Positions 1 to 64,000 of a DNA stretch of 64,000 nucleotides are shown piece by piece. The position numbers and the translations under genes were made by a program. This DNA comes from Plantibacter sp. VKM Ac-2880 (lineage in GTDB: Bacteria > Actinomycetota > Actinomycetes > Actinomycetales > Microbacteriaceae), in the NCBI RefSeq assembly GCF_015351235.1, contig NZ_JADKSJ010000001.1, positions 2,125,668 through 2,189,667 on the forward strand, written 5' to 3'. The notes beneath the pieces are model-generated. The model did no database searches. It was not told the DNA's origin and worked only from the letters and a program-made list of their open reading frames with translations. How positions within the stretch are numbered: position 1 is the first letter of the stretch; each line of letters begins with the position of its first letter.

Positions 1-185
1 CGGTCCTGCAGGAACAGTTCCAACGCCGCGGCATCCGCCGCAGGGTTGTGCGCCGCGGCGGCGCGGATCGCCTGGTTGGGGTCGCTCGCGAGGACGACGA
101 AGTCGTCGAAGGTGCTCGCTGATCGTGCGAGCTCGTACCGACGTTCCTCGTCGGCGAGCTGCTCGGGCGTCTTGCGCTTGGCCAC
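1..185 (-). CDS. Truncated conserved protein with repeat-like helices (3' end outside window)
   Basis: Only the first 61 or so residues are present; the gene runs off the left edge. It starts at a GTG with a GAAGGG ribosome site about five bases upstream on the minus strand. The visible part begins VAKRKTPEQLADEERRYELA and continues with alternating short helices and an ASDPNQAIRAAAAHNP segment. Such 'D-P-N-x-x-I-R-x-A-A-A-x-N-P' units are typical of leucine-rich-repeat-variant or HEAT-like solenoid proteins. The family is inferred from this single unit and no function can be given. Confidence 0.6.
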   Translation of the reverse strand, partial: MAKRKTPEQLADEERRYELARSASTFDDFVVLASDPNQAIRAAAAHNPAADAAALELFLQD

Positions 186-327
186 GGTGGTCCCTTCATC
201 GTGTCGCCGTCAACCTACCCGTCAGGGGTCCGGACGACAATGGCGGCTTGCCCCGTCGGTCCCGACCGGGAACACTGGGGTCGCTGCATGGTCGTCATGA
301 GCGGGGACTTCGGGGGAAGGAGCGGCG

Positions 328-1206
328 ATGACTGCTGCACCGGGATGGTACGACGCGGGGACGCCGGGCGAACTGCGCTGGTGGGACGGAACACGGTGGA
401 CCGGGCAGGTGGCTGCTGCCGGCCCGATCGTCGGGCCCACGCCGCCGCACCGGGCTCCTGCGCCGTCGACCTCGCCGACCGGGTCGCCATCCGGCCCGCA
501 GCCTGGGTGGTATCCGGCCGGGTCCGATCAGCTGCGGTGGTGGGACGGCTCGCACTGGACGGGGCTGCGAGTGAAGGACGGCAAGCCGGGCACGGACTGG
601 GCGACCACCGAGCAGCCGACCCTGGCGTGGGTGTTCGCCTCGGTGTTCCTCGTCCTCGCGCTGTTGCAGTTCAGTCTGGGACTCCTGTCCAGCCACCTGT
701 CGGCCAACGGCGTCCCCTTGGCGCTCGTGTCGATCCTCTGGTTCGGCATCGCCGCCAAGACGGCCGCGGTGCGCCGGATCCCTCGGCCCACCGGTGAGTC
801 GACGGTCATCGACGCGGTCCGGCCCTTGCCCGGCGAGCAGGACGGCCCCGGTGCAGGCTGGTATGACGTGTCGTCGCGGGCGACGAGATGGTGGACCGGC
901 TCACGGTGGGCCCAGTACGTCGGCACCCAGTACGGCATCCGACCGACGTTCCACGGGGCGCGCGCGTTCCGCACGTATCTCGTCCTGTGCTGGGTGATCC
1001 TCGGAATCGGCGTGCTCGGGCTCCTCGTCGGTGTCGTGCTCGTCATCAACAGCTCCGACGACAGCTACGCCCTCCTCGGTGCCGCCATCGGCATCGTCGT
1101 CATCGCCGGCGGGGTACTGTTCGGCGTGCTCGGCGGTGTCCTCCTCGCCATGTCACGGACGCAGCGCCGCCTGCTGCTCCTCCCGGAGCTCCCGCCCGGA
1201 CGGTGA
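328..1206 (+). CDS. DUF2510-repeat membrane protein
   Basis: A 292-residue protein with three copies of the short DUF2510 signature, G-W-Y-[DP] followed about 15 residues later by R-W-W-[DT]-G-[ST]-x-W. They lie at about residues 6-25, 60-78 and 177-195. Two hydrophobic segments lie between copies 2 and 3 (about 100-140) and two more near the C-terminus (about 215-285). Copies of this signature usually sit at the cytoplasmic end of actinobacterial membrane proteins; their ligand is unknown. The ATG is preceded by GAAGGAG, a strong ribosome site. No pathway can be inferred from the neighbours. Confidence 0.8.
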   Translation: MTAAPGWYDAGTPGELRWWDGTRWTGQVAAAGPIVGPTPPHRAPAPSTSPTGSPSGPQPGWYPAGSDQLRWWDGSHWTGLRVKDGKPGTDWATTEQPTLAWVFASVFLVLALLQFSLGLLSSHLSANGVPLALVSILWFGIAAKTAAVRRIPRPTGESTVIDAVRPLPGEQDGPGAGWYDVSSRATRWWTGSRWAQYVGTQYGIRPTFHGARAFRTYLVLCWVILGIGVLGLLVGVVLVINSSDDSYALLGAAIGIVVIAGGVLFGVLGGVLLAMSRTQRRLLLLPELPPGR

Positions 1207-1246
1207 CCAGGAGGCGCTCGAGGGACGACGATCCGTCGTCCGCGGG

Positions 1247-1252
1247 TAGGCT
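1247..1252 (+). promoter_or_regulatory. -10 element for the thioredoxin gene
   Basis: TAGGCT matches the TAnnnT form seen across this window. It lies 47 bases before the trxA ATG, leaving a leader of about 40 bases that carries the GAAGGG ribosome site. Inferred from sequence only. Confidence 0.45.
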
Positions 1253-1299
1253 CGTCACTCGGATGCGACACGTCCGACCACCGACCCGAAGGGTGCACG

Positions 1300-1677
1300 A
1301 TGACCACGCAGGAACTGACCATCTCGAACTTCGAGGACACCGTGTCGGCCGAGGGCATCGTCCTCGTCGACTTCTGGGCGGACTGGTGCGGCCCGTGCAA
1401 GGCGTTCGCGCCGGTCTTCGAGCAGTCGAGCGAGACCCACGACGACGTCGTGTTCGCCAAGGTCGACACGGAGGCGAACCAGGAGCTCGCGGGCGGCATG
1501 CAGATCACGTCGATCCCGACGCTCATGGCGTTCCGCGACGGCGTCCTCGTCTTCTCCCAGGCCGGAGCCCTCCCGGCACCCGCGCTCGAGGACCTCATCT
1601 CGCAGGTGCGCGGTCTCGACATGTCCGAGGTGCACGCGGCCATCGCCGCGGCGAAGGCCGAAGCCCAGGCCGAGTGA
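1300..1677 (+). CDS. trxA: Thioredoxin
   Basis: A 125-residue cytosolic thioredoxin. The redox site W-C30-G-P-C33 follows a VDFWADWC strand, and the cis-proline that packs against it is P73 in TSIPT. The fold is complete. A C-terminal Ala/Glu-rich helix of about 20 residues extends beyond the usual end of about 105. It reduces protein disulfides, presumably with thioredoxin reductase encoded elsewhere. GAAGGG lies eight bases before the ATG. Actinobacteria carry several thioredoxins, so the symbol is by family only. Confidence 0.9.
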   Translation: MTTQELTISNFEDTVSAEGIVLVDFWADWCGPCKAFAPVFEQSSETHDDVVFAKVDTEANQELAGGMQITSIPTLMAFRDGVLVFSQAGALPAPALEDLISQVRGLDMSEVHAAIAAAKAEAQAE

Positions 1678-1718
1678 GCTGAGGCCCGCCGGGCACGTCA
1701 GGGCTGATCCCCGTCGTC

Positions 1719-4091
1719 TCACGCGGAGAACGCCAGCTCGTGGACACCGCGTGTGCGCAGGACGATACGCCGCCGTCCGGTGGGTGCACCGGTGGCGAGC
1801 TCGGGCTGGCACGGCCCGTGCGGTCCGACGATGGTGATCGTCGATCCGTCATCCGGTAGCTCGACGATCACGTCGCCGGCCGTCAGCTGCAGGGTCGCCG
1901 CGACGGGGCGATGATCCCGCCACTCGACGTCCACGACGTGCGCTCCGCGGACCCGGAACCCCCGGAATGTCCCGGCCGACCACGCCGCCGGGAGGGTCGG
2001 GAGGAGCGACACGACGCCGCCGTGTCCCTGGACGAGCAGCTCGACGACACCGGCGGTCCCGCCCAGGTTTCCGTCGATCTGGAACACGGCGTCGAGGTCG
2101 CCCATGGGGTGGAGGTCGAGCAGCGAGGCCGATGACAGCGGTCCGAGCAGGGCGTCGAGCGCGTGCGACGCGAGTTCCGGCTCTCGGAGTCGCGCGGCCA
2201 GGCAGAGCACCCACGCCATGCTCCATCCGGTTCCACCGCCACCGTGCTCGAGTCGCTGTCGCAGGGCACATCGGGCAGCGGCGAAGTCCTCCGGTGTCCC
2301 CGTCTCGGTGATCCGTGTCCCCGGGTACAGGCCGTACAGGTGGGAGAGGTGGCGGTGGCCGGGCTCGGTCGCCTCGTGCTCCTCGGCCCACTCCAGGAGG
2401 GCGCCGTCGTGACCGATCCGCGGGAGGCGGAGGGCGTCGAAGGCCCCCTGAGCTCGACCCACGAGGTCGACGTCAGCGATGCCGGCACCGACCCGCTCCG
2501 CGAGGCCGAGGTAGTCGCGGAGGCACTCGTGCACCAGCTCCTGGTCCATCGTCGCCCCGGCGGCCACCGCAGCCGAGGTACCCATACCGACGACGAACCG
2601 GTTCTCCGGGGAGGTCGACGGATTCACCACGAGCGATCCGTCGTCATCGGTGACGAGCATCCCGAGGACGAACGCGACCACCGGCTCCACGATGCGCAGG
2701 ACCGCCACCTGCGCGTCATGATCGGCGGCACTGTCGTCGAGATGGCGGTGGAGGTGCGCGACGAGCCAGGGGAGCGCGCTCGGCCAGTTCGCCCAGTGGG
2801 CGTCGAGCGGCACGGCGTCCGTGTGTCGCCAGAGGTCGCTGTTGTGGTGGGTCGCCGCACCAGCGAGACCATAGGCGTCTCGGGCGGTGCTCCGCCCGGC
2901 CGTCACCAGCTCACCGATGAAGCGGGCGAGCGGCTCGGCCAGGCCACCGAGTCCCGTGCTCTCCGCCGGCCAGTAGGCCATCTGGAGGTTGATGTTGGTG
3001 GTGAAGTTCGCGCTCCAGGGTGGCCTCACCTGAGTGTTCCAGACCCCCTGGAGGTTCGTCGGTTCACCGCCGACTCGCGAACTCCCGATGAGGAGCGACC
3101 GTCCGAGGTCGAAGTAGCGCTCCGCAGCGTCGGCCGACGCGGACGCCGATGCCGAGAGGTCCAGCTCGACCCGGTCGAAGAGCGACCGGTGGTCGGCCAC
3201 GTGCCTCGCGAGCAGCTCGTCGGCGGGTCGCCGCAGCGCACGCGCGACCGTCGTCCGCGTCCGGGCGAGCAGCGATGACGGATCGCCGAGCGGCCGTTCG
3301 TTCCAGCCGCGGTGTCCTGAACGCGCCCCGGCGACGAGGCGGAACCCGCCAGGGATCGGTTGCACCGCGATCATCAGCGCCCACGCCATGCCCGCATCGA
3401 CGAGACCGTCGGCGTCCGGGACGTCGGTCGCATACCGGACGGCCTCGTGGTCGTCGCCACCGAGGTACGAGGGCCGGACCCCCGAGGGTGCGCGGCCCGT
3501 CGACGACCACCAGCGGATGTCGCCGACGGCGTCCTCCGTCGTGGTCGACGGGTGCGGTGTCTGGAAACCGAGCATCGGTTCACGGACCCCGTCGCCCGCC
3601 ATCTCAACGACGAGCACCTCGTCGGGTGCGGACACGAACGCGGTGAGCGTCGCCGCCCGCCCGCTCCACGTGCTCCGCGTCTCCACCACACCTCGCGCGA
3701 CATCGTGGGTCCGCCGCGTGCGCGCACCGTCGTCGGGTGACGCGTAGTCGACGGTGAGCCGGCCGAGCGGCTGGAAGGACTCGGTGAACGTCGTCCCGCG
3801 GAGGGCGGCCGCGCGGGCGTCGGCCGCCGGCGGGTCGTCGGAGGCGATCGCCCGACGCACCGAAGCCAGTGCGCTGTGAGCCGAGCGCGGTGGCGACGCA
3901 CCGTCCGGCCGGGTCGGACCTCCCGACCACAGGGTGTCGAGAGACAGGTCGATGCCTTCCCGTCCCGGCACGCCGTCGAGCGCCGTGCCGAGCGTACCGT
4001 TCCCGATGAGGAACCGGTCGACGAACCGCGTGGCCGGTTCCTCGAGCTCGAGCCGATGCCGTGCGACGGGCGGCTGTGGATCGGGGCCCAT
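1719..4091 (-). CDS. GH95 family alpha-L-fucosidase / alpha-L-galactosidase
   Basis: A 790-residue glycoside hydrolase of family 95, which inverts alpha-L-fucosides or alpha-L-galactosides. The N-terminal beta domain holds RFLIGNGTLG, and the (alpha/alpha)6 barrel holds WSANFTTNINLQMAYW with the two active-site asparagines. NPSTSPENRF (expected catalytic Glu) and IDGNLGGTAG (catalytic Asp) follow. No signal peptide is visible, so it acts in the cytosol. The chosen ATG overlaps the stop of the GH27 gene (TGATG), implying translational coupling as last gene of the LacI-GH36-GH51-GH27-GH95 operon. Reading further upstream gives only an Arg/Pro-rich artefact. L-Fuc versus L-Gal specificity cannot be read from the sequence. 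Confidence 0.9.
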   Translation of the reverse strand: MGPDPQPPVARHRLELEEPATRFVDRFLIGNGTLGTALDGVPGREGIDLSLDTLWSGGPTRPDGASPPRSAHSALASVRRAIASDDPPAADARAAALRGTTFTESFQPLGRLTVDYASPDDGARTRRTHDVARGVVETRSTWSGRAATLTAFVSAPDEVLVVEMAGDGVREPMLGFQTPHPSTTTEDAVGDIRWWSSTGRAPSGVRPSYLGGDDHEAVRYATDVPDADGLVDAGMAWALMIAVQPIPGGFRLVAGARSGHRGWNERPLGDPSSLLARTRTTVARALRRPADELLARHVADHRSLFDRVELDLSASASASADAAERYFDLGRSLLIGSSRVGGEPTNLQGVWNTQVRPPWSANFTTNINLQMAYWPAESTGLGGLAEPLARFIGELVTAGRSTARDAYGLAGAATHHNSDLWRHTDAVPLDAHWANWPSALPWLVAHLHRHLDDSAADHDAQVAVLRIVEPVVAFVLGMLVTDDDGSLVVNPSTSPENRFVVGMGTSAAVAAGATMDQELVHECLRDYLGLAERVGAGIADVDLVGRAQGAFDALRLPRIGHDGALLEWAEEHEATEPGHRHLSHLYGLYPGTRITETGTPEDFAAARCALRQRLEHGGGGTGWSMAWVLCLAARLREPELASHALDALLGPLSSASLLDLHPMGDLDAVFQIDGNLGGTAGVVELLVQGHGGVVSLLPTLPAAWSAGTFRGFRVRGAHVVDVEWRDHRPVAATLQLTAGDVIVELPDDGSTITIVGPHGPCQPELATGAPTGRRRIVLRTRGVHELAFSA

Positions 4092-5389
4092 CAGTCGTCG
4101 ATCCGGAGGAGGGCGGCGCCGTGCGCGGACAGGGACAGGTCGACGGCGCCACCCGTGACGGGTACCGGCTGGGCGCTCCACAGCTCGGTGACGGACGACC
4201 GGTCGGCGCACCCGAGATCGGCCAGGTGCACCCGCAGCTCGACGTCCGCATCGCCGAGCCAGAAGACCGCACGCCATCGGGTCTCACCGAGCTCCGCCGC
4301 CCACACGACGAGGTCGCCGTCGCGGATGATCTCCCGGCTGCCGTCACTGCCGAGCAGCGCGAGCACCTCCGGGTTGCTGAGGAGCGAGAGCGTGTGCGCC
4401 GGAGTGTCGGGGAGATGACCCCCGACGAAGAGCGGCGATCTGGCGATGCACCAGAGCGTCATGAGCGTCTGCTGCTCGGCCGCGGTGAGGCGGCTCACCC
4501 GGTCCGCACCGACGTGGGCGCGGATGCCGATCCGCCCGAGCGGCAGCATGTCCGCATCGGCCCACGCCCCCGGGCGCTGGTGGGGTGCCCAGCGGGCGAG
4601 TCGCTGGAACTGATCGTGCACCGCCGACCAGTCGTCCCAGAGGTCGTCGGAGATCCGCCACAGCTGAGCGGTCGATCGCAGGGTGTCCAGATGCTCGGTG
4701 GAGAGCCGCTTGCCGGGGGACAGGCTGAGCACCATCGGGCGACCGCTCGCGTCGATCGCCCGCGAGATGGCCTCGATCTCCGCGGTCTGGATGGGCGGGT
4801 ACAGCACGTCGTCGAGTTTGACGAAGTCGACGCCCCAGTCGGCGAGCTGCGCCATGACCGAGTCGTAGTAGGCCTGGGCGCCAGGCGCGCTCATGTCGAC
4901 GCCCACGTTGTCCGGGTTCCACGGGCACACGTTGCTCGGATCGGCGATCTCGGCGCAGGTGGCCGTCGAGCCGAGAATCGGCAGGTCGAGCTCGACGGCC
5001 CGGCGCGGAACGCCGCGCATGAGGTGCACCCCGAAGCGGAGTCCGAGCGCGTGCACCCGGTCGGCGAGGGCGCGGAACCCGCCGGACGCCGCGGACGGGA
5101 ACCGGTTCGGCGCTGGTTGTGGCCGACCCCAGGCGTCGAGCGTCGGACGGGAGACGCGTTCGTAGTCGTCGGCCCCTGGCGCCGCTTCGTACCACTGGAT
5201 GTCGACGACCACCGTGTCCCAGCCGACGGGGAGCAGGTGCTCGGCGAGGAAGGCCGCGTTGGCGAGCACCTCGTCCTCCGTGACGGACCCGCCGAAGCAG
5301 TCCCAACTGTTCCAACCCATGGGCGGACGGGCGGCCTGCGTCCGACGCTCGGCACGCATGGCGGTGTCCGCGTCATCCACCACGCTCAT
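4091..5389 (-). CDS. GH27 family alpha-galactosidase or beta-L-arabinopyranosidase
   Basis: A 432-residue retaining glycosidase of clan GH-D. PPMGWNSWD opens the barrel, FVKLDD carries the nucleophile (D193) and RISDD the likely acid/base (D248), followed by WADADML. A C-terminal beta domain follows. The usual substrate-binding 'D-D-C-W' after the second strand is D64-I-Q-W here, so the second aspartate is missing. Known GH27 beta-L-arabinopyranosidases also vary in this pocket, so galactose specificity should not be assumed. No signal peptide. The start overlaps the GH51 stop by ATGA, and its own stop overlaps the GH95 start. Confidence 0.88.
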   Translation of the reverse strand: MSVVDDADTAMRAERRTQAARPPMGWNSWDCFGGSVTEDEVLANAAFLAEHLLPVGWDTVVVDIQWYEAAPGADDYERVSRPTLDAWGRPQPAPNRFPSAASGGFRALADRVHALGLRFGVHLMRGVPRRAVELDLPILGSTATCAEIADPSNVCPWNPDNVGVDMSAPGAQAYYDSVMAQLADWGVDFVKLDDVLYPPIQTAEIEAISRAIDASGRPMVLSLSPGKRLSTEHLDTLRSTAQLWRISDDLWDDWSAVHDQFQRLARWAPHQRPGAWADADMLPLGRIGIRAHVGADRVSRLTAAEQQTLMTLWCIARSPLFVGGHLPDTPAHTLSLLSNPEVLALLGSDGSREIIRDGDLVVWAAELGETRWRAVFWLGDADVELRVHLADLGCADRSSVTELWSAQPVPVTGGAVDLSLSAHGAALLRIDD

Positions 5390-6918
5390 GAGGCGGCGAC
5401 CTGAGCGGTGATCGTGGCGAAGGAGTGCGGCGGCAGCGTCACCCGGAGACCGGTGGCGGTGACGTGGAGGTCGGTCAGCGTTCGTGGCGACACGGCGTCG
5501 GTCTCGCCTGGGCGGTTGTGGGCGTCGGGCCGCGCGGCGGTGAGCAGTCGCCCGTGCGGTTCCGTCACCGACCCGCCTCGGAGGTCGATCTCGACGACGA
5601 GCGGCGCGTCGAGGTCGACGTTCGTCAGCGAGCAGTGCAGGACGCCCTCCTTGACACTCGCCGAGGCGGAGACGGTCGGGATCCCGGGAGCCGAGGCGTC
5701 GGCCACTCGGCTCGGTCCGACCACGTGGGTCGGGAGCGAGGTGGCGTCCTGGTGCCGGCTGTTCATCTCGAAGACGTGGAAGGTCGGCGTGCGGACCATC
5801 TCGCCGCCGTCGGGATCGGTCAGGAGCATCGCCTGCAGCACGTTGACCGTCTGGGCGATGTTCGCCATGCGCAGCCGTCCGGCGAACCGGTGGAACACGT
5901 CGAAGTGCCAGGCCGCGACCATGGCGTCGCGGATGGTGTTCTGCTGGAACAGGTGCCCGGGATGCGTACCTGGTTCGACGTCCCACCAGGTGCCCCACTC
6001 GTCGAGCACCATGCCGAGCCGTTCCTCCGGGTCGTACACGTCCATGACGGCGGCATGCGACGACAGGAGCCGCTCGACCCCCTGAGCCGCGGTGATCGTG
6101 CTCCAGTACTCGGCGGCGTCGAACCCGGTCGCGCTGCCCTTCGCCTTCCAGCTGCCGCCGATCGTGTAGTAGTGCACCGAGACGGCTTCCCAGGGCGTCG
6201 CCGAGAACGGGTGGGTGGCGACGTCCTCCACGACCTCCATCAGGGTCTTCGTCCAGGCGACGTCGAAGCCGTCGGCACCGGCCGCGATCCGGTAGAGCGG
6301 GACCTTCCCACCGCTCTCGCAGAACGTGCCGAACTGGCGTGCCAGGTCCGCGTAGGCGCCGGCGCGCAGGTTGCCGCCGCACCCCCACGGCTCGTTGCCC
6401 AACCCCCAGAACGGCACGTCCCAGGGTTCATCGCGCCCGTTCGCTCGGCGCAACTCCGCCATCGGCGTCTCACCGGCACCGGTCAGGTACTCGATCCAGT
6501 CGGCCATCTCCTGCACCGTGCCCGAACCGAGATTGCCCGAGATGTAGGCGTCGGCGCCGAGGAGATCGCAGAGTTCCATGAACTCGTGGGTGCCGAACGC
6601 GTTCGTCTCGCTCGTCCCGCCCCACTGCGAGTTGATGAGCTTCGGGCGGTCCTCGCGAGGTCCGACGCCGCTCGTCCAGTGGTAGCGGTCCGCGAAGCAG
6701 CCACCCGGCCAGCGGAGGTTCGGGATGTGCAGTTCGCGGAGTGCCTCGACGACGTCGAGCCGGATGCCGCCGACGTTCGGGACGGGCGAGTCCTCGCCGA
6801 CCCAGAAACCGTCGTAGATGCCGCGCCCGAGATGCTCCGCGAAGTGGCCGTAGACGTGTCGACTGATGGTGGGGCCTGGGCGGTCGAGATCGATGGCGAC
6901 GGTCGCGGTGGAGTCCAT
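5386..6918 (-). CDS. GH51 family alpha-L-arabinofuranosidase
   Basis: A 510-residue cytosolic enzyme that releases terminal alpha-L-arabinofuranose. The barrel begins with HVYGHFAEHLGRGIYDG and NLRWPGGCFAD. The acid/base is E176 in WGLGNEPWG and the nucleophile E307 in MVLDEWGTWW, both in standard GH51 context. A C-terminal jelly-roll domain with a VNVLQAMLLTD region follows. Length is normal for intracellular bacterial GH51 enzymes and there is no signal peptide. It lies 32 bases downstream of the GH36 gene and is coupled to GH27 by an ATGA overlap. The ATG follows an AGGACC-type ribosome site. Confidence 0.95.
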   Translation of the reverse strand: MDSTATVAIDLDRPGPTISRHVYGHFAEHLGRGIYDGFWVGEDSPVPNVGGIRLDVVEALRELHIPNLRWPGGCFADRYHWTSGVGPREDRPKLINSQWGGTSETNAFGTHEFMELCDLLGADAYISGNLGSGTVQEMADWIEYLTGAGETPMAELRRANGRDEPWDVPFWGLGNEPWGCGGNLRAGAYADLARQFGTFCESGGKVPLYRIAAGADGFDVAWTKTLMEVVEDVATHPFSATPWEAVSVHYYTIGGSWKAKGSATGFDAAEYWSTITAAQGVERLLSSHAAVMDVYDPEERLGMVLDEWGTWWDVEPGTHPGHLFQQNTIRDAMVAAWHFDVFHRFAGRLRMANIAQTVNVLQAMLLTDPDGGEMVRTPTFHVFEMNSRHQDATSLPTHVVGPSRVADASAPGIPTVSASASVKEGVLHCSLTNVDLDAPLVVEIDLRGGSVTEPHGRLLTAARPDAHNRPGETDAVSPRTLTDLHVTATGLRVTLPPHSFATITAQVAAS

Positions 6919-6950
6919 GGGTGGTCCTGTTCTGTGGAGCGGGTCGTGGG

Positions 6951-9161
6951 TCAGACAGCGGTCACGAGGATCGTGATCACGCGATCGGGCTGGAAGGTGG
7001 GGAGGTCGAGGCCGACTCCGGCGAGCTGGCCACCGCTCAGCACGGGTGCCGCCTCGAGCGTGGCCAGGTCGGCGTCGAGTGGCGGTGCCTCCCGGAGCCA
7101 GGTGGGGATCACCCAGCGAGGGCCGAGGGAGTCGTCCTGCGCGACGGCGAGGCGGTAGTGGCCTTCCGGGCGGAGTCCGGGCAGGCGGACCCGACGCCGG
7201 GAGTCGGCCGACCGAGGGGGAGTCACCAGGGTGTACAGCGCGGTGCCACCGTCCTCGGCGACCACGCCGCGCAGCGTCGGGGCGTCGTCGTCCCACTCGC
7301 CGTCGCCGACGACGCGGCCGGAGGCGATGAGGGTCCGATGACGCTTGAACACGCTGATCCACCGGGCGACGACCGCGCGTTCGTCCTCGTCGAGCTCCCG
7401 CAGGTCCCACTCCACGCCGAAGTGCCCGAGCAGTGCGATCGCGCTGCGGGTGTGGAGCGTGTGCGTGCGTCCGGTCGTGGCCGATCGTGCCGAGGCCACG
7501 TGGGATCCGAGCATCTCGGGCGGCACGAGGAGTCCAGTCCACCGGAGCATCCGTGCGCGCTCGATCGGGTCGTGGTTGTCGGAGGTGTGGACACGATCGG
7601 TCCGTTCGAGGATGCCGAGGTCGACGCGGCCGCCACCCGATGCGCAGCTCTCGATCTCGAGCTGCGGGTGCCTCGACCGGAGCTCGTCGAGCAGTTGGTA
7701 GAGGGCTTCGGTCTGGTCGTGTACGGCCGCCCGGCCGGACGACGGATGGCCGGCGTCGACGAGGTCGCCGTTGTGGTCCCACTTGAGGTACGCGATCCCC
7801 AGTTCGGTGACCAGCGTGTCGATGGATCGCAGGAGGTACTCGAAGGCCGCCGGATTGGCGAGGTCGAGCACCTGCTGGTGCCTGACGGGCGGCGGGAGCT
7901 CGTCCCGCGCGCGGAGGATCCAGTCCGGGTGCTCCCGGGCGAGGTCGGAGTCCTCGTTGATCATCTCCGGTTCGAACCACAGCCCGAACTCCATGCCGAG
8001 TGACCGGACCCGGTCGGCGAGTGGTGCGAGACCGTCCGGCCAGCGTTCGGGGTCCGGAGTCCAGTCACCGAGGCCACGGGTGTCGTCGTGGCGACCACGG
8101 AACCACCCGTCGTCGAGCACGAAGCGTTCGACTCCGAGATCCGCGGCGCGGGTCGCCAGCTCGGTCAGCACGTCGAGGTCGTGATCGAACAGGACCGCCT
8201 CCCAGACGTTCAGGGTGACGGGGCGCGGACGACGAGCGGCTCGCGACGTCGAGCGGAGCCACCGGTGGTAGCGGGACGACGCGTCGTCGAGGCCGACACC
8301 GTAGGCGCCGTACACCCATGGCGTCCGGTGGTCCTCGCCCGGGCCGAGTCGGATCTCGCCGGGCAGGAGCAGCTCGCCGCCACGGATCGCGAGGTGTCCG
8401 TCGGTGCGTTCGACGCCGATGGTGTGGTTGCCGCTCCACCCCACGTGGCACAGCCACACCTCACCCTGGTGGCCGTCGAACCCCGGCGTTCCGACCGCGG
8501 TCACCCCGGTGGCGTCGAGACCGGGGCGGCCGTGCCGCGACTCGCGGAGGTGCGTGCCCGTCACGACCGGATGACGCTGCGGCAGTTTCTCGGTGCCCCA
8601 CCGCCCGGCGAAGTCGAGGATCTCGCGCGCCGAGGTCGGGATCGCGAGCGCGGAGACGACGCCCTCGACCTCGAGGAGGTCGTCACCGCGGTTCTCGACG
8701 GTCGCGCGGGTGCGCAGCAGACCGCTCGGCGTCAGTTCGACCTCCAGGAGCACCGCGGTGCCGGTCTGTGCGTCGACCGCCGTCACCGTGACCGGCGCGG
8801 CACCGCACTGCAGCACCTCGTCGGCCCGCAGGGCTCGACCGTCGACCTCCACCGAGGCGACGTCGAAGCGCGACGACCAGGCGGTTCCGGCCCGATGTGC
8901 CCGGAGGCCGGGGAGACCCGACCAGCCCAGCGCGTGTTCGGGCAGGATGCTCGGCTCGTACGGTGCGTCCGAGCCGTCGACGAGGTCGCCGCGCACGCTG
9001 GCCGCGGCCGAGGCCAGCCAGTCGGCGTCGTCGCCTTGGACGGCGGCTCCCCAGTGCGCGATCACCGGGAGACGGGTCCCGCGTTGGACGAGGACGACGG
9101 AGACGCCGTCGCACTGCAGATGGACGACGCGGAGCTCGGGCGTCGCTGGGAGATCGGACAT
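6951..9161 (-). CDS. GH36 family alpha-galactosidase
   Basis: A 736-residue alpha-galactosidase of the bacterial GH36 type. An N-terminal beta-supersandwich domain (about 1-315) precedes the barrel, which holds FVLDDGWF, GLWFEPEMINEDSDL, the nucleophile D462 in YLKWDHNGD, the sugar-binding CASGGGRVD and the acid/base D528 in HTSDNHD. It removes terminal alpha-D-galactose from oligosaccharides or glycoconjugates inside the cell; no signal peptide. The ATG has GGAGGAACC in front. First enzyme gene after the LacI-type regulator in the leftward operon. Confidence 0.94.
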   Translation of the reverse strand: MSDLPATPELRVVHLQCDGVSVVLVQRGTRLPVIAHWGAAVQGDDADWLASAAASVRGDLVDGSDAPYEPSILPEHALGWSGLPGLRAHRAGTAWSSRFDVASVEVDGRALRADEVLQCGAAPVTVTAVDAQTGTAVLLEVELTPSGLLRTRATVENRGDDLLEVEGVVSALAIPTSAREILDFAGRWGTEKLPQRHPVVTGTHLRESRHGRPGLDATGVTAVGTPGFDGHQGEVWLCHVGWSGNHTIGVERTDGHLAIRGGELLLPGEIRLGPGEDHRTPWVYGAYGVGLDDASSRYHRWLRSTSRAARRPRPVTLNVWEAVLFDHDLDVLTELATRAADLGVERFVLDDGWFRGRHDDTRGLGDWTPDPERWPDGLAPLADRVRSLGMEFGLWFEPEMINEDSDLAREHPDWILRARDELPPPVRHQQVLDLANPAAFEYLLRSIDTLVTELGIAYLKWDHNGDLVDAGHPSSGRAAVHDQTEALYQLLDELRSRHPQLEIESCASGGGRVDLGILERTDRVHTSDNHDPIERARMLRWTGLLVPPEMLGSHVASARSATTGRTHTLHTRSAIALLGHFGVEWDLRELDEDERAVVARWISVFKRHRTLIASGRVVGDGEWDDDAPTLRGVVAEDGGTALYTLVTPPRSADSRRRVRLPGLRPEGHYRLAVAQDDSLGPRWVIPTWLREAPPLDADLATLEAAPVLSGGQLAGVGLDLPTFQPDRVITILVTAV

Positions 9162-9206
9162 GGTTCCTCCGAACCGGTCGATGAGGTGGGTCGGGTGGGC
9201 CGACGG

Positions 9207-10205
9207 TCAGGCGGAGTCGCGGACGACGAGCGTCGTGTCGAGCCAGCGCGGGGCAGCTGTCCGGCCGGCGATGAGCTCCATGACGAGTTCAGCCGCGACC
9301 CGGCCCATCTGCTCCAACGGTTGACGGACCGAGGTCAGGGGCGGTTCCGCCGTGGCCGCGACCACCGTGTCGTCGAAGCCGACGAGCGCGATGTCGTCCG
9401 GGACGGTTCGGCCGCTGGCCTCGAGGACGCGCATCGCCCCGACCGCCATGAGGTCCGAGCCCGCGAAGACGGCGTCGAGGTCCGGGTATCGGGAGAGCAG
9501 CCGTGCCATGGCCGACGACCCGCTCGGCATGGTGAAGTCGCCTCGGGCGATCGCCCGGGTGTCGAGCCCGCGTTCGGTGAGGACGTCCCGCCAACCTCGG
9601 ACGCGATCGCTGGAGGCGGCCATGTCGGCGGGGCCGGAGATGACGCCGATCCGCGTGCGGCCGAGGGCGATCAGGTGTTCGGCCGCGAGACGACCGCCAG
9701 CGTAGTTGTCGGAGTCGACGAAGGTGACGTCCTCCGTGTGCTCACCCATCGGGCGGCCGACGAAGACGATCGGAAGGTCCACCGGAGCGAGCGCCTGGGT
9801 GATCGTGCTGATCTCGTGCTGCAGGATCACCACCGCCCCGTCCACGTAGTGGGCTGCCAGGTAGGCGACGAGCGCGTCGAGCTGGTGCGGGTCCGCGAGG
9901 AAGAGCGCGGGTTGCTGGGCCGCCGAGAGGAGCGCTGCGGTCGCACCTTTGAGCGGCGCCGCGACGAACGATCCGGAGAACGGTTCGAGTTCGCCGGCCG
10001 CCAGCACGATCGCGACGGCGCCGGTCCGGCCACCGGCCAACGATCGGGCTGCCACGTTCGTCCGGTAGGCGAGTTTCACAGCCGCCTCCCGGACGGCGAC
10101 GACCATCGAGGCGTCGACCGTCGAGGCACCGGCGAGGACCCGCGAAGCGGTCGCTCGGGAGACGCCGGCCTCTCGGGCGACGTCGACCAGGGTCGGTTTG
10201 CGCAT
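9207..10205 (-). CDS. LacI-family transcriptional regulator of the glycan locus
   Basis: A 332-residue regulator. The helix-turn-helix at residues 5-25 reads PTLVDVAREAGVSRATASRV, followed by the hinge helix and a periplasmic-binding-like sugar sensor domain. The ATG follows an AAAGGAG ribosome site; a longer reading upstream crosses the divergent promoter and is unlikely. It heads the leftward glycosidase operon and faces the ABC transporter operon, so it probably represses both by binding in 10206-10463 and is released by a mono- or disaccharide inducer. The inducer is unknown. Confidence 0.93.
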   Translation of the reverse strand: MRKPTLVDVAREAGVSRATASRVLAGASTVDASMVVAVREAAVKLAYRTNVAARSLAGGRTGAVAIVLAAGELEPFSGSFVAAPLKGATAALLSAAQQPALFLADPHQLDALVAYLAAHYVDGAVVILQHEISTITQALAPVDLPIVFVGRPMGEHTEDVTFVDSDNYAGGRLAAEHLIALGRTRIGVISGPADMAASSDRVRGWRDVLTERGLDTRAIARGDFTMPSGSSAMARLLSRYPDLDAVFAGSDLMAVGAMRVLEASGRTVPDDIALVGFDDTVVAATAEPPLTSVRQPLEQMGRVAAELVMELIAGRTAAPRWLDTTLVVRDSA

Positions 10206-10282
10206 CCTCGCTCCTTTGCGATCGTCCACCTGCCGGTGGTCTGGCAACGAGCATCGCAGAGTCCGAGAGAGCGGTCTCCGAG

Positions 10283-10290
10283 TTGCGCAA
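10283..10290. promoter_or_regulatory. Candidate LacI-type operator half, TTGCGCAA
   Basis: A perfect 8-bp palindrome with a central CG, as in most LacI-family operators, in the divergent region between the regulator and the importer. It sits 78 bases before the regulator start. Assignment to the neighbouring regulator is inference. Confidence 0.35.
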
Positions 10291-10324
10291 TATTGATCTG
10301 GTGCCCCGGAACCCCGCTGCCTAT

Positions 10325-10334
10325 GGTGATCACC
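10325..10334. promoter_or_regulatory. Perfect 10-bp palindrome GGTGATCACC in the divergent promoter
   Basis: Lies midway between the two divergent genes. It lacks the central CG of a LacI operator, so it may serve another regulator (for example one for carbon status) or be incidental. Confidence 0.25.
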
Positions 10335-10382
10335 ACGCCCGAACGGTCCGGATGCTTCCCGATCCAGTCGACATCGGCGCGA

Positions 10383-10402
10383 GCCGGAGATCGCTCTCCG
10401 GC
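10383..10402. promoter_or_regulatory. Candidate LacI-type operator or leader hairpin
   Basis: GCCGGAGA-TCGC-TCTCCGGC is an inverted repeat with perfect 8-bp arms centred on CG, 62 bases before the binding-protein start. The shape resembles the GGAG(N)CTCC operators of actinobacterial CebR-like regulators. In RNA it could also fold as a hairpin in the leader. Confidence 0.4.
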
Positions 10403-10463
10403 CGGTGACCGCAACGTAGCGCGACACCGCGGAACACGATCCCGCATAGGAGGGGGATTTCCA

Positions 10464-11723
10464 GTGAAATTCCGTCTTGCAGCAGCAGCAACCGTCGCCG
10501 TCATGGTCGGCGCCCTGGTCACCGGTTGTTCCGGGTCCGGCGGCGGCGATGACAAGACCTTCCAGTTCTGGTCCTTCACGGGCATCAACCAGAAGGCCGA
10601 TGTCGAGAAGTACCAGGAAGCGCACCCCGACATCACCGTCAAGCTCACCGAGGTCGGCAGCACGCAGGAGACCGCCCAGGCGCTCACCGCCGCGCTGGCC
10701 GGCGGCAAGGTCCCCGACCTGGTGCTCATCCAGGGCGACGACCTGCCGAACTTCGTCGCCAACCCCGACAACTTCGTCGACCTGAGCACGATGGGTGCCG
10801 ACGACATCTCCAAGGACTACCTGCCATGGGTCTGGAACCAGGCGGTGGCCCAGAACGACGCCGTCGTCGGGGTCCCGACCGATGTGGGCGGGATGTCGAT
10901 GGCGTACCGTGCCGACCTCTTCGAGGCCGCCGGCCTGCCGTCGGACCCGGACGAGGTCGCAGCGCTGTGGCCGACCTGGGACGACTTCATCTCCGTCGGG
11001 CAGCAGTACGTCGCCGCCACCGGGAAGCCGTTCCTCGACAACGCCGGCACCTCGGTCTTCTTCCAGACCGTGAACCAGGTCGACGAGAAGTACTACACGC
11101 CGGAGGGCGAACTCGTGTACGACACGAACCCGCAGGTGAGGGAGGCGTTCGACATCTCGATCAAGGCGATCGAGGCCGGCATCACCGCGAACGTCCCCGC
11201 CTTCTCCACCGGCTGGAGCACGGGCAAGACCAACGGCGCCTTCGCCGCGATGGCGGCTCCCTCCTGGATGCTGAAGAGCATCAAGACGGACGCGCCCGAC
11301 ACCTCGGGCCAGTGGCGCGTGACGACGGTGCCCAAGGTCGCCGGCAACTGGGGTGGCAGCTACCTCGCCATCCCGAAGCGCGCGGCGAACCCGGAGGCCG
11401 CGTGGGCCTACATCAAGGAGATGCAGTCACCCGAGTCGCAGCTGAAGAACTTCACCGACACGGGCGCCCTGCCCAGCACGGTCTCCGCGTACGAGTCGAC
11501 GGCGATCGCCGACTACACCGACCCGTTCTTCGGCGACTCGAAGATCGGTGACGTGCTCGGCAAGTCCCTGCAGGAGTTCAAGCCGTTCTTCAACGGTCCG
11601 GAGACCGCGACGATCGGCTCGGCGATGATCAACACCGTCACCGACGTCGAGGCGGGTAACACCCCACCGGACAAGGCGTGGGACGTCGCGATGAAGGCCG
11701 TGAAGGACGCCCTCGGCGACTGA
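10464..11723 (+). CDS. Sugar ABC transporter substrate-binding lipoprotein
   Basis: A 419-residue extracellular solute-binding protein of the CUT1 (oligosaccharide) type. The signal peptide ends in a lipobox LVTGC with the lipidated Cys22, followed by a Ser/Gly linker. The mature part has FWSFTGINQKADVEKYQ and a SYLAIPKRAANPEAAWAYIKEM segment characteristic of family 1 binding proteins. It captures oligosaccharides for the two downstream permeases. The GTG start is set by AGGAGGGGG 7-10 bases upstream. The open frame continues far upstream through the divergent region and antisense to the regulator, but that part has no protein-like character. Confidence 0.94.
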   Translation: MKFRLAAAATVAVMVGALVTGCSGSGGGDDKTFQFWSFTGINQKADVEKYQEAHPDITVKLTEVGSTQETAQALTAALAGGKVPDLVLIQGDDLPNFVANPDNFVDLSTMGADDISKDYLPWVWNQAVAQNDAVVGVPTDVGGMSMAYRADLFEAAGLPSDPDEVAALWPTWDDFISVGQQYVAATGKPFLDNAGTSVFFQTVNQVDEKYYTPEGELVYDTNPQVREAFDISIKAIEAGITANVPAFSTGWSTGKTNGAFAAMAAPSWMLKSIKTDAPDTSGQWRVTTVPKVAGNWGGSYLAIPKRAANPEAAWAYIKEMQSPESQLKNFTDTGALPSTVSAYESTAIADYTDPFFGDSKIGDVLGKSLQEFKPFFNGPETATIGSAMINTVTDVEAGNTPPDKAWDVAMKAVKDALGD

Positions 11724-11755
11724 CCCGACCCCCGTCCTCACCTCCGCTCCGACCC

Positions 11756-11791
11756 GGGGCGTTCCGGCCGAGCAGCACGCCGGAACGCCCC
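11756..11791 (+). other. Intercistronic stem-loop between binding protein and permease genes
   Basis: Perfect 13-bp arms (11756-11768 and 11779-11791) enclose a 10-base loop, and no T-run follows. The stem ends 12 bases before the permease GTG. Structures in this position usually protect the binding-protein mRNA or attenuate transcription so that the binding protein is made in excess over the membrane subunits. Confidence 0.7.
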
Positions 11792-11803
11792 CGAAGGATC
11801 ATC

Positions 11804-12763
11804 GTGACCTCTTTCATCGCCCCACCCCGGCTGCTGCCGAAGCAGTCGCCCCCCGGTATCGGGACGCGGATCCGCAACACGCTGCCGGAACGCTTCGCCC
11901 CGTACATCTACATCGCCCCGTTCTTCCTGATCTTCGCCGTCTTCGGCCTGATCCCGCTCCTGTTCACCTTCGTGGTCTCCCTGTTCGACTGGAACCCGAT
12001 CGGGCAACAGACGTTCATCGGCTTCGACAACTTCACGAGACTCGCCGCCGACCCCCGGTTCTGGAACGCGATGCTCAATACCTTCGCGATCTTCATCATC
12101 TCGACGGTGCCGCAACTGGTCATCGCGCTCGGGCTCGCGCACCTGCTCAACCACGTGCGGCTGCGCTTCGCGACCGGCTTCCGGATGGCCATGCTCGTGC
12201 CGTACATCACCTCGGTCGCGGCGACCACGATCGTGTTCGCCCAGTTGTTCGACCGCGACTACGGCCTGTTCAACTACCTGATCAGCTTCTTCGGCGGCGA
12301 CCATGTCGACTTCCTGAACGACAAGGTCGGCTCCTGGTTCCTCGTCGCTCTGATGGTCGTCTGGCGATGGACGGGGTACACGACCCTGTTGTACCTGGCG
12401 GCCCTGCAGGCGATCCCGCGGGATGTCTACGAAGCCGCCGCGGTCGACGGTGCGGGTGGTTGGAAGCAGTTCGTCTACATCACCATCCCGTCGCTCCGGC
12501 CGATCATCGTCTTCACGATCGTCACCTCGACGATCGGCGGGCTCCAGGTGTTCACGGAACCGCTGCTGGTCAATCCGGCCACCGGTCTCACCTGTGGTGC
12601 GGCCCGGCAGTGTCAGACCCTCACGCTGTTCCTGTACGAGCAGGGCTTCGGCCAGTTCGAGTTCGGGTACGGGTCGGCGATCGGCGTCGCCCTGTTCGTG
12701 ATCGTCGTACTCGTCGCCCTGCTGAACTTCTTCCTGTCCACCCGAACCCGAGGAGGACGCTGA
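11804..12763 (+). CDS. Sugar ABC transporter permease (MalF-like)
   Basis: A 319-residue inner-membrane permease. About six hydrophobic segments start with YIYIAPFFLIFAVFGLIPLL. The cytoplasmic ATPase-contact loop (EAA motif) reads YEAAAVDGAGGWKQFVYITIPSLRP. The GTG is chosen because GAAGGA stands six bases before it; a longer reading starts inside the preceding gene and covers the intercistronic stem-loop. It pairs with the next gene, with which it shares a TGATG junction. Confidence 0.93.
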   Translation: MTSFIAPPRLLPKQSPPGIGTRIRNTLPERFAPYIYIAPFFLIFAVFGLIPLLFTFVVSLFDWNPIGQQTFIGFDNFTRLAADPRFWNAMLNTFAIFIISTVPQLVIALGLAHLLNHVRLRFATGFRMAMLVPYITSVAATTIVFAQLFDRDYGLFNYLISFFGGDHVDFLNDKVGSWFLVALMVVWRWTGYTTLLYLAALQAIPRDVYEAAAVDGAGGWKQFVYITIPSLRPIIVFTIVTSTIGGLQVFTEPLLVNPATGLTCGAARQCQTLTLFLYEQGFGQFEFGYGSAIGVALFVIVVLVALLNFFLSTRTRGGR

Positions 12764-13656
12764 TGTCCGAGACGCTCAACTCCACCCAGCTGCAGGCGAG
12801 CGCGACCGCCGCCGGCCGGAAGCGGAACAGCGGCCGGATCGGCCGCATCCCGTGGTACACCTACGTGCTGCTCGTCTGCGCCGTCATCGTGAGCATGTTC
12901 CCGCTGTACTTCATGTTCGTGGTCGCCACCACGGATTCGGCTACGGCGACGACCCTGCCGCCGCGGCTGTACCCGGGCGACAACCTGTTCCACCTCGTCG
13001 GACTCGTCCTCGAGACGGTGCCGTTCGTCCAGTCGATGATCAACAGCCTCATCGTCGCGCTGTCGATCGGTGTCGGTTCGGCGCTGCTGTGCGCGCTGGC
13101 CGGCTTCGCCTTCGCGAAACTGGAGTTCCGGGGCCGGAACGCGCTGTTCATCCTGGTGGTCCTCACGATGACGGTGCCCACGCAGCTCAGCGTGATCCCG
13201 CAGTACCTCATCATCAGCGCCCTCGACTGGGTGGACACCCTGCAGGCGCTCATCGTCCCCGGGCTCGCGAGCGCGTTCGGCATCTTCTGGATGCGGCAGC
13301 ACATCTCGAGCTCCGTCAGCGACGAGCTGTTGCAGGCGGCCAGACTCGACGGTGCCAACACCTGGCAGATCTTCTGGCGGATCGTCTTCCCGGTCATCCG
13401 TCCCGCGGCGTTCGTGCTCGGGCTGCTCGGGTTCGTCGGGTCCTGGAACGACTTCCTCTGGCCGTTCATCGTCCTGAAGTCGCCCGAGATGTACACCGTC
13501 CAGATCGCGATCAAGGCACTGCAGTCGCAGCGGTCGATCGATCTCGGTCTCGCGATGGCCGGCTCGTTCCTCGCCACCATCCCGCTGCTCATCGCCTTCG
13601 TGTTCGTCGGCAAGCGCATGGTGACGGGGATCATGGACGGAGCGTTCAAGGGATGA
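12763..13656 (+). CDS. Sugar ABC transporter permease (MalG-like)
   Basis: A 297-residue second permease. Six predicted membrane helices begin at about residue 30 (WYTYVLLVCAVIVSMFPLYF), and the EAA-like loop is LLQAARLDGANTWQIFWRIVFPVIRP. The ATG overlaps the stop of the first permease (TGATG) and follows AGGAGG. Its own stop overlaps the GH3 start (ATGA), so importer and hydrolases are co-translated. No ATP-binding subunit is encoded nearby; an MsiK-like shared ATPase is expected elsewhere. Confidence 0.94.
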   Translation: MSETLNSTQLQASATAAGRKRNSGRIGRIPWYTYVLLVCAVIVSMFPLYFMFVVATTDSATATTLPPRLYPGDNLFHLVGLVLETVPFVQSMINSLIVALSIGVGSALLCALAGFAFAKLEFRGRNALFILVVLTMTVPTQLSVIPQYLIISALDWVDTLQALIVPGLASAFGIFWMRQHISSSVSDELLQAARLDGANTWQIFWRIVFPVIRPAAFVLGLLGFVGSWNDFLWPFIVLKSPEMYTVQIAIKALQSQRSIDLGLAMAGSFLATIPLLIAFVFVGKRMVTGIMDGAFKG

Positions 13657-16052
13657 CCCTGCAACACGAAGGCCCCCGGTCGGCCACGCGGCCGGTCGAG
13701 CGGGGTCGCTGGAACGATCGCCGTCTCGCTCCGGTGGAGCGGGCGCAGGCGCTCCTGGAAGCGATGACCCTCGAGGAGAAGGTGGCGCAGCTCGGCTCGG
13801 TGTGGTTCACCGACTCCGGAGGTGACTTCGCCCCGAGTGTCGAGGCGACCGAGACCACCGCAGCCGCTGAGACGGTGTCATCTCCCACAGACGACGGCTT
13901 CGTCGGCGGGCTCGGGCAGCTCACCCGGATCTTCGGGACCGAACCGGTGACGGTGCCGGACGGGGTGCGCCGACTCCGCGAGCTCCAGCAGCAGGTCGTC
14001 GACGGGAACCGCTTCGGCATCCCGGCGATCGCCCACGAGGAATGTCTGACGGGCTTCGCCGCGTACGGGGCGACCGCGTTCCCGACGCCGCTCGCCTGGG
14101 CCGCCACCTTCGACGAGGACCTCGTCGAACGGATGGCCGAGGCGATCGGCGACGACCTCCGCTCGGTCGGGGTCCATCAAGGACTCGCGCCGGTCCTCGA
14201 CGTCGTGCGCGACTACCGCTGGGGGCGGGTCGAAGAGACGCTGGGGGAGGACCCGTACCTCGTCGGTCAGCTCGGCGCCGCCTACGTCCGCGGGCTCGAG
14301 CGTACGGGCGTCATCGCGACGCTCAAGCACTTCGCGGGCTATGCCGCCTCGCGCGGGGCGAAGAACCACGGTCCGGTCAGCATCGGACATCGTGAGCTCG
14401 CCGACGTCGTGCTGCCCCCGTTCGAGACCGCCATCCGGCTCGGCGGCGCGCGGAGCGTCATGAACGCGTACACCGACCTCGACGGTGTCCCTGCTGGAGC
14501 GAGCGTCGAGCTGCTCACGGGCGTCCTGCGCGACGCGTGGGGCTTCTACGGCACCGTGGTCGCCGACTACTGGGCCATCCCGTTCCTCGCGACGATGCAC
14601 CGGGTCGCCGAGGGTGCAGCGGAAGCCGGAGCCCTCGCCCTCACCGCAGGGATCGACGTCGAGCTCCCGGAGACCGTCGGGTTCGGCGCCGCTCTGGTCG
14701 GCTCGGTCCGGGACGGCACCGTCAGCGAAGCGCTCGTCGACCGGGCTGTCCTCCGGCATCTGCGGCAGAAGGTCGAGCTCGGCCTGCTCGACGGGGGACC
14801 GCTGGTGCCGGAGGACGCCGCGGCGACCGACCTCGACGGTCCGCGGAACCGCGCCATCGCGACCCGTCTCGCCGAGGAGTCGATCGTGCTCCTCCGGAAC
14901 AGCGGCGCGCTTCCGTTGGACGCGCGGTCACGCATCGCCGTGATCGGCCCGGCCGCCGACCAGTTCCGCAGTCTCGTCGGGTGTTACGCCTTCCCGAACC
15001 ACGTCCTGTCGAAGCATCCGGGCCACGATCTCGGGATCGCGATCCCGACCCTGCTGGACGCGGTGCGCACGGAGTTCCCGGGTGCCGACCTCGTGTCGGA
15101 GGAGGGCTGCGGCATCACCACCACCGACCGTGCCGGCATCCCGGCGGCCGTGAAGGCGGCGGCCGAGGCCGACGTCGTCGTGCTCGCCGTGGGCGACATC
15201 GCCGGCCTTTTCGGCGACGGCACCTCCGGCGAAGGGTGCGACGCCGAGGACCTCCGGCTCCCGGGTGGACAGCACGAGCTCGTGCTCGCCGTCCTCGCGA
15301 CGGGCACACCGGTCGTCCTCGTCGTGTTGTCCGGACGCCCGTACGCGCTGGGCGAATACGTAACCGCCGATGCGGTGGTGCAGGCGTTCTTCCCCGGCCA
15401 GGAGGGTGCCGCAGCCGTCGCCGGTGTCCTCTCCGGACGCGTCGCGCCGAGCGGACGGCTCCCGGTCCAGATCCCTCGGTCACCGGCCATGTCGGGCACG
15501 TCGCTGCAACCACCACTCGGCCTCGCGTCGCGGGGGATCAGCGTGCTCGATCCCACGCCGCTCTACTCGTTCGGTCACGGACTGACCGCCGGGGACGTCC
15601 GTTACCGCTCGCTCGAGGCCGCCCCGGAACTCGCCGTTGACGGAGAACTCCTGGTGGACGTGACGGTCGAGAACGCCGGTGCCACGGACGCCGTCGAGGT
15701 CGTCCAGCTCTACGGCACGGACCTCGTCGCCTCGGTCGTCCGGCCCGCCGTCGAGCTCCTCGCGTTCGCGCGCATCGACCTCGCGGCGGGGACGACGGCG
15801 ACGGTCCGGTTCACCGTGTCCGCCGACCGGCTCTCGTTCACCGGGGTCGACGGCCGGCGGATCGTCGAGCCGGGCAGGTCCACGCTGTCAGCCGGTCCCT
15901 CGGCCGGCGACCGGCCTGTCGCCCGGACGATCGAGGTGACCGGTGCGCGGCGCGTCCTCACCGGCCCACGCAGCCTCAGGGTGGACTGGCACCGACTCGG
16001 TACAGGGGATCGCGTCGACGGCCTCGCGGTCGCCCCGACGGGAGGTCGGTGA
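13653..16052 (+). CDS. GH3 family beta-glycosidase (beta-glucosidase or beta-xylosidase)
   Basis: A 799-residue retaining glycosidase. Features in order are EEKVAQLG, the RWGRVEETLGEDPYLV loop, LKHFAGY, the nucleophile D305 in VVADYWAIP, an alpha/beta sandwich domain with GDGTSGEGCDAEDLRLPG, and a C-terminal fibronectin-III-like domain. The '(S/A)DYxAI' nucleophile context is common in the beta-xylosidase-like branch, where beta-xylosides or alpha-L-arabinosides are substrates. No signal peptide. It is coupled to the permease by an ATGA overlap, supporting action on the imported sugar. Confidence 0.92.
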   Translation: MTLQHEGPRSATRPVERGRWNDRRLAPVERAQALLEAMTLEEKVAQLGSVWFTDSGGDFAPSVEATETTAAAETVSSPTDDGFVGGLGQLTRIFGTEPVTVPDGVRRLRELQQQVVDGNRFGIPAIAHEECLTGFAAYGATAFPTPLAWAATFDEDLVERMAEAIGDDLRSVGVHQGLAPVLDVVRDYRWGRVEETLGEDPYLVGQLGAAYVRGLERTGVIATLKHFAGYAASRGAKNHGPVSIGHRELADVVLPPFETAIRLGGARSVMNAYTDLDGVPAGASVELLTGVLRDAWGFYGTVVADYWAIPFLATMHRVAEGAAEAGALALTAGIDVELPETVGFGAALVGSVRDGTVSEALVDRAVLRHLRQKVELGLLDGGPLVPEDAAATDLDGPRNRAIATRLAEESIVLLRNSGALPLDARSRIAVIGPAADQFRSLVGCYAFPNHVLSKHPGHDLGIAIPTLLDAVRTEFPGADLVSEEGCGITTTDRAGIPAAVKAAAEADVVVLAVGDIAGLFGDGTSGEGCDAEDLRLPGGQHELVLAVLATGTPVVLVVLSGRPYALGEYVTADAVVQAFFPGQEGAAAVAGVLSGRVAPSGRLPVQIPRSPAMSGTSLQPPLGLASRGISVLDPTPLYSFGHGLTAGDVRYRSLEAAPELAVDGELLVDVTVENAGATDAVEVVQLYGTDLVASVVRPAVELLAFARIDLAAGTTATVRFTVSADRLSFTGVDGRRIVEPGRSTLSAGPSAGDRPVARTIEVTGARRVLTGPRSLRVDWHRLGTGDRVDGLAVAPTGGR

Positions 16053-16055
16053 GCC

Positions 16056-18308
16056 ATGCCGTTCATCCCCGTCTCCCAGGTGACACTCACCGGGGGCCCG
16101 CTCCTGCAGGCGCAGGAGGCCGACCGTGCCTATCTTCACGCCCTCGAACCGGACCGGCTCCTCGCTCCGTTCCTCCGCGAGGCCGGACTCCCGACTCGCG
16201 CCGCGTCCTACGACGACTGGGAGCGGCGCGGGCTCGACGGCCACACCGCGGGTCACTACCTCTCGGCCTGCTCCCTCATGGTGGCGTCGACCGGCGACGA
16301 GGTCCTTGCGTCGCGGCTCGCGTACACGGTCGCAGAGCTCTCGCGTGCGCAGGCCCACCTCGGCACGGGATACGTCGGCGGCATCCCGAGGAGCGCCGAA
16401 CTGTGGGCGGAGGTGGCGGAGGGCATCACGGCATCGATCTTCGGCGGCGACCGCTGGGTGCCCTGGTACAACCTGCACAAGCTGTACGGGGGCCTCATCG
16501 ACGCCGCGCGCCTGACCGGGAACCAGGCGGCCCGTGACGTCGTCGTGCGCCTGGCGGACTGGTGGGAGGCACTGGCGTCCGGCATCGACGAGGAGCACTT
16601 CCAGCTGATGCTCGAGACCGAGATCGGCGGGATGAACGAGGCCTACGTCGATCTGTTCGACCTGACGGGAGACCCGCGCCACCTCGCCATGTCGGCTCGC
16701 TTCACCGGCGCAGCCCTCAGCGGCCCCTTGTCGCGCTCCTCCGACGAACTGACCGGCTTGCACGCGAACACTCGCATCCCGCAATTCGTCGGTTTCGCCG
16801 CGTTGGCCGCTCGCAACGGTGATCCCGCGCTCGGGCGGGCCGCCCGGTTCGCCTGGCAGACCATCGTGACGCGCCGGTCGGTGGCGATCGGCGGCAACAG
16901 CGTGCGTGAGCACTTCCACGCCGTCGACGACTTCACGCCGATGTCGGAGGACCGCGAAGGCCCCGAGACCTGCAACAGCTACAACCTGATCAAGCTGGGG
17001 AGGCGGCTCACCGCGGACGCGGCCGATCCGGACGTCACCGACATGATCGAGCGCATCCTCTTCAACCACCTCCTGTCCGCGCAGCATCCCGGACACGGCG
17101 GTCTCGTCTACTTCACGTCGATGCGGCCGGATCACTACCGCGTGTACTCCGCGCCGCAGCACAGCTTCTGGTGCTGCGTCGGGACGGGGCTCGAGAGCCA
17201 CGCGAAACACGGGGAGTCCTTGTACCGGCTCGACGGCGAGGCGGTGTCGGTGGAGCTCTTCGCGTCGTCGACCGTCCGCATCCCGGAGCTCGGCCTCGTG
17301 CTCGAGCAGGAGACCGCGTTCCCATCCGACGGCCTGGTGGCACTGACCTTCCGGCTCGAGCGGGGCAGGCGGTTCCCAGTACACATCCGCGTGCCGGGGT
17401 GGACCGCCTCGGTGCCGCTCGTGCGGGTGAACGGCATCGAGATCCAGGCGACGGTCGACCGCGGGCACCTCGTCCTGGACCGCGGGTGGGAGGACGGAGA
17501 CGTCGTGTCGTTCGAGCTCGGGATGAGCGGACGGTCGGAACCGTTCCCCGACGGGTCCGACTGGACGGCGTTGCTCTGGGGTCCGTCCGTCCTCGCGGTA
17601 CGCGGGTCGGCGCTCGACGCCGAGACGGTCATCGCCGACCGACCGCGCGCCGCACACACGGCGGTCGGCCCGCTCACCCCGCTCGCCACGGCGCCGATCA
17701 TCCCGCGGTCGTCCGTGCCCCGCCGCGATGCGGACGGCTCCTTCCTGGTCGACTCGGATCGGGGACCGATCCGGCTGGAGCCGTTCGCCGGACTCCACGA
17801 CGCGAGGTACACCGTGAGCTTCCCCGTCGCCGCCGGCTCGGACCAGCGGTCCGTCGAGGAGCGCCGTGCGCGTCTGGCCGATCGGGACCGGATCGCCGCG
17901 ACGCTCGACGGACGGACGGTCGACCGCGTCGCGCTGGGCGAGCAACAACCGGAGGCCGATCACGGGTTCCGAGGCGCGTCGACCCGCTCAGGAGCAGCGG
18001 GCGGTGTCCGGTGGCGCAGCACCTCGGACCGGATGTCGGTCACCCTCGTGGACCCGCACCTGCTGGCGCGCGTCGTCAGGGTCTCGTGGCTGCCCGCCGA
18101 CGACATTCGGGGGTTCGCGATCGAGATCGACGGCCTGGTCGCTGAGGAGCAGCTCGGCGGACGCGATGGAGACCGGGCCTGGGTCGAGATTCCGTTGCCC
18201 CCGACGACCGCCGGCTGGGGCGTCAGACGGTTCACCATCGTCGCCCCGTCGGGGGAGGAGACCCCGCGGATGACCGAACTCAGGGTGCTGACGGCGAGTA
18301 ACGCCTGA
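16056..18308 (+). CDS. GH127 (DUF1680) beta-L-arabinofuranosidase
   Basis: A 750-residue protein of the DUF1680 family. It keeps the unusual zinc-thiolate catalytic set of HypBA1-type enzymes: E304 and C306 in EGPETCNSYN plus the vicinal C373-C374 in FWCCVGTGLE, with E285 (VREHF) a candidate acid/base. These enzymes release beta-L-arabinofuranose, for example from hydroxyproline-linked arabino-oligosaccharides. The N-terminal (alpha/alpha)6 barrel carries WVPWYNLHKLYGGL, followed by beta domains. No signal peptide. It starts three bases after the GH3 stop and is the strongest clue to the substrate of the locus. Confidence 0.92.
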   Translation: MPFIPVSQVTLTGGPLLQAQEADRAYLHALEPDRLLAPFLREAGLPTRAASYDDWERRGLDGHTAGHYLSACSLMVASTGDEVLASRLAYTVAELSRAQAHLGTGYVGGIPRSAELWAEVAEGITASIFGGDRWVPWYNLHKLYGGLIDAARLTGNQAARDVVVRLADWWEALASGIDEEHFQLMLETEIGGMNEAYVDLFDLTGDPRHLAMSARFTGAALSGPLSRSSDELTGLHANTRIPQFVGFAALAARNGDPALGRAARFAWQTIVTRRSVAIGGNSVREHFHAVDDFTPMSEDREGPETCNSYNLIKLGRRLTADAADPDVTDMIERILFNHLLSAQHPGHGGLVYFTSMRPDHYRVYSAPQHSFWCCVGTGLESHAKHGESLYRLDGEAVSVELFASSTVRIPELGLVLEQETAFPSDGLVALTFRLERGRRFPVHIRVPGWTASVPLVRVNGIEIQATVDRGHLVLDRGWEDGDVVSFELGMSGRSEPFPDGSDWTALLWGPSVLAVRGSALDAETVIADRPRAAHTAVGPLTPLATAPIIPRSSVPRRDADGSFLVDSDRGPIRLEPFAGLHDARYTVSFPVAAGSDQRSVEERRARLADRDRIAATLDGRTVDRVALGEQQPEADHGFRGASTRSGAAGGVRWRSTSDRMSVTLVDPHLLARVVRVSWLPADDIRGFAIEIDGLVAEEQLGGRDGDRAWVEIPLPPTTAGWGVRRFTIVAPSGEETPRMTELRVLTASNA

Positions 18309-18352
18309 GCGGGTTGCGGGCGCGCGGGCCGCACGTGCGAGACGATGGGGAC

Positions 18353-19366
18353 ATGACGACGACGCCCGATCACGAAGATGATCGGGGGGTGACGCTCGCA
18401 GACGTCGCTGCGAGGTCCGGTTTCTCGGTTTCCCTCGTCTCGCGCGTCCTGTCCGGCAAGCGCCACGCGGCCCCCGAGACCCGGGACCGCATCCTCGCGG
18501 TCGCGCTCGAACTCGGGTACGACCGATCGGCACAGCGGCGCGGCCGGCCGCGGTCCGTGCCTCGGCTCCTCGACCTGGCGATGAGCCAATGGGACGATCC
18601 CTGGGCGAACACCGTCGTCACCAGCGTCCGGCGGGCGGCCGCCGCTGCCGACTACGACCTCGTGCTCACCCCGGAGAGCGACTCGATGGTCGACGACTGG
18701 CCCAACCGCGCGCGGGCACGCGGCTCGGCCGGCGTCGTCGTGTGCTTGATCCGCCCCAACGTCTCGCAGCTCGACATCCTCGCTTCGGCGAATATCCCGG
18801 TCGTCTTGCTCGACCCGCGTGCCGAGCCCGCGCGAAGCCTGCCGAGCGTCGGCTCGACGGACTGGCAGGGCGGCTTCGACGCGGGTCGGCACCTCGCCCG
18901 TCGCGGGACCCGGCGGTTCCTGATCATCACCGGGAGACCGAAGTACCGGTTCGGCCGTGCGCGTGAGGCGGGGTTCCGCACCGCGGTCGAGCGGTTCGCC
19001 GAGGGTGCGACGGTCGAGGAGATCTCGTCGCCCTGGTCCTCCGAGAGCGCGTTCGTCTCCGTCCGTCGGTTGCTGCGGCAGGGCGGGCTGCCGATCGGCG
19101 TCTTCAGCTGCAACGACGAGATGGCGTACGGCGTCTACCGGGCGGTCGAGGAACTGCAGTTGCGCATCCCCGACGACGTCCGGGTGGTCGGGTTCGACGA
19201 TCTCCCGCAGTCCCGGCTCATGCCCCCGCCGATGACGACGGTCCGGCAACCCATGCGGGCCATGGCGGCGCGAGCCGTGCAGCTCGTGCTCGATGCGGAA
19301 CCCGGCGCCGACCCGGGGGACCGTGCCGAGTTCCCGACGGAGCTCATCGTCCGCGCCTCCAGCTGA
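18353..19366 (+). CDS. Second LacI-family transcriptional regulator
   Basis: A 337-residue regulator with helix-turn-helix VTLADVAARSGFSVSLVSRV at about residues 14-33 and a sugar-binding sensor domain ending in a typical RVVGFDDLP segment. It follows the GH127 gene by 44 bases in the same direction. It may also have its own start: GACGAT ends six bases before the ATG, matching the leaderless pattern seen elsewhere, and there is no good ribosome site. It probably co-controls the arabinoside genes or a locus elsewhere. Starting at this ATG gives a normal-length N-terminus. Confidence 0.9.
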   Translation: MTTTPDHEDDRGVTLADVAARSGFSVSLVSRVLSGKRHAAPETRDRILAVALELGYDRSAQRRGRPRSVPRLLDLAMSQWDDPWANTVVTSVRRAAAAADYDLVLTPESDSMVDDWPNRARARGSAGVVVCLIRPNVSQLDILASANIPVVLLDPRAEPARSLPSVGSTDWQGGFDAGRHLARRGTRRFLIITGRPKYRFGRAREAGFRTAVERFAEGATVEEISSPWSSESAFVSVRRLLRQGGLPIGVFSCNDEMAYGVYRAVEELQLRIPDDVRVVGFDDLPQSRLMPPPMTTVRQPMRAMAARAVQLVLDAEPGADPGDRAEFPTELIVRASS

Positions 19367-19432
19367 GCCTGGCCGCAACGCACCCCCGCAAGCCCTGCCG
19401 CCCGGCGCTCGACCGCAGCGAGAATGGTCTCC

Positions 19433-20146
19433 ATGACGGGATCACCGGAGCAGGACGAGGTGTCGACGGAGCGCTCCAGCGTCTCCGAGTGGATGCGGGC
19501 GTTGGGGCGGGCGACGGGGAACCCCGGCGGTGGTGCCGCGTCCGGCCTCATGCTGTCGATCGCCGCCGGCCTCACGGCGATGGTCGCGGGGTACACGGAG
19601 CCGGAGCATGCGTCGGCGGGCGGAACCGAGCGGAGCGGAAGCACCTCGGGATCCGGCGACGATCCGGAGGCGACGGTCACCGCCCTGCGCGCCAGGGCCG
19701 AGGCACGTTCAGCACTCGCCCTCCGCCTGGCCGATGCCGACGCGGAGGCCTCTCACGCGTTCGGCAGCGCCTTCCGGCGGCCACGGGGTCCGGAGCGTGA
19801 CGAGGCGATCCGCGCGGCGTCGATCGAGGCGGCCGCCGCTTCGGCGCGGCTCGGGGAACACGCCGTCGAGGCCGTCGACGATCTCGCCTGGTTGGCCGAG
19901 CACGGCAATCCGGCGTTGATCGCCGACGTGGCGGTCGCGATCGGCGCCCTCCGTGCCGCGATCACCGGCGCGCGCACGAACGTCAGTTTCGACCTCGGTT
20001 CGGTGCGCAGCGCCCACGAATCGCTCGAGGAGGTCCGCCGGGCGGAGCCGGCACTGTTCGACCTCGTGCCGGTGTTCGACCGCGCCCTCGAGCGGATCGA
20101 CCGGCTCGCAGGCTCCATCGACGCCGACGCGGCACCCACGGAGTGA
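19433..20146 (+). CDS. Cyclodeaminase/cyclohydrolase-family protein
   Basis: A 237-residue protein of the formiminotransferase-cyclodeaminase C-terminal family. GNPGGGAASGLMLSIAAGL and NPALIADVAVAIGALRAAI are characteristic. Family members act on tetrahydrofolate one-carbon adducts (formimino- or methenyl-THF). A Ser/Gly-rich insertion at about residues 60-85 is unusual. An in-frame ATG lies nine bases upstream; I prefer 19433 because GAGAAT ends seven bases before it, the spacing of a leaderless start. It stands alone rather than next to histidine-degradation genes, so the pathway is open. Confidence 0.8.
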   Translation: MTGSPEQDEVSTERSSVSEWMRALGRATGNPGGGAASGLMLSIAAGLTAMVAGYTEPEHASAGGTERSGSTSGSGDDPEATVTALRARAEARSALALRLADADAEASHAFGSAFRRPRGPERDEAIRAASIEAAAASARLGEHAVEAVDDLAWLAEHGNPALIADVAVAIGALRAAITGARTNVSFDLGSVRSAHESLEEVRRAEPALFDLVPVFDRALERIDRLAGSIDADAAPTE

Positions 20147-20168
20147 CCCGCTGCGCCCGGTCGCGGGG

Positions 20169-21176
20169 TCAGTCGGCGAGCGGACGCGGAGCGGCGCCGT
20201 CCGATACCCGGACGATCAGCGCGTGGTGGAGGTTGGTCAGGGCGACCGAGGTCACGGCGCCGTGGGAGTCCCCGTCGAGTTGGATCTCCTGGGGCTCGTC
20301 CAGTCGCACCCGCATCGACGTCGCCTGGGCGTAGCTGATGGCGCGGACCTTCGGCGAGAACCGCCCGACGAGCCGACCGAACCTCGTGCGGTGGAGCATC
20401 CGGTTGAAGGTCAGGCGGTAGCCGATGTTCGTCCACCCCGGGCCGCGTCCCGGCCGGAGCATGACGGCGTCGAGAAGGCCGTCGTCGACGACCGCCTCCG
20501 GGAGCAGCAGGACGCCTCCGGTGAGCGTCCCGGAGTTGCCGACGATGATCGTGTGCGCCCGGGCGGTCGCCTCCGGGAGGTCGTCCAGGCGGTAGTGCAG
20601 GTCGAACTGGCGGTTGCCGAAGATGCTCCGCGCGATGGGGTCCGAGTACGCCAGCCACCCGATCCGTCGTTTCAGCCACGCGTTGGTGTGGCCGGCCATG
20701 TGCGCGTCGAGTCCGATGCCGGCCATCACGAGGAAGACCTCGTCCCCGTGCGTGCCGTCCGAACGGCCGAGACGCACCTGACCGACGTCGACGAGCTGAT
20801 CGCGCCCCGAACAAGCGATCTCGACCGACCGACGCAGGTCGTTCAGCGGCAGGTCGAGCGCTCGCGCGAAGAGGTTGCCGGTCCCGGCCGGCACGAGCGC
20901 GAGGGGGATGCCGGTGGAGGCGAAGACCCCGGCGGCGACCCGGAGCGTCCCGTCCCCGCCGGCGACGAGGATGACGGAGGGTGCGGTCGCGATGGCGGCC
21001 TCGGCCGCGGCACGGCCGTCGTCGTCGGCGCTCGTCTCGTGCCAGGTCGAGGGGGACAGTCCATGGACCGCCTCGGCGTCCGCGACGGCGGCGCGGAGCG
21101 CGGCGACATCCACCTTGGAGGGGTTGACGACGACGGCGGCCCGTCGGGGGCCGGGTCCGGCTGGTGCGGCGTTCAC
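20169..21176 (-). CDS. Diacylglycerol kinase / lipid kinase family protein
   Basis: A 335-residue protein. The N-terminal catalytic domain has the nucleotide-binding SVILVAGGDGTLRVAAGV and LALVPAGTGNLFARAL motifs, and the C-terminal YegS/BmrU-like beta-sandwich ends in EIQLDGDSHGAV. It should phosphorylate diacylglycerol or a related lipid at the membrane. The GTG is chosen because the -10-like TATCCT ends seven bases before it on the minus strand and no ribosome site is visible. The frame stays open upstream through the divergent arfB gene, but that part is an antisense shadow. Confidence 0.9.
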   Translation of the reverse strand: MNAAPAGPGPRRAAVVVNPSKVDVAALRAAVADAEAVHGLSPSTWHETSADDDGRAAAEAAIATAPSVILVAGGDGTLRVAAGVFASTGIPLALVPAGTGNLFARALDLPLNDLRRSVEIACSGRDQLVDVGQVRLGRSDGTHGDEVFLVMAGIGLDAHMAGHTNAWLKRRIGWLAYSDPIARSIFGNRQFDLHYRLDDLPEATARAHTIIVGNSGTLTGGVLLLPEAVVDDGLLDAVMLRPGRGPGWTNIGYRLTFNRMLHRTRFGRLVGRFSPKVRAISYAQATSMRVRLDEPQEIQLDGDSHGAVTSVALTNLHHALIVRVSDGAAPRPLAD

Positions 21177-21183
21177 AGCCCCA

Positions 21184-21189
21184 AGGATA
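21184..21189 (-). promoter_or_regulatory. -10 element TATCCT, leaderless start of the lipid kinase gene
   Basis: Ends seven bases before the GTG at 21176, so the transcript should begin at or next to the start codon. Confidence 0.5.
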
Positions 21190-21254
21190 GGAGGCGGATG
21201 CTCGGAAGCCGCCGTGGACGCCGGGGCGCCGTCGCCTCGTGAGACGCTTGCACC

Positions 21255-21677
21255 ATGGACCTCGAGGTGTCGCCTCAGCTGACGATCCCCGCCGCCGAAC
21301 TCCGGTGGCGGTTCTCGCGGTCGTCGGGGCCCGGAGGGCAGCACGTCAACACCTCGGACAGTCGCGTCCAATTGTCCTGGAGTGTGGCCGAGTCCGTCGT
21401 GCTCTCCGAGGCGCAGCGTGAGCGGCTCCTCGCCCAGCTCGGTGCCCGGCTCGTCGCCGGCACCATCACGGTGACCGTGTCGCAGGAACGGTCCCAGCTG
21501 CGCAACCGTGAGCTCGCCCTGGACGCGTTGGCCAGACGCCTGCGCGCGGCGCTCGCGCCGTCCGCCGCGCCTCGTCGGCCCACCCGCCCGACCCGTGGAT
21601 CGGCTCGACGCCACACCGCGGCGAAGCAACGGCGTTCGGCCACGAAGCAGCAACGGCGACGCCCCGCCGACGACTGA
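21255..21677 (+). CDS. arfB: Ribosome-rescue peptidyl-tRNA hydrolase ArfB (YaeJ-like)
   Basis: A 140-residue release-factor-like protein. The catalytic GGQ lies in RSSGPGGQHVNTSDSRVQL at about residues 21-39. The codon-recognition domains of RF1/RF2 are absent. The C-terminal 40 residues are extremely Arg/Lys-rich (AAKQRRSATKQQRRR), as needed to enter the empty mRNA channel of stalled ribosomes. It hydrolyses peptidyl-tRNA on ribosomes without a stop codon. GACGCT ends six bases before the ATG, consistent with a leaderless mRNA. Confidence 0.93.
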   Translation: MDLEVSPQLTIPAAELRWRFSRSSGPGGQHVNTSDSRVQLSWSVAESVVLSEAQRERLLAQLGARLVAGTITVTVSQERSQLRNRELALDALARRLRAALAPSAAPRRPTRPTRGSARRHTAAKQRRSATKQQRRRPADD

Positions 21678-21726
21678 CGTCCGTCGCCGTCCGCGGCAAG
21701 GTCCTGCAACACCCGCGCGACTCGAC

Positions 21727-21732
21727 TAGCCT
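21727..21732 (+). promoter_or_regulatory. -10 element for the epimerase gene
   Basis: TAGCCT lies 52 bases before the ATG at 21785, giving a leader of about 45 bases with the GGAGG ribosome site. Confidence 0.4.
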
Positions 21733-21784
21733 GCCGTGCAGGCGCAGCCCCGAGGACGTCGGCGTGCGCGAACGGAGGATCATC

Positions 21785-22747
21785 ATGCGAATCGTCGTCA
21801 TCGGGGGTACGGGCCACATCGGGTCGTTCCTCGTTCCGAGACTCGTCCGGGCCGGCCATGAGGTCGTCAGTGTCAGCCGTGGGACGCGCGCGCCCTACGC
21901 CGAGGCCTCGGAATGGGATCACGTCGAGCGACTCGTCGTCGACCGCGAGGCCGAAGACCGGGCGGGGACGTTCCCGGCACGGATCGCCGCGCTCGGCTGC
22001 GACGTCGTGATCGATCTGGTCTGCTTCACCCTGCCGTCCGCCGAGGCGCTCGTCGAAGGCCTCCGCGGCCGCGTCGGACACCTGCTGCACTGCGGGTCGA
22101 TCTGGCGGTACGGTCCGAGCGCCGTCGTACCCATCGTCGAGGGTGGCGGGACGCCGCCGTTCGGGGAGTACGGCGTCGAGAAGGACCGCATCGCCCGGAT
22201 GCTCCAGGCAGAGACCGCCAACAGCGGCCTGGTGACGACGTCGCTCCACCCCGGCCACATCGTCGGGCCTGGCTGGGCGCCGGTGAACCCGATGGGCAAC
22301 TTCGACCCCGACGTCTGGCGGATCCTCGCGGACGGGCAGCCGCTGCGCGTCCCAGGCCTCGGCGCCGAGATGCTGCACCACGTCCACGCCGACGACGTCG
22401 CCCAGGCGTTCGAGCTCGCGGTGGCGCACCGGGACCGCGTGGCCGGCGAGGACCTCAACGTCACCTCGGCCTCGGCGATCACCGTGCGCGGGTTCGCCGA
22501 AGCGGCGGCATCCTGGTTCGGGCGGTCGGCCAGCCTCACGCCGGTCACCTGGGAGGAGTTCCGTTCCACCACGAGCGAAGAACACTCGAACACCTCGTGG
22601 GAGCACCTGGTGCGCAGTCACTGCGTCTCCATCGAGAAAGCCCGCGCCTTGCTCGGGTATGCACCGAAGCACACCTCGACGGATGCGGTCAGGGACGCGC
22701 TCCGCTGGCTCGTCGCCAACGACGAGCTGGACGTCCCGAGCCCGTGA
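21785..22747 (+). CDS. NAD-dependent epimerase/dehydratase (extended SDR)
   Basis: A 320-residue Rossmann-fold protein. The nucleotide-binding motif GGTGHIGSFLVPRL is at residues 8-21 and a Y-x-x-x-K equivalent lies in EYGVEKDRIARML. The N-terminus resembles nucleotide-sugar epimerases, but the substrate cannot be read. The start at MRIVVIGG follows ACGGAGG by about six bases; a start seven codons upstream lacks a ribosome site. The next gene, a ThuA-like protein, follows after 49 bases, suggesting a two-gene operon for sugar or polyol metabolism. Confidence 0.88.
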   Translation: MRIVVIGGTGHIGSFLVPRLVRAGHEVVSVSRGTRAPYAEASEWDHVERLVVDREAEDRAGTFPARIAALGCDVVIDLVCFTLPSAEALVEGLRGRVGHLLHCGSIWRYGPSAVVPIVEGGGTPPFGEYGVEKDRIARMLQAETANSGLVTTSLHPGHIVGPGWAPVNPMGNFDPDVWRILADGQPLRVPGLGAEMLHHVHADDVAQAFELAVAHRDRVAGEDLNVTSASAITVRGFAEAAASWFGRSASLTPVTWEEFRSTTSEEHSNTSWEHLVRSHCVSIEKARALLGYAPKHTSTDAVRDALRWLVANDELDVPSP

Positions 22748-22796
22748 CCCGGCAGGCCGTCACGACATCCACCACCGACCGAGGAATGGAGCAGCG

Positions 22797-23456
22797 GTGA
22801 AGGCACTGATCGCCACGGGGACGGGTCGGTACGGCGACCCCTGGCACCCCTATCCGAGGACGAGCCCGATCCTCGCGGAGATCGCTCGGAACGCCGGCTT
22901 CGCGGTCGAGGTCGATGAGGATGTCGACCGCGCGATGACCAGGCTCGCCGACGTCGACCTGCTGATCGTGAACGCCGGTGACCCGTGGCGGTCGGAGGAG
23001 TCCGGCCGGGCACCTGCCGCCTCGGTCGAGGGATTCGCCGAGGCGCTGCGCCGAGGCGTCGGCGTGCTCGCCGTGCACGCCGCGCTCGCCTCACTCCGCG
23101 ACTATCCCGAGTGGGCCCCGGCGATCGGCGCCATGTGGCTTCCCGGTGTGTCCTGGCATCCGCCGATCGGCCACTCCGTCGTCCGCGGGCTCACAATGCC
23201 CGACGGCGGGCGGGTCGCCGACGTGCCGATCGAGGACGAGCAGTACCTGCGGTTGCAGGCGATCGGTCGGAGCACGACGGTCGCCGAACACGAAGTGGAC
23301 GGCGAGCGGTTCCCCGCGGTGTGGGTCCGTGAGGCCGGAGCCGCGCGAATCGCCGTCGACGCCCTCGGACACGATGAGCGCTCGTACGCCGCTCCCGAGC
23401 ATCGCGCCCTCGTCGCGTCGCTCGCCCGATGGGCGGCGCGGGCCCCGTCGGCATGA
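22797..23456 (+). CDS. ThuA-like domain protein
   Basis: A 219-residue protein of the ThuA (trehalose-utilisation) family, with a flavodoxin/amidotransferase-like fold. VDLLIVNAGDPWRSEE is followed by GVGVLAVHAALASLRDYPEW, where amidotransferases would have their nucleophile. SWHPPIGHSVV and a closing ARIAVDALGHDERSY strand follow. ThuA proteins are linked to disaccharide 3-keto metabolism, but their reaction is not settled. The GTG follows GGAG by seven bases. Probably co-transcribed with the upstream epimerase. Confidence 0.82.
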   Translation: MKALIATGTGRYGDPWHPYPRTSPILAEIARNAGFAVEVDEDVDRAMTRLADVDLLIVNAGDPWRSEESGRAPAASVEGFAEALRRGVGVLAVHAALASLRDYPEWAPAIGAMWLPGVSWHPPIGHSVVRGLTMPDGGRVADVPIEDEQYLRLQAIGRSTTVAEHEVDGERFPAVWVREAGAARIAVDALGHDERSYAAPEHRALVASLARWAARAPSA

Positions 23457-23547
23457 TGCGGAACGGATCCCGACGGACGCCGTGTGTCGCGTGACCGCTC
23501 CGGATGCAAGCCCCGAGGGAAAGGACGTCGCGCCGCTTTCGCGGGTC

Positions 23548-23553
23548 TAGGAT
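23548..23553 (+). promoter_or_regulatory. -10 element for the small membrane protein gene
   Basis: TAGGAT, about 80 bases before the GTG at 23633. The intervening leader shows no clear structure. Confidence 0.35.
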
Positions 23554-23632
23554 CCTGTTCGGGGTTGCGAGAGAGCGGGAACACCGGCCGCGGCCCGTGT
23601 CAGGATCCGGGACCCCGAGAAAGCCGCACCAC

Positions 23633-23983
23633 GTGTCACACGACCTCATGTCATCCGAGCGCACCGTCGAGCGCATCATGCGTACCGGAACCGTCTGGTT
23701 CGGTGTCGCCGTCGGGAGTACCGCGATCACCCTGGGGCTGCTGCTCGCCTCCGGCTGGCGCCCCGCGATCCTCACCGAGGGGCTCCGCGTGCTGTGGTGG
23801 TGCTGCTCCGTCATCGTCGGCTTGAGCATCGGGCTGCTGGGCTGGTCCGGATGCCCGATCCTGGAGGTGGACGTCCCGACGGCGTCCCGCAACAAGTCGC
23901 TCACCATGCAGCTCGGCACCATGCTCTTCATCCTCGGCAGCATCGGGGCGATGTTCACCGTGCTGCTCGGCGCACCGAGCTGA
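23633..23983 (+). CDS. Small membrane protein of unknown function
   Basis: A 116-residue protein I do not recognise. Three hydrophobic segments lie at about residues 20-40, 49-68 and 88-110, joined by short loops, with basic residues before the first (SERTVERIMRTG). It may begin at this GTG or at the ATG at 23648, which removes five residues; neither has a convincing ribosome site. It lies between the ThuA-like gene and a luciferase-like gene with its own promoter, so it is probably monocistronic. Confidence 0.65.
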   Translation: MSHDLMSSERTVERIMRTGTVWFGVAVGSTAITLGLLLASGWRPAILTEGLRVLWWCCSVIVGLSIGLLGWSGCPILEVDVPTASRNKSLTMQLGTMLFILGSIGAMFTVLLGAPS

Positions 23984-24020
23984 CGTCCTGCCGAGGGCGC
24001 ATCCTGTCGCACTGCCGTCG

Positions 24021-24026
24021 TAGGGT
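24021..24026 (+). promoter_or_regulatory. -10 element TAGGGT, leaderless start of the luciferase-like gene
   Basis: Ends six bases before the ATG at 24033. Confidence 0.5.
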
Positions 24027-24032
24027 CGGAGT

Positions 24033-25076
24033 ATGCCCCGATCCTCAGCACCGCTCCGCAGACTCGGCTTCCTCACGATGGGCCTGTTCGACCCCGAGGA
24101 TCCGGCGGGCGGGCACGAGTCCACGCTGCGACTCATCGATCTCGGTGAGCACCTCGGGTTCGACAGCGCCTGGTTGCGACACCGCCACCTGCAGTTCGGC
24201 ATCTCGTCCCCGGTCGCCGTCCTCGCCGCGGCCAGCCAACGCACCACGCGGATCGCGCTCGGGACGGCGGTGACCCCGCTGGGTGCCGAGAACCCCTTCC
24301 GACTGGCCGAGGACCTCGGCACGGTCGACGTGCTGGCCGGCGGACGCCTGCTGCCGGGCTTCAGCACGGGTGAGCCGATGCGGTTCGACGCGTTCAAGGA
24401 CGCCCTGTATCCCACCACCCTCGAGCAGGAGGACCTCGGGTACGACCGCGTCCTGCGGTTGCGGTCCTTCATCCGCGGTGACGTCGTGAGCGACACCGCC
24501 GGTCGCGAGGGGCAGGAGGACTACTCCTCGCGCGTCGAGCCGCACGCGGCCGGGCTCGCCGAGCGGCTCTGGTACGGCGCCGGCAGCCTCCGCTCGGCCG
24601 GCTGGGCCGGGGAGCACGGCTTCAACCTGCTCACCAGCAGCGTCATCGCGGCGGAGGACGGCACGACCGACTTCGCCGCGAACCAAGCGGCGCAGGTCAG
24701 GCTGTTCCGCGAGCGGCACCCCGACGGCGCGCGGGCCCGCGTGTCGCAGGGCCTCGTGGTCATGCCGACCGACTCCGCCACGTCCGCGCAACGCAGCCGG
24801 TACCGCGACTACGTCGAGTCGAGGCGGCACCGCGTCGGCGTCGCGCACGGTCCGCGCCGCATGCTGTTCGCCGAGGACCTGCTGGGTACGAGTGCCGAGA
24901 TCGCGGAGCGACTGCACGAGCACGCCGGGTTCCAGGAGGTGGACGAGGTCGCATTCGCGTTGCCGTTCACCCTCGAACCCGACGACTATACGCAGTTGCT
25001 CACCGACATCGCCGGCGCCCTCGGGCCGGCGCTCGGATGGCGGCCGGCCGCGGACGGCGAGACCAGACCGGCCTGA
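24033..25076 (+). CDS. Luciferase-like flavin-dependent oxidoreductase (LLM class)
   Basis: A 347-residue TIM-barrel monooxygenase of the bacterial luciferase family. LIDLGEHLGFDSAWLRHRHLQ, RIALGTAVTPLGAENPFRLAEDLGTVD and the AERLWYGAGSLRSAGWAGEHGFNLL flavin-pocket segment are characteristic. It should use reduced FMN, or F420 in some actinobacterial relatives, to oxidise an unidentified small molecule. No reductase or pathway partner lies next to it. The start is supported by the leaderless -10 at 24021 and the in-frame beginning of the first strand (RRLGFLTMGLF). Confidence 0.88.
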   Translation: MPRSSAPLRRLGFLTMGLFDPEDPAGGHESTLRLIDLGEHLGFDSAWLRHRHLQFGISSPVAVLAAASQRTTRIALGTAVTPLGAENPFRLAEDLGTVDVLAGGRLLPGFSTGEPMRFDAFKDALYPTTLEQEDLGYDRVLRLRSFIRGDVVSDTAGREGQEDYSSRVEPHAAGLAERLWYGAGSLRSAGWAGEHGFNLLTSSVIAAEDGTTDFAANQAAQVRLFRERHPDGARARVSQGLVVMPTDSATSAQRSRYRDYVESRRHRVGVAHGPRRMLFAEDLLGTSAEIAERLHEHAGFQEVDEVAFALPFTLEPDDYTQLLTDIAGALGPALGWRPAADGETRPA

Positions 25077-25127
25077 GCCGGACGTCCGGCCCGGAACGAC
25101 TCGTCCGAGTCGACACCCGGTCGCGCG

Positions 25128-25133
25128 TAGGGT
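25128..25133 (+). promoter_or_regulatory. -10 element TAGGGT, leaderless start of the SGNH hydrolase gene
   Basis: Ends six bases before the ATG at 25140. Confidence 0.5.
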
Positions 25134-25139
25134 GCAGGT

Positions 25140-25916
25140 ATGACGCAGCACGGGTTCAGGCGGTACGTGGCCATCGGCGACAGCTTCAGCGAGGGGTACG
25201 GCGACGTCCGCGACGACGGCTCGTTGCGCGGATGGGCCGATTTCGTGGCGCTCGGGCTCGCCCGGTCGAGCACCGAGCCGGTCGCCTACGCGAACCTGGC
25301 CATCCGTGGCCGCAAGCTCATCCCGATCCTCGACGAGCAGCTCGATCGGGCCATCGCGATGGGGCCGGACCTCGTCAGCTTCAACGGCGGTGGGAACGAC
25401 ATCATGCGCCCTCGGGTGTCGATCGACGGCGTCGCCGATCGACTCGACGGTGCGGTCGAGCGGCTGCGCAGCGGGGGAGCGCACGTCCTGCTCCTGAGCG
25501 GGGCGAACCCGTCCGCGCACATCCCGATGGGCTCGCTCCTCGCGCGCCGCGGTGAGCAGCTCGCCCGAGCGGTCCGCGTCCGGTACCCGCGCGACGGCGT
25601 CACCTTCGTCGACAACTGGGCCGACGAGCCGCTGGGCGATCTCCGCTACTGGTCCGTGGACCGCCTGCACCTCAACGCGCTCGGCCACGCCCGCGTGGCG
25701 AGCAACGTCCTCACGGCCGTCGGGGTGCCGGTGCCCGAGGAGTGGGGGATCGACGACGTCGCGGCGGCGCCGCCCGGCCCACGCCAGCGCCGAACGGCCG
25801 CCTACTATCGCGAGCACGTGCTGCCGTGGATCGGACGCCGGTTGACCGGGCGGTCCTCCGGCGACGGTCGCGAACCGAAGATCGCGGAGCTCCAGCCGGT
25901 GGACCCGCGCGGCTGA
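25140..25916 (+). CDS. SGNH/GDSL-family hydrolase
   Basis: A 258-residue esterase-type protein. Block I is AIGDSFSEGYGD with Ser15 as nucleophile, block III is NGGGNDIM, and block V is DRLHLNALGH with the Asp-His pair. A basic C-terminal tail of about 50 residues (PPGPRQRRTAAYYREHVLPWIGRRL) follows the catalytic domain. No signal peptide, so it is likely cytosolic. It removes acyl groups from an unknown lipid or carbohydrate ester. Convergent with the following molybdoenzyme gene. Confidence 0.9.
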   Translation: MTQHGFRRYVAIGDSFSEGYGDVRDDGSLRGWADFVALGLARSSTEPVAYANLAIRGRKLIPILDEQLDRAIAMGPDLVSFNGGGNDIMRPRVSIDGVADRLDGAVERLRSGGAHVLLLSGANPSAHIPMGSLLARRGEQLARAVRVRYPRDGVTFVDNWADEPLGDLRYWSVDRLHLNALGHARVASNVLTAVGVPVPEEWGIDDVAAAPPGPRQRRTAAYYREHVLPWIGRRLTGRSSGDGREPKIAELQPVDPRG

Positions 25917-25934
25917 CCGCGCGGGCCGGTCGGC

Positions 25935-27509
25935 TCAGCCGACGCGGACGAGCGTCCGCTGCCATCCGGAGGAGCCGTTCGGCGCGATCGGCGCCTGCTC
26001 CTCGATCTGCAGGTTCCCGGCCTTGTCGGTGGCGCGGACGGCCACGTAGTGCGTCCCGGCGGTCGCCTCCCAGTCCATCCACCACTGCACCCAGGTGTCG
26101 TCGTTGATGGCGGTCGAGAGGTTCACGCTCTGCCAGTCGCCGTTGTCGATGCTGACCTCGACCTTGGCGACGCCGACGGTCTGCGCCCAGGCGACACCGG
26201 CGATCTTCGCGGGACCCGGCGTGACCTGCTTGTCGATGCGAGGCGTGTCGATGCGCGAGGAGAGCTTGATCGGCGCCTTCGCGTCGTAACCGCGGGGCGT
26301 CCAGTAGGCCTCGTCCTTGTCGAACGTGGTCACCGTCAGCTTCGTGAGCCACTTGGTCGCCGAGACGTACCCGTACAGCCCTGGCACGACCATGCGGACG
26401 GGGAAGCCGTGCTCGAGGGGCAGGGGTTCGCCGTTCATCGCGACCGCGAGGATCGCGTCGAGGTTCGGATCGGTCAGCGATTCGAGCGGCGTGCTGGCGG
26501 TGAAGCCGTCGACGCTCGTCGAGAGGACCATGTCGGCCTTCGAGTCCGGCATCGCGCGCTTGAGCACGTCGCGGACGGGGATGCCGAGCCACTTCGCGTT
26601 GCCGAGCAGGCTGCCGCCGACCTCGTTGGAGACGCAGGTCATCGTGATGACGTATTCGTCGAGCCCCATGGCCAGCAGCTCGTCGAACGAGATCTGGACC
26701 TGCTCGCCGACCATGCCGTCGATCGTGAGCGACCAGGTGCCGGGGTCGATGGTCGGCACGGTGAGCGCGGTGTCGACGCGGTAGAACGTGTCGTTCGGGG
26801 TGAAGAGCGGGCTGATGCCGTCGACGTCCACTTCGGCGCCGTCCGGGATCGTCACGGTCGACTTCGGAGCGGGGAGCTTCAGCGCGTCCCGGACCGCGGT
26901 GATCGACGAGGTCGTCACGTTGATGATCCGGGCACCGACGCCCACGACGACCGCACCGGCGGCGGCGATGCCGGCGACCCGGAAGAAGCCGCGGCGGTCG
27001 AACCCGTCTCGTTCCCGGGCCTCGGCTCCGGCCGCACGGCGGTTCGGCAGCCGTCGGCCGAGCAGGATCAGGGTGATGACGCCGGCTGCGAGCCCGAGGA
27101 TCACCGGGACCACGGCGAGCGGCGTCGCACCGGCACGGGTCACCGTCGTCGCTCCGGCGAAGACGCCGGCCGCCACCAGGATCACGACGCCGAGCGGCGG
27201 TCGGACCTGCTGGAGGACCCCGGCGACCGCTGCCGCGATCACGACGGCGACGCCGAGGCTGACGAGCAGGAAGATCTTGTCGTTGCTCCCGAACGCCTCG
27301 ATCGCGAACTCCTTCGCCCAGCGCGGGACGATGTCGATGACGAAGGAGCCGACGGTCAGCAGTGGGCTGCTGCCGCGGGCGAACAGCAGCGCGGCGAGCT
27401 CTGCGACGGCGAGGAACACCGCGGCCGAGACGATGCCGGCGAGGGCTGCGGCGAGGACGACGAGACGTCGCCCCGTTTGGTTGATGCCGGTCTGATGCTT
27501 CGATCGCAT
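25935..27509 (-). CDS. Membrane-anchored sulfite-oxidase-like molybdoenzyme
   Basis: A 524-residue protein. Four to five hydrophobic segments fill roughly residues 10-175, then a Tat-like 'DRRGFFRVAGIAAAG' stretch leads to an extracytoplasmic oxidoreductase domain. VITMTCVSNEVGGSLLGNAKWLGIPV carries the cysteine expected to ligate molybdopterin, and a dimerisation domain follows to the C-terminus. It transfers electrons from sulfite or another oxo-acceptor outside the membrane. The substrate is not evident because no cytochrome partner is adjacent. The ATG at 27509 follows GGGAG by six bases; a TTG two codons upstream is less likely. Confidence 0.87.
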   Translation of the reverse strand: MRSKHQTGINQTGRRLVVLAAALAGIVSAAVFLAVAELAALLFARGSSPLLTVGSFVIDIVPRWAKEFAIEAFGSNDKIFLLVSLGVAVVIAAAVAGVLQQVRPPLGVVILVAAGVFAGATTVTRAGATPLAVVPVILGLAAGVITLILLGRRLPNRRAAGAEARERDGFDRRGFFRVAGIAAAGAVVVGVGARIINVTTSSITAVRDALKLPAPKSTVTIPDGAEVDVDGISPLFTPNDTFYRVDTALTVPTIDPGTWSLTIDGMVGEQVQISFDELLAMGLDEYVITMTCVSNEVGGSLLGNAKWLGIPVRDVLKRAMPDSKADMVLSTSVDGFTASTPLESLTDPNLDAILAVAMNGEPLPLEHGFPVRMVVPGLYGYVSATKWLTKLTVTTFDKDEAYWTPRGYDAKAPIKLSSRIDTPRIDKQVTPGPAKIAGVAWAQTVGVAKVEVSIDNGDWQSVNLSTAINDDTWVQWWMDWEATAGTHYVAVRATDKAGNLQIEEQAPIAPNGSSGWQRTLVRVG

Positions 27510-27599
27510 GTGCAACTCCCTGGTCGTGGTTCGACAGGAGTTCGGAGCACGGCGACGATCAGGCTGGTCCGATCCGCGCCGGGTGCACGGATCTCGGGT

Positions 27600-28244
27600 T
27601 CAGGCGGTCGCGACGGCCAGTCGGGTGCCGGTCTCGGCCGCCAGTCGCAGGGCCTCGTCGAGCTCCTGCGCGCTGCGGTCGCGCTGGCCGGCGAGGCCTG
27701 GCTCGCGGTCGGCCAGGGTCAGGCTCGTCGTGATGACGTGGACGTCCATGCCGAGCGCGCCACCGAACAGGGTGCGGAGCGCCGGCACCTCGTGGTCCCA
27801 CCCTTCCGTGGGCGTGCCGGCGTCGTACGCGATGCCGCGACTGGTGGTGATCACGACCGGCCTGCCGGTCAGGGCACCGGTGTCCGCCGACGTCACGCCG
27901 GGGACGTGGATGTGGTCGATCCAGGCCTTGAGCGACGACGGGATCGAGAAGTTGTAGAGCGGTGCCCCGATCACGACGATGTCGGCGGCGAGGAGCTCGT
28001 CGAGTAGGACGCGCTGCAGAGCCTCCGCCTCGGCGGGCGGGTTCGCGCCGAGCTCCCGATCGGCGGCGGGCCAGTGCAGGCTCGCGTCCGCGAGGTGCGG
28101 GACGGGGTCCAGATGCAGGTCCCGTCGGACGACGACACCGGTGGGATCGGCATCCCGCCAGGCGTCGACCACCGCTTGCGACAGGCGGCGGGAGCGGGAG
28201 GTCGCCAGATCGGCGGACGAGTCGAGGTGCAGGAGCGTTGGCAT
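27600..28244 (-). CDS. azoR: FMN-dependent NADH-azoreductase
   Basis: A 214-residue flavodoxin-fold quinone/azo reductase. [19 protein letters not shown] binds FMN phosphate. [26 protein letters not shown]-type segments (here [20 protein letters not shown]) and [14 protein letters not shown] are diagnostic of AzoR. It reduces quinones and azo compounds with NAD(P)H and is usually protective against electrophile stress. The start is supported by the leaderless -10 TAGCGT at 28251-28256. Divergent from kynureninase with only 71 bases between the two starts. Confidence 0.93.
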   Translation of the reverse strand: [214 protein letters not shown]

Positions 28245-28250
28245 GCGGCA

Positions 28251-28256
28251 ACGCTA
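28251..28256 (-). promoter_or_regulatory. -10 element TAGCGT, leaderless start of azoR
   Basis: Ends six bases before the azoR ATG on the minus strand. It faces an identical TAGCGT for kynU 47 bases away. Confidence 0.55.
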
Positions 28257-28303
28257 GCAAGCCGAACGGTGTGCACTTCCTTGCGGCACGCATCGCGGCC
28301 GGT

Positions 28304-28309
28304 TAGCGT
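28304..28309 (+). promoter_or_regulatory. -10 element TAGCGT, leaderless start of kynU
   Basis: Ends six bases before the kynU ATG at 28316. The two divergent -10 hexamers are identical, so the short region between them could be controlled by one regulator. Confidence 0.55.
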
Positions 28310-28315
28310 CGCACC

Positions 28316-29614
28316 ATGAGCGCCACCCTCCCTGTCACGCCCGCCCGTCCGGATGCGCTCGCGCTCGACGCGGCCGATCCGCTCGCCGAGCACCTCGCGG
28401 CCTTCGTGCCCGCGAACGGGGTGTCGGCGTACTTCGACGGGAACTCGCTGGGGCGGCCGCTCCGGGCCACCGCGGATCGCCTGCAAGCGTTCATCACCGA
28501 GGAGTGGGGCACGAGGCTCATCCGCTCCTGGGACGACCGGTGGTTCGCGATGCCGCTGACCCTGGGCGACCGCCTCGGAGCAGCCGTGCTCGGGGCGGCC
28601 GGCGGGCAGACCGTCGTCGCCGATTCGACCACCGTGCTCCTGTACAAACTGATCCGCGCTGCCGTGGACGCGAGCACCGCCGACGGAACGACGGCACCGG
28701 TCCGCGAGGACATCGTCATCGACGTGGGGAACTTCCCGACGGATCGCTTCGTGGTCGAGGGGATCGCGGCCGAGCGCGGTCTCCGTGTGCGGTGGATCGA
28801 CGCCGACCCGGTCCACGGCGTCACGGCAGAACAGCTGCGGGAGGTCGTCGACGAACGGACGGCCCTCGTGGTGTTGAGCCAGGTCGACTACCGGTCGGGA
28901 GCCCTCCTCGACGTCGCCGGGTTGACGGCCGTGGCGCACGACGCCGGGTCCCTCGTGCTCTGGGACCTCTGCCACTCCGCCGGCGCGGTCCCGGTCGAGC
29001 TGGACGCCTGGGGCGTCGACCTCGCGGTCGGGTGCTCCTACAAGTACCTCGGCGGCGGTCCCGGCGCTCCGGCGTACGCCTACGTCGCGAAACGGCATCA
29101 GGATCGGCTCCTGCAGCCCGTCCAGGGCTGGATGGGGGCCTCCGACGTGTTCGCGATGGCCGACACGTACCGGCCGGCGGAGGGGATGCGCCGATTCCTC
29201 AGCGGCACCCCGCCGATCGTCGGGATGCTGCCCCTCGAGGACGCCCTCTCGCTCATCGAGACCGCGGGTGTCCCGGCCATCCGCGAGAAGTCCCTCGCAC
29301 TCACCGCCTTCACCATCTCCTGGGTCGACGAGCACCTCGCGGCCTTCGGCGTGCGGGTGATGACCCCGCGGGAGCCCGAGCGCCGCGGCGGCCACGTGAC
29401 CCTCGGCCATCCCTCATTCCGTGAGATCACCCCGAAGCTGTGGGAGGTGGGCGTCATCCCCGACTTCCGGCACCCGGACGGGCTCCGCATCGGGCTCGCC
29501 CCGTTGAGCTCCGGGTTCGTGGAGCTCGAGCGCGGCCTCGTCCGCATCGCCACCGCTGTCGAGCAGTGGACGGAGCGCGCGGGTTCCACGCCGCATGGAG
29601 GGCAGCCGTCGTAG
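28316..29614 (+). CDS. kynU: Kynureninase
   Basis: A 432-residue PLP enzyme of fold type I that cleaves kynurenine to anthranilate and alanine. DGNSLGRPL, the VIDVGNFPTDRFVVEG segment, WDLCHSAGAVP (D217 contacts the pyridine nitrogen) and the PLP lysine K243 in GCSYKYLGGGPG are all present. The C-terminal domain ends HPDGLRIGLAPL. Tryptophan 2,3-dioxygenase and kynurenine formamidase are not in the window, so the substrate must come from elsewhere. Its TAG stop is also the first three bases of the -10 for the next gene. Confidence 0.95.
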   Translation: MSATLPVTPARPDALALDAADPLAEHLAAFVPANGVSAYFDGNSLGRPLRATADRLQAFITEEWGTRLIRSWDDRWFAMPLTLGDRLGAAVLGAAGGQTVVADSTTVLLYKLIRAAVDASTADGTTAPVREDIVIDVGNFPTDRFVVEGIAAERGLRVRWIDADPVHGVTAEQLREVVDERTALVVLSQVDYRSGALLDVAGLTAVAHDAGSLVLWDLCHSAGAVPVELDAWGVDLAVGCSYKYLGGGPGAPAYAYVAKRHQDRLLQPVQGWMGASDVFAMADTYRPAEGMRRFLSGTPPIVGMLPLEDALSLIETAGVPAIREKSLALTAFTISWVDEHLAAFGVRVMTPREPERRGGHVTLGHPSFREITPKLWEVGVIPDFRHPDGLRIGLAPLSSGFVELERGLVRIATAVEQWTERAGSTPHGGQPS

Positions 29615-29617
29615 GCT
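29612..29617 (+). promoter_or_regulatory. -10 element TAGGCT overlapping the kynU stop codon
   Basis: The TAG stop of kynU (29612-29614) forms the first half of the hexamer, which ends six bases before the aldose-epimerase ATG at 29624. Confidence 0.5.
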
Positions 29618-29623
29618 GACGAC

Positions 29624-30550
29624 ATGTCGCCTGTCTCCGGAGTCCAGTACCGCCTCAGCCATCACGGTCCGCACGGCGAGGTCCGGGCGACCGTCACCGA
29701 GCTCGCCGCCGGACTGCGCGAACTCTCCGTCGGCGGGCGCTCACTCGTCCAATCCTTCGGCGAGGACGTCGTCGCGCCGAAGGGCTGCGGCCTGATCCTC
29801 GTGCCCTGGCCGAACCGGGTGCGGGACGCGAGGTGGTCGCTCGACGGTGAGCCGCAGCAGCTCGACGTCACCGAGGCTGCCACGGGGAACGCTTCGCACG
29901 GTCTGCTCCGCAACACCGGCTATCGAGCGGGGGAACGCACGGACGGCGGCGTCACGCTGCTCGCATCGGTGTTCCCACAGCACGGCTATCCGTTCCACCT
30001 CGACACCTCGGTGGCCTACGCCCTCGTCGACGACGGCCTGCGGGTCACCCACACGATCGTGAACCGATCGGAGCGACCGGCACCGGTCGCCGTCGGTGCG
30101 CACCCCTATCTCGCGCTCGGTGGCGTCTCGACGGCGGACCTCACCATCACGATCGCCGCCGACTCCTGGTTCGAGACCGACGAGCAGCGCATCCCGGTCG
30201 CCTCCCACCCCGTCGACGGCACGGACCACGACCTGCGCTCGGGCGCCCGCGTGGGCGACCTCGCGATCGATGTCGGACTCGGCGACGTCCGCGCGATCGA
30301 CGGAGCCGTCAGGCATCGGCTCACCGCTCCGGATGGCGACGGGGTCGAGCTCTGGGCGGACGACGACTTCCGGTTCGTCCAGGTCTACACCCCGCGCGAT
30401 TTCCCGACGTCCGAGGGTCCCGTGCAGGCGATCGCGGTCGAGCCGATGACGGCTCCGGCGGACGCGTTGAACAGCGGGACCGGTCTGCGTTGGCTGGAAC
30501 CCGAGGAGCAGTGGTCGCTGTCGTGGGGGATCCGTCTCACGGCCTCCTGA
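29624..30550 (+). CDS. Aldose 1-epimerase family protein
   Basis: A 308-residue GalM-like mutarotase. GCGLILVPWPNRVRDARWSLDGEPQQL, NASHGLLRN (catalytic His) and APVAVGAHPYLAL are the family landmarks, and the catalytic Glu is expected near IAVEPMTAPADALNSG. It interconverts alpha and beta anomers of an aldose. The 'GHNLRN'-like HGL context suggests the broad bacterial branch rather than strict galactose use. It has its own leaderless -10 overlapping the kynU stop, so it need not depend on kynU transcription. Confidence 0.9.
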   Translation: MSPVSGVQYRLSHHGPHGEVRATVTELAAGLRELSVGGRSLVQSFGEDVVAPKGCGLILVPWPNRVRDARWSLDGEPQQLDVTEAATGNASHGLLRNTGYRAGERTDGGVTLLASVFPQHGYPFHLDTSVAYALVDDGLRVTHTIVNRSERPAPVAVGAHPYLALGGVSTADLTITIAADSWFETDEQRIPVASHPVDGTDHDLRSGARVGDLAIDVGLGDVRAIDGAVRHRLTAPDGDGVELWADDDFRFVQVYTPRDFPTSEGPVQAIAVEPMTAPADALNSGTGLRWLEPEEQWSLSWGIRLTAS

Positions 30551-30698
30551 GCGGAGCGTGCCCGCCTCACCGCCGAACGGGGGAGGGCGCCCTGGTCCCA
30601 GGTGCGGACGCGGGTCAGCTCAGAGGATGACCCCGCGGGCGCGATGATCGTCTCATCGTCCGATGCCGACCCTGGTGGTCGCGACGGACACTGGACCC

Positions 30699-30938
30699 AT
30701 GACCACGCACTTGGACACCAGCCCGATCACCTTCACGATGTCCACGCCCCGCATCGCCCGCGCCGAACGGGTGGCCGTGGCGCGTCCGGTGGACCGACCT
30801 CGAGGTCGCGTCGCCGCCTTCGTGGGCGTACTGCTCGGGAACATCGTGCTCTGGAGCACCCTGTTCCTGACCGTTGGCCTCGTGCTCGTCATGCAGCTCG
30901 GCATCGTCGGCGTGATCGCCGCGGCCATGGCGCGCTGA
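30699..30938 (+). CDS. Small single-pass membrane protein
   Basis: A 79-residue protein with an N-terminal polar, Arg-rich region (TPRIARAERVAVARPVDRPR) and one or two hydrophobic segments filling residues 38-77. No family is recognised. Three in-frame ATGs exist (30663, 30699, 30738). I chose 30699 because GACACT ends six bases before it, matching the leaderless pattern, while the others lack both ribosome site and -10. Function unknown. Confidence 0.55.
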   Translation: MTTHLDTSPITFTMSTPRIARAERVAVARPVDRPRGRVAAFVGVLLGNIVLWSTLFLTVGLVLVMQLGIVGVIAAAMAR

Positions 30939-30970
30939 CGATCCCACCGGAGCGGCGAGGAGGCAGCGAT

Positions 30971-31120
30971 TCAGTCCGCAGTGGTGCTGTCGTCGGCAGC
31001 CGTCGGTTCCGGTGCCTCGTCCTCGAGCTGTTCGTCCTCCACCGCATCATCGGGGAGACCCGGCAGCATCGCTGCCGCGCCCTCGTCGCGAATGCCTTCG
31101 ACTGCTCCGAAATCCGACAC
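30971..31120 (-). CDS. Small acidic protein, 49 residues, unknown function
   Basis: A short gene on the minus strand with its own promoter and ribosome site. TAGGCT lies at 31151-31156, an AGAGGA ribosome site about seven bases before the GTG at 31120, and the TGA at 30971-30973. The protein begins VSDFGAVEGIRDEGAAAMLP. The second half is highly acidic (DDAVEDEQLEDEAPEP) and it ends TADDSTTAD-like with no hydrophobic segment. It has no cysteine or known motif. A disordered adaptor or inhibitor would fit the composition, but this is speculation. Confidence 0.6.
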   Translation of the reverse strand: MSDFGAVEGIRDEGAAAMLPGLPDDAVEDEQLEDEAPEPTAADDSTTAD

Positions 31121-31150
31121 GGTGCGTTCCTCTCGATCGTCGTGCGCGCC

Positions 31151-31156
31151 AGCCTA
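31151..31156 (-). promoter_or_regulatory. -10 element TAGGCT for the 49-residue protein
   Basis: Predicts a leader of about 24 bases that just accommodates the AGAGGA ribosome site. Confidence 0.45.
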
Positions 31157-31202
31157 GCCAGCGGGCACGACGATCGACAGGGCTTGCGGGAGCGGTGCGA
31201 CG

Positions 31203-31622
31203 TCAGTCGACGATGGAGACGGTGACCTCGATGTTGCCGCGCGTGGCGTTCGAGTAGGGGCACACCTGGTGCGCCTGGTCGGCCAGCTGCTGTGCCTCGT
31301 CGTGTGAGACGTTGGGCACGTAGACGTCGAGTTCGACCGCGAGGCCGAATCCGCCTTCACCGTTCGAACCGATGCCGACGCTGGCGGAGACCGCCGCGTC
31401 GGTAGTGTCGAGCTTGGAGCTCCGTGCGACGGAGTGCAGGGCACTCAGGAAGCACGCGGCGTAGCCGGCGGCGAAGAGCTGTTCGGGGTTGGTGCCCTCG
31501 CCGCTCCCGCCGAGTTCCTTGGGGGGCCGGGTGTCGAAGTCGAGGAGGTCGTCCTCACTGCGGACGTGTCCGTCTCGTCCGCCTCCGGTGGCATGGGCAA
31601 CTGCTGTGTACGCGATATCCAT
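31203..31622 (-). CDS. ohr: Organic hydroperoxide resistance protein (Ohr/OsmC)
   Basis: A 139-residue thiol peroxidase. The two reactive cysteines are C57 in FAAGYAACF and C121 in AHQVCPYSNATRGN, both in the exact context of Ohr. It works as an intertwined dimer and reduces organic and lipid hydroperoxides through a lipoylated partner; a lipoamide dehydrogenase gene (lpdA) is in this window at 49952-51325. CAGGAT ends six bases before the ATG, consistent with a leaderless mRNA. No MarR-type OhrR lies next to it. Confidence 0.95.
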   Translation of the reverse strand: MDIAYTAVAHATGGGRDGHVRSEDDLLDFDTRPPKELGGSGEGTNPEQLFAAGYAACFLSALHSVARSSKLDTTDAAVSASVGIGSNGEGGFGLAVELDVYVPNVSHDEAQQLADQAHQVCPYSNATRGNIEVTVSIVD

Positions 31623-31685
31623 TGCTCCATCCTGGCACCGTCACGCCCGGTCCGCGCACCTTGCTCCCGAGCTCTCGGCTGGCGT

Positions 31686-32582
31686 TCAGAGGAGTGCTTC
31701 GCGAGCACCGGCGATGACCGCCGACGCGACGGTCTGGAGGAGCGGCGAGTCCAGTCGCCACTGCTGCCAGTACAGCGGCACGTCGAGCACGCCGTCGTCG
31801 TCGAGGGCCACGAGGTCACCCGCCGCGGCCGGTGCCGCACCTTGCGCATCCGGGAGCATGCCCCAGCCGAGACCGAGGAGGACCGCGGTCGCGAAGTCCG
31901 CCGACGCCGGGACATGGTGTCGGGGCGGGGCGACCGGGTCGACACCGCGGCGACGGAGGTAGGCGTCCTGGAGGTCGTCCTTCCGATCGAACACGACCAC
32001 CGGAGCATCGGCCAGTGCGGCTGCCGTCACCCCGTCGGCGAACCACCGCGCTGCGAACCGCGGCGACGCCACGGGTCGGTACCGCATCCGGCCGAGCGCC
32101 TGGACGGTACAGCCTTGGACCGCTTCCGAACTCGAGGTGACCGCAGCCATCGCCGTCCCGTCCCGCAGCAGGGCGGTGGAGTGGTCCTGATCCTCCCGCG
32201 AGAGGTCGAAGGCGACCGGTTCCGTGGCGGCCAGCTCGGCCAGCACCGGGAGGAGCCAGGTGGCGAGCGAGTCGGCGTTGACGACGATCGGGATGGCGGC
32301 TGGAGCGGCGTCGCCAGCCGTTCCGTCCGGGTGCAGGTCCCTGGAGGCGTCACGCTCGAGGAGCTGCACCGCCCGCGCGAGGCGGAGGATGGTCTCGCCG
32401 GACGCGGTGGTGGTGATGGGTCTCGTCCGCAGGAGCAGGACCCGGCCGACGTGCTGCTCGAGCGCTTTGATCCGCAGGCTGACGGCCGACGGCGTCACCG
32501 AGAGCTCGCGGGCCGCCGCGTCGAACGAGCCTCGGTCCACGGCGGCGAGGAAGGCGCGGAGCTGATCGAACTGGAGGTCCAT
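31686..32582 (-). CDS. lysG: LysR-type regulator of lysine/arginine export (LysG/ArgP)
   Basis: A 298-residue LysR-type activator. The helix-turn-helix FDQLRAFLAAVDRGSFDAAARELSVTPSAVS is at the N-terminus and a LysR effector domain follows. It is divergent from a LysE exporter, the classical lysG-lysE pair, in which lysine or arginine with LysG switches on lysE. Two adjacent ATGs exist (32585 and 32582). GAAACT ends six bases before the second, matching the leaderless spacing. A near-perfect palindrome at 32590-32612 overlaps this -10 and suggests autorepression. Confidence 0.92.
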   Translation of the reverse strand: MDLQFDQLRAFLAAVDRGSFDAAARELSVTPSAVSLRIKALEQHVGRVLLLRTRPITTTASGETILRLARAVQLLERDASRDLHPDGTAGDAAPAAIPIVVNADSLATWLLPVLAELAATEPVAFDLSREDQDHSTALLRDGTAMAAVTSSSEAVQGCTVQALGRMRYRPVASPRFAARWFADGVTAAALADAPVVVFDRKDDLQDAYLRRRGVDPVAPPRHHVPASADFATAVLLGLGWGMLPDAQGAAPAAAGDLVALDDDGVLDVPLYWQQWRLDSPLLQTVASAVIAGAREALL

Positions 32583-32589
32583 CATCAGA

Positions 32590-32612
32590 GTTTCTCATGG
32601 ACCGTGAGAAAC
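32590..32612. promoter_or_regulatory. LysG operator candidate (T-N11-A palindrome)
   Basis: GTTTCTCA-N7-TGAGAAAC, a 23-bp palindrome with one mismatched pair, contains the LysR-type T-N11-A core (T32595 to A32607). It covers the lysG -10 and lies 42 bases before lysE. A half-copy TCTCATG recurs at 32622-32628 nearer the lysE promoter, as expected for an activation site. Confidence 0.6.
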
Positions 32613-32641
32613 GTGAACTGGTCTCATGTTCGGATGTGTTC

Positions 32642-32647
32642 TACGGT
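32642..32647 (+). promoter_or_regulatory. -10 element TACGGT, leaderless start of lysE
   Basis: Ends six bases before the ATG at 32654. Confidence 0.5.
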
Positions 32648-32653
32648 CGCCTC

Positions 32654-33271
32654 ATGACCACCGCCATCCAAGACGCTCTCGCCGGTTTCGGGCTCGGCCT
32701 CTCGCTGATCGTCGCCATCGGTGCGCAGAACGCGTTCGTGCTCCGTCAGGGCATCCGCCGTGAGCACGTCCTCCCGGTCGTCCTCGTCTGCGCACTGTCG
32801 GACGCGGTCCTGATCGTGGCCGGCGTCAGCGGGATCGGGTTCGTGATCGAGCGTTTCCCCCTCGTCCTCGACATCCTCCGTTGGGCCGGTGCCGCCTTCC
32901 TCGTCGCCTACGGGCTGCTCGCCGCCCGCCGAGCGATCTCACCGAGTGGTCTCACGGCCGAAGGGCCGGGGACGAAGACCTCGCTCCGGGCGGCCGTACT
33001 CACGGTGATCGCCCTCACCTGGCTCAACCCCCACGTGTACCTCGACACGGTGCTCCTGCTCGGATCGATCGCGAACACGCACGGCGAACAAGGCAGGTGG
33101 TGGTTCGCGGCCGGCGCCGTGCTGGGGAGCGTGGCGTGGTTCACCGCGCTCGGCTTCGGCGCCCGTCTCCTGAAGGGCCTCTTCGCGAAACCGGTCGCCT
33201 GGCGGGTGCTCGACGCCGCGATCGCCGTGGTGATGGTGACCCTCGCCGTCCTGCTCATCGTGCGGCACTGA
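32654..33271 (+). CDS. lysE: Basic amino-acid exporter LysE
   Basis: A 205-residue inner-membrane exporter with about six hydrophobic segments. LIVAIGAQNAFVLRQGI and the LTWLNPHVYLDTVLLLG loop are signatures of the LysE family for lysine and arginine efflux. The start at MTTAIQD is set by the leaderless -10 at 32642; a longer reading from 32597 would begin inside the LysG operator. Divergent from lysG, which should activate it when intracellular lysine or arginine is high. Confidence 0.94.
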   Translation: MTTAIQDALAGFGLGLSLIVAIGAQNAFVLRQGIRREHVLPVVLVCALSDAVLIVAGVSGIGFVIERFPLVLDILRWAGAAFLVAYGLLAARRAISPSGLTAEGPGTKTSLRAAVLTVIALTWLNPHVYLDTVLLLGSIANTHGEQGRWWFAAGAVLGSVAWFTALGFGARLLKGLFAKPVAWRVLDAAIAVVMVTLAVLLIVRH

Positions 33272-33309
33272 CCATAGATGCCCGCCGCCGCCTGATCGTC
33301 CATCGTCGG

Positions 33310-33315
33310 TAGGCT
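33310..33315 (+). promoter_or_regulatory. -10 element TAGGCT, leaderless start of nif3
   Basis: Ends six bases before the GTG at 33322. Confidence 0.5.
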
Positions 33316-33321
33316 TGCCGG

Positions 33322-34161
33322 GTGACGAGAACACTCCGCGAGGTCAATGCCGTCGTCGAGCGGCTCTGGCCGCTGTCCGGAGCATCGGACTGGGATGCGC
33401 CCGGCCTCGTGGTCGGCGACCCCGATCAGCCGGTCGCGCGGGTGCTGCTGGCGGTCGACGCCGTGGGTGCCACGGTCGACGAGCTGCTCCAGGAGCCCGG
33501 TGGGCTCCTGCTCGTGCACCACCCGCTGCTCATGCGTGGCGTCACGACCGTGGCGGGCGACCGCTACAAGGGTGCGCTCATCGCGCGGCTCATCCGCGGC
33601 GACGCGGCCCTGATCGCCGCCCACACGAATGCGGACGTGGTCGTCGACGGCACCTCGGACGTGCTCGCACGCCGCCTCGGCCTGCTGGACGCCGCCCCGG
33701 TCGTCCCAGCCCCCGACGGGGTGACCGGCCTCGGCCGCGTGGGCGACCTGGCCGAACCGACCACCCTCGGCCGGATCGCCCGACTGCTCGCGGAGGTCCT
33801 CCCGGCGACGGCGACCGGCGTGCGCGTGGCCGGCGACGTCGACCAGCCGGTCCGGCGGATCGCGGTCTGCGGCGGAGCGGGCGACTCGTTGCTCTCGCAC
33901 GACGCCGTCCGAGGAGCCGACCTGTACGTCACGGCGGATCTGCGCCACCACCCGGCGTCCGAGGCGCGAGAGCAGGCGATCCTCGCCGGCGGGCCCGCGC
34001 TCATCGACGTCTCGCACTGGGCGAGCGAGTCACTCTGGCTGGAGGTCGCAGCCGTCGCGCTGCGACGGGAGCTCCCGGAGCTCGACATCCGGGTCAGCGG
34101 ACAGCGCACCGACCCGTGGGATTTCGTCGTCACCCAGGAGTCGACGCGGCCGGTAGGGTGA
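33322..34161 (+). CDS. Nif3-like dinuclear-metal hexameric protein
   Basis: A 279-residue protein of the NIF3/DUF34 family, which forms hexameric toroids with a two-metal site. The ligand segments are visible: LLLVHHPLLMRGV (two His), IAAHTNADVV and near the end LIDVSHWASESLWLE. A GTP cyclohydrolase-like or metallochaperone role has been proposed for the family, but the reaction remains uncertain. It overlaps the downstream frame by the TGATG at its stop and precedes the zinc-ribbon gene, a conserved actinobacterial pair. Confidence 0.92.
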   Translation: MTRTLREVNAVVERLWPLSGASDWDAPGLVVGDPDQPVARVLLAVDAVGATVDELLQEPGGLLLVHHPLLMRGVTTVAGDRYKGALIARLIRGDAALIAAHTNADVVVDGTSDVLARRLGLLDAAPVVPAPDGVTGLGRVGDLAEPTTLGRIARLLAEVLPATATGVRVAGDVDQPVRRIAVCGGAGDSLLSHDAVRGADLYVTADLRHHPASEAREQAILAGGPALIDVSHWASESLWLEVAAVALRRELPELDIRVSGQRTDPWDFVVTQESTRPVG

Positions 34162-34184
34162 TGAGTCGAGAGTTTGGAACAGAC

Positions 34185-34922
34185 GTGAAAGCCAGCCCAG
34201 CAGATCAGAAGACGTTGCTCACCCTGCAGAGCATCGACACCGGCGTGCAGCGCACGGCCCACCGTGCGTCGAACCTCCCCGAGGTCGCCCGGATCGCGCA
34301 GCTACAGGCCGAGATCGAGACCGTTCGGCTCCGCCGGTTGGAGCGCGTCGGCGTGCGCGACGACGCGCAGACCGAGCTCGGACGCATCGAGTCCGACGTC
34401 GCCGTCGTCGAGGCCCGCCTGAAGCGCGACGCCGACCGCCTCCAATCGTCGACCTCCGTCAAGGACGTCGAGGCCCTGCAGAGCGAGATCACCTCTTTGC
34501 AGAACCGGCAGAACAACCTCGAAGAGATTCAGCTGAACGTCATGGAGCGGGTGGAGACGGCCGACGAAGCCGTCGCGCAGGTTGACGCCGAGCGCGCCGG
34601 GCTCCAGGAGCTGCTCGACGAGGTCGTCGCCAAGCGCGATGCGCAGCTCGTCGAACTCGAAGCGGAACGGGCGCGGCTCATCGCCGACCGCGAGTCGCTC
34701 GCGCCGGGCATCCCCGCCGATCTGCTTGCGCTCTACGACCAGCGTCGTGCCCGCGGTGGCATCGGCGCGGCCCTCTTCCGCGCCGGCACCTGCGGCGCCT
34801 GCAAGATGTCCCTCACCGGCAACGACCTGCAGGCCGTCCGCGCCGCGCCGTCCGAAGACGTCGTGCAGTGCCCCGAGTGCGCCGCGATCGTCGTGCGGAC
34901 GGACGAGTCCGGGCTCATCTGA
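34185..34922 (+). CDS. C4-type zinc-ribbon coiled-coil protein
   Basis: A 245-residue protein: a long charged coiled coil (about residues 20-180) followed by a zinc ribbon with CGACKMSL and CPECAAIV at about 205-235. The family is implicated in nucleic-acid handling (CT398-like proteins interact with sigma-54/flagellar parts in other phyla), but the actinobacterial role is unknown. An ATG eight codons upstream (34161) overlaps the nif3 stop. I prefer this GTG because VKASPADQK matches how family members usually begin and TTTGGAA stands before it. A TAGGGT at 34154-34159 may give it its own promoter. Confidence 0.85.
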   Translation: MKASPADQKTLLTLQSIDTGVQRTAHRASNLPEVARIAQLQAEIETVRLRRLERVGVRDDAQTELGRIESDVAVVEARLKRDADRLQSSTSVKDVEALQSEITSLQNRQNNLEEIQLNVMERVETADEAVAQVDAERAGLQELLDEVVAKRDAQLVELEAERARLIADRESLAPGIPADLLALYDQRRARGGIGAALFRAGTCGACKMSLTGNDLQAVRAAPSEDVVQCPECAAIVVRTDESGLI

Positions 34923-34977
34923 CCCGTCGGGTCGGGCTGAGCAGCACGCCCGGTCCAGAGCGCCGGCCGTGGGCCGG

Positions 34978-34983
34978 TAGACT
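34978..34983 (+). promoter_or_regulatory. -10 element TAGACT of rnpB
   Basis: Ends seven bases before the predicted 5' end of RNase P RNA. It gives an internal calibration of the -10 to transcription-start distance in this genome. Confidence 0.6.
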
Positions 34984-34990
34984 CGACTCC

Positions 34991-35363
<373 letters not shown>

Positions 35364-35407
35364 ACCCCCGGTACGGCCACGACTTCGTCGAGCCGTTCGG
35401 TGAAACC

Positions 35408-35458
35408 CGCGAGACCGTGGGACAGAACCCGGCGTACCGGTCGACCCGTTCACACCCC
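35408..35458 (+). repeat. rnpB 3'-end repeat, copy 2
   Basis: Exactly 90 bases downstream of copy 1. It contains complete alternative P4 and P1 3' strands, including CCCGTTCAC at 35445-35453, which can pair with the rnpB 5' end as well as copy 1 can. Confidence 0.95.
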
Positions 35459-35464
35459 GCGCCC

Positions 35465-35490
35465 GCGCTGCGACGACACCGCCGCAGCGC
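35465..35490. terminator. Hairpin between convergent rnpB and ppgK
   Basis: GCGCTGCG (35465-35472) pairs with CGCAGCGC (35483-35490) across a 10-base loop. No T-run; a bidirectional terminator is plausible in this high-GC genome. Confidence 0.45.
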
Positions 35491-35501
35491 GACCGCCGTG
35501 C

Positions 35502-36278
35502 TCAGGCGATGCGTTCCGCAGGGCCGGCGGCGAGTGAGGCCGCGCCGAGGATGCCCGCGTTGTTGCGGTGCACGGCCGGGATGATGGGGGTGTCGAGCTT
35601 GAGCAGCGGCAGGAAGTGGTCGGCGTGCTTGGACACCCCGCCACCGACGACGAACTGGTCGGGCGAGAAGTAGAACTCGAGACGCTCATAGTACTTCTGT
35701 AGGCGCTTGGCCCACTTCTCCCAGCTGAGGTCCTCGCGCTCCTTGACCGCATAGGACGCACGGGTCTCAGCGTCCTTGCCGTCGATCTCCAGGTGCCCGA
35801 GTTCCGCGTTGGGGATCAGCGTGCGGTTGTAGATGAGCGCCGTGCCGATACCGGTGCCGAGGGTGGTCAGGATCGTGAGTCCGGACGCGCCTTTCGCCGC
35901 TCCGAACTCGGTCTCCGCGTATCCGGCCGCGTCCGCGTCGTTCACGAAGGTGATCTCGCGGCCGAGCCCCTGCTCGAACAGCTGCTCGGCCTCGAGGCCG
36001 ATCCAGGCGTCGGAGACGTTCGCGGCGGACATCGTCCGGCCGTTGCGCACGATCGCCGGGAAGCACACGCCGAGCGGCAGCCCGTCGGAGGCGGGTGAGA
36101 GCTTGTCGAGCACCTCGCGGACGGTCACGACGATGTCCTTCGGCTCCCCGCCCTTCGGGGTCGGGATCTTCACCCGATCGGTGAGGAGCGCACCCGTCGT
36201 GAGATCGACGACCGCGCCCTTGATGCCGGTCCCTCCGATGTCGATGCCGACGGCGGACCGGGGAGCTGCATTCGTCAT
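35502..36278 (-). CDS. ppgK: Polyphosphate glucokinase
   Basis: A 258-residue ROK-type kinase that phosphorylates glucose with polyphosphate (and usually ATP). The phosphate loop is VGIDIGGTGIKGAVVDL at about residues 11-27. FVNDADAAGYAE carries the catalytic aspartate, and ILTTLGTGIGTALIYN with NAELGHLEIDGKDAE binds sugar. The KYYERLEFYFSPDQFVVGGGVSKHAD tail is typical of actinobacterial PpgK. The ATG is supported by TAGGCT ending seven bases before it. It can feed glucose from imported glycans into glycolysis. Confidence 0.94.
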   Translation of the reverse strand: MTNAAPRSAVGIDIGGTGIKGAVVDLTTGALLTDRVKIPTPKGGEPKDIVVTVREVLDKLSPASDGLPLGVCFPAIVRNGRTMSAANVSDAWIGLEAEQLFEQGLGREITFVNDADAAGYAETEFGAAKGASGLTILTTLGTGIGTALIYNRTLIPNAELGHLEIDGKDAETRASYAVKEREDLSWEKWAKRLQKYYERLEFYFSPDQFVVGGGVSKHADHFLPLLKLDTPIIPAVHRNNAGILGAASLAAGPAERIA

Positions 36279-36285
36279 GTCGTCC

Positions 36286-36291
36286 AGCCTA
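36286..36291 (-). promoter_or_regulatory. -10 element TAGGCT, leaderless start of ppgK
   Basis: Ends seven bases before the ppgK ATG at 36278 and lies at the very end of the upstream map gene (stop at 36289-36291), so map and ppgK are initiated separately. Confidence 0.5.
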
Positions 36292-37191
36292 GAGCGCTCG
36301 GGGCGCTGCAGTGGTGTCGATCCCGCTTGGGAGCGTGAGGACCTCGGCACCACGTTCGGTCACGACGAGGGTGTGTTCGAACTGGGCCGTCAGGGACCGG
36401 TCCCGCGTCGTGACCGTCCAATCGTCGTCCCACTGCTCCCACTCCTGCGCCCCGATGGTGAGCATCGGTTCGATCGTGAAGACCATGCCGACCTCCATGA
36501 CGGTGTCGTACTGCGGCGCCGCGTCGTAGTGGGGGACGATGAGGCCCGAGTGGAACGACCTGCCGACCCCGTGGCCGGTGAAGTCGCGCACGACGCCGTA
36601 GCCGAACCGCTTGGCGTAGGACTCGATCGCCCGTCCGATCACGTTGATCTGGCGGCCGGGCGCGACCGCTTTGATCCCGCGGTTCAGTGCCTCCCTCGTG
36701 CGTTCCACGAGGAGGCGGGTCTCCTCTGCGGCGTCACCGATGAGGAAGGTGACGTTGCTGTCACCGTGGACGCCGTCGAGGTAGGCCGTGATGTCGATGT
36801 TGATCAGGTCGCCGTCACGCAGCGCGGTGTCGTCCGGGATGCCGTGGCAGATCACTTCATTCACAGAGCTGCAGATGGACTTCGGGTACCCGCGGTAACC
36901 GAGAGTCGACGGGTATGCGCCGGCGCCGACGACGAAGGCGTGTCCGATGGCGTCCAGTTCGTCCGTCGTGACACCGGGGCGGACGGCCGCTCCGACCGCC
37001 TGGATCGCGTCGGCCGCGATGGTCCCGGCGACGCGGATCCGCTCGATCTCCTCGGGCGTGTAGAGGTCACCTCGGTCGTCAGCGGCCGGAGCCGCGCGAC
37101 CGACGTACTCCGGTCTGGCGATCGTCGCCGGCACCGTTCGCGGACGGCCGACGAGGCCGGGGATCAGGTGACCTGCGGAGTCGAAAGGCAT
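36289..37191 (-). CDS. map: Methionine aminopeptidase, type I
   Basis: A 300-residue metallopeptidase that removes N-terminal Met from new proteins. [31 protein letters not shown] (metal Asp pair), [14 protein letters not shown] (metal His), VFTIEPML and QFEHTLVVT (metal Glu residues) give the complete active site. An N-terminal extension of about 40 residues with PRTVP matches actinobacterial MapB forms that contact the ribosome. The ATG is set by TAGGCT seven bases upstream. It faces the 61-residue SPOR-like gene across a 34-base gap. Confidence 0.95.
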
Positions 37192-37198
37192 AAGATCG

Positions 37199-37204
37199 AG
37201 CCTA
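37199..37204 (-). promoter_or_regulatory. -10 element TAGGCT, leaderless start of map
   Basis: Ends seven bases before the ATG at 37191 on the minus strand. Confidence 0.5.
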
Positions 37205-37225
37205 ACCGAGCAGGGGAGCAGTGCC

Positions 37226-37411
37226 GTGGCCAAAGAACCGTCCGAGCAGTACTGGTACAACACGAAGACCGGTCAGGTCGAGTTCGGCTTCGAGTCGAGC
37301 GTCGTCGACCGTGTCGGCCCCTTCGAGACGGCCGCGGAGGCCTCGCACGCGCTCGACCGTTTGCGCGCGAACAGCGCCAAGTGGGACGCCGAGGAAGCCG
37401 CCGACGACTGA
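37226..37411 (+). CDS. Small SPOR-like conserved protein
   Basis: A 61-residue soluble protein: [44 protein letters not shown]. The aromatic '[11 protein letters not shown]' start and the 'GPF-T-xx-EA-xxAL' helix recall a shortened SPOR fold. Similar small proteins are common next to map in actinobacteria. Its role is unknown. The GTG is preceded by GGGGAG, a good ribosome site, and the gene is divergent from map. Confidence 0.8.
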
Positions 37412-37514
37412 TCCCCCGCCTCGCGTGGCGATGGGAGTGCGGGTCTGCCCTCTTCCGCCACTGCGGTGTGTTCCGCCAGGATGGGCCGAGCGATGAAGCT
37501 CGAGCGGGGGGAAC

Positions 37515-39461
37515 ATGCACAGGATCGACCGTCCGCAAAGGCTACGCAGCGCGCCCTGGAGAACGGCCGTGGTCCTCGTGGCCGCCGTCATCCTGCTGCC
37601 GGCCCTTCCGGTGCTCGCCGCGCCGACGGCTCGGGCCGAGGTCCGCACGGCCGAGTGCGTGGTCGAGGTGCCGGGTGGCTCTCGCTGCGGTGAGCTGAGC
37701 GTCCCGATCTCGCGGGAGGTGGCCGAATCGGCCCAGGCGACGCTCCCATATGTGGTGGTGCCGGCGACGTTGGACACCGGTCGGATGCCCCTCGTCTACC
37801 TCGCCGGAGACACACCGCTCTCCGAACTCGACGTCTCCGCGCTGGCGGTCGAGCGTGGACTCGCGGCCGACCGCGACGTGGTCTTCGTCGAGCGCCGAGG
37901 CGGAGCGGATGCGGCCCCGACGCTGGCATGCGATCCGGCGGTCGAGGCGTTCCGGTCGGCGCTCGGCACCGAGGGGAGCCGGGAGGAACGGGTCGCCGCC
38001 GTCGCCGCCGCCTTCACCGGCTGTGCCGAGGCCTGGCAGGAGGACGGCTTCTCGGCGAGCGACTTCGGGGTGCAGGCTGCGGCTGCGGACCTGCGGGACC
38101 TCCGGCAGGAACTGGGCTATGCGCGCTGGACCCTGCTGGCGGTCGGTTCCTCGGCCGGTGTCGCGCTCACGGCGACGGGCGTCGACCCGGAGGGCGTCGA
38201 GGGGGTCCTCCTCGACGGACCTGATCTGGGCGCGCCGGGGATCGTGTCCTCCGGAGGGGTCGAAGCTTCGCTCTCCATGATCCGCGCGCGGGGCGACGAT
38301 CGCGCACCGTCTCCGTCGACCCCCGAGGAGACCGGAACGAGTGATGCAGGACCGGCGACCGCTTCGGCACCGATCCTCGACACCTCCTGGTCGGCTGAGC
38401 GGCTGACGGCGGCGAGCGAGGCGCTCACGGCGAGCCCGCACCGGACAGGGGGAGCGCGGCCGACGACGATCGGTGGCGACGCATTGCTCGCCCTCGTCTC
38501 GCACGGTCTGTCCGACCCGACGACCCAGGCGGCCCTGCCTGTCCTGTTGGAGACCGTCGCGGACGGCCACCGCGCCCCGCTCGACCCGCTGGCCGCTGCG
38601 GCGGTCGACGACCTCTCGCGGGGTGGCGTCCTCGGCCGCGTGCTCGGGTGTTCGACGGCCGCCTGGCCGGGAGCGACCGAACGGACAGGTCCCGAGCCCC
38701 AGACGACGACCCTCCTCGAGGACGTCGCCGCGGCGGCCTGTACCGCGTTCGGTGTGGCGGCGAGCCCCACTCCACCGCCACTCGACCTCCCCCTCCTCGT
38801 CGTCAGTGCACCCGAGCAGGACGCCGCCTGGGCGTCCCCACCCACCGACCTGGCCACCGCGGCCGTCGCCGCGGTCTTCCCCGGCTCCGGCGCGGTCCCC
38901 ACGGCGAACAGCTCCTGCGCGTCGGTCATGGTCCGCTCCTGGCTGAGCGAACCCTCGAGCCACCGAGCGGCACTGTGCGCCGGCGACGACGCCGCGATCC
39001 CCGTCATCGACGCCGCCGACGTCTCGACGAGCGCCAGGTGGTCGGCGGACACGGCCGGGATCGGCGGGCCGTGGCCCGTCCTCGTGCTCCCGATCCTGTT
39101 CGCCCTGGTCGCGATCGGGTGGTCCATCGCTTGGGCCTACCGACTGTTCGCCCAGGCGCTCAGACACGAACCGGTGCAGGCCGGACTCCGCCTGGGGATC
39201 GCGCCGGTGTTCGGCGCGAGTTGGGCCGTGGGTGCGGCCGCACTGCTCGTGCGCGACGGCCTGTCGAGCCCGGCGGTCGGGCTGATCGGCGTCCCGGCCG
39301 CCCTCCCGTGGCTGTCGATCGCGCTCCTCGTCAGCTGCATGGGCCTGGTGCCGGTCTGGGAGGGGGCGCGCCGCGGTTCGCGGGTCAGGACCGTGGCGAT
39401 CTCGACGCTGTGGGCGGCGACCGCGCTCTGGACGACGATCTATGTCCTCGCCTGGTGGTGA
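37515..39461 (+). CDS. Secreted-then-anchored alpha/beta-hydrolase-like membrane protein
   Basis: A 648-residue protein with an unusual layout. An N-terminal signal sequence or anchor (about 16-36) leads to an extracellular alpha/beta-hydrolase region with FVERRGG and nucleophile elbow GSSAG (Ser213), resembling tripeptidyl-aminopeptidase-like hydrolases. C-terminally, four membrane helices (about 515-648) begin WPVLVLPILFALVAIGW. The expected catalytic Asp and His near the TAP-type C-terminal subdomain (LPLLVVSAPEQD onward) are not clear, so activity is uncertain. GGGGGG precedes the ATG by four bases. I do not recognise a named family with this fusion. Confidence 0.75.
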   Translation: MHRIDRPQRLRSAPWRTAVVLVAAVILLPALPVLAAPTARAEVRTAECVVEVPGGSRCGELSVPISREVAESAQATLPYVVVPATLDTGRMPLVYLAGDTPLSELDVSALAVERGLAADRDVVFVERRGGADAAPTLACDPAVEAFRSALGTEGSREERVAAVAAAFTGCAEAWQEDGFSASDFGVQAAAADLRDLRQELGYARWTLLAVGSSAGVALTATGVDPEGVEGVLLDGPDLGAPGIVSSGGVEASLSMIRARGDDRAPSPSTPEETGTSDAGPATASAPILDTSWSAERLTAASEALTASPHRTGGARPTTIGGDALLALVSHGLSDPTTQAALPVLLETVADGHRAPLDPLAAAAVDDLSRGGVLGRVLGCSTAAWPGATERTGPEPQTTTLLEDVAAAACTAFGVAASPTPPPLDLPLLVVSAPEQDAAWASPPTDLATAAVAAVFPGSGAVPTANSSCASVMVRSWLSEPSSHRAALCAGDDAAIPVIDAADVSTSARWSADTAGIGGPWPVLVLPILFALVAIGWSIAWAYRLFAQALRHEPVQAGLRLGIAPVFGASWAVGAAALLVRDGLSSPAVGLIGVPAALPWLSIALLVSCMGLVPVWEGARRGSRVRTVAISTLWAATALWTTIYVLAWW

Positions 39462-39520
39462 CGGACCGGTCGAACGCCTCCGCCTGGCGTGCTGATGAGC
39501 GCGAAGACGGACGGAGCCAG

Positions 39521-39526
39521 TAGCCT
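39521..39526 (+). promoter_or_regulatory. -10 element TAGCCT for glnA2
   Basis: Predicts transcription from about 39533 and a 28-base leader carrying the GAGGGG ribosome site before the ATG at 39561. Confidence 0.45.
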
Positions 39527-39560
39527 AGACATGGGCCGCCGGCCGAAGGAAGAGGGGCAG

Positions 39561-40916
39561 ATGGATAAGCAGCGCGACTTCGTTCTCCGCACGATCGAGG
39601 AGCGGGGCGTCAAGTTCGTCCGGCTGTGGTTCACCGACGTCGTGGGCACCCTCAAGTCCGTCGCCATCGCGCCGGCCGAGGTCGAAGGCGCGTTCTCCGA
39701 AGGCCTCGGCTTCGACGGTTCCGCGATCGAGGGGCTCAGCCGTTCCTACGAGTCGGACCTGCTCGCGCACCCGGATCCGACGACCTTCCAGATCCTCCCG
39801 TGGCGCGGCGAGATCGACCCGACCGCGCGCATGTTCTGCGACATCACGACGCCCGACGGCCAGCCGGCCGTGGCCGACCCGCGGAACGTCCTGAAGCGCA
39901 CCCTGGCCAAGGCGGCCGACATGGGGTTCACCTTCTACACGCACCCCGAGATCGAGTTCTACCTCCTGAAGTCCTCGCAGTACGGCGTCGACGGTCCGGA
40001 GCCCGTGGACTCCGCCGGGTACTTCGACAACGTCCCCGGTGGTACCGCGCACGACTTCCGTCGTCGCTCCGTCCGGATGCTGGAAGACCTGGGCATCTCC
40101 GTCGAGTTCAGCCACCATGAGGCCGGGCCGGGTCAGAACGAGATCGACCTCCGCTACGCGGACGCCCTCACCACGGCGGACAACATCATGACCTTCCGCA
40201 CCGTCGTGAAGGAGGTGGCGATCGAGCAGGGCGTCTACGCGACCTTCATGCCGAAGCCCCTCGTCCACCAGCCGGGGAGCGGCATGCACACGCACATGTC
40301 GCTGTTCGAGGGCGATTCCAACGCGTTCTACGAGGCCGGAGCGCAGTACCAGCTCTCCAAGACGGGCCGACAGTTCATCGCCGGGCTCCTCACGCACGCT
40401 CCGGAGATCACCGCGGTCACCAACCAGTTCGTCAACTCCTACAAGCGACTGTGGGGTGGCGTCGGACCGAACAAGCTCTCGGAGGCGCCGAGCTTCGTCT
40501 GCTGGGGTCACAACAACCGCTCGGCGCTCGTCCGCGTTCCGCTCTACAAGCCCAACAAGGGGCAGAGCGCTCGGGTCGAGTACCGCGCCATCGATTCGGC
40601 GGCCAACCCGTACCTCGCGTTCTCGCTCATGCTCGCGGCCGGCCTGAAGGGCATCGAAGAGGGCTACGAGCTCCCCCCCGAGGCCGAGGACAACGTCTGG
40701 ACCCTCTCCGACACGGAGCGTCGTGCCCTCGGGTACAACGCCCTGCCCGCCAGCCTCGACCGCGCCGTGAGCCTCATGGAGGGTTCCGAGCTCGTCGCGG
40801 AGACGCTCGGTGAGCAGGTCTTCAACTACGTCCTGCTCAACAAGCGCCAGGAGTGGCAGGAGTACCGCGCCCAGGTGACCCCGTTCGAGTTGGCCAGCAA
40901 CCTGGAGATGCTCTAA
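39561..40916 (+). CDS. glnA2: Glutamine synthetase, GlnA2 type
   Basis: A 451-residue glutamine synthetase I-alpha-like enzyme. The beta-grasp domain (FVRLWFTDVVGTLKS, GLGFDGSAIEGLSR) precedes the catalytic barrel with EFSHHEAGPGQNEIDL and FMPKPL-type ATP and metal sites. The C-terminus lacks the adenylylation tyrosine motif NLYDLP found in glnA downstream, so it should not be controlled by glnE. It is immediately upstream of glnE, the usual actinobacterial order. Reading from 39489 would add a segment without a ribosome site. Confidence 0.95.
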   Translation: MDKQRDFVLRTIEERGVKFVRLWFTDVVGTLKSVAIAPAEVEGAFSEGLGFDGSAIEGLSRSYESDLLAHPDPTTFQILPWRGEIDPTARMFCDITTPDGQPAVADPRNVLKRTLAKAADMGFTFYTHPEIEFYLLKSSQYGVDGPEPVDSAGYFDNVPGGTAHDFRRRSVRMLEDLGISVEFSHHEAGPGQNEIDLRYADALTTADNIMTFRTVVKEVAIEQGVYATFMPKPLVHQPGSGMHTHMSLFEGDSNAFYEAGAQYQLSKTGRQFIAGLLTHAPEITAVTNQFVNSYKRLWGGVGPNKLSEAPSFVCWGHNNRSALVRVPLYKPNKGQSARVEYRAIDSAANPYLAFSLMLAAGLKGIEEGYELPPEAEDNVWTLSDTERRALGYNALPASLDRAVSLMEGSELVAETLGEQVFNYVLLNKRQEWQEYRAQVTPFELASNLEML

Positions 40917-40928
40917 CCGAGGGGGCCG

Positions 40929-43900
40929 GTGGGTCGTATGGTCCGGGAGAACATCTCACTCAGCACCCTCGCGAGGCTCGGCTTCACCGGTCTCGGTGAG
41001 GCGCGGGATCGGCTGCAGGAACTCGCCGCGCTCGTCCCGGTCGACCCGGCGGTCATCACGCCGTCGTTCGCCGTCGCGGCGGATCCCGACGCAGCGCTGG
41101 TCGGCGTGCTCATGATCGGCCGGAAGTCGCCGGACGAGCTTGCCGGGCTCCTCGCCGATCAGGCGTCGACCGAACGCTTGTTCCGGTTGTTGGGCGCATC
41201 GCAGGGGTTCATCGACTTCTTCCTGCGGCACCCCGACCAGTTGTCGGTCTTCGAGTTGCCGGTCACGAGGGTCCCGACCCTCGGCGAAGCTCGCGATGAG
41301 CTGCTCGCGAGCGTCGGCGCCGCGGACGGCTTCGCGGAGATCGTCGAGGAACCGGCCTGGGATGCGATCCGCGTCGTCTACCGCCGCCTGCTCGCTGAGG
41401 TCGCGCTCTTCGATCTCTGCGCCCCCGATCCCATCATCGTCCTCGACCGGGTCGCCAGTGCCCTCTCCGACCTCGCTGCGGGCGCCCTGGAGGCGTCGAT
41501 AGCGGTCGCCAGAACGCAGACCAGCGGCGTGCGGGGCCCCGGCGTCTATCCGCGTGAGGAGGTCGCGGCGACGCGGTTCGCCATCATCGGTATGGGCAAG
41601 GCCGGCGCGCGCGAGCTCAACTACGTCTCCGACGTGGACGTCATCTTCGTCGGTGAGGGCTCGGGGGATGACGAGGGTGGCCTCGACAACGGTCGCGCCG
41701 TCGAGATCGCCACCCGACTCGCCGTCCTCACCATGCGCGGTCTCGGCCAGGCCGGTCTCGAGCCGAGCCTCTGGGAGGTCGACCCGAACCTGCGTCCGGA
41801 GGGCAAGGCGGGTGCCCTGGTACGGACCCTCGAGTCGCACCTCGTCTACTACGACCGGTGGGCGAAGAGCTGGGAGTTCCAGGCGCTCCTCAAGGCCAGG
41901 GCCCTCGCCGGCGATCTGGAGCTCGGAGCGCGCTACATCGAGGCGGTGCAGCCGAAGGTGTGGGGGAGTGCCTCCCGCGAGGGCTTCGTCGAGTCGGTCC
42001 AGCGCATGCGGGAGCGGGTCACCGAGAACATCCCCGCGGAGGACGTCCACTACCAGTTGAAGCTCGGTCCGGGTGGTCTCCGCGACATCGAGTTCACCGT
42101 GCAGCTCCTGCAGCTGGTCCACGGCCAGCTCGACGACTCCGTCCACCAGCGGGGCACCCTCGCCGCGCTCGACGGCCTCGCCACGGCCGGGTACATCGGT
42201 CGCGCCGAAGCGCAGGAGTTCGCGCACGACTACCGGCTCCTCCGGGTCCTGGAACACCGCTTGCAGCTGACGCGGCTCCAGCGCACCCACATGATGCCGC
42301 GCGATGAGCCGTCGCTCCGGTCGCTGGCACGCTCGAGTACGCTCGCGACGACCGCCCAGGCGCTCGTCTCCCGGTGGGAGACGACGAAGCACGGTGTCCG
42401 GCAACTGCACGAGCGGCTCTTCTACCGCCCGTTGCTCTCGGCGGTCGCCGCCCTGCCCGAGAGCGGACTGAGTTTGACCAGCGGGCAGGCGGAGGCCCGG
42501 CTCGCGGCGATCGGCTTCGTCGACCCCCGCGGCGCGCTGGCCCACATCGGCGCCCTCACCGCCGGGGTGTCTCGACGCGCGAACATCCAACGGCATCTCC
42601 TCCCCGTCATGCTCGGATGGTTCGCCGACGGCGCCGATCCCGACTACGGCCTGCTCGCGTTCCGACGGCTCAGTGAGTCGCTCGGTGAGTCGCACTGGTT
42701 CCTGCGGATGCTGCGCGACTCCTCGGGTGCGGCGGAGCGCCTCACCCGGGTCCTGTCCGGATCGCGGTTCATCGGCGAGCTGATGGACCGGATCCCGGAG
42801 TCCGCTGCGTGGCTCGCCGGCGATGAAGACCTCCGCCCCAGGTCGTCGGCGGCGCTCGGCGAGGAGATCGCTGCGATCCTCCGACGACACGACTCGCCCG
42901 ACTCCGCAGCTGCGGCCATCCGCGCGGTGCGACGACGCGAGGTCCTGCGCCTCGCGATGTCCTCCACCGTCGGCATGCTCGACGTCCAGGGGCTGGCCTC
43001 CGGACTCACCGATGTCTCGACGGCCACGCTGGCCGGGCTCCTCGGCGCGGTCCGCCGTATCGGCGGGCTCGGAGCCGACATCGAGTTCGCGATCATCGCG
43101 ATGGGACGGTACGGCGGTGCCGAGTTGGGCCTCGGGTCGGACCTGGACGTCCTCTACGTGTTCCGGGCGCTACCGGACGTCGATCCACAGCTCGCGCAAC
43201 GGCAGGCGGCCGCGATCGCCGCGGAGCTCAACCGGTTGAGCGAGGACGCCCGCCTCCCGCTCGACCTCGACCTCGACCTGCGTCCGGAGGGTAAGAACGG
43301 GCCTCTCGTGCGGTCCCTCGACTCCTACCGGAACTACTACGCGCGATGGTCACTCACTTGGGAGGCGCAGGCGCTCCTGCGGGCTGCCGGCGTCGTCGGC
43401 GATCCGGACCTCATCGCCGCCTTCACCGAGGTGGCCGACACCGTCCGCTATCCGGCGGACATCAGCGAGCAGTCCGTCCGTGAGGTGAAGCGGATCAAGG
43501 CACGGGTGGAGAACGAACGACTGCCGCAGGGCGCTGATCCGACCCGACACCTCAAACTCGGCCGCGGATCGCTCAGCGATGTCGAGTGGTTCGTGCAGCT
43601 TCTGCAGCTCGAACATGGAGTCCATGTCCCGGCGCTCCGGACGACGTCGACGCTCCGGGCACTCGACGCGGCGGTGGAGGCGGACCTGGTCGATCGGGAG
43701 TCCGCCGACCGACTTCGTGAGGCTTGGATCCTGGCGTCGCGGATCCGCTCGGCGATGACCCTGTGGTTGAACAAGACCCAGGACGTGCTGCCGAGCGACC
43801 GATTGCAGCTCGAGGGCGTCGCACGGCTGCTGGAGTACCCGACCGGATCGGCGAGCCTCCTGGAGCAGGACTACCTCGCCGCCACCCGTCGAGCCCGCGC

Positions 43901-43931
43901 GGTCTTCGAGCACGGATTCTACGGGCTCTGA
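40929..43931 (+). CDS. glnE: Glutamine synthetase adenylyltransferase / deadenylase
   Basis: A 1000-residue bifunctional enzyme that adds and removes AMP on GlnA. It has two nucleotidyltransferase halves with G-x-G/M-x-(K/R)-x-G-(A/G)-x-E-L and S-D-(V/L)-D: IGMGKAGARELNYVSDVDVIFV (about residues 220-241, deadenylase side) and AMGRYGGAELGLGSDLDVLYVF (about 722-745, adenylylase side). Each is followed by PEGK (NLRPEGKAGALVR, DLRPEGKNGPLVR). The GTG at 40929 lies just after GGGGG; an ATG at 40938 is possible. It starts 12 bases after glnA2, so the two are one operon. Confidence 0.95.
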   Translation: MGRMVRENISLSTLARLGFTGLGEARDRLQELAALVPVDPAVITPSFAVAADPDAALVGVLMIGRKSPDELAGLLADQASTERLFRLLGASQGFIDFFLRHPDQLSVFELPVTRVPTLGEARDELLASVGAADGFAEIVEEPAWDAIRVVYRRLLAEVALFDLCAPDPIIVLDRVASALSDLAAGALEASIAVARTQTSGVRGPGVYPREEVAATRFAIIGMGKAGARELNYVSDVDVIFVGEGSGDDEGGLDNGRAVEIATRLAVLTMRGLGQAGLEPSLWEVDPNLRPEGKAGALVRTLESHLVYYDRWAKSWEFQALLKARALAGDLELGARYIEAVQPKVWGSASREGFVESVQRMRERVTENIPAEDVHYQLKLGPGGLRDIEFTVQLLQLVHGQLDDSVHQRGTLAALDGLATAGYIGRAEAQEFAHDYRLLRVLEHRLQLTRLQRTHMMPRDEPSLRSLARSSTLATTAQALVSRWETTKHGVRQLHERLFYRPLLSAVAALPESGLSLTSGQAEARLAAIGFVDPRGALAHIGALTAGVSRRANIQRHLLPVMLGWFADGADPDYGLLAFRRLSESLGESHWFLRMLRDSSGAAERLTRVLSGSRFIGELMDRIPESAAWLAGDEDLRPRSSAALGEEIAAILRRHDSPDSAAAAIRAVRRREVLRLAMSSTVGMLDVQGLASGLTDVSTATLAGLLGAVRRIGGLGADIEFAIIAMGRYGGAELGLGSDLDVLYVFRALPDVDPQLAQRQAAAIAAELNRLSEDARLPLDLDLDLRPEGKNGPLVRSLDSYRNYYARWSLTWEAQALLRAAGVVGDPDLIAAFTEVADTVRYPADISEQSVREVKRIKARVENERLPQGADPTRHLKLGRGSLSDVEWFVQLLQLEHGVHVPALRTTSTLRALDAAVEADLVDRESADRLREAWILASRIRSAMTLWLNKTQDVLPSDRLQLEGVARLLEYPTGSASLLEQDYLAATRRARAVFEHGFYGL

Positions 43932-43961
43932 GCCGGCCACACCCGTCGTCACGATCACGCG

Positions 43962-43999
43962 GAACCGCCCCGCCATCCGGGAGGATGACGGGGCGGTTC
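43962..43999. terminator. Bidirectional terminator between convergent glnE and glnA
   Basis: GAACCGCCCCG (43962-43972) pairs with CGGGGCGGTTC (43989-43999), and CATCC/GGATG extends the stem after one mismatch, with a GGGA loop. No clear T-run. Confidence 0.7.
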
Positions 44000-44015
44000 G
44001 GGGTGCTGAAGGGAC

Positions 44016-45440
44016 TCAGACGCCGTAGTACAGCTCGAACTCGAACGGGTGCGGGCGCTGGGCCAGCGGCTTGATCTCGTTCTCGCGCTTGTACTGGATC
44101 CAGGTCTCGATGAGCTCCGGCGTGAAGACGTTGCCGGCGAGCAGGAACTCGTGGTCCGCCTCGAGTGCCTCGAGTGCGGCGCCGAGCGACGCGGGCACCT
44201 GCGGGATGTTCTTGGCCTCCTCGGGGGGAAGCTCGTAGAGGTCCTTGTCGACGGGCTCGTGCGGCTCAATGCGGTTCTTGATGCCGTCGAGGCCAGCCAT
44301 CAGCTGCGCGGCGAACGCGAGGTACGGGTTGCCGGAGGCGTCGGGCGCGCGGAACTCGATGCGCTTCGCCTTCGGGTTCGTGCCCGTGATCGGGATCCGG
44401 ATCGACGCCGAGCGGTTGCCGGCCGAGTAGACCAGGTTGACCGGAGCTTCGAAGCCCGGGACGAGGCGGTGGTAGGAGTTCACCGTCGGGTTCGTGAAGG
44501 CGAGGACCGCGGGAGCGTGCTTCAGCAGACCACCGATGTACCAGCGGGCGAGGTCGGAGAGGCCGCCGTAGCCGTTCTCGTCGTAGAAGAGCGGCTTGCC
44601 GTCACTCCAGAGCGACTGGTGCGTGTGCATGCCCGAACCGTTGTCACCGAAGAGCGGCTTCGGCATGAAGGTCGCGGTCTTGCCCCACAGCTCAGCCGTG
44701 TTCTTGACGATGTACTTGAACTTCAGGATGTCGTCAGCCGCGGCGACCATGGTGTCGAAGCGGTAGTTGATCTCGGCCTGGCCGCCGGTGCCCACTTCGT
44801 GGTGAGCGCGCTCGAGGATGAGGCCGGCGTCGATCAGCTTGAGGCTGATGTCGTCGCGGAGGTCGGCCTGCTTGTCGACGGGGCTGACGGGGAAGTAGCC
44901 ACCCTTGTACGGCGTCTTGTTGCCGAGGTTGCCGCCCTCTTCGGCGCGACCGGTGTTCCAGGCTCCCTCTTCGGAGTCCACCGAGTAGAAGCTCGAGTGC
45001 TGGTTCACCTCGTAGCGGACGTCGTCGAAGATGTAGAACTCTGCTTCGGGGGCGAAGAACGCGGTGTCGGCGATGCCGGTCGAGGCGAGGTACTTCTCAG
45101 CCTTCTTGGCGACCTGACGCGGGTCCTTCGAGTAGATCTCGCCGTTGCGGGGGTTGTAGATGTCGAACACCATGATGAGCGTGCGCTCGGCACGGAAGGC
45201 GTCGATGTAGGCGGTGGAGACATCCGGGATGAGCTGCATGTCGGACTCGTGGATGTTGGCGAAGCCACGGATGGACGAGCCATCGAAGAGCTGGCCGACG
45301 GTGAAGAACTCCTCGTCGACGGTGCTGGCCGGGATGTTGAAGTGCTGCTGCACGCCGGGAAGGTCCGTGAAGCGGATGTCGAGGAACTTGACATCGGTGT
45401 CCTTGATGAACTTGAGCACTTCGGAAGAATCACTGAACAT
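44016..45440 (-). CDS. glnA: Glutamine synthetase type I-beta
   Basis: A 474-residue main ammonia-assimilating enzyme (glutamate + NH3 + ATP to glutamine), a cytosolic dodecamer. [55 protein letters not shown] and the latch region with [12 protein letters not shown] are present. [10 protein letters not shown] near residue 400 is the adenylylation loop with its target tyrosine, fitting the nearby glnE. The ATG follows TTTGGAGCC. Upstream lie a -10 (45497-45502) and a four-half-site GlnR box (45513-45550). Convergent with glnE. Confidence 0.96.
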
Positions 45441-45496
45441 GTGAATGGCTCCAAATGGGGTTGGTACAGGGAGGCTGCACAGCGCAGCCACCTGTG

Positions 45497-45502
45497 AGAC
45501 TA
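45497..45502 (-). promoter_or_regulatory. -10 element TAGTCT of glnA
   Basis: On the minus strand, 10 bases downstream of the GlnR box, leaving a leader of about 50 bases before the glnA ATG. Confidence 0.5.
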
Positions 45503-45512
45503 CGGGGAGGGG

Positions 45513-45550
45513 GTTACCCCGCCATGACACCCATGTTTCGTGGATGTTAC
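45513..45550 (-). promoter_or_regulatory. GlnR binding site (four half-sites) in the glnA promoter
   Basis: On the minus strand the half-sites read GTAAC-N6-GAAAC-N6-GTCAT-N6-GTAAC, starting every 11 bases (45550, 45539, 45528, 45517). This is the actinobacterial GlnR a-site/b-site arrangement (gTnAC-n6-GaAAC, repeated). It covers the -35 region of glnA and lies 18 bases from the divergent RDD-gene -10. Confidence 0.75.
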
Positions 45551-45567
45551 GAGAATCCCCGCCCGAA

Positions 45568-45573
45568 TAGAAT
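45568..45573 (+). promoter_or_regulatory. -10 element TAGAAT, leaderless start of the RDD gene
   Basis: Ends six bases before the GTG at 45580. Confidence 0.5.
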
Positions 45574-45579
45574 GGCACA

Positions 45580-46011
45580 GTGCCCCAGACCCCGCAGAAT
45601 CCACGGACCTTCGGTGAGCTTCCTCCCAGTGCCTTCCCTGGCGAACGGCTCGGGCTTCCCGAGAGCGGCGTCCGTTCGGTCGCGCGGGTCGGGCGGCGCA
45701 TCATCGCCCTCGTGATCGACTGGGCTCTCGCCGTGGTGCTCTCCGTCGCCTTCTTCGCCTACGACGCCACGGCGACGCTCGTCATCTTCGCGATCATGCA
45801 GCTCGTGTTCATCCCCACGATCGGTGGCAGCATCGGTCACCGCCTGTGCGGCATGCGGTTGATGCCGCTCACGGGCGGGTGGGTCGGGCTCTGGCGACCC
45901 GTCGTCCGGACGGTGCTCCTGTGCGTCGTCGTGCCGGCGCTCGTCTGGGACTCGGACCAGCGCGGGTTCCACGACAAGGTCGCCGGCACGGTGCTCCTCC
46001 GCGTGCGCTGA
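45580..46011 (+). CDS. RDD-family membrane protein
   Basis: A 143-residue protein. The family name-giving motif is present as [17 protein letters not shown] (R-R-x-x-A-x-x-I-D). Two to three hydrophobic segments lie at about residues 40-60, 65-83 and 105-125, and the C-terminal [12 protein letters not shown] is the second family signature. It is an inner-membrane protein of unknown transport or regulatory role. The GTG start is fixed by the leaderless -10 at 45568. Its promoter backs onto the GlnR box of glnA. Confidence 0.9.
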
Positions 46012-46038
46012 ATCCGCGTCGACGATCGGTACACGCAG

Positions 46039-46070
46039 CGACGGCCGCCCTCCGGAGAGGGCGGCCGTCG
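46039..46070. terminator. Bidirectional terminator hairpin
   Basis: Perfect 14-bp stem, CGACGGCCGCCCTC / GAGGGCGGCCGTCG, with a four-base CGGA loop, between the convergent RDD and DUF4191 genes. Confidence 0.8.
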
Positions 46071-46105
46071 CGGTTGCGCGGGAGACTCCGCGCGATATCA
46101 GGTGA

Positions 46106-46810
46106 TCAGCGTGCGCGCTGCGGGCGGACCCGCATCGGGTCGACGCCCTTCGGGATCGGGAGCTGGGTGCCGAACGACGACAGGCGGTTGCTCACGGCGA
46201 GCACCTCGGGGTTGGTCAGGGACTTCTTGACCTTCCGGAGGGCACCGGAGAGCTGACGGAGCTGCACGGAGTCGGCGTCGGGGCCGACGTGGAAGACCGT
46301 GATCGGCACGTTCGGGAGGATACGGGTGACCTTGCGCTTCTCGTCCTCGAGCAGGCGTGAGGTCCGCGATCGTGGTCCTTCCGCGATCAGGGCGACGCCG
46401 CCGCGGCCGACGGCACGGTAGATCGCGTCCTGGGTCTTGGGGTTCACGGCGACGGGCATCTCGCTCGTCTGCCACGAGCGTGGTGCTGCACGGAGGACCT
46501 GCCCGACAGCACCCGGTCGACCCTCGATCTGCGTGTAGACGACCTTGTCCGCGCGACGGGTGAGGATGAACAGCGCGGCCAGGATGCCCGCGAGCACGCC
46601 CGCGATGATCCACATGACGAGCGCGAAGATGTTGCCGGCGGAGAACAGCAGCGCCACGGCGATGCCGATGAGCACCGGCAGGATGAACCCACCGAGCATC
46701 AACCACTGCGCCGCCTTGTCGTGGCGACGGGTGAGCTGGAACACCTGCCAGAGCTGCTTGATCCGCCCTGGTTCCTTCTGCGCCGCCGGGGGCGCGTCCT
46801 TCTGAGCCAT
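46106..46810 (-). CDS. DUF4191-family membrane protein
   Basis: A 234-residue protein with an N-terminal basic region and two membrane helices at about residues 38-58 and 62-84 (AAQWLMLGGFILPVLIGIAVALLF, IFALVMWIIAGVLAGILAALF). A soluble C-terminal domain holds GRGGVALIAEGPRSRTSRLLEDEKRKV and ends in a basic tail. The family is widespread in actinobacteria and its function is unknown. TATCCT ends six bases before the ATG. It is frequently found near lipoate genes, and here sucB/lpdA are 2 kb away. Confidence 0.85.
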   Translation of the reverse strand: MAQKDAPPAAQKEPGRIKQLWQVFQLTRRHDKAAQWLMLGGFILPVLIGIAVALLFSAGNIFALVMWIIAGVLAGILAALFILTRRADKVVYTQIEGRPGAVGQVLRAAPRSWQTSEMPVAVNPKTQDAIYRAVGRGGVALIAEGPRSRTSRLLEDEKRKVTRILPNVPITVFHVGPDADSVQLRQLSGALRKVKKSLTNPEVLAVSNRLSSFGTQLPIPKGVDPMRVRPQRAR

Positions 46811-46816
46811 ACACCC

Positions 46817-46822
46817 AGGATA
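46817..46822 (-). promoter_or_regulatory. -10 element TATCCT, leaderless start of the DUF4191 gene
   Basis: Ends six bases before the ATG at 46810 on the minus strand. Confidence 0.5.
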
Positions 46823-46941
46823 GCCGGTGCCGGAGGGTCGTGATGCTGCGATGTGCTCCACAGGAGCACCCCTCCGGTTCCTTGTCCACAACCATCGGTG
46901 TGGACCGAGGCAGCGGATACCGGACGTCACAGGATCGGGGT

Positions 46942-48468
46942 ATGGAAACGTCGATCGATCCGTCCGATGCAGCAGTCACCGTGGCAGGCCGTCGCCTCGT
47001 CAGACGCCTGGGCACCGGCCAGGAGTGGACGGCCTACTCGACGGTGCCCGTCGACGCCGATCCCGCCGGTCGCGGCGGCGGGGTCCTGGCTCCGACCGTC
47101 GTCGATGCGGTGCTGCTCCGCGCCAGGGCGGACGCCGCCGAGCGGGGCCTCTGGCGCCGAACGGCCATCCTGTCGCGTCTCGACCATCCCCACATCGTGA
47201 AACTCATCGATGTCGCCGAGGATCCCGGCGGTCTGCCGTGCCTGCTGGTCGAACGGCTCGCCGGCGGCACGCTGGGGGAGTTGTTGCGACGCCGCGAGTC
47301 GATCGCTCCGGGCGAAGCCGTAACCATCCTGGCTCCGCTGGTCGACGCCGTCCGCGCGGCGCATCTCGCGGGCATCGCTCACGGTGGCATCGCGGCCACG
47401 GCGGTGTCGTTCGCCGCCGACGGTCGACCGGTCCTCGCCGGTTGGTCCCAGGCCGTCGCCGTCGACCGACCCGGTCTCAGCGGCGGGACCGGCCGCCCCG
47501 ACCCGGGGTTCGTCGAGGACTGGTCGGCGTTCTCCAGACTCATGGACGGCGTGCTGCGATCGACGCCGTCCGCCGACCAGCCAACGACCGAGCCGTGGGT
47601 CGCGGAGCTCGCACCAGGACTCGCCGATCATGAGATCGCCAACCGCCTGCAGCAACGGATCCATGCCCTCGCGAGACCCCTGCCGGTCCTCCTGGACCGC
47701 GTCGATCCTCCGACGGGTACCGCAGCCGACGACATCCGTGCCGCCGTCGAACATGACCGGGCGATGCGGGCGACCACGCCGCCGACGAGACGTGCTGCCG
47801 CCGAGGCGAGACGCCGCACGCCCGTGGCGGCGAGGTTTCGTCAGCGTCTCGACGTGCGCCCGGGTCGCCGCTCACCCGTCGCGGCCGCCGACCGCCCGGA
47901 GGCGCGGCGCGGCAGCCCGTCGCGCCGTCGCCTGGTCCTCGGCGGAGCAGGCGCGGCCGTGGTGCTGGCGTCGACCGCGATGGTGCTCCTGCCGCCGGAG
48001 GCGCCGAGCACCGCCGACGCCGGATCGAGCTCGCAGCAGCCCTCGACGCCGGAGCCCCGGTCCTCCACTCCTGCGCCGGTCCCCTCCGTGCAGGCCGATG
48101 CCGCCGCATCCGCCGAGGCCGTAGACGCCGTCGACGCCGTGGAGGGCGATGATCCGCTCGCAGCCGCCCGCGCACTCGTGCTCAGACGCGACCAGTGCCG
48201 TTCGAGTTCGGATGCAACGTGCCTCTGGGAAGCTGTCGAACCGGGATCGCCGTTCGGGGACGAGGAGCAGGTCGGCGACGGGATCGGACCGATCGAGGCG
48301 GCGACCCTGGAGCTCGTCGACCGCCAGGGCGACGCGGCAGTCCTTCGAGGTACGGCCGAGGCTGCGGCCACGGACGACGTTGCGCCGAAACGACGCCAGC
48401 CCGTCACGCTCCTCGTGGTGAGGGGCGAGACGGGCTGGCGTCTGCGGGAGGTCTTCACCGCCGGATGA
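46942..48468 (+). CDS. Membrane-anchored protein-kinase-like protein, probable pseudokinase
   Basis: A 508-residue protein. An N-terminal Ser/Thr-kinase-like domain (about 15-270) keeps the fold outline (RLVRRLGTGQEWTAY, RLDHPHIVKLIDV, LVERLAGGTLGELL) but loses catalytic residues. The HRDxKxxN loop is HGGIAATAV and the DFG is LAGW. A basic linker, one membrane helix at about residues 337-355 (RRLVLGGAGAAVVLASTAMVLL), a Ser/Pro-rich stretch and a small extracellular domain follow. It likely signals by binding rather than phosphorylation. CAGGAT ends six bases before the ATG. Neighbouring genes give no clue to its partner. Confidence 0.8.
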   Translation: METSIDPSDAAVTVAGRRLVRRLGTGQEWTAYSTVPVDADPAGRGGGVLAPTVVDAVLLRARADAAERGLWRRTAILSRLDHPHIVKLIDVAEDPGGLPCLLVERLAGGTLGELLRRRESIAPGEAVTILAPLVDAVRAAHLAGIAHGGIAATAVSFAADGRPVLAGWSQAVAVDRPGLSGGTGRPDPGFVEDWSAFSRLMDGVLRSTPSADQPTTEPWVAELAPGLADHEIANRLQQRIHALARPLPVLLDRVDPPTGTAADDIRAAVEHDRAMRATTPPTRRAAAEARRRTPVAARFRQRLDVRPGRRSPVAAADRPEARRGSPSRRRLVLGGAGAAVVLASTAMVLLPPEAPSTADAGSSSQQPSTPEPRSSTPAPVPSVQADAAASAEAVDAVDAVEGDDPLAAARALVLRRDQCRSSSDATCLWEAVEPGSPFGDEEQVGDGIGPIEAATLELVDRQGDAAVLRGTAEAAATDDVAPKRRQPVTLLVVRGETGWRLREVFTAG

Positions 48469-48498
48469 GGCGGTGATCCCCGGGTGGTCGTGCTGCGA

Positions 48499-49890
48499 TC
48501 AGATCCCGAGCGAGCCGCGGAAGTCGCCTGCTTCGAGGCGGTTCTTCACCTGGACGAGGAAGCGTGCAGCGTCCGCGCCGTCGATGATCCGGTGGTCGTA
48601 GCTCAGGGCGAGGTAGACCGTCGAACGGATGGCGATGGCGTCAGCCCCGTCGACCGTCACGACGACAGGCTTCTTGGTCACGATGCCGGTTCCGAGGATC
48701 GCCGACTGCGGCAGGAACACGATCGGGGTGTCGAAGAGCGCACCCCGCGATCCGGTGTTGGTCAGCGTGAACGTGCCACCGGAGAGTTCGTCGGGCTGCA
48801 GCTTGTTGTCGCGCGTCCGCTGGGCGAGGTCGGCGATCTCCGCGCCGAGCTCCGCGATCGACTTGGAGCCGGAGTCACGGATGACCGGGGTGAGGAGACC
48901 ACGCTCGGTGTCGACCGCGATCGCGAGGTTCTCGGTCTCCGGGTAGACGATCTGATCGCCGTCGACCGTGGCGTTGATGATCGGGTACGTCTGGAGCGCC
49001 TCGCTGGCTGCGAGGGCGAAGAACGGCAGGAAGGAGAGCTTGTTGCCGGTCTTGGCCAGGAACTCGTCCTTGACGGCCGTGCGCAGTGCGGCGACCTTCG
49101 TGACGTCGACCTCGACGACGCTCGTGAGCTGGGCGGTGCCCTGCATCGAAGCGACGGCGCGCTCGGCTACGACCTTGCGCAGACGCGACATGGCCTTGCT
49201 CGTGCCGCGGAGTTCCGAGACCTGGACGGCGGGTGCCGCTGCGGTCTCGGTGTCGGTCGTGCTGCCGGCACGCTGTGCCTGGAGGACGTCCTCCTTGCGG
49301 ATGCGTCCACCGACACCGGTGCCGGTGACGGTGTTGAGGTCGACCCCGTGCTGGTTCGCCAGGCGGCGGACGAGCGGCGTGACGTAGCCGGAGTTGACGA
49401 CACCGGAGGGCTGCTCGGAAGCAGCAGGTGCCGGAGCAGCGGCGGGAGCCGGAGCGGCAGCAGGTGCCGGAGCCGGAGCAGCGGTCGGAGCCGGAGCAGC
49501 GGTCGGAGCCGGAGCAGCAGCGGGAGCCGGAGCAGCGGCGGGAGCCGGAGCCGGCTCGGGCTCAGGTGCCGGCGCAGGTTCGGGCTCGGCGGCGGGGGCC
49601 TCAGCTGCCGGCTCCGCCGCGGGGGCGGGCTCTTCGGCTGCGGCCGCGCCCGAACCATCACCGATGGTCACGAGGGCGGTACCGACCTCGACGGTCTCGT
49701 CTTCCTGGACGAGGATCGCTTCGATGACACCTGCGACGGGCGAAGGGATCTCGGTGTCGACCTTGTCGGTCGAAACTTCGAGCAACGGCTCGTCGACCTC
49801 CACGGTGTCGCCGACATTCTTCAGCCAGCGGGTGACCGTACCCTCGGTGACACTCTCGCCGAGTGCCGGGAGGCTGACGGATTCGCTCAT
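48499..49890 (-). CDS. sucB: 2-oxoglutarate dehydrogenase complex E2 (dihydrolipoyl succinyltransferase)
   Basis: A 463-residue acyltransferase. One lipoyl domain (residues 1-78) has the modified lysine K43 in [14 protein letters not shown] Pro/Ala-rich swinging linker (about 85-165) is followed by a peripheral subunit-binding domain ([18 protein letters not shown], about 173-205). The catalytic domain ends with the active-site histidine in [17 protein letters not shown] pyruvate-complex role is possible, but the single lipoyl domain and [14 protein letters not shown] start fit SucB. AAAGGAG precedes the ATG. It lies 61 bases downstream of lpdA, so E3 and E2 form an operon. Confidence 0.92.
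49422..49560 (-). repeat. Low-complexity direct repeats encoding the E2 swinging linker
   Basis: Imperfect tandem units of GGAGCCGGAGCAGC(A/G)G(C/T)- type, 14-24 bases long, encode Ala-Pro-Ala-rich units of the sucB linker. Copy-number variation here would change only linker length. Confidence 0.8.
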
Positions 49891-49951
49891 GACCTTGTCT
49901 CCTTTGAAACCTGTTGTGTGTGCTTTAGCTTATTGGGGTGTTCGGGCCGCG

Positions 49952-51325
49952 TCACAGCGCGTGCAGGGGCTTGCCTGCGAGCGCGAGGAATGCTTCGCCG
50001 AGCGCCTCGTTCTGCGTGGGGTGCGCGTGGATGAGCGGCGCGATGTCCTCCGGGTATGCCTCCCAGTTGACGGCGAGCTGGCCTTCGGCGATGAGCTCGC
50101 CGACGCGGGCACCGATCATGTGGACGCCGATCACCGGACCGTCGTTGACCCGGATGACCTTGACGTTGCCGCTCGTGCCGATGATCTCGCTCTTGCCGTT
50201 GCCGGCGAGGTTGAAGTCGTAGCTCGTGATGTTGTCGGCGCCGTACTGCTCCGCCGCCTTCGCCTCGCTCAGACCGACGGAAGCGATCTCAGGGTCGCTG
50301 TAGGTGACCTTCGGGATGTTGATGTCCTCGATGACGACCGGCTTGAGGCCGGCGATCTCCTCGGCGACGAAGATGCCCTGCTGGAAGCCGCGGTGTGCGA
50401 GCTGGAGGCCGGGGACGATGTCGCCGACGGCGTAGAGGCCGGGGATGTTCGTCTCGAGGCGGTCGTTGGTGATGACGAAGCCGCGGTCGATCGCGACACC
50501 GACCTCCTCGAAACCGAGGCCGGCGGTCGACGGGCCACGGCCGACGGCGACGAGCAGCAGCTCGGCGTCGATGGTCTTGCCGTCTTCGAGCGTGATGTGC
50601 ACGCCCTGGTCGTCCTGCGTGACGCCCTGGAACCGGACGCCGAGTGAGTAGTCGATCCCGCGCTTGCGGAACGCGCGCTCGAGAGCCTTGCTGATGGCCT
50701 CGTCCTCGTTGGGGACCAGGTGGGGGAGCGCCTCGATGATCGTCACCTCGGTGCCGAAGGACTTCCACACGCTGGCGAACTCGACACCGATCACGCCGCC
50801 GCCGAGCACGGCGACCTTCTTGGGCACGAAGTCGAGCTGCAGGGCCTGCTCGCTCGTGATGACACGGCCGCCGATCTCGAGGCCGGGGAGCGAGCGGCTG
50901 TACGAACCCGTCGCGAGGATGACGTTCTTGCCGGTGATGAGGTCGTCGCCGACCTGCACGCTCGTCGGGGAGACCAGACGGCCCTCACCCTCGATCGTGG
51001 TGATGCCACGAGCCTTCACGAGGCCCTGGAGGCCCTTGTACTTCTTCGCGACGATGCCCTCGCGGTACTTCGTGACGCCCTCGATGTCGATGCCCTCGAA
51101 GGTCGACTTGACGCCGAACTTCTCGGACTCGCGGGACGCGTCGGCGACCTCGGCGGAGTGCAACAGCGCCTTGGTCGGGATGCAGCCGCGGTGCAAGCAG
51201 GTGCCGCCGACCTTGTCCTTCTCGATCATGCCGACGGTGAGGCCGAGCTGCGAAGCGCGCAGCGCCGCAGCGTATCCGCCGCTTCCGCCTCCCAGGACTA
51301 CCAGGTCAAAATTCTGCTCGGACAC
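49952..51325 (-). CDS. lpdA: Dihydrolipoyl dehydrogenase (E3)
   Basis: A 457-residue FAD- and NAD-dependent enzyme that reoxidises dihydrolipoamide of the 2-oxo-acid dehydrogenase complexes. FAD is bound by FDLVVLGGGSGGYAAAL. The redox disulfide is in GGTCLHRGCIPTK, NAD is bound by KVAVLGGGVIGVEFAS, and the C-terminal HAHPTQNEAL holds the catalytic His-Glu pair. The GTG follows AGGAG by seven bases; a longer frame upstream lacks a ribosome site. Followed by sucB, and it could also recharge Ohr. Confidence 0.96.
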   Translation of the reverse strand: MSEQNFDLVVLGGGSGGYAAALRASQLGLTVGMIEKDKVGGTCLHRGCIPTKALLHSAEVADASRESEKFGVKSTFEGIDIEGVTKYREGIVAKKYKGLQGLVKARGITTIEGEGRLVSPTSVQVGDDLITGKNVILATGSYSRSLPGLEIGGRVITSEQALQLDFVPKKVAVLGGGVIGVEFASVWKSFGTEVTIIEALPHLVPNEDEAISKALERAFRKRGIDYSLGVRFQGVTQDDQGVHITLEDGKTIDAELLLVAVGRGPSTAGLGFEEVGVAIDRGFVITNDRLETNIPGLYAVGDIVPGLQLAHRGFQQGIFVAEEIAGLKPVVIEDINIPKVTYSDPEIASVGLSEAKAAEQYGADNITSYDFNLAGNGKSEIIGTSGNVKVIRVNDGPVIGVHMIGARVGELIAEGQLAVNWEAYPEDIAPLIHAHPTQNEALGEAFLALAGKPLHAL

Positions 51326-51420
51326 TCCGTTGCTCCTTGTGTGTGCTTCGTGGTCGATCGGAAACCGTCGTGGTGTGTTCGGCGGTGTCGAGGCAGGTCG
51401 AACCGCCCCCATCGACCTTA

Positions 51421-52923
51421 CTACGGGTGGCTAATCTCCTCGGCCATTGCGAGGAGCGTGCGGACCGCGACACCGGTCGGTCCCTTGGCGGTGAACCCGT
51501 ACGCCGCGTCGCCGTTCATGGCGCTGCCGGCGATGTCGAGGTGCGCCCACGGGATGCGGGTCGCCACGCCCTCGGCATCGGTGCGTTCGGGGATGAACTC
51601 CTGGAGGAAGGTCCCGGCGACGAGCATGCCGCCCGCGGTGGTTCCCGGCTTCGCGTTGGCGAGGTCGGCCACGTCCGAGTCGAGCACCCTGCGGAGTTCC
51701 GCTGGGAACGGCATCGGCCAGAAGAGCTCGTCGGCACCGGACCCGGTCGCGATGAGGTCGGTCACGAACGCGGCGTCGCCCATGACCCCGGTGTAGCGGT
51801 TGCCCAGCGCCACCACGGCGGCACCGGTGAGGGTCGCGACGTCGATGATCGCGTCGGGCTCCTCCTCAGCGGCGGCGACCAGGCCGTCGGCCAGGACCAG
51901 ACGGCCCTCGGCGTCGGTGTTGGTGACCTCGACCGTACGACCGCCACGGATCGTGAGGACGTCATTCGGTCGGATCGCGGTCCCGGAGGGGAGGTTCTCG
52001 GCGAGACACAACCAGGCGGTGAGCCTCGTCGGCACTCCCAGGCGCGCGGCGGCGGCCAGGACGGCGAGGACGGTGGCCGCCCCGGTCATGTCGTACTTCA
52101 TGCCGACCATCGACACCGGCGGCTTCAACGACAGCCCACCGCTGTCGAAGGTGATGCCCTTGCCGACGAGCGCGAGGTGCGTTCGAGCCGCCTCCGGGTG
52201 GTAGCTCAGCTTCACGAGACGCGGGGGCCGTGAGGATCCCTGCCCGACCCCGAGGATGCCGCCGAAGCCGTCCTCCGCCAGGCGGGTCTCGTCCCATACC
52301 TCGACCTCGACGTCGAGGCCGTCGACGGCGGCCCGCGCGGCGTCGGCGAAGGTCGCCGGGTAGAGCTCGTTCGGTGGGGTGTTGACGAGGTCCTTGACGA
52401 GCCCGATGGCTTCGGCGACCGCCGCAGCGTGCTGGGCGACATCGATGCCAGGGGCGTCGAGGGCGGGCGGGACGACGACCGTGACGCGCTCGAGGGGGTC
52501 GGGCGCCGACGGCGTTCCGGTGCCCCGGGAAGCGGTGTAGCGGTACGCGCCGATGGCCGCGCCTTCGAGGACGGCTTCCGCTGCCTCCGCCGTCTCCTCC
52601 GTCAATGCGAACGTGATGGAGGTGTGGCCGTCCAGCCCTCGGGTCACCGCGCCTGCGGCGCGACGGAAGGCCGCGGGGTCCGTGTCGGCGCCGAGTCCCA
52701 TGAGGACGAGACCCGCCGCGGTGCCGAATCGATCGGGGAGCCGGCGCACCTGGTCTTCGGCCCCGGAGATACCGAAGGCGGGAAGCTCTGCGGTCAGTAC
52801 CGTGTAGGGCTCGGGAGCGAGGAGTTCCGGGCCGTCCTGGCCCTGCCTCACCGCGAGGACGAGCAACTCGCCCTCGAGCTGCTCCACGGTGGCGGACACG
52901 ACGGACAGTGCGGGGATCGTCAT
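51421..52923 (-). CDS. pepA: Leucyl aminopeptidase (M17)
   Basis: A 500-residue cytosolic two-metal aminopeptidase. The catalytic domain has LVGKGITFDSGGLSLKP, KYDMTGAATVLAVL and the family signature NTDAEGRLVLAD, with the metal and bicarbonate ligands in place; the N-terminal macro-like domain is complete. It releases N-terminal residues in peptide turnover and may double as a DNA-binding protein in some species. TACGAT ends six bases before the ATG; the frame stays open upstream only as an antisense shadow of the PAC2 gene. Confidence 0.95.
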   Translation of the reverse strand: MTIPALSVVSATVEQLEGELLVLAVRQGQDGPELLAPEPYTVLTAELPAFGISGAEDQVRRLPDRFGTAAGLVLMGLGADTDPAAFRRAAGAVTRGLDGHTSITFALTEETAEAAEAVLEGAAIGAYRYTASRGTGTPSAPDPLERVTVVVPPALDAPGIDVAQHAAAVAEAIGLVKDLVNTPPNELYPATFADAARAAVDGLDVEVEVWDETRLAEDGFGGILGVGQGSSRPPRLVKLSYHPEAARTHLALVGKGITFDSGGLSLKPPVSMVGMKYDMTGAATVLAVLAAAARLGVPTRLTAWLCLAENLPSGTAIRPNDVLTIRGGRTVEVTNTDAEGRLVLADGLVAAAEEEPDAIIDVATLTGAAVVALGNRYTGVMGDAAFVTDLIATGSGADELFWPMPFPAELRRVLDSDVADLANAKPGTTAGGMLVAGTFLQEFIPERTDAEGVATRIPWAHLDIAGSAMNGDAAYGFTAKGPTGVAVRTLLAMAEEISHP

Positions 52924-52929
52924 GCTTCC

Positions 52930-52935
52930 ATCGTA
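52930..52935 (-). promoter_or_regulatory. -10 element TACGAT, leaderless start of pepA
   Basis: Ends six bases before the ATG at 52923 on the minus strand. Confidence 0.5.
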
Positions 52936-53031
52936 GGCACGCGCACCGCGGGCCGGACGCGCTGCCGCCGCTGTTCGCTCTCGGCGGTACCAGGAGGGGC
53001 CAGAGGGGCGGAGCCCCACGACACCCCCGTT

Positions 53032-53037
53032 TAGAGT
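53032..53037 (+). promoter_or_regulatory. -10 element TAGAGT, leaderless start of the PAC2 gene
   Basis: Ends six bases before the ATG at 53044. Confidence 0.5.
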
Positions 53038-53043
53038 TGGACC

Positions 53044-53967
53044 ATGCCTACGCCAGACGACCTCTACGAGGTGCACGCAGAGATCGACGTGCCGGCCGGC
53101 CTGCACCTGGTCGCGGGGCTCACCGGTTTCTCCGACGCCGGGGGAGCGGTCGGGCAGCTGAACTCCTATCTCGACGAGGTGCTCGACACGACGGTCGTCG
53201 CCGAGTTCGACGCCGACGTGCTGCTCGACTACCGCGCACGCCGCCCGATCATCTCCTTCGACCAGGACCACCTCACGGAGTACCGTCCGCCGCGGTTGAC
53301 GCTCTCGCTCGCGCATGACGAGCTCGGATCGCCGTTCCTCCTCCTGACCGGCTTCGAGCCGGACTTCCTGTGGGGGCGTTTCGTCGCCGCGGTGCTGGAA
53401 CTCGTCGACCGGTTCCGAGTGAGCGACACGACCTGGGTCCACGCGATCCCCATGCCGGTTCCGCACACCCGACCCATCGGCGTCACCGTCAGCGGCAACC
53501 GCTTCGACCTCATCGAGTCGCTGTCGGTCTGGCGCCCGCGGACGCAGGTGCCGTCCAACGTGCTGCACCTGCTCGAGCACCGTCTCTACGAACGCGGCGA
53601 CAGCATCGCGGCGTTCGTCCTCCTCGTCCCGCACTACCTCGCCGACACGGAGTTCCCCGCTGCGGCGATCATGGCCATCGAGAGCCTGAGCGCCGCGACC
53701 GGCTTGATCTTCCCGACGGACCGCCTCCGCGAGGACGGCCGGGACTTCCTCGCCAAGATCGACGAGCAGGTCGGAACGAACCACGAACTCGGTCAGCTCG
53801 TCACGACGCTCGAGGAACGCTACGACGCCTACATGGCCGACAACTCCCCGAAGTCACCGCTGACCGACATCGACGGCGCCCTGCCGACCGCGGACGAGAT
53901 CGCGGCCGAACTCGAGAAGTTCCTCGCCAGCAGGCGGCACGGCGACGAGGACCGTTCGAGCGCCTAA
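53044..53967 (+). CDS. PAC2-family protein
   Basis: A 307-residue protein related to eukaryotic and archaeal proteasome assembly chaperones. GLHLVAGLTGFSDAGGAVGQLNSYL, FLLLTGFEPDFLWGRFVAAVL and the PHTRPIGVTVSGN segment define the bacterial PAC2 group. The C-terminal helices include an acidic stretch that could present a tail. The bacterial function is unknown; a proteasome-related or ATP-grasp-partner role has been suggested. No proteasome genes are seen here. Its TAA stop forms part of the -10 of the next gene. Confidence 0.9.
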   Translation: MPTPDDLYEVHAEIDVPAGLHLVAGLTGFSDAGGAVGQLNSYLDEVLDTTVVAEFDADVLLDYRARRPIISFDQDHLTEYRPPRLTLSLAHDELGSPFLLLTGFEPDFLWGRFVAAVLELVDRFRVSDTTWVHAIPMPVPHTRPIGVTVSGNRFDLIESLSVWRPRTQVPSNVLHLLEHRLYERGDSIAAFVLLVPHYLADTEFPAAAIMAIESLSAATGLIFPTDRLREDGRDFLAKIDEQVGTNHELGQLVTTLEERYDAYMADNSPKSPLTDIDGALPTADEIAAELEKFLASRRHGDEDRSSA

Positions 53968-53970
53968 ACT
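53965..53970 (+). promoter_or_regulatory. -10 element TAAACT overlapping the PAC2 stop codon
   Basis: The TAA stop (53965-53967) is the first half of the hexamer, which ends six bases before the MFS-transporter GTG at 53977. Confidence 0.5.
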
Positions 53971-53976
53971 GGATCG

Positions 53977-55284
53977 GTGGGATCTCGACGCGTCTGGTGG
54001 GTGTTCGGCGTCGGAGTGTTCGCCTACCTCATCACGGTCATGCAGCGGTCGACCCTCGGTGTCGCAGCCGTCGACGCCACGGGGCGGTTCCACATCGATG
54101 CCGCCGCGCTCTCGACGCTGGCGGTCGCGCAGCTGATCGTCTACGCCGCGATGCAGGTCCCCGTCGGTGTCCTCATCGACCGCCTCGGTCCACGAATCCT
54201 CATCGCAGCCGGTTTGTCGGTCGTCATGATCGGTCAGATCTGGTTGGGGCTCACGACCGAACTGGGAGGCGCCATCATCGGGCGGATGCTCGTGGGCCTC
54301 GGCGACGCCGCCGTGTTCACCTCGGTCCTCCGGCTCGTGAACTCCTGGTTCCCGACGTACCGCGTGCCGATCGTCTCGCAGTGGGTCGGGAACATCGGGC
54401 AGATCGGCCAAGTCCTGTCTGCGGTCCCCTTCTCCTTCGTCCTGCACGCCCTCGGGTGGTCGCCGGCGTTCCTCGGCGCAGCGGGTCTCGTCCTCCTCGC
54501 CCTCGTGGGCGTGCTGATCGTCGTGCGTGACCGCCCAACCGGGTCGGACGAGGCGCCTCGGCCGGAGAGCTGGAGACACGTCGTCCGCGAGGTCGTGGTC
54601 AGCCTGCGGCGGCCCGGCACCCGTCTCGGGTTCTGGTCGCACTTCGTGACCCAGTCCTCCGGAACCGTCCTCACCCTGCTCTGGGGCTTCCCGTTCATGG
54701 TCTACGCACTCGGGTACTCGCAGCCGCTGGCGGCGTCACTCCTCATCGTGATCGTCGTCTCCGGCATGATCGCGGGACCGATCATCGGTGTGCTCACCGC
54801 ACGGTTCCCGTATCGACGCAGCAACCTGGTGCTCTGCATCGTGACGGTCATGGGCCTCGCATGGGCGGCCCTGCTCCTGTGGCCCGGCGTCCCTCCGATG
54901 TGGCTCGTCATCGTCCTGTTCGTCGTCGTCGGGGTCGGCGGGCCCGGGTCGCTGATCGGGTTCGACTTCGCCAGGACCTTCAACCCCATCCGGGCACTCG
55001 GTGGCGCGAACGGCATCGTCAACGTCGGCGGGTTCCTCGCGAGCTTCGTCATCATGTTCCTGATCGGCCTCATCATCGACGCGGTGAGTGGCGGCTCTCG
55101 CGCCGACTACTCGATGGACAGTTTCAGGATCGCGTTCTCCGTGCAGTACCTCGTGATCGGGTTCGGCGTCGCCATGCTGCTCGTGGCCAGGTCACGCACG
55201 CGGAAGCGCTTCGTCGAAGAGGAGGGGATCGCGGTCGGCCCACTGTGGATCGCCGTCCGTGCCCGACTCGGTCGCCGTCGCTGA
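53977..55284 (+). CDS. MFS transporter
   Basis: A 435-residue membrane transporter with 12 predicted helices. The loop 2-3 signature is VPVGVLIDRLGPRILIAAG, and FFVGLGDA-like (MLVGLGDAAVFTSVLRL) marks helix 4. The central loop, residues about 185-210 (DRPTGSDEAPRPESWRHVV), is cytoplasmic. The substrate is unknown; distant resemblance to nitrate/sugar-phosphate type carriers is not decisive. The GTG start is fixed by the leaderless -10 that overlaps the PAC2 stop. Confidence 0.9.
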   Translation: MGSRRVWWVFGVGVFAYLITVMQRSTLGVAAVDATGRFHIDAAALSTLAVAQLIVYAAMQVPVGVLIDRLGPRILIAAGLSVVMIGQIWLGLTTELGGAIIGRMLVGLGDAAVFTSVLRLVNSWFPTYRVPIVSQWVGNIGQIGQVLSAVPFSFVLHALGWSPAFLGAAGLVLLALVGVLIVVRDRPTGSDEAPRPESWRHVVREVVVSLRRPGTRLGFWSHFVTQSSGTVLTLLWGFPFMVYALGYSQPLAASLLIVIVVSGMIAGPIIGVLTARFPYRRSNLVLCIVTVMGLAWAALLLWPGVPPMWLVIVLFVVVGVGGPGSLIGFDFARTFNPIRALGGANGIVNVGGFLASFVIMFLIGLIIDAVSGGSRADYSMDSFRIAFSVQYLVIGFGVAMLLVARSRTRKRFVEEEGIAVGPLWIAVRARLGRRR

Positions 55285-55312
55285 GCGTTCGCCTCGTGCG
55301 ACGGACCGGGTC

Positions 55313-55359
55313 TTGACAAATCGCCGGTGGCTCTATGGCCTTCCGTAGCGCGCTATAAT
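55313..55359 (+). promoter_or_regulatory. sigA promoter region with TTGACA and TATAAT
   Basis: TTGACA at 55313-55318 and a consensus TATAAT at 55354-55359 are 35 bases apart, too far to form one promoter. TATGGC at 55334-55339 could serve the first (15-base spacer), and the TATAAT may use a weak upstream element. Two nested housekeeping promoters are the simplest reading. The leader to the sigA start is about 145 bases. Confidence 0.5.
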
Positions 55360-55508
55360 GGATCTCGGACCCGTTCACCTCTCGGAATGTCGGCGGCCCT
55401 TTTCGGGTTGCACTGCGCCAAGACTTGACATGGGTCCTCGTAATGTCCGAAATCACGGACGATCCGGCGTTGACTCTCGAAGCCGGGTCCGAACAGGAAG
55501 GTGCAGCT

Positions 55509-56795
55509 ATGGCCACCAAGACCGCTCGCGCAGACGAAGCAGCGCCGGCAGACGAGGCCACGGAGGCTCCCGCAGCGAAGGCTCGGACCACCAAGGCCGC
55601 CACGCCGCGCACGAAAGCCGCTCCCAAGGCGAAGGCCACGCGTGCCAAGGCCGCCCCGAAGGCGGGCTCGGAGCCCGATGAGGCTTCAGACGACGAGGAC
55701 GTCGTCGTCGAGGTCGTCGCAGACGACGCCGTGGTCGACGCACCCGCCGGCGAGGCGACGGAGACGGTCGAGGAGGAGGACGACAAGTCCGTCCCCGAGA
55801 TCACGCTCCCCACCGACGCACTCGTGCTCTCCAACAGCGACGACGACGAGATCCCCGTCTACTCCGCGGCGATCACCGGCGCGACCGCCGACCCGGTGAA
55901 GGACTACCTCAAGCAGATCGGTAAGGTCGCCCTCCTCAATGCAGCGGAAGAGGTCGAACTCGCCATGCGCATCGAGGCCGGACTCTTCGCGGAGGACAAG
56001 CTCTCCCAGCTGTCCGACCTCGAGAAGCGTTCGCGCGTCGGCCGGGAACTCCAGTGGGTCGCGAAGGACGGAGCCCGGGCGAAGAGCCACCTGCTCGGCG
56101 CCAACCTGCGACTCGTCGTGAGCCTCGCCAAGCGCTACACCGGACGAGGCATGCAGTTCCTCGACCTCATCCAGGAGGGCAACCTCGGGCTCATCCGTGC
56201 GGTCGAGAAGTTCGACTACACGAAGGGCTTCAAGTTCTCCACGTACGCGACCTGGTGGATCCGCCAGGCCATCACACGTGCCATGGCCGACCAGGCACGG
56301 ACCATCCGCATCCCCGTGCACATGGTCGAGGTCATCAACAAGCTCGCCCGCGTGCAGCGCCAGATGCTCCAGGACCTCGGTCGCGAACCCACGCCTGAGG
56401 AACTGAGCCGCGAGCTCGACATGACACCTGAGAAGGTCATCGAGGTCCAGAAGTACGGCCGCGAGCCCATCTCACTGCACACCCCACTGGGCGAGGACGG
56501 CGACAGCGAGTTCGGCGACCTGATCGAGGACACCGAGGCGGTCGTCCCGGCCGACGCGGTGAGCTTCACCATGCTGCAGAAGCAGCTGGAGTCGCTCCTC
56601 GATTCGCTGTCCGAGCGCGAAGCCGGTGTCATCCGGATGCGCTTCGGCCTCGGAGACGGCATGCCGAAGACGCTGGACCAGATCGGCGACACGTTCGGCG
56701 TCACGCGCGAGCGGATCCGACAGATCGAGTCGAAGACCATGGCGAAGCTGCGTCACCCGAGCCGATCCCAGTCGCTCCGCGACTACCTCGAGTAG
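55509..56795 (+). CDS. sigA: Principal RNA polymerase sigma factor (RpoD/SigA)
   Basis: A 428-residue group 1 sigma-70. A Lys/Ala- and Glu/Asp-rich N-terminus (about 1-110) is followed by region 1.2 ([16 protein letters not shown]). Region 2 has [19 protein letters not shown] and the -10-binding [18 protein letters not shown]. Region 3 follows, then region 4 has [21 protein letters not shown] for -35 binding. The ATG follows AGGAAGG by eight bases. Upstream in-frame starts (55443, a TTG at 55425) lack ribosome sites. The very basic N-terminal part is typical of actinobacterial SigA. Confidence 0.96.
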
Positions 56796-56799
56796 GAGC

Positions 56800-58062
56800 A
56801 TGCGCTACGCCCCCGCCATCCTCGCGGGCCGAGCCGTCCGATTCCTCGCCAGGCTGCGTAAGCCGGGCGGGGGATCGGCCGTTCCCGGCCTCGTGGTCAA
56901 CCGCGTCGCTCCCGGGTTCCTGCCAGACACGCTGAACAGCTTCCCGCGTGGCCTCGTGATCGTGAGTGGCTCAAGCGGGAAGTCGACCACGACCAAGATG
57001 CTCGTGGGCATCCTGCGCGCGCATCAGGTCTCCGTGTTCACGAACCCGTCCACGGCGAACATCTCCCAGGGCCTCACCTCGGCACTCCTCGAACGGGCCG
57101 ACCTCCGAGGTCGGATCGACGCGGATCTGGGCGTGCTCGAGATGGACGAGGGCCATGGGGCTCTGATCGCCCCGCGACTCCGCCCGGCGCACGTCATCCT
57201 GACGAACGTGTCGGTCGATCAGATCGACCGCTTCCACGATGCCGCCATGGTGTCCCGCATGCTCGATGCGATCGCCGGACGATCGACCGGTTCGCTGGTC
57301 CTGAACGGCGACGACGCGCTGGTCGACGCGGTCGCCTCTGGGAGCGCCGCGACCCGGTGGCGGTACGGCGTGTCGGCCTCGGTCCTGGAAGCCAGCCCGC
57401 GTGGCCTCGGCTACAGCTCGACCGCTCCGGATCGTGTCGATGCGGACGCCGGCACAGTGGTGCAGTCGCTGGTCGGCGACGAGGTGGTCATCGCGCACCG
57501 AGGCGAGTCCGCGCGGTTCCGTCTTCCTGCTCGCGGCGTGCACTACGCGGTCGACGCGGCCGCGGCCATCTCCGGTGCTGCGGCCATCCTCGGGCCGGAG
57601 TTCCGGCTCGCGACGGCGGCAGCCTCGTTCGAGGCCCTGACTCCGGTGTTCGGCCGTGGCGAAGTGACCACCGTGCGTGGCGTCGAGGTGGAGTTCGTGC
57701 TCGTCCAGAACCCGGCGAGTTTCCAACTCAACATCGACAGTCTCGCCCCGGACACGGAACAGATCCTGGTGGCCGTCGGCAGCGACGTCCGCGACCCGTC
57801 CTACCTGTGGCCGGTCGACACGGCCCGTCTGGGTCGTGTCGCCGTCGTCTCCGGTTCGAAGGCTTGGGAGGCGGCGCTCCAGCTCGGGTACGACGGCGTC
57901 GAGATCGATCGCATCGAGCCGGATCTCGGTGCGGCCCTGGACGCGTTCCTGGCACTCCCCGCCCCTGGTGTCGGCCGAAAGACCGTCATCTTCACCGCCG
58001 ACTCGATGCGTCGCACGCGCGCGCACCTCGGGCTCGCCTCGAACGATCAGGACGACGCATGA
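56800..58062 (+). CDS. murT: MurT-like Mur ligase (lipid II D-glutamate-modifying), zinc-ribbon-less
   Basis: A 420-residue Mur-ligase-type ATPase. The P-loop SGSSGKSTTTKM (about 57-67), LEMDEGHG (114-120) and LTNVSVDQIDRF (135-146) match MurT, which with GatD amidates the alpha-carboxyl of D-Glu in lipid II. The C-terminal DUF1727 domain (about 300-420) has QILVAVGSDVRDPSYLWPVD where canonical MurT has a D-x-S-W-I-W-D segment. The whole protein contains no cysteine, so the four-Cys zinc ribbon expected near residues 190-230 is absent. It starts five bases after the sigA stop with AGGAG, and overlaps gatD by ATGA. Confidence 0.88.
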   Translation: MRYAPAILAGRAVRFLARLRKPGGGSAVPGLVVNRVAPGFLPDTLNSFPRGLVIVSGSSGKSTTTKMLVGILRAHQVSVFTNPSTANISQGLTSALLERADLRGRIDADLGVLEMDEGHGALIAPRLRPAHVILTNVSVDQIDRFHDAAMVSRMLDAIAGRSTGSLVLNGDDALVDAVASGSAATRWRYGVSASVLEASPRGLGYSSTAPDRVDADAGTVVQSLVGDEVVIAHRGESARFRLPARGVHYAVDAAAAISGAAAILGPEFRLATAAASFEALTPVFGRGEVTTVRGVEVEFVLVQNPASFQLNIDSLAPDTEQILVAVGSDVRDPSYLWPVDTARLGRVAVVSGSKAWEAALQLGYDGVEIDRIEPDLGAALDAFLALPAPGVGRKTVIFTADSMRRTRAHLGLASNDQDDA

Positions 58063-58808
58063 CGACCGAGCCGACGATCATCATCGCCGTCCTGCTGCCG
58101 TCGAGCTGCAACGTCAACGGCGACGCCGAGAACGGCTCGGTCCTCGCTCGCCGTGGTCGCGCTCGAGGACTCACCGTCGAGCTGGTCCCGGTCGAGTCGG
58201 TGGCGGACCTGCCCGAGGCGGTCCACGCCGTCGTGCTCGGTTCCTGCGACGACCCGTCCGCCCCGGCTGTCCTCGAAGCGCTCCGGCCGTTCCACGACGC
58301 CTTCATCGCGTGGGTGGAGGCGGGTGTGCCGATCCTCGCGGTGGCGAACGGATGGAAGCTCCTCACCCGTCGTCTCGAACTGGCGCCAGGCAGCTGGGTG
58401 GACGGACTCGCGATCATCGAGGGGGACGCCCCGCTCCGCGGCGCCCGGGCCAGCGACGACTTGCTCGTCGTACCGGCCGGCGACCTCGAACTGGAGTCGC
58501 CCGTCCTCGTGGGCTACGAGAACCACGCGAGGGACTTCCGCGGCGGTACGGGCGTCAAGGCTGTCGGTGCCGTGCGCCACGGCCGCGGCAACGGAGACGG
58601 CACCGAGGGGGCGATGGTCGGTCCGTTCATCGGCACCCATCTGCACGGACCGGTGCTGGCGAAGAACCCCGAACTGGCCGACCGTCTGCTCCGTCAGGCC
58701 ATCGTCGTCGCCGGTGGGACGTCGATGCTCGACGATTCGGCGGAACTGCGCGCCCTGGACGAGATCGCCGCACAGACACGGGCACAGGTCGTCACGTCCA
58801 TCGGTTGA
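58059..58808 (+). CDS. gatD: GatD-like class I glutamine amidotransferase without catalytic cysteine
   Basis: A 249-residue CobB/CobQ-type amidotransferase domain protein, partner of MurT. NVNGDAENGSVLARRGRARG matches the GatD 'N-x-x-G-D-x-x-N' start, VGYENHARDF and GTHLHGPVLAKNP (His196) match the C-terminal half. Where the nucleophile elbow should read P-(V/I)-L-A-I-C-G-G-Y-Q-L-L, this protein has PILAVANGWKLL: Ala96 replaces the cysteine and Asn97 the next Gly. It cannot release ammonia from glutamine by the known mechanism. Coupled to murT by ATGA overlap, so the pair is still maintained as a unit. Confidence 0.88.
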   Translation: MTTEPTIIIAVLLPSSCNVNGDAENGSVLARRGRARGLTVELVPVESVADLPEAVHAVVLGSCDDPSAPAVLEALRPFHDAFIAWVEAGVPILAVANGWKLLTRRLELAPGSWVDGLAIIEGDAPLRGARASDDLLVVPAGDLELESPVLVGYENHARDFRGGTGVKAVGAVRHGRGNGDGTEGAMVGPFIGTHLHGPVLAKNPELADRLLRQAIVVAGGTSMLDDSAELRALDEIAAQTRAQVVTSIG

Positions 58809-58811
58809 ACC

Positions 58812-58856
58812 CATGACGAAGGGCCCCGGATCTCGGATCCGGGGCCCTTCGTCATG
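58812..58856. terminator. Bidirectional terminator with a perfect 21-bp stem
   Basis: Arms 58812-58832 and 58836-58856 pair without mismatch around a three-base loop, between the convergent gatD and small zinc-protein genes. The stem core is GAAGGGCCCCGGATC. Confidence 0.9.
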
Positions 58857-58866
58857 ACTGGGGAGG

Positions 58867-59097
58867 CTACGCGCGCTGCTCGGTGAAGAGCCGCGCGGAC
58901 TCGTCGTGCCAGTCGGTCGCGACCTGCGTCAGCTTCTCCTGGTACTTCTTGCCGTGGTGCGCGCAGAACAGCAGCTCACCGCTGTTCATCTGCACGCGGA
59001 TGTAGGCCTGTGCTCCGCACAGATCGCAACGATCGGCGGCAGTCAGTTGCTGGGCGTCGAGGTCACTCGGCGTGCTCTCGGTAGCAGTCTGTGACAT
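58867..59097 (-). CDS. Small zinc-binding protein (DUF7455-like)
   Basis: A 76-residue protein with a treble-clef-like metal site: RCDLCGAQAYIRVQ, then LLFCAHHGKKY, giving C-x2-C and C-x2-H ligands. It is found next to sigA in many actinobacteria; the function is unknown, though small zinc proteins of this kind often touch RNA polymerase or the ribosome. The ATG at 59097 follows GGAGGAG; a longer reading upstream lacks a ribosome site. Confidence 0.85.
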   Translation of the reverse strand: MSQTATESTPSDLDAQQLTAADRCDLCGAQAYIRVQMNSGELLFCAHHGKKYQEKLTQVATDWHDESARLFTEQRA

Positions 59098-59119
59098 GTG
59101 CTCCTCCTGACTCGGGCGG

Positions 59120-59134
59120 CTACGAAACTCGTAG
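59120..59134. other. Short inverted repeat CTACGA-AAC-TCGTAG upstream of the small zinc-protein gene
   Basis: Perfect six-base arms with a three-base spacer, 23 bases before the ATG at 59097. It could be an operator or a small leader hairpin. The rest of 59098-59300 shows no gene or clear signal. Confidence 0.35.
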
Positions 59135-59300
59135 TACTCATGAAAGCACGCGTTCGCCGCAACGGTGTGCCTTTGCGCGTTCGTTTCGCTCTGCGCGTAG
59201 ATCATTCGGACCAGACCGTCAGCCGGATGGGTGGCCGGCCGGAATGCAGGATGGCGGGATCGTCGCCGAGTGTCACCATCGGCGTGTCGGACGCGGAGAC

Positions 59301-59306
59301 TACTCT
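59301..59306 (+). promoter_or_regulatory. -10 element TACTCT, leaderless start of parE
   Basis: Ends six bases before the GTG at 59313. Confidence 0.5.
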
Positions 59307-59312
59307 TGAGAG

Positions 59313-61391
59313 GTGAGCAGCGACTACTCCGCCCGGCATCTCTCCGTCCTCGAAGGCCTCGAGGCGGTGCGCAAGCGACCCGGCATGTACATCGGATCGA
59401 CGGACTCGCGGGGCCTCATGCACTGCCTCTGGGAGATCATCGACAACTCGGTCGACGAGGCACTCGGCGGGCACGGTGATGAGATCGAGATCATCCTGCA
59501 CGCCGACCAGAGCGTCGAGGTCCGAGACCACGCGCGAGGCATCCCGGTCGACATCGAGCCGAAGACCGGCCTGTCGGGCGTCGAGGTCGTGTTCACGAAG
59601 CTGCACGCCGGCGGCAAGTTCGGCGGCGGGTCCTACGCCGCGTCGGGTGGGCTGCACGGCGTCGGAGCCTCCGTCGTCAATGCGCTCTCGGAACGGCTCG
59701 ACGTCGAGGTGGACCGCGGTGGCAAGACCTACGCGATGTCCTTCCACCGTGGCGAGCCCGGCATCTTCGCCGACACCGGTGAGCCCACGCCGGACGCGCC
59801 GTTCACCCCCTTCGAGAAGCAGAGCGAACTCCGGGTCATCGGAAAGACCAAGCGTGGCGTGACGGGCACGCGGATCCGCTACTGGGCCGACCGCCAGATC
59901 TTCACGAAGGGTGCGCAGTTCCAGGCTGAGGAGCTGTTGGGCCGAGCCCGCCAGACGGCCTTCCTCATCAAGGGGCTCGGCATCCACATCCGCGACGAGA
60001 CCGTCGAGGAACCGACCGAAGCCATGTACCGCTACGAGGGCGGCATCTCCGAGTTCGTCGACTACCTGGCGGGCGACACCGCCCTCACCGACACCTGGCG
60101 CCTCACCGGAAGCGGCACGTTCACCGAGACGGTGCCGGTCCTGTCGCCGTCGGGCACCATGGTCGCGACCGAGGTGGAGCGCGAGGCCGAGGTCGACATC
60201 GCCCTGCGGTGGGGCACCGGGTACGAGACGGTCATGCGGAGCTTCGTCAACATCATCGCCACACCGAAGGGCGGCACGCACCAGCTGGGCTTCGACCAGG
60301 GGCTGTTGAAGTTCCTCCGAACCCAGGTGGAGCAGAACGCCCGTCGGCTGAAGGTCGGCTCGGACAAGCTCGAGAAGGACGACGTCCTCGCCGGCCTGAC
60401 CGCCGTGCTGACGGTCCGGCTCGCCGAGCCGCAGTTCGAGGGCCAGACGAAGGAGATCCTGGGGACGCCCGCGGTGCGGGCCATCGTGGCGAACGTGGTC
60501 GCCAAGGAGCTGAAGGAGCGGTTCGCGTCGACGAAACGCGACGACAAGGCGCAGACGGCGCTCGTGCTCGAGAAGATCGTGTCCGAGATGAAGTCCCGGA
60601 TCTCGGCGCGGACCCACAAGGAGACGCAGCGGCGGAAGAACGCGCTCGAGAACTCGTCACTGCCGGCCAAGCTGGTCGACTGCCGCTCGGGCAACCTCGA
60701 ATCGAGCGAGCTGTTCATCGTCGAGGGTGACTCCGCACTCGGGACGGCGAAGCTGGCGCGCGACAGCTCGTACCAGGCGCTCCTCCCGATCCGCGGCAAG
60801 ATCCTGAACGTGCAGAAGGCCTCCGTCTCCGACATGCTCTCGAACACCGAGTGCGCGTCGATCATCCAGGTCATCGGAGCCGGGTCGGGTCGATCCTTCG
60901 ACCTCGACGCCGCCCGGTACGGGAAGATCATCCTGATGAGCGACGCGGACGTCGACGGTGCGCACATCCGCACCCTCCTCCTCACGCTCTTCTTCCGCTA
61001 CATGCGGCCGCTCATCGAGGCCGGCCGCGTCTTCGCTGCGGTGCCCCCGCTCCACCGGGTCATCGTCATCAACCCCGGTTCGAAGCCGAACGAGACGATC
61101 TACACCTACTCCGAGGCCGAGCTGCACGCCGTGCTCGGCGACCTCAAGCGCACCGGCAAGAAGCACCAGGAACCGATCCAGCGATACAAGGGACTCGGTG
61201 AGATGGACGCCGACCAGTTGGCGACGACGACCATGGATCGACGCCACCGCACGCTCCGCCGCGTGCGCGTGGAGGACGCCGAGTCGGCCGGGCGCATCTT
61301 CGAACTCCTCATGGGCAACGACGTGGCCCCGAGGAAGGAGTTCATCGTGGACAGCTCCGACCGACTGTCCCGCGAAAGCATCGACGTCTGA
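59313..61391 (+). CDS. parE: DNA topoisomerase IV subunit B (GyrB/ParE family)
   Basis: A 692-residue ATPase subunit. The GHKL ATP site includes EIIDNSVDEALGG, VRDHARGIPVD and GGLHGVGASVVNALS. The transducer domain follows. The TOPRIM domain has EGDSALGTAKLARDSSYQALLPIRGKILNV and the metal-binding DADVDGAHI, and the C-terminus is PLHRVIVIN to EFIVDSSDRLSRESIDV. Naming as ParE rather than GyrB rests on location far from a replication origin and the nearby ParC-like gene; sequence alone is less decisive. It has its own leaderless promoter. Confidence 0.9.
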   Translation: MSSDYSARHLSVLEGLEAVRKRPGMYIGSTDSRGLMHCLWEIIDNSVDEALGGHGDEIEIILHADQSVEVRDHARGIPVDIEPKTGLSGVEVVFTKLHAGGKFGGGSYAASGGLHGVGASVVNALSERLDVEVDRGGKTYAMSFHRGEPGIFADTGEPTPDAPFTPFEKQSELRVIGKTKRGVTGTRIRYWADRQIFTKGAQFQAEELLGRARQTAFLIKGLGIHIRDETVEEPTEAMYRYEGGISEFVDYLAGDTALTDTWRLTGSGTFTETVPVLSPSGTMVATEVEREAEVDIALRWGTGYETVMRSFVNIIATPKGGTHQLGFDQGLLKFLRTQVEQNARRLKVGSDKLEKDDVLAGLTAVLTVRLAEPQFEGQTKEILGTPAVRAIVANVVAKELKERFASTKRDDKAQTALVLEKIVSEMKSRISARTHKETQRRKNALENSSLPAKLVDCRSGNLESSELFIVEGDSALGTAKLARDSSYQALLPIRGKILNVQKASVSDMLSNTECASIIQVIGAGSGRSFDLDAARYGKIILMSDADVDGAHIRTLLLTLFFRYMRPLIEAGRVFAAVPPLHRVIVINPGSKPNETIYTYSEAELHAVLGDLKRTGKKHQEPIQRYKGLGEMDADQLATTTMDRRHRTLRRVRVEDAESAGRIFELLMGNDVAPRKEFIVDSSDRLSRESIDV

Positions 61392-61461
61392 CCCCCACCC
61401 GGGCTCGGCAGCGCCCGGGCTCGGCACCGTCCGGCAATGAGGCGCTGGCCCGGGGAACGGT

Positions 61462-61499
61462 CGAGGCCCGGTGCGAGCGGATGCTCAGACCGGGCCTCG
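61462..61499. terminator. Hairpin between convergent parE and parC
   Basis: CGAGGCCCGGT (61462-61472) pairs with ACCGGGCCTCG (61489-61499) across a 16-base loop. No T-run. The space 61392-61516 has no gene. Confidence 0.55.
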
Positions 61500-61516
61500 T
61501 CGGTGCAGGACGGGAC

Positions 61517-64000
61517 TCAGGCGGGTTCGCCGTCGGCGGTCGTGTCGTCCGTAGCCGGCGGGGCGACCGGCGGTGCGATCGCGTTGCCGATGAACCCGAT
61601 GGGAGCGTCGAGCGGCGTGCCGGACGCGTCGCGCTTGGCCCCGACCTCCGGAAGCGTCCGAGGCGTCCCGTCCGTGCCGACGGCGTGTGCCGGAGCGGCA
61701 CCGACCCAGGCGACGGCCAGCTGGTCCTCACCCTTCAGGAAGCGTTGAGACCGGACCCCGCCCGTCGCCCGACCCTTGGCGGGGAACTCCGAGAACTCGG
61801 ACACCTTCGCACTGCCGGTGTCCGTTCCGGCGAGCGTGAGTGAGTTCGTCGCGACGGTGACGACGACCACCTCGTCGTCCGGGAGGACAGCGGTGAAGGA
61901 GATGACCTTCGCACCGGCGGCGAGGTTGATGCCGGCCATGCCACCCGCGGCACGGCCCTGCGGCCGGACGGACGACGCGGCGAAGCGGAGGAGCTGCGCG
62001 TCGGAGGCGACGAACACGAGTTCCGCATCGTCGCCGACCTGCGCCGCACCGATGACACGATCGCGCGGCTTCAGCGTGATGACCTCGACGTCGGGCTTCG
62101 CGGGCAGATCGCCGGGGATGACGCGTTTGACGACGCCGGTCTCGGTGCCGAGCACGATCGGCTGCTCGCTGGACAGGGAGACGATGGCGAGCACCCGCTC
62201 ATCGCGGTCGGGCAGGGAGAGGTACTCACCGATCCGGACGCCGGCCGCGAGCTGGATCGACGCCGCCGGCACCGCGGGGAGGTCGAGCGGCGTGAACCGG
62301 ATGAGCCGTCCCGTGCTCGTGACGGCGCCGAGCTCGGTACGGCTGGTGGTCTCGACGACGCTCAGGATCGCATCGTGCTTGCTCCGACGTCCTGGCCGGG
62401 GCGCCTGAGCATCCGGGTCGAGGTCGACGCGGAGCGCCCGTCCCGTCGCGCTGAGGTAGACGCGGCACGGGGTGTCGGCGAGCTCGAGGATCGGGGCGCT
62501 CTTGCCTCGCCCGGTCGTCGCGACGCTCGGCTTGGCGTTCGTCAACATCGTCCGGCGTGGGGTGCCGAACTGCTCGGCGGCGGCGGCGAGTTCCGCCGAG
62601 ACCGCAGCCCGGATCAGTCGCTGGCTTCCGAGCAGGCGCTCGAGTTCCGCGATCTCCGCGAGCAGTTTGTCGCGCTCCGCCTCGAGTTCGATCCGGGAGA
62701 ACTTCGTGAGCCGTCGAAGCCGGAGCTCGAGGATGTACTCGGCCTGCAGCTGGGACAGGTCGAAGACCTCGATCAGTCTCGCGCGGGCCTGCTCCGAGTC
62801 GTCGCTCGCCCGGATGACCTGGATGACCTCGTCGATGTCGAGGATCGCGATGAGGAGGCCCTCGACGAGGTGCAGGCGTTCCTTCCGCCTAGCCAGCCGG
62901 AACCGGCTCCGGCGGGTGACCACGCTGATGCGGTGGTCGACGTACACCTGGAGCAGCTCGCGGAGACCGAGCGTCTGCGGGCCGCCGTCCACGAGGGCCA
63001 CGTTGTTGATGCTGAACGAATCCTCGAGGGGGGTGTACCGGTAGAGCTGCTCGAGGACGGCTTCGGGGGAAAAGCCGGTCTTGATCCCGATCACGAGCCG
63101 GAGTCCGTGCATCCGGTCGGTGAGGTCGGTGACGTCCGAGATGCCGTTGAGCTTCTTGGAGGTGACGCCGTCCTTGATCTTCTCGATGATCTTCTCGGGC
63201 CCGACCAGGTACGGCAGTTCCGTGATGACGAGGCCGGTCTTCCGGGCGGTCACCGGTTCAACGGACACCTTGGCGCGCGTCTTGAAGGAACCACGGCCCG
63301 TCGCGTAGGCGTCCTTGATGCCGTCGAGCCCCACGATCGTCCCGCCGGACGGCAGGTCCGGCCCGGGGACGAACTCCATGAGGTCCTCGAGGGTGGCCTG
63401 CGGGTGCGCGATGAGGTGCCGGGCGGCGCCGATGACCTCGACGAGGTTGTGCGGCGCCATATTCGTCGCCATACCGACGGCGATGCCGCTGGCGCCGTTC
63501 ACGAGCAGGTTGGGGAACGCCGCAGGCAGCACCTCCGGCTGCATGAACTGGTTGTCGTAGTTCGGGACGAAGTCGACGACGTCCTCGTCGAGGTCGGCGG
63601 TGAGCGCGAGGGCGGCGGCGGCGAGCCGTGCCTCCGTGTAACGCGGGGCCGCCGGCCCGTCGTCGAGCGAGCCGAAGTTGCCGTGGCCGTCGATCAAGGG
63701 CACACGCAGGGTGAACGACTGCGCGAGGCGGACGAGCGCGTCGTAGATCGCCGTGTCGCCGTGCGGGTGTAGCTTGCCCATCACCTCGCCGACGACTCGA
63801 GCCGACTTCACATGGCCGCGATCCGGGCGGAGACCCATCTCGGTCATCTGATAGAGGATGCGCCGCTGGACCGGCTTCAGCCCGTCGCGTGCATCGGGGA
63901 GGGCGCGGGCGTAGATGACCGAATAGGCGTATTCCAGGAAGGAGGTCTGCATCTCCGACGAGACATCGATGTCCTCGATGCGCTCGCCACTGGGCTCCGT
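61517..64000 (-). CDS. parC: DNA topoisomerase IV subunit A (GyrA/ParC family), 5' end outside window
   Basis: At least 827 residues of the breakage-reunion subunit. [34 protein letters not shown], the DNA-gate helix with [19 protein letters not shown] (quinolone-sensitive region), and the catalytic tyrosine in APRYTEARL are followed by the coiled coil and a C-terminal beta-pinwheel (about residues 490-800). The frame stays open to the edge, coding [16 protein letters not shown] before the first Met, so the true start lies outside. It is convergent with parE instead of in an operon with it. Confidence 0.93.

Follow-up and report, generated by a model that had tools for sequence, protein, structure and literature searches.

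A MurT/GatD pair without the glutaminase cysteine behind sigA in Plantibacter, probably an amino-acid ligase for type-B peptidoglycan

The murT/gatD locus and its active-site residues

The window is the whole 64,000 nt stretch of DNA from Plantibacter sp. VKM Ac-2880 that was analyzed. It has a murT gene and a gatD gene located directly behind sigA (Table 1). The sigA stop is 4 nt upstream of murT, and the gatD start overlaps the murT stop in the sequence ATGA. Pfam finds Mur_ligase_M and MurT_C domains in MurT and GATase_3 in GatD. The AlphaFold models have pLDDT values of 92.3 (MurT) and 96.3 (GatD); PDB matches of the MurT model are MurT and Mur ligases, with solved MurT the best, and the best matches of the GatD model are GatD proteins. 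The MurT sequence is 89% identical to that of Plantibacter locus L228, and the motif AVANGWK is common to both. The inverted repeat in Table 1 sits between gatD and a convergent small gene (positions 58867–59205). Judged by its sequence, this palindrome is likely a two-way terminator common to gatD and the convergent gene.

Table 1. Features at the murT/gatD locus of the window and related loci in other genomes
Feature	Position	Strand	Basis or remark
sigA, primary sigma factor	55425–56795	+	ORF; start codon provisional
murT, Mur-ligase-type subunit, 420 aa, class I	56800–58062	+	translation, Pfam, AlphaFold model
MurT P-loop region (S)GSSGKSTT, Lys61, kept	56968–56994	+	alignments
MurT SVDQIDR; Val139 at canonical ammonia-gate Arg position	57211–57231	+	alignments
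MurT GSDVRDPSYLWPVD region; Asp332 matches S. aureus MurT Asp349	57778–57819	+	alignments
gatD, class I glutamine amidotransferase fold, 249 aa	58059–58808	+	translation, Pfam, model
GatD Ala96 codon, former nucleophile position	58344–58346	+	alignment
Perfect 20-bp inverted repeat, 3-nt loop	58813–58855	no strand	sequence reading
Tandem extra racemase pairs beside class II pairs or CofE-like genes: L071, L076, L078, L082, L093, L260, L269, L277 and others, and in G028 at the position given	G028 C1:1823918-1825359		
CofE-like (PF01996) genes directly behind sigA, no MurT/GatD: L166–L178, L180, L181, L186, L187, L190, L194–L214			genomes G001, G036, G057, G082, G084 and others

In the GatD segment PILAVANGWKLL, Ala96 aligns with the essential Cys94 of S. 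aureus GatD, where replacement by Ser or Gly abolishes activity (PMC6113224). His196, the counterpart of the S. aureus catalytic His189, is kept. MurT has no Cys at all, no zinc ribbon, and carries the motif GSDVRDPSYLWPVD. These residues, the coordinates, the strand and the ATGA overlap had been reported in a preliminary description of this DNA, and translations and alignment reproduce all of them. The GSDVRDPSYLWPVD region is three residues shorter than the canonical NDNYADGRDMSWLW, and the DNAAD(G) motif beside the triad Asp is changed to GSDV with a three-residue deletion. The third triad Asp itself is kept, as Asp332 in RDPSY aligns with the Asp of DxSW. A loss of the whole triad was considered when S. 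aureus Asp349 was first equated with the DNAAD Asp; the numbering of the solved chain assigns it to the DxSW Asp, and this candidate was rejected. The acyl-activation residues are also kept (Lys61, Asn87, Glu114, Asp116/Glu117, Arg286 and Asn304), i.e., the P-loop Lys/Thr, the acceptor-loop Asn, the Mg/ATP Glu and Asp-Glu and the hinge Arg are all present.

Among the closest known systems is the MurT/GatD lipid II isoglutaminyl synthase of S. aureus, S. pneumoniae, S. pyogenes and M. tuberculosis. The gene pair, the folds, the P-loop, the acyl-activation residues and the overlapping operon are alike. The window pair differs in that it has no nucleophilic Cys, no zinc ribbon and no gate Arg (Arg135 of pneumococcal MurT is the ammonia gate, PMC6085368), in the replacement of DNAAD with a three-residue deletion, and in its fixed place behind sigA. 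A second, intact MurT/GatD, which the preliminary description had held would refute its reading, was looked for in the same genome. Only one MurT is present (one MurT_C match), and it is the sixth Mur-ligase-type protein beside five others.

Dead glutaminases in the Microbacteriaceae and their origins

A sample of 150 Microbacteriaceae genomes was searched for GatD, the MurT C-terminal domain, class III/IV MurT and a CofE-like protein. A glutaminase-dead pair is found in 107 of the 150 genomes: 95 with class I/II pairs (including one MurT fragment, G038), 10 with class III (one pair very divergent) and two with class IV. Another 21 of the 150 lack MurT/GatD but have a strong CofE-like gene, 14 have the canonical pair alone, and eight have none of these ligases. 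Dead and canonical pairs are found together in three genomes, G054, G066 and G124, which are fragmented assemblies.

The canonical signatures are CGxYQLFG and HGP in GatD and RDQxDR and NDxYADGRDxSW in MurT. The GatD Cys is present in 33/33 canonical copies and absent from all class I/II loci of the family (0/101) and from all named relatives (0/79). The residues that replace it are G, A, S, N or T. Ala96 is therefore neither chance nor a sequencing error. The His is kept in 34/39 class I GatDs and in 33/62 of class II (lost in 29/62). Loss in GatD is linked to changes in MurT. In the MurT partner of each class I/II dead GatD, the gate Arg is gone and the DNAAD region is three residues short, yet the DxSW Asp, the hinge Arg and the Lys, Asn, Glu and Asp-Glu are kept; in most of these copies the P-loop Thr is replaced by Ser. 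Other families of the phylum were covered by 40 loci, where DG-D-SW is present in all MurTs and every adjacent GatD found has the Cys. Glutaminase loss was seen in every class I–IV GatD examined and is confined to the Microbacteriaceae in the sample. The preliminary description had predicted that loss of the Cys would follow type-B walls across the Actinomycetota; in the present sample, wall type is confounded with family. No relatives of the pair were found in viral contigs. MurT matches with one in-frame TGA occur in G563, G595 and G616, which are large genomes from a different family.

Values of dN/dS are 0.03–0.20 for MurT and 0.08–0.31 for GatD. Both genes are under purifying selection, and GatD is less conserved than MurT. 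That the pair is a degenerate relic without function, an alternative that the preliminary description had also disfavored, is hardly credible: the lower conservation of GatD would fit a relic, but dN/dS is well below 1 in both genes, the frames are intact in about 100 genomes, and the slot and operon are conserved.

The preliminary description took the missing zinc ribbon as a sign of repurposing. The ribbon is indeed missing from the sequence, but its CxxC pairs are also missing from the order's canonical, Cys-bearing MurTs, so the loss is older than the dead glutaminase and unrelated to it. In addition, dead class III/IV MurTs keep the ribbon. It was dropped as a mark of repurposing.

Classes I and II group together in a MurT tree (SH-aLRT 100), close to the canonical enzymes of the order, and classes III and IV form a separate clade (SH-aLRT 96) distant from I/II. 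A single dead clade is rejected with an AU p of 0.0008, in a tree that has long branches. This topology makes two or more losses of the glutaminase probable. The second dead lineage keeps the zinc ribbon and has lost both the Cys and the His of GatD (L151–L154 and L156–L160, class III; L155 and L161, class IV).

The slot behind sigA, CofE-like genes and racemases

Of the 152 dead-pair locus records with enough sequence, 146 have the pair directly behind sigA (certain genomes contribute two records), in comparison with none of the 33 testable canonical copies. In genomes without MurT/GatD the slot is usually filled by a 230-aa PF01996 protein (F420-0:gamma-glutamyl ligase; Table 1). In seven genera (g7, g9, g13, g57, g58, g76 and g84) one species has the dead pair and another has the CofE-like gene, and genus g53 has a more distant CofE-like gene directly upstream of a class IV pair. 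CofE, the coenzyme F420-0:L-glutamate ligase, is unrelated to MurT/GatD in fold and sequence. It joins an amino-acid amine to a carboxylate, and the CofE-like protein in the same slot is proposed to be a functional analogue. The known CofE enzyme is GTP-dependent. The CofE-like proteins behind sigA are probably not F420 enzymes.

A dead pair or a CofE-like gene is present in 128/150 family genomes, and 22 have neither. By content, three genomes have a dead/CofE ligase together with a canonical pair, 14 a canonical pair only, 125 dead/CofE ligases only and eight neither (Fisher 1e-11, with genomes that are not independent). The two kinds thus nearly exclude each other. Extra Mur ligases, as candidates for a rival enzyme, were sought in genomes without MurT or CofE-like genes and none was found; seven of these genomes have five Mur ligases, and the fragmented G146 has three.

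Among class II pairs, 50 have enough sequence downstream, and 22 of these adjoin alanine-racemase-family genes, as do the CofE-like genes of at least four genomes. Such neighbors are present at 0/9 class I and 0/15 canonical loci. In all eight genomes checked, leaving aside the small genome G015, the racemases at the locus are a tandem pair, with a further copy elsewhere. The tandem extra racemases are candidate diamino-acid racemases. The Plantibacter genome has one Alr-type racemase, which is away from murT/gatD. In G015 (927,303 bases), a divergent class II dead pair (L141) has the only Alr-type racemase of the genome at the locus.

A probable role in type-B wall synthesis

In the open-access literature searched, no enzyme was found named for joining the bridge residue to the alpha-carboxyl of D-Glu, the bond that defines type B. 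DAB occurs as a wall amino acid of the Microbacteriaceae, and the Plantibacter wall is of type B2gamma with DAB. The FemXAB transferases and the ATP-grasp Asl ligases, which are type-A cross-bridge enzymes, also add a bridge residue to a wall precursor, but they join the carboxyl of the incoming residue to a stem amine. A type-B diamino bridge lies between two carboxyls and is joined through its amines, and therefore the D-Glu carboxyl must be activated. Peptides D-Ala-D-Dab and Gly-D-Glu are known from the Rhodoluna wall (PMC4156110), and Microbacterium walls have D-Orn, Lys or DAB (PMC10757982). Further family genera cited for wall chemistry are Subtercola, Agreia and Frondihabitans (PMC5945732), Herbiconiux (PMC10011130) and Agromyces (PMC5217419). 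An assignment of class I to L-DAB and class II to D-amino acids was dropped because Rhodoluna, a class I genus, has D-Dab (PMC4156110); the bridge amino acid does not separate class I from class II, as D-DAB is found in both Rhodoluna and Clavibacter.

The pair is probably a repurposed MurT/GatD that serves type-B peptidoglycan synthesis as an ATP-dependent amino-acid ligase; we infer its substrate, acceptor and reaction order. MurT would join the bridge amino acid to the D-Glu alpha-carboxyl, with the amine of the free amino acid attacking the acyl phosphate to form the bridge bond. Ordinary transpeptidases would later join the second amine of the bridge residue to D-Ala4 of the neighboring stem. 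The known relatives of MurT activate the D-Glu carboxyl, and CofE-type enzymes add an amino acid to a carboxylate. Because the slot is shared with a CofE-type amino-acid ligase, the acceptor is more likely an amino acid than ammonia, and in Plantibacter this is probably 2,4-diaminobutyrate. GatD would make no ammonia and would be retained as a structural partner of a MurT that is unstable without it. This could be because MurT alone is degraded, as pneumococcal MurT without GatD is completely degraded by trypsin (PMC6085368). The proposed reaction resembles that of the Mur ligases MurC–F, which activate a peptidoglycan carboxylate with ATP and add an amino acid.

Several findings count against the ligase reading. 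Wall type is confounded with family, as the sampled type-B taxa are all Microbacteriaceae. There are the 14 family genomes with only canonical pairs, the eight with nothing and the three with both kinds. Class I loci, the window's among them, are without a racemase, the Plantibacter genome has a single Alr-type gene, and MurT keeps the triad Asp (Asp332, S. aureus Asp349).

Three other explanations start from a functional complex. The pair could be an amino-acid ligase acting on another envelope or metabolic carboxylate, with the CofE-like protein doing the same job. The CofE-like proteins do derive from a coenzyme F420 enzyme, and sharing of a slot suggests equivalence while leaving the substrate unspecified. 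This is nevertheless unlikely, since MurT homologues act on the D-Glu of lipid II (PMC6113224, PMC6085368), competition for one carboxyl would be expected to give the near-exclusion seen with the canonical pair, which amidates D-Glu, and MurJ is behind one CofE-like gene. Amidation of D-Glu by MurT with free ammonia, with GatD as a scaffold, is still less probable. It would agree with the intact acyl-activation residues of MurT, and free NH4+ is often a usable substrate for the synthase subunits of amidotransferases. However, the ammonia-gate Arg is also lost, the slot is common to a CofE-like amino-acid ligase with racemases beside, and the type-B bond of these walls could not form if the alpha-carboxyl of D-Glu carried a primary amide (PMC9603630, PMC4156110).

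A complex that still depends on glutamine, through a borrowed glutaminase or another residue, is very improbable. In its favor, His196 is kept in 34/39 class I GatDs and Asp332 in MurT, but Ser or Gly at Cys94 abolishes activity in S. aureus (PMC6113224), the His is missing in almost half of class II, and five different residues (G, A, S, N or T) replace the Cys.

The ligase reading had been put forward in the preliminary description with the pair as the missing type-B enzyme. Its core is the best-supported reading, given the linked losses, the sigA slot, the swap with CofE-like genes, the racemases and the near-exclusion; should it be correct, however, more than one enzyme serves type B, and the pair is not the only missing one. 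We lean toward the view that three or more ligases, recruited separately and interchangeable in one slot behind sigA, make the type-B bridges of the Microbacteriaceae, i.e., dead MurT/GatD of two origins (I/II and III/IV) and a CofE-derived ligase. If true, murT/gatD would fill the enzyme gap at the type-B bond and be testable with two small genes, and the swap of one cassette would account for possible shifts in bridge chemistry from one sister species to another. The glutaminase would have shed its chemistry at least twice, freeing the synthase partner to use amino acids. The family includes the crop pathogens Clavibacter and Rathayibacter, so a wall enzyme that is both essential and specific to the family would have practical relevance.

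At one CofE-like locus (L191 in G020), a diaminobutyrate--2-oxoglutarate transaminase gene is located between sigA and the CofE-like gene.
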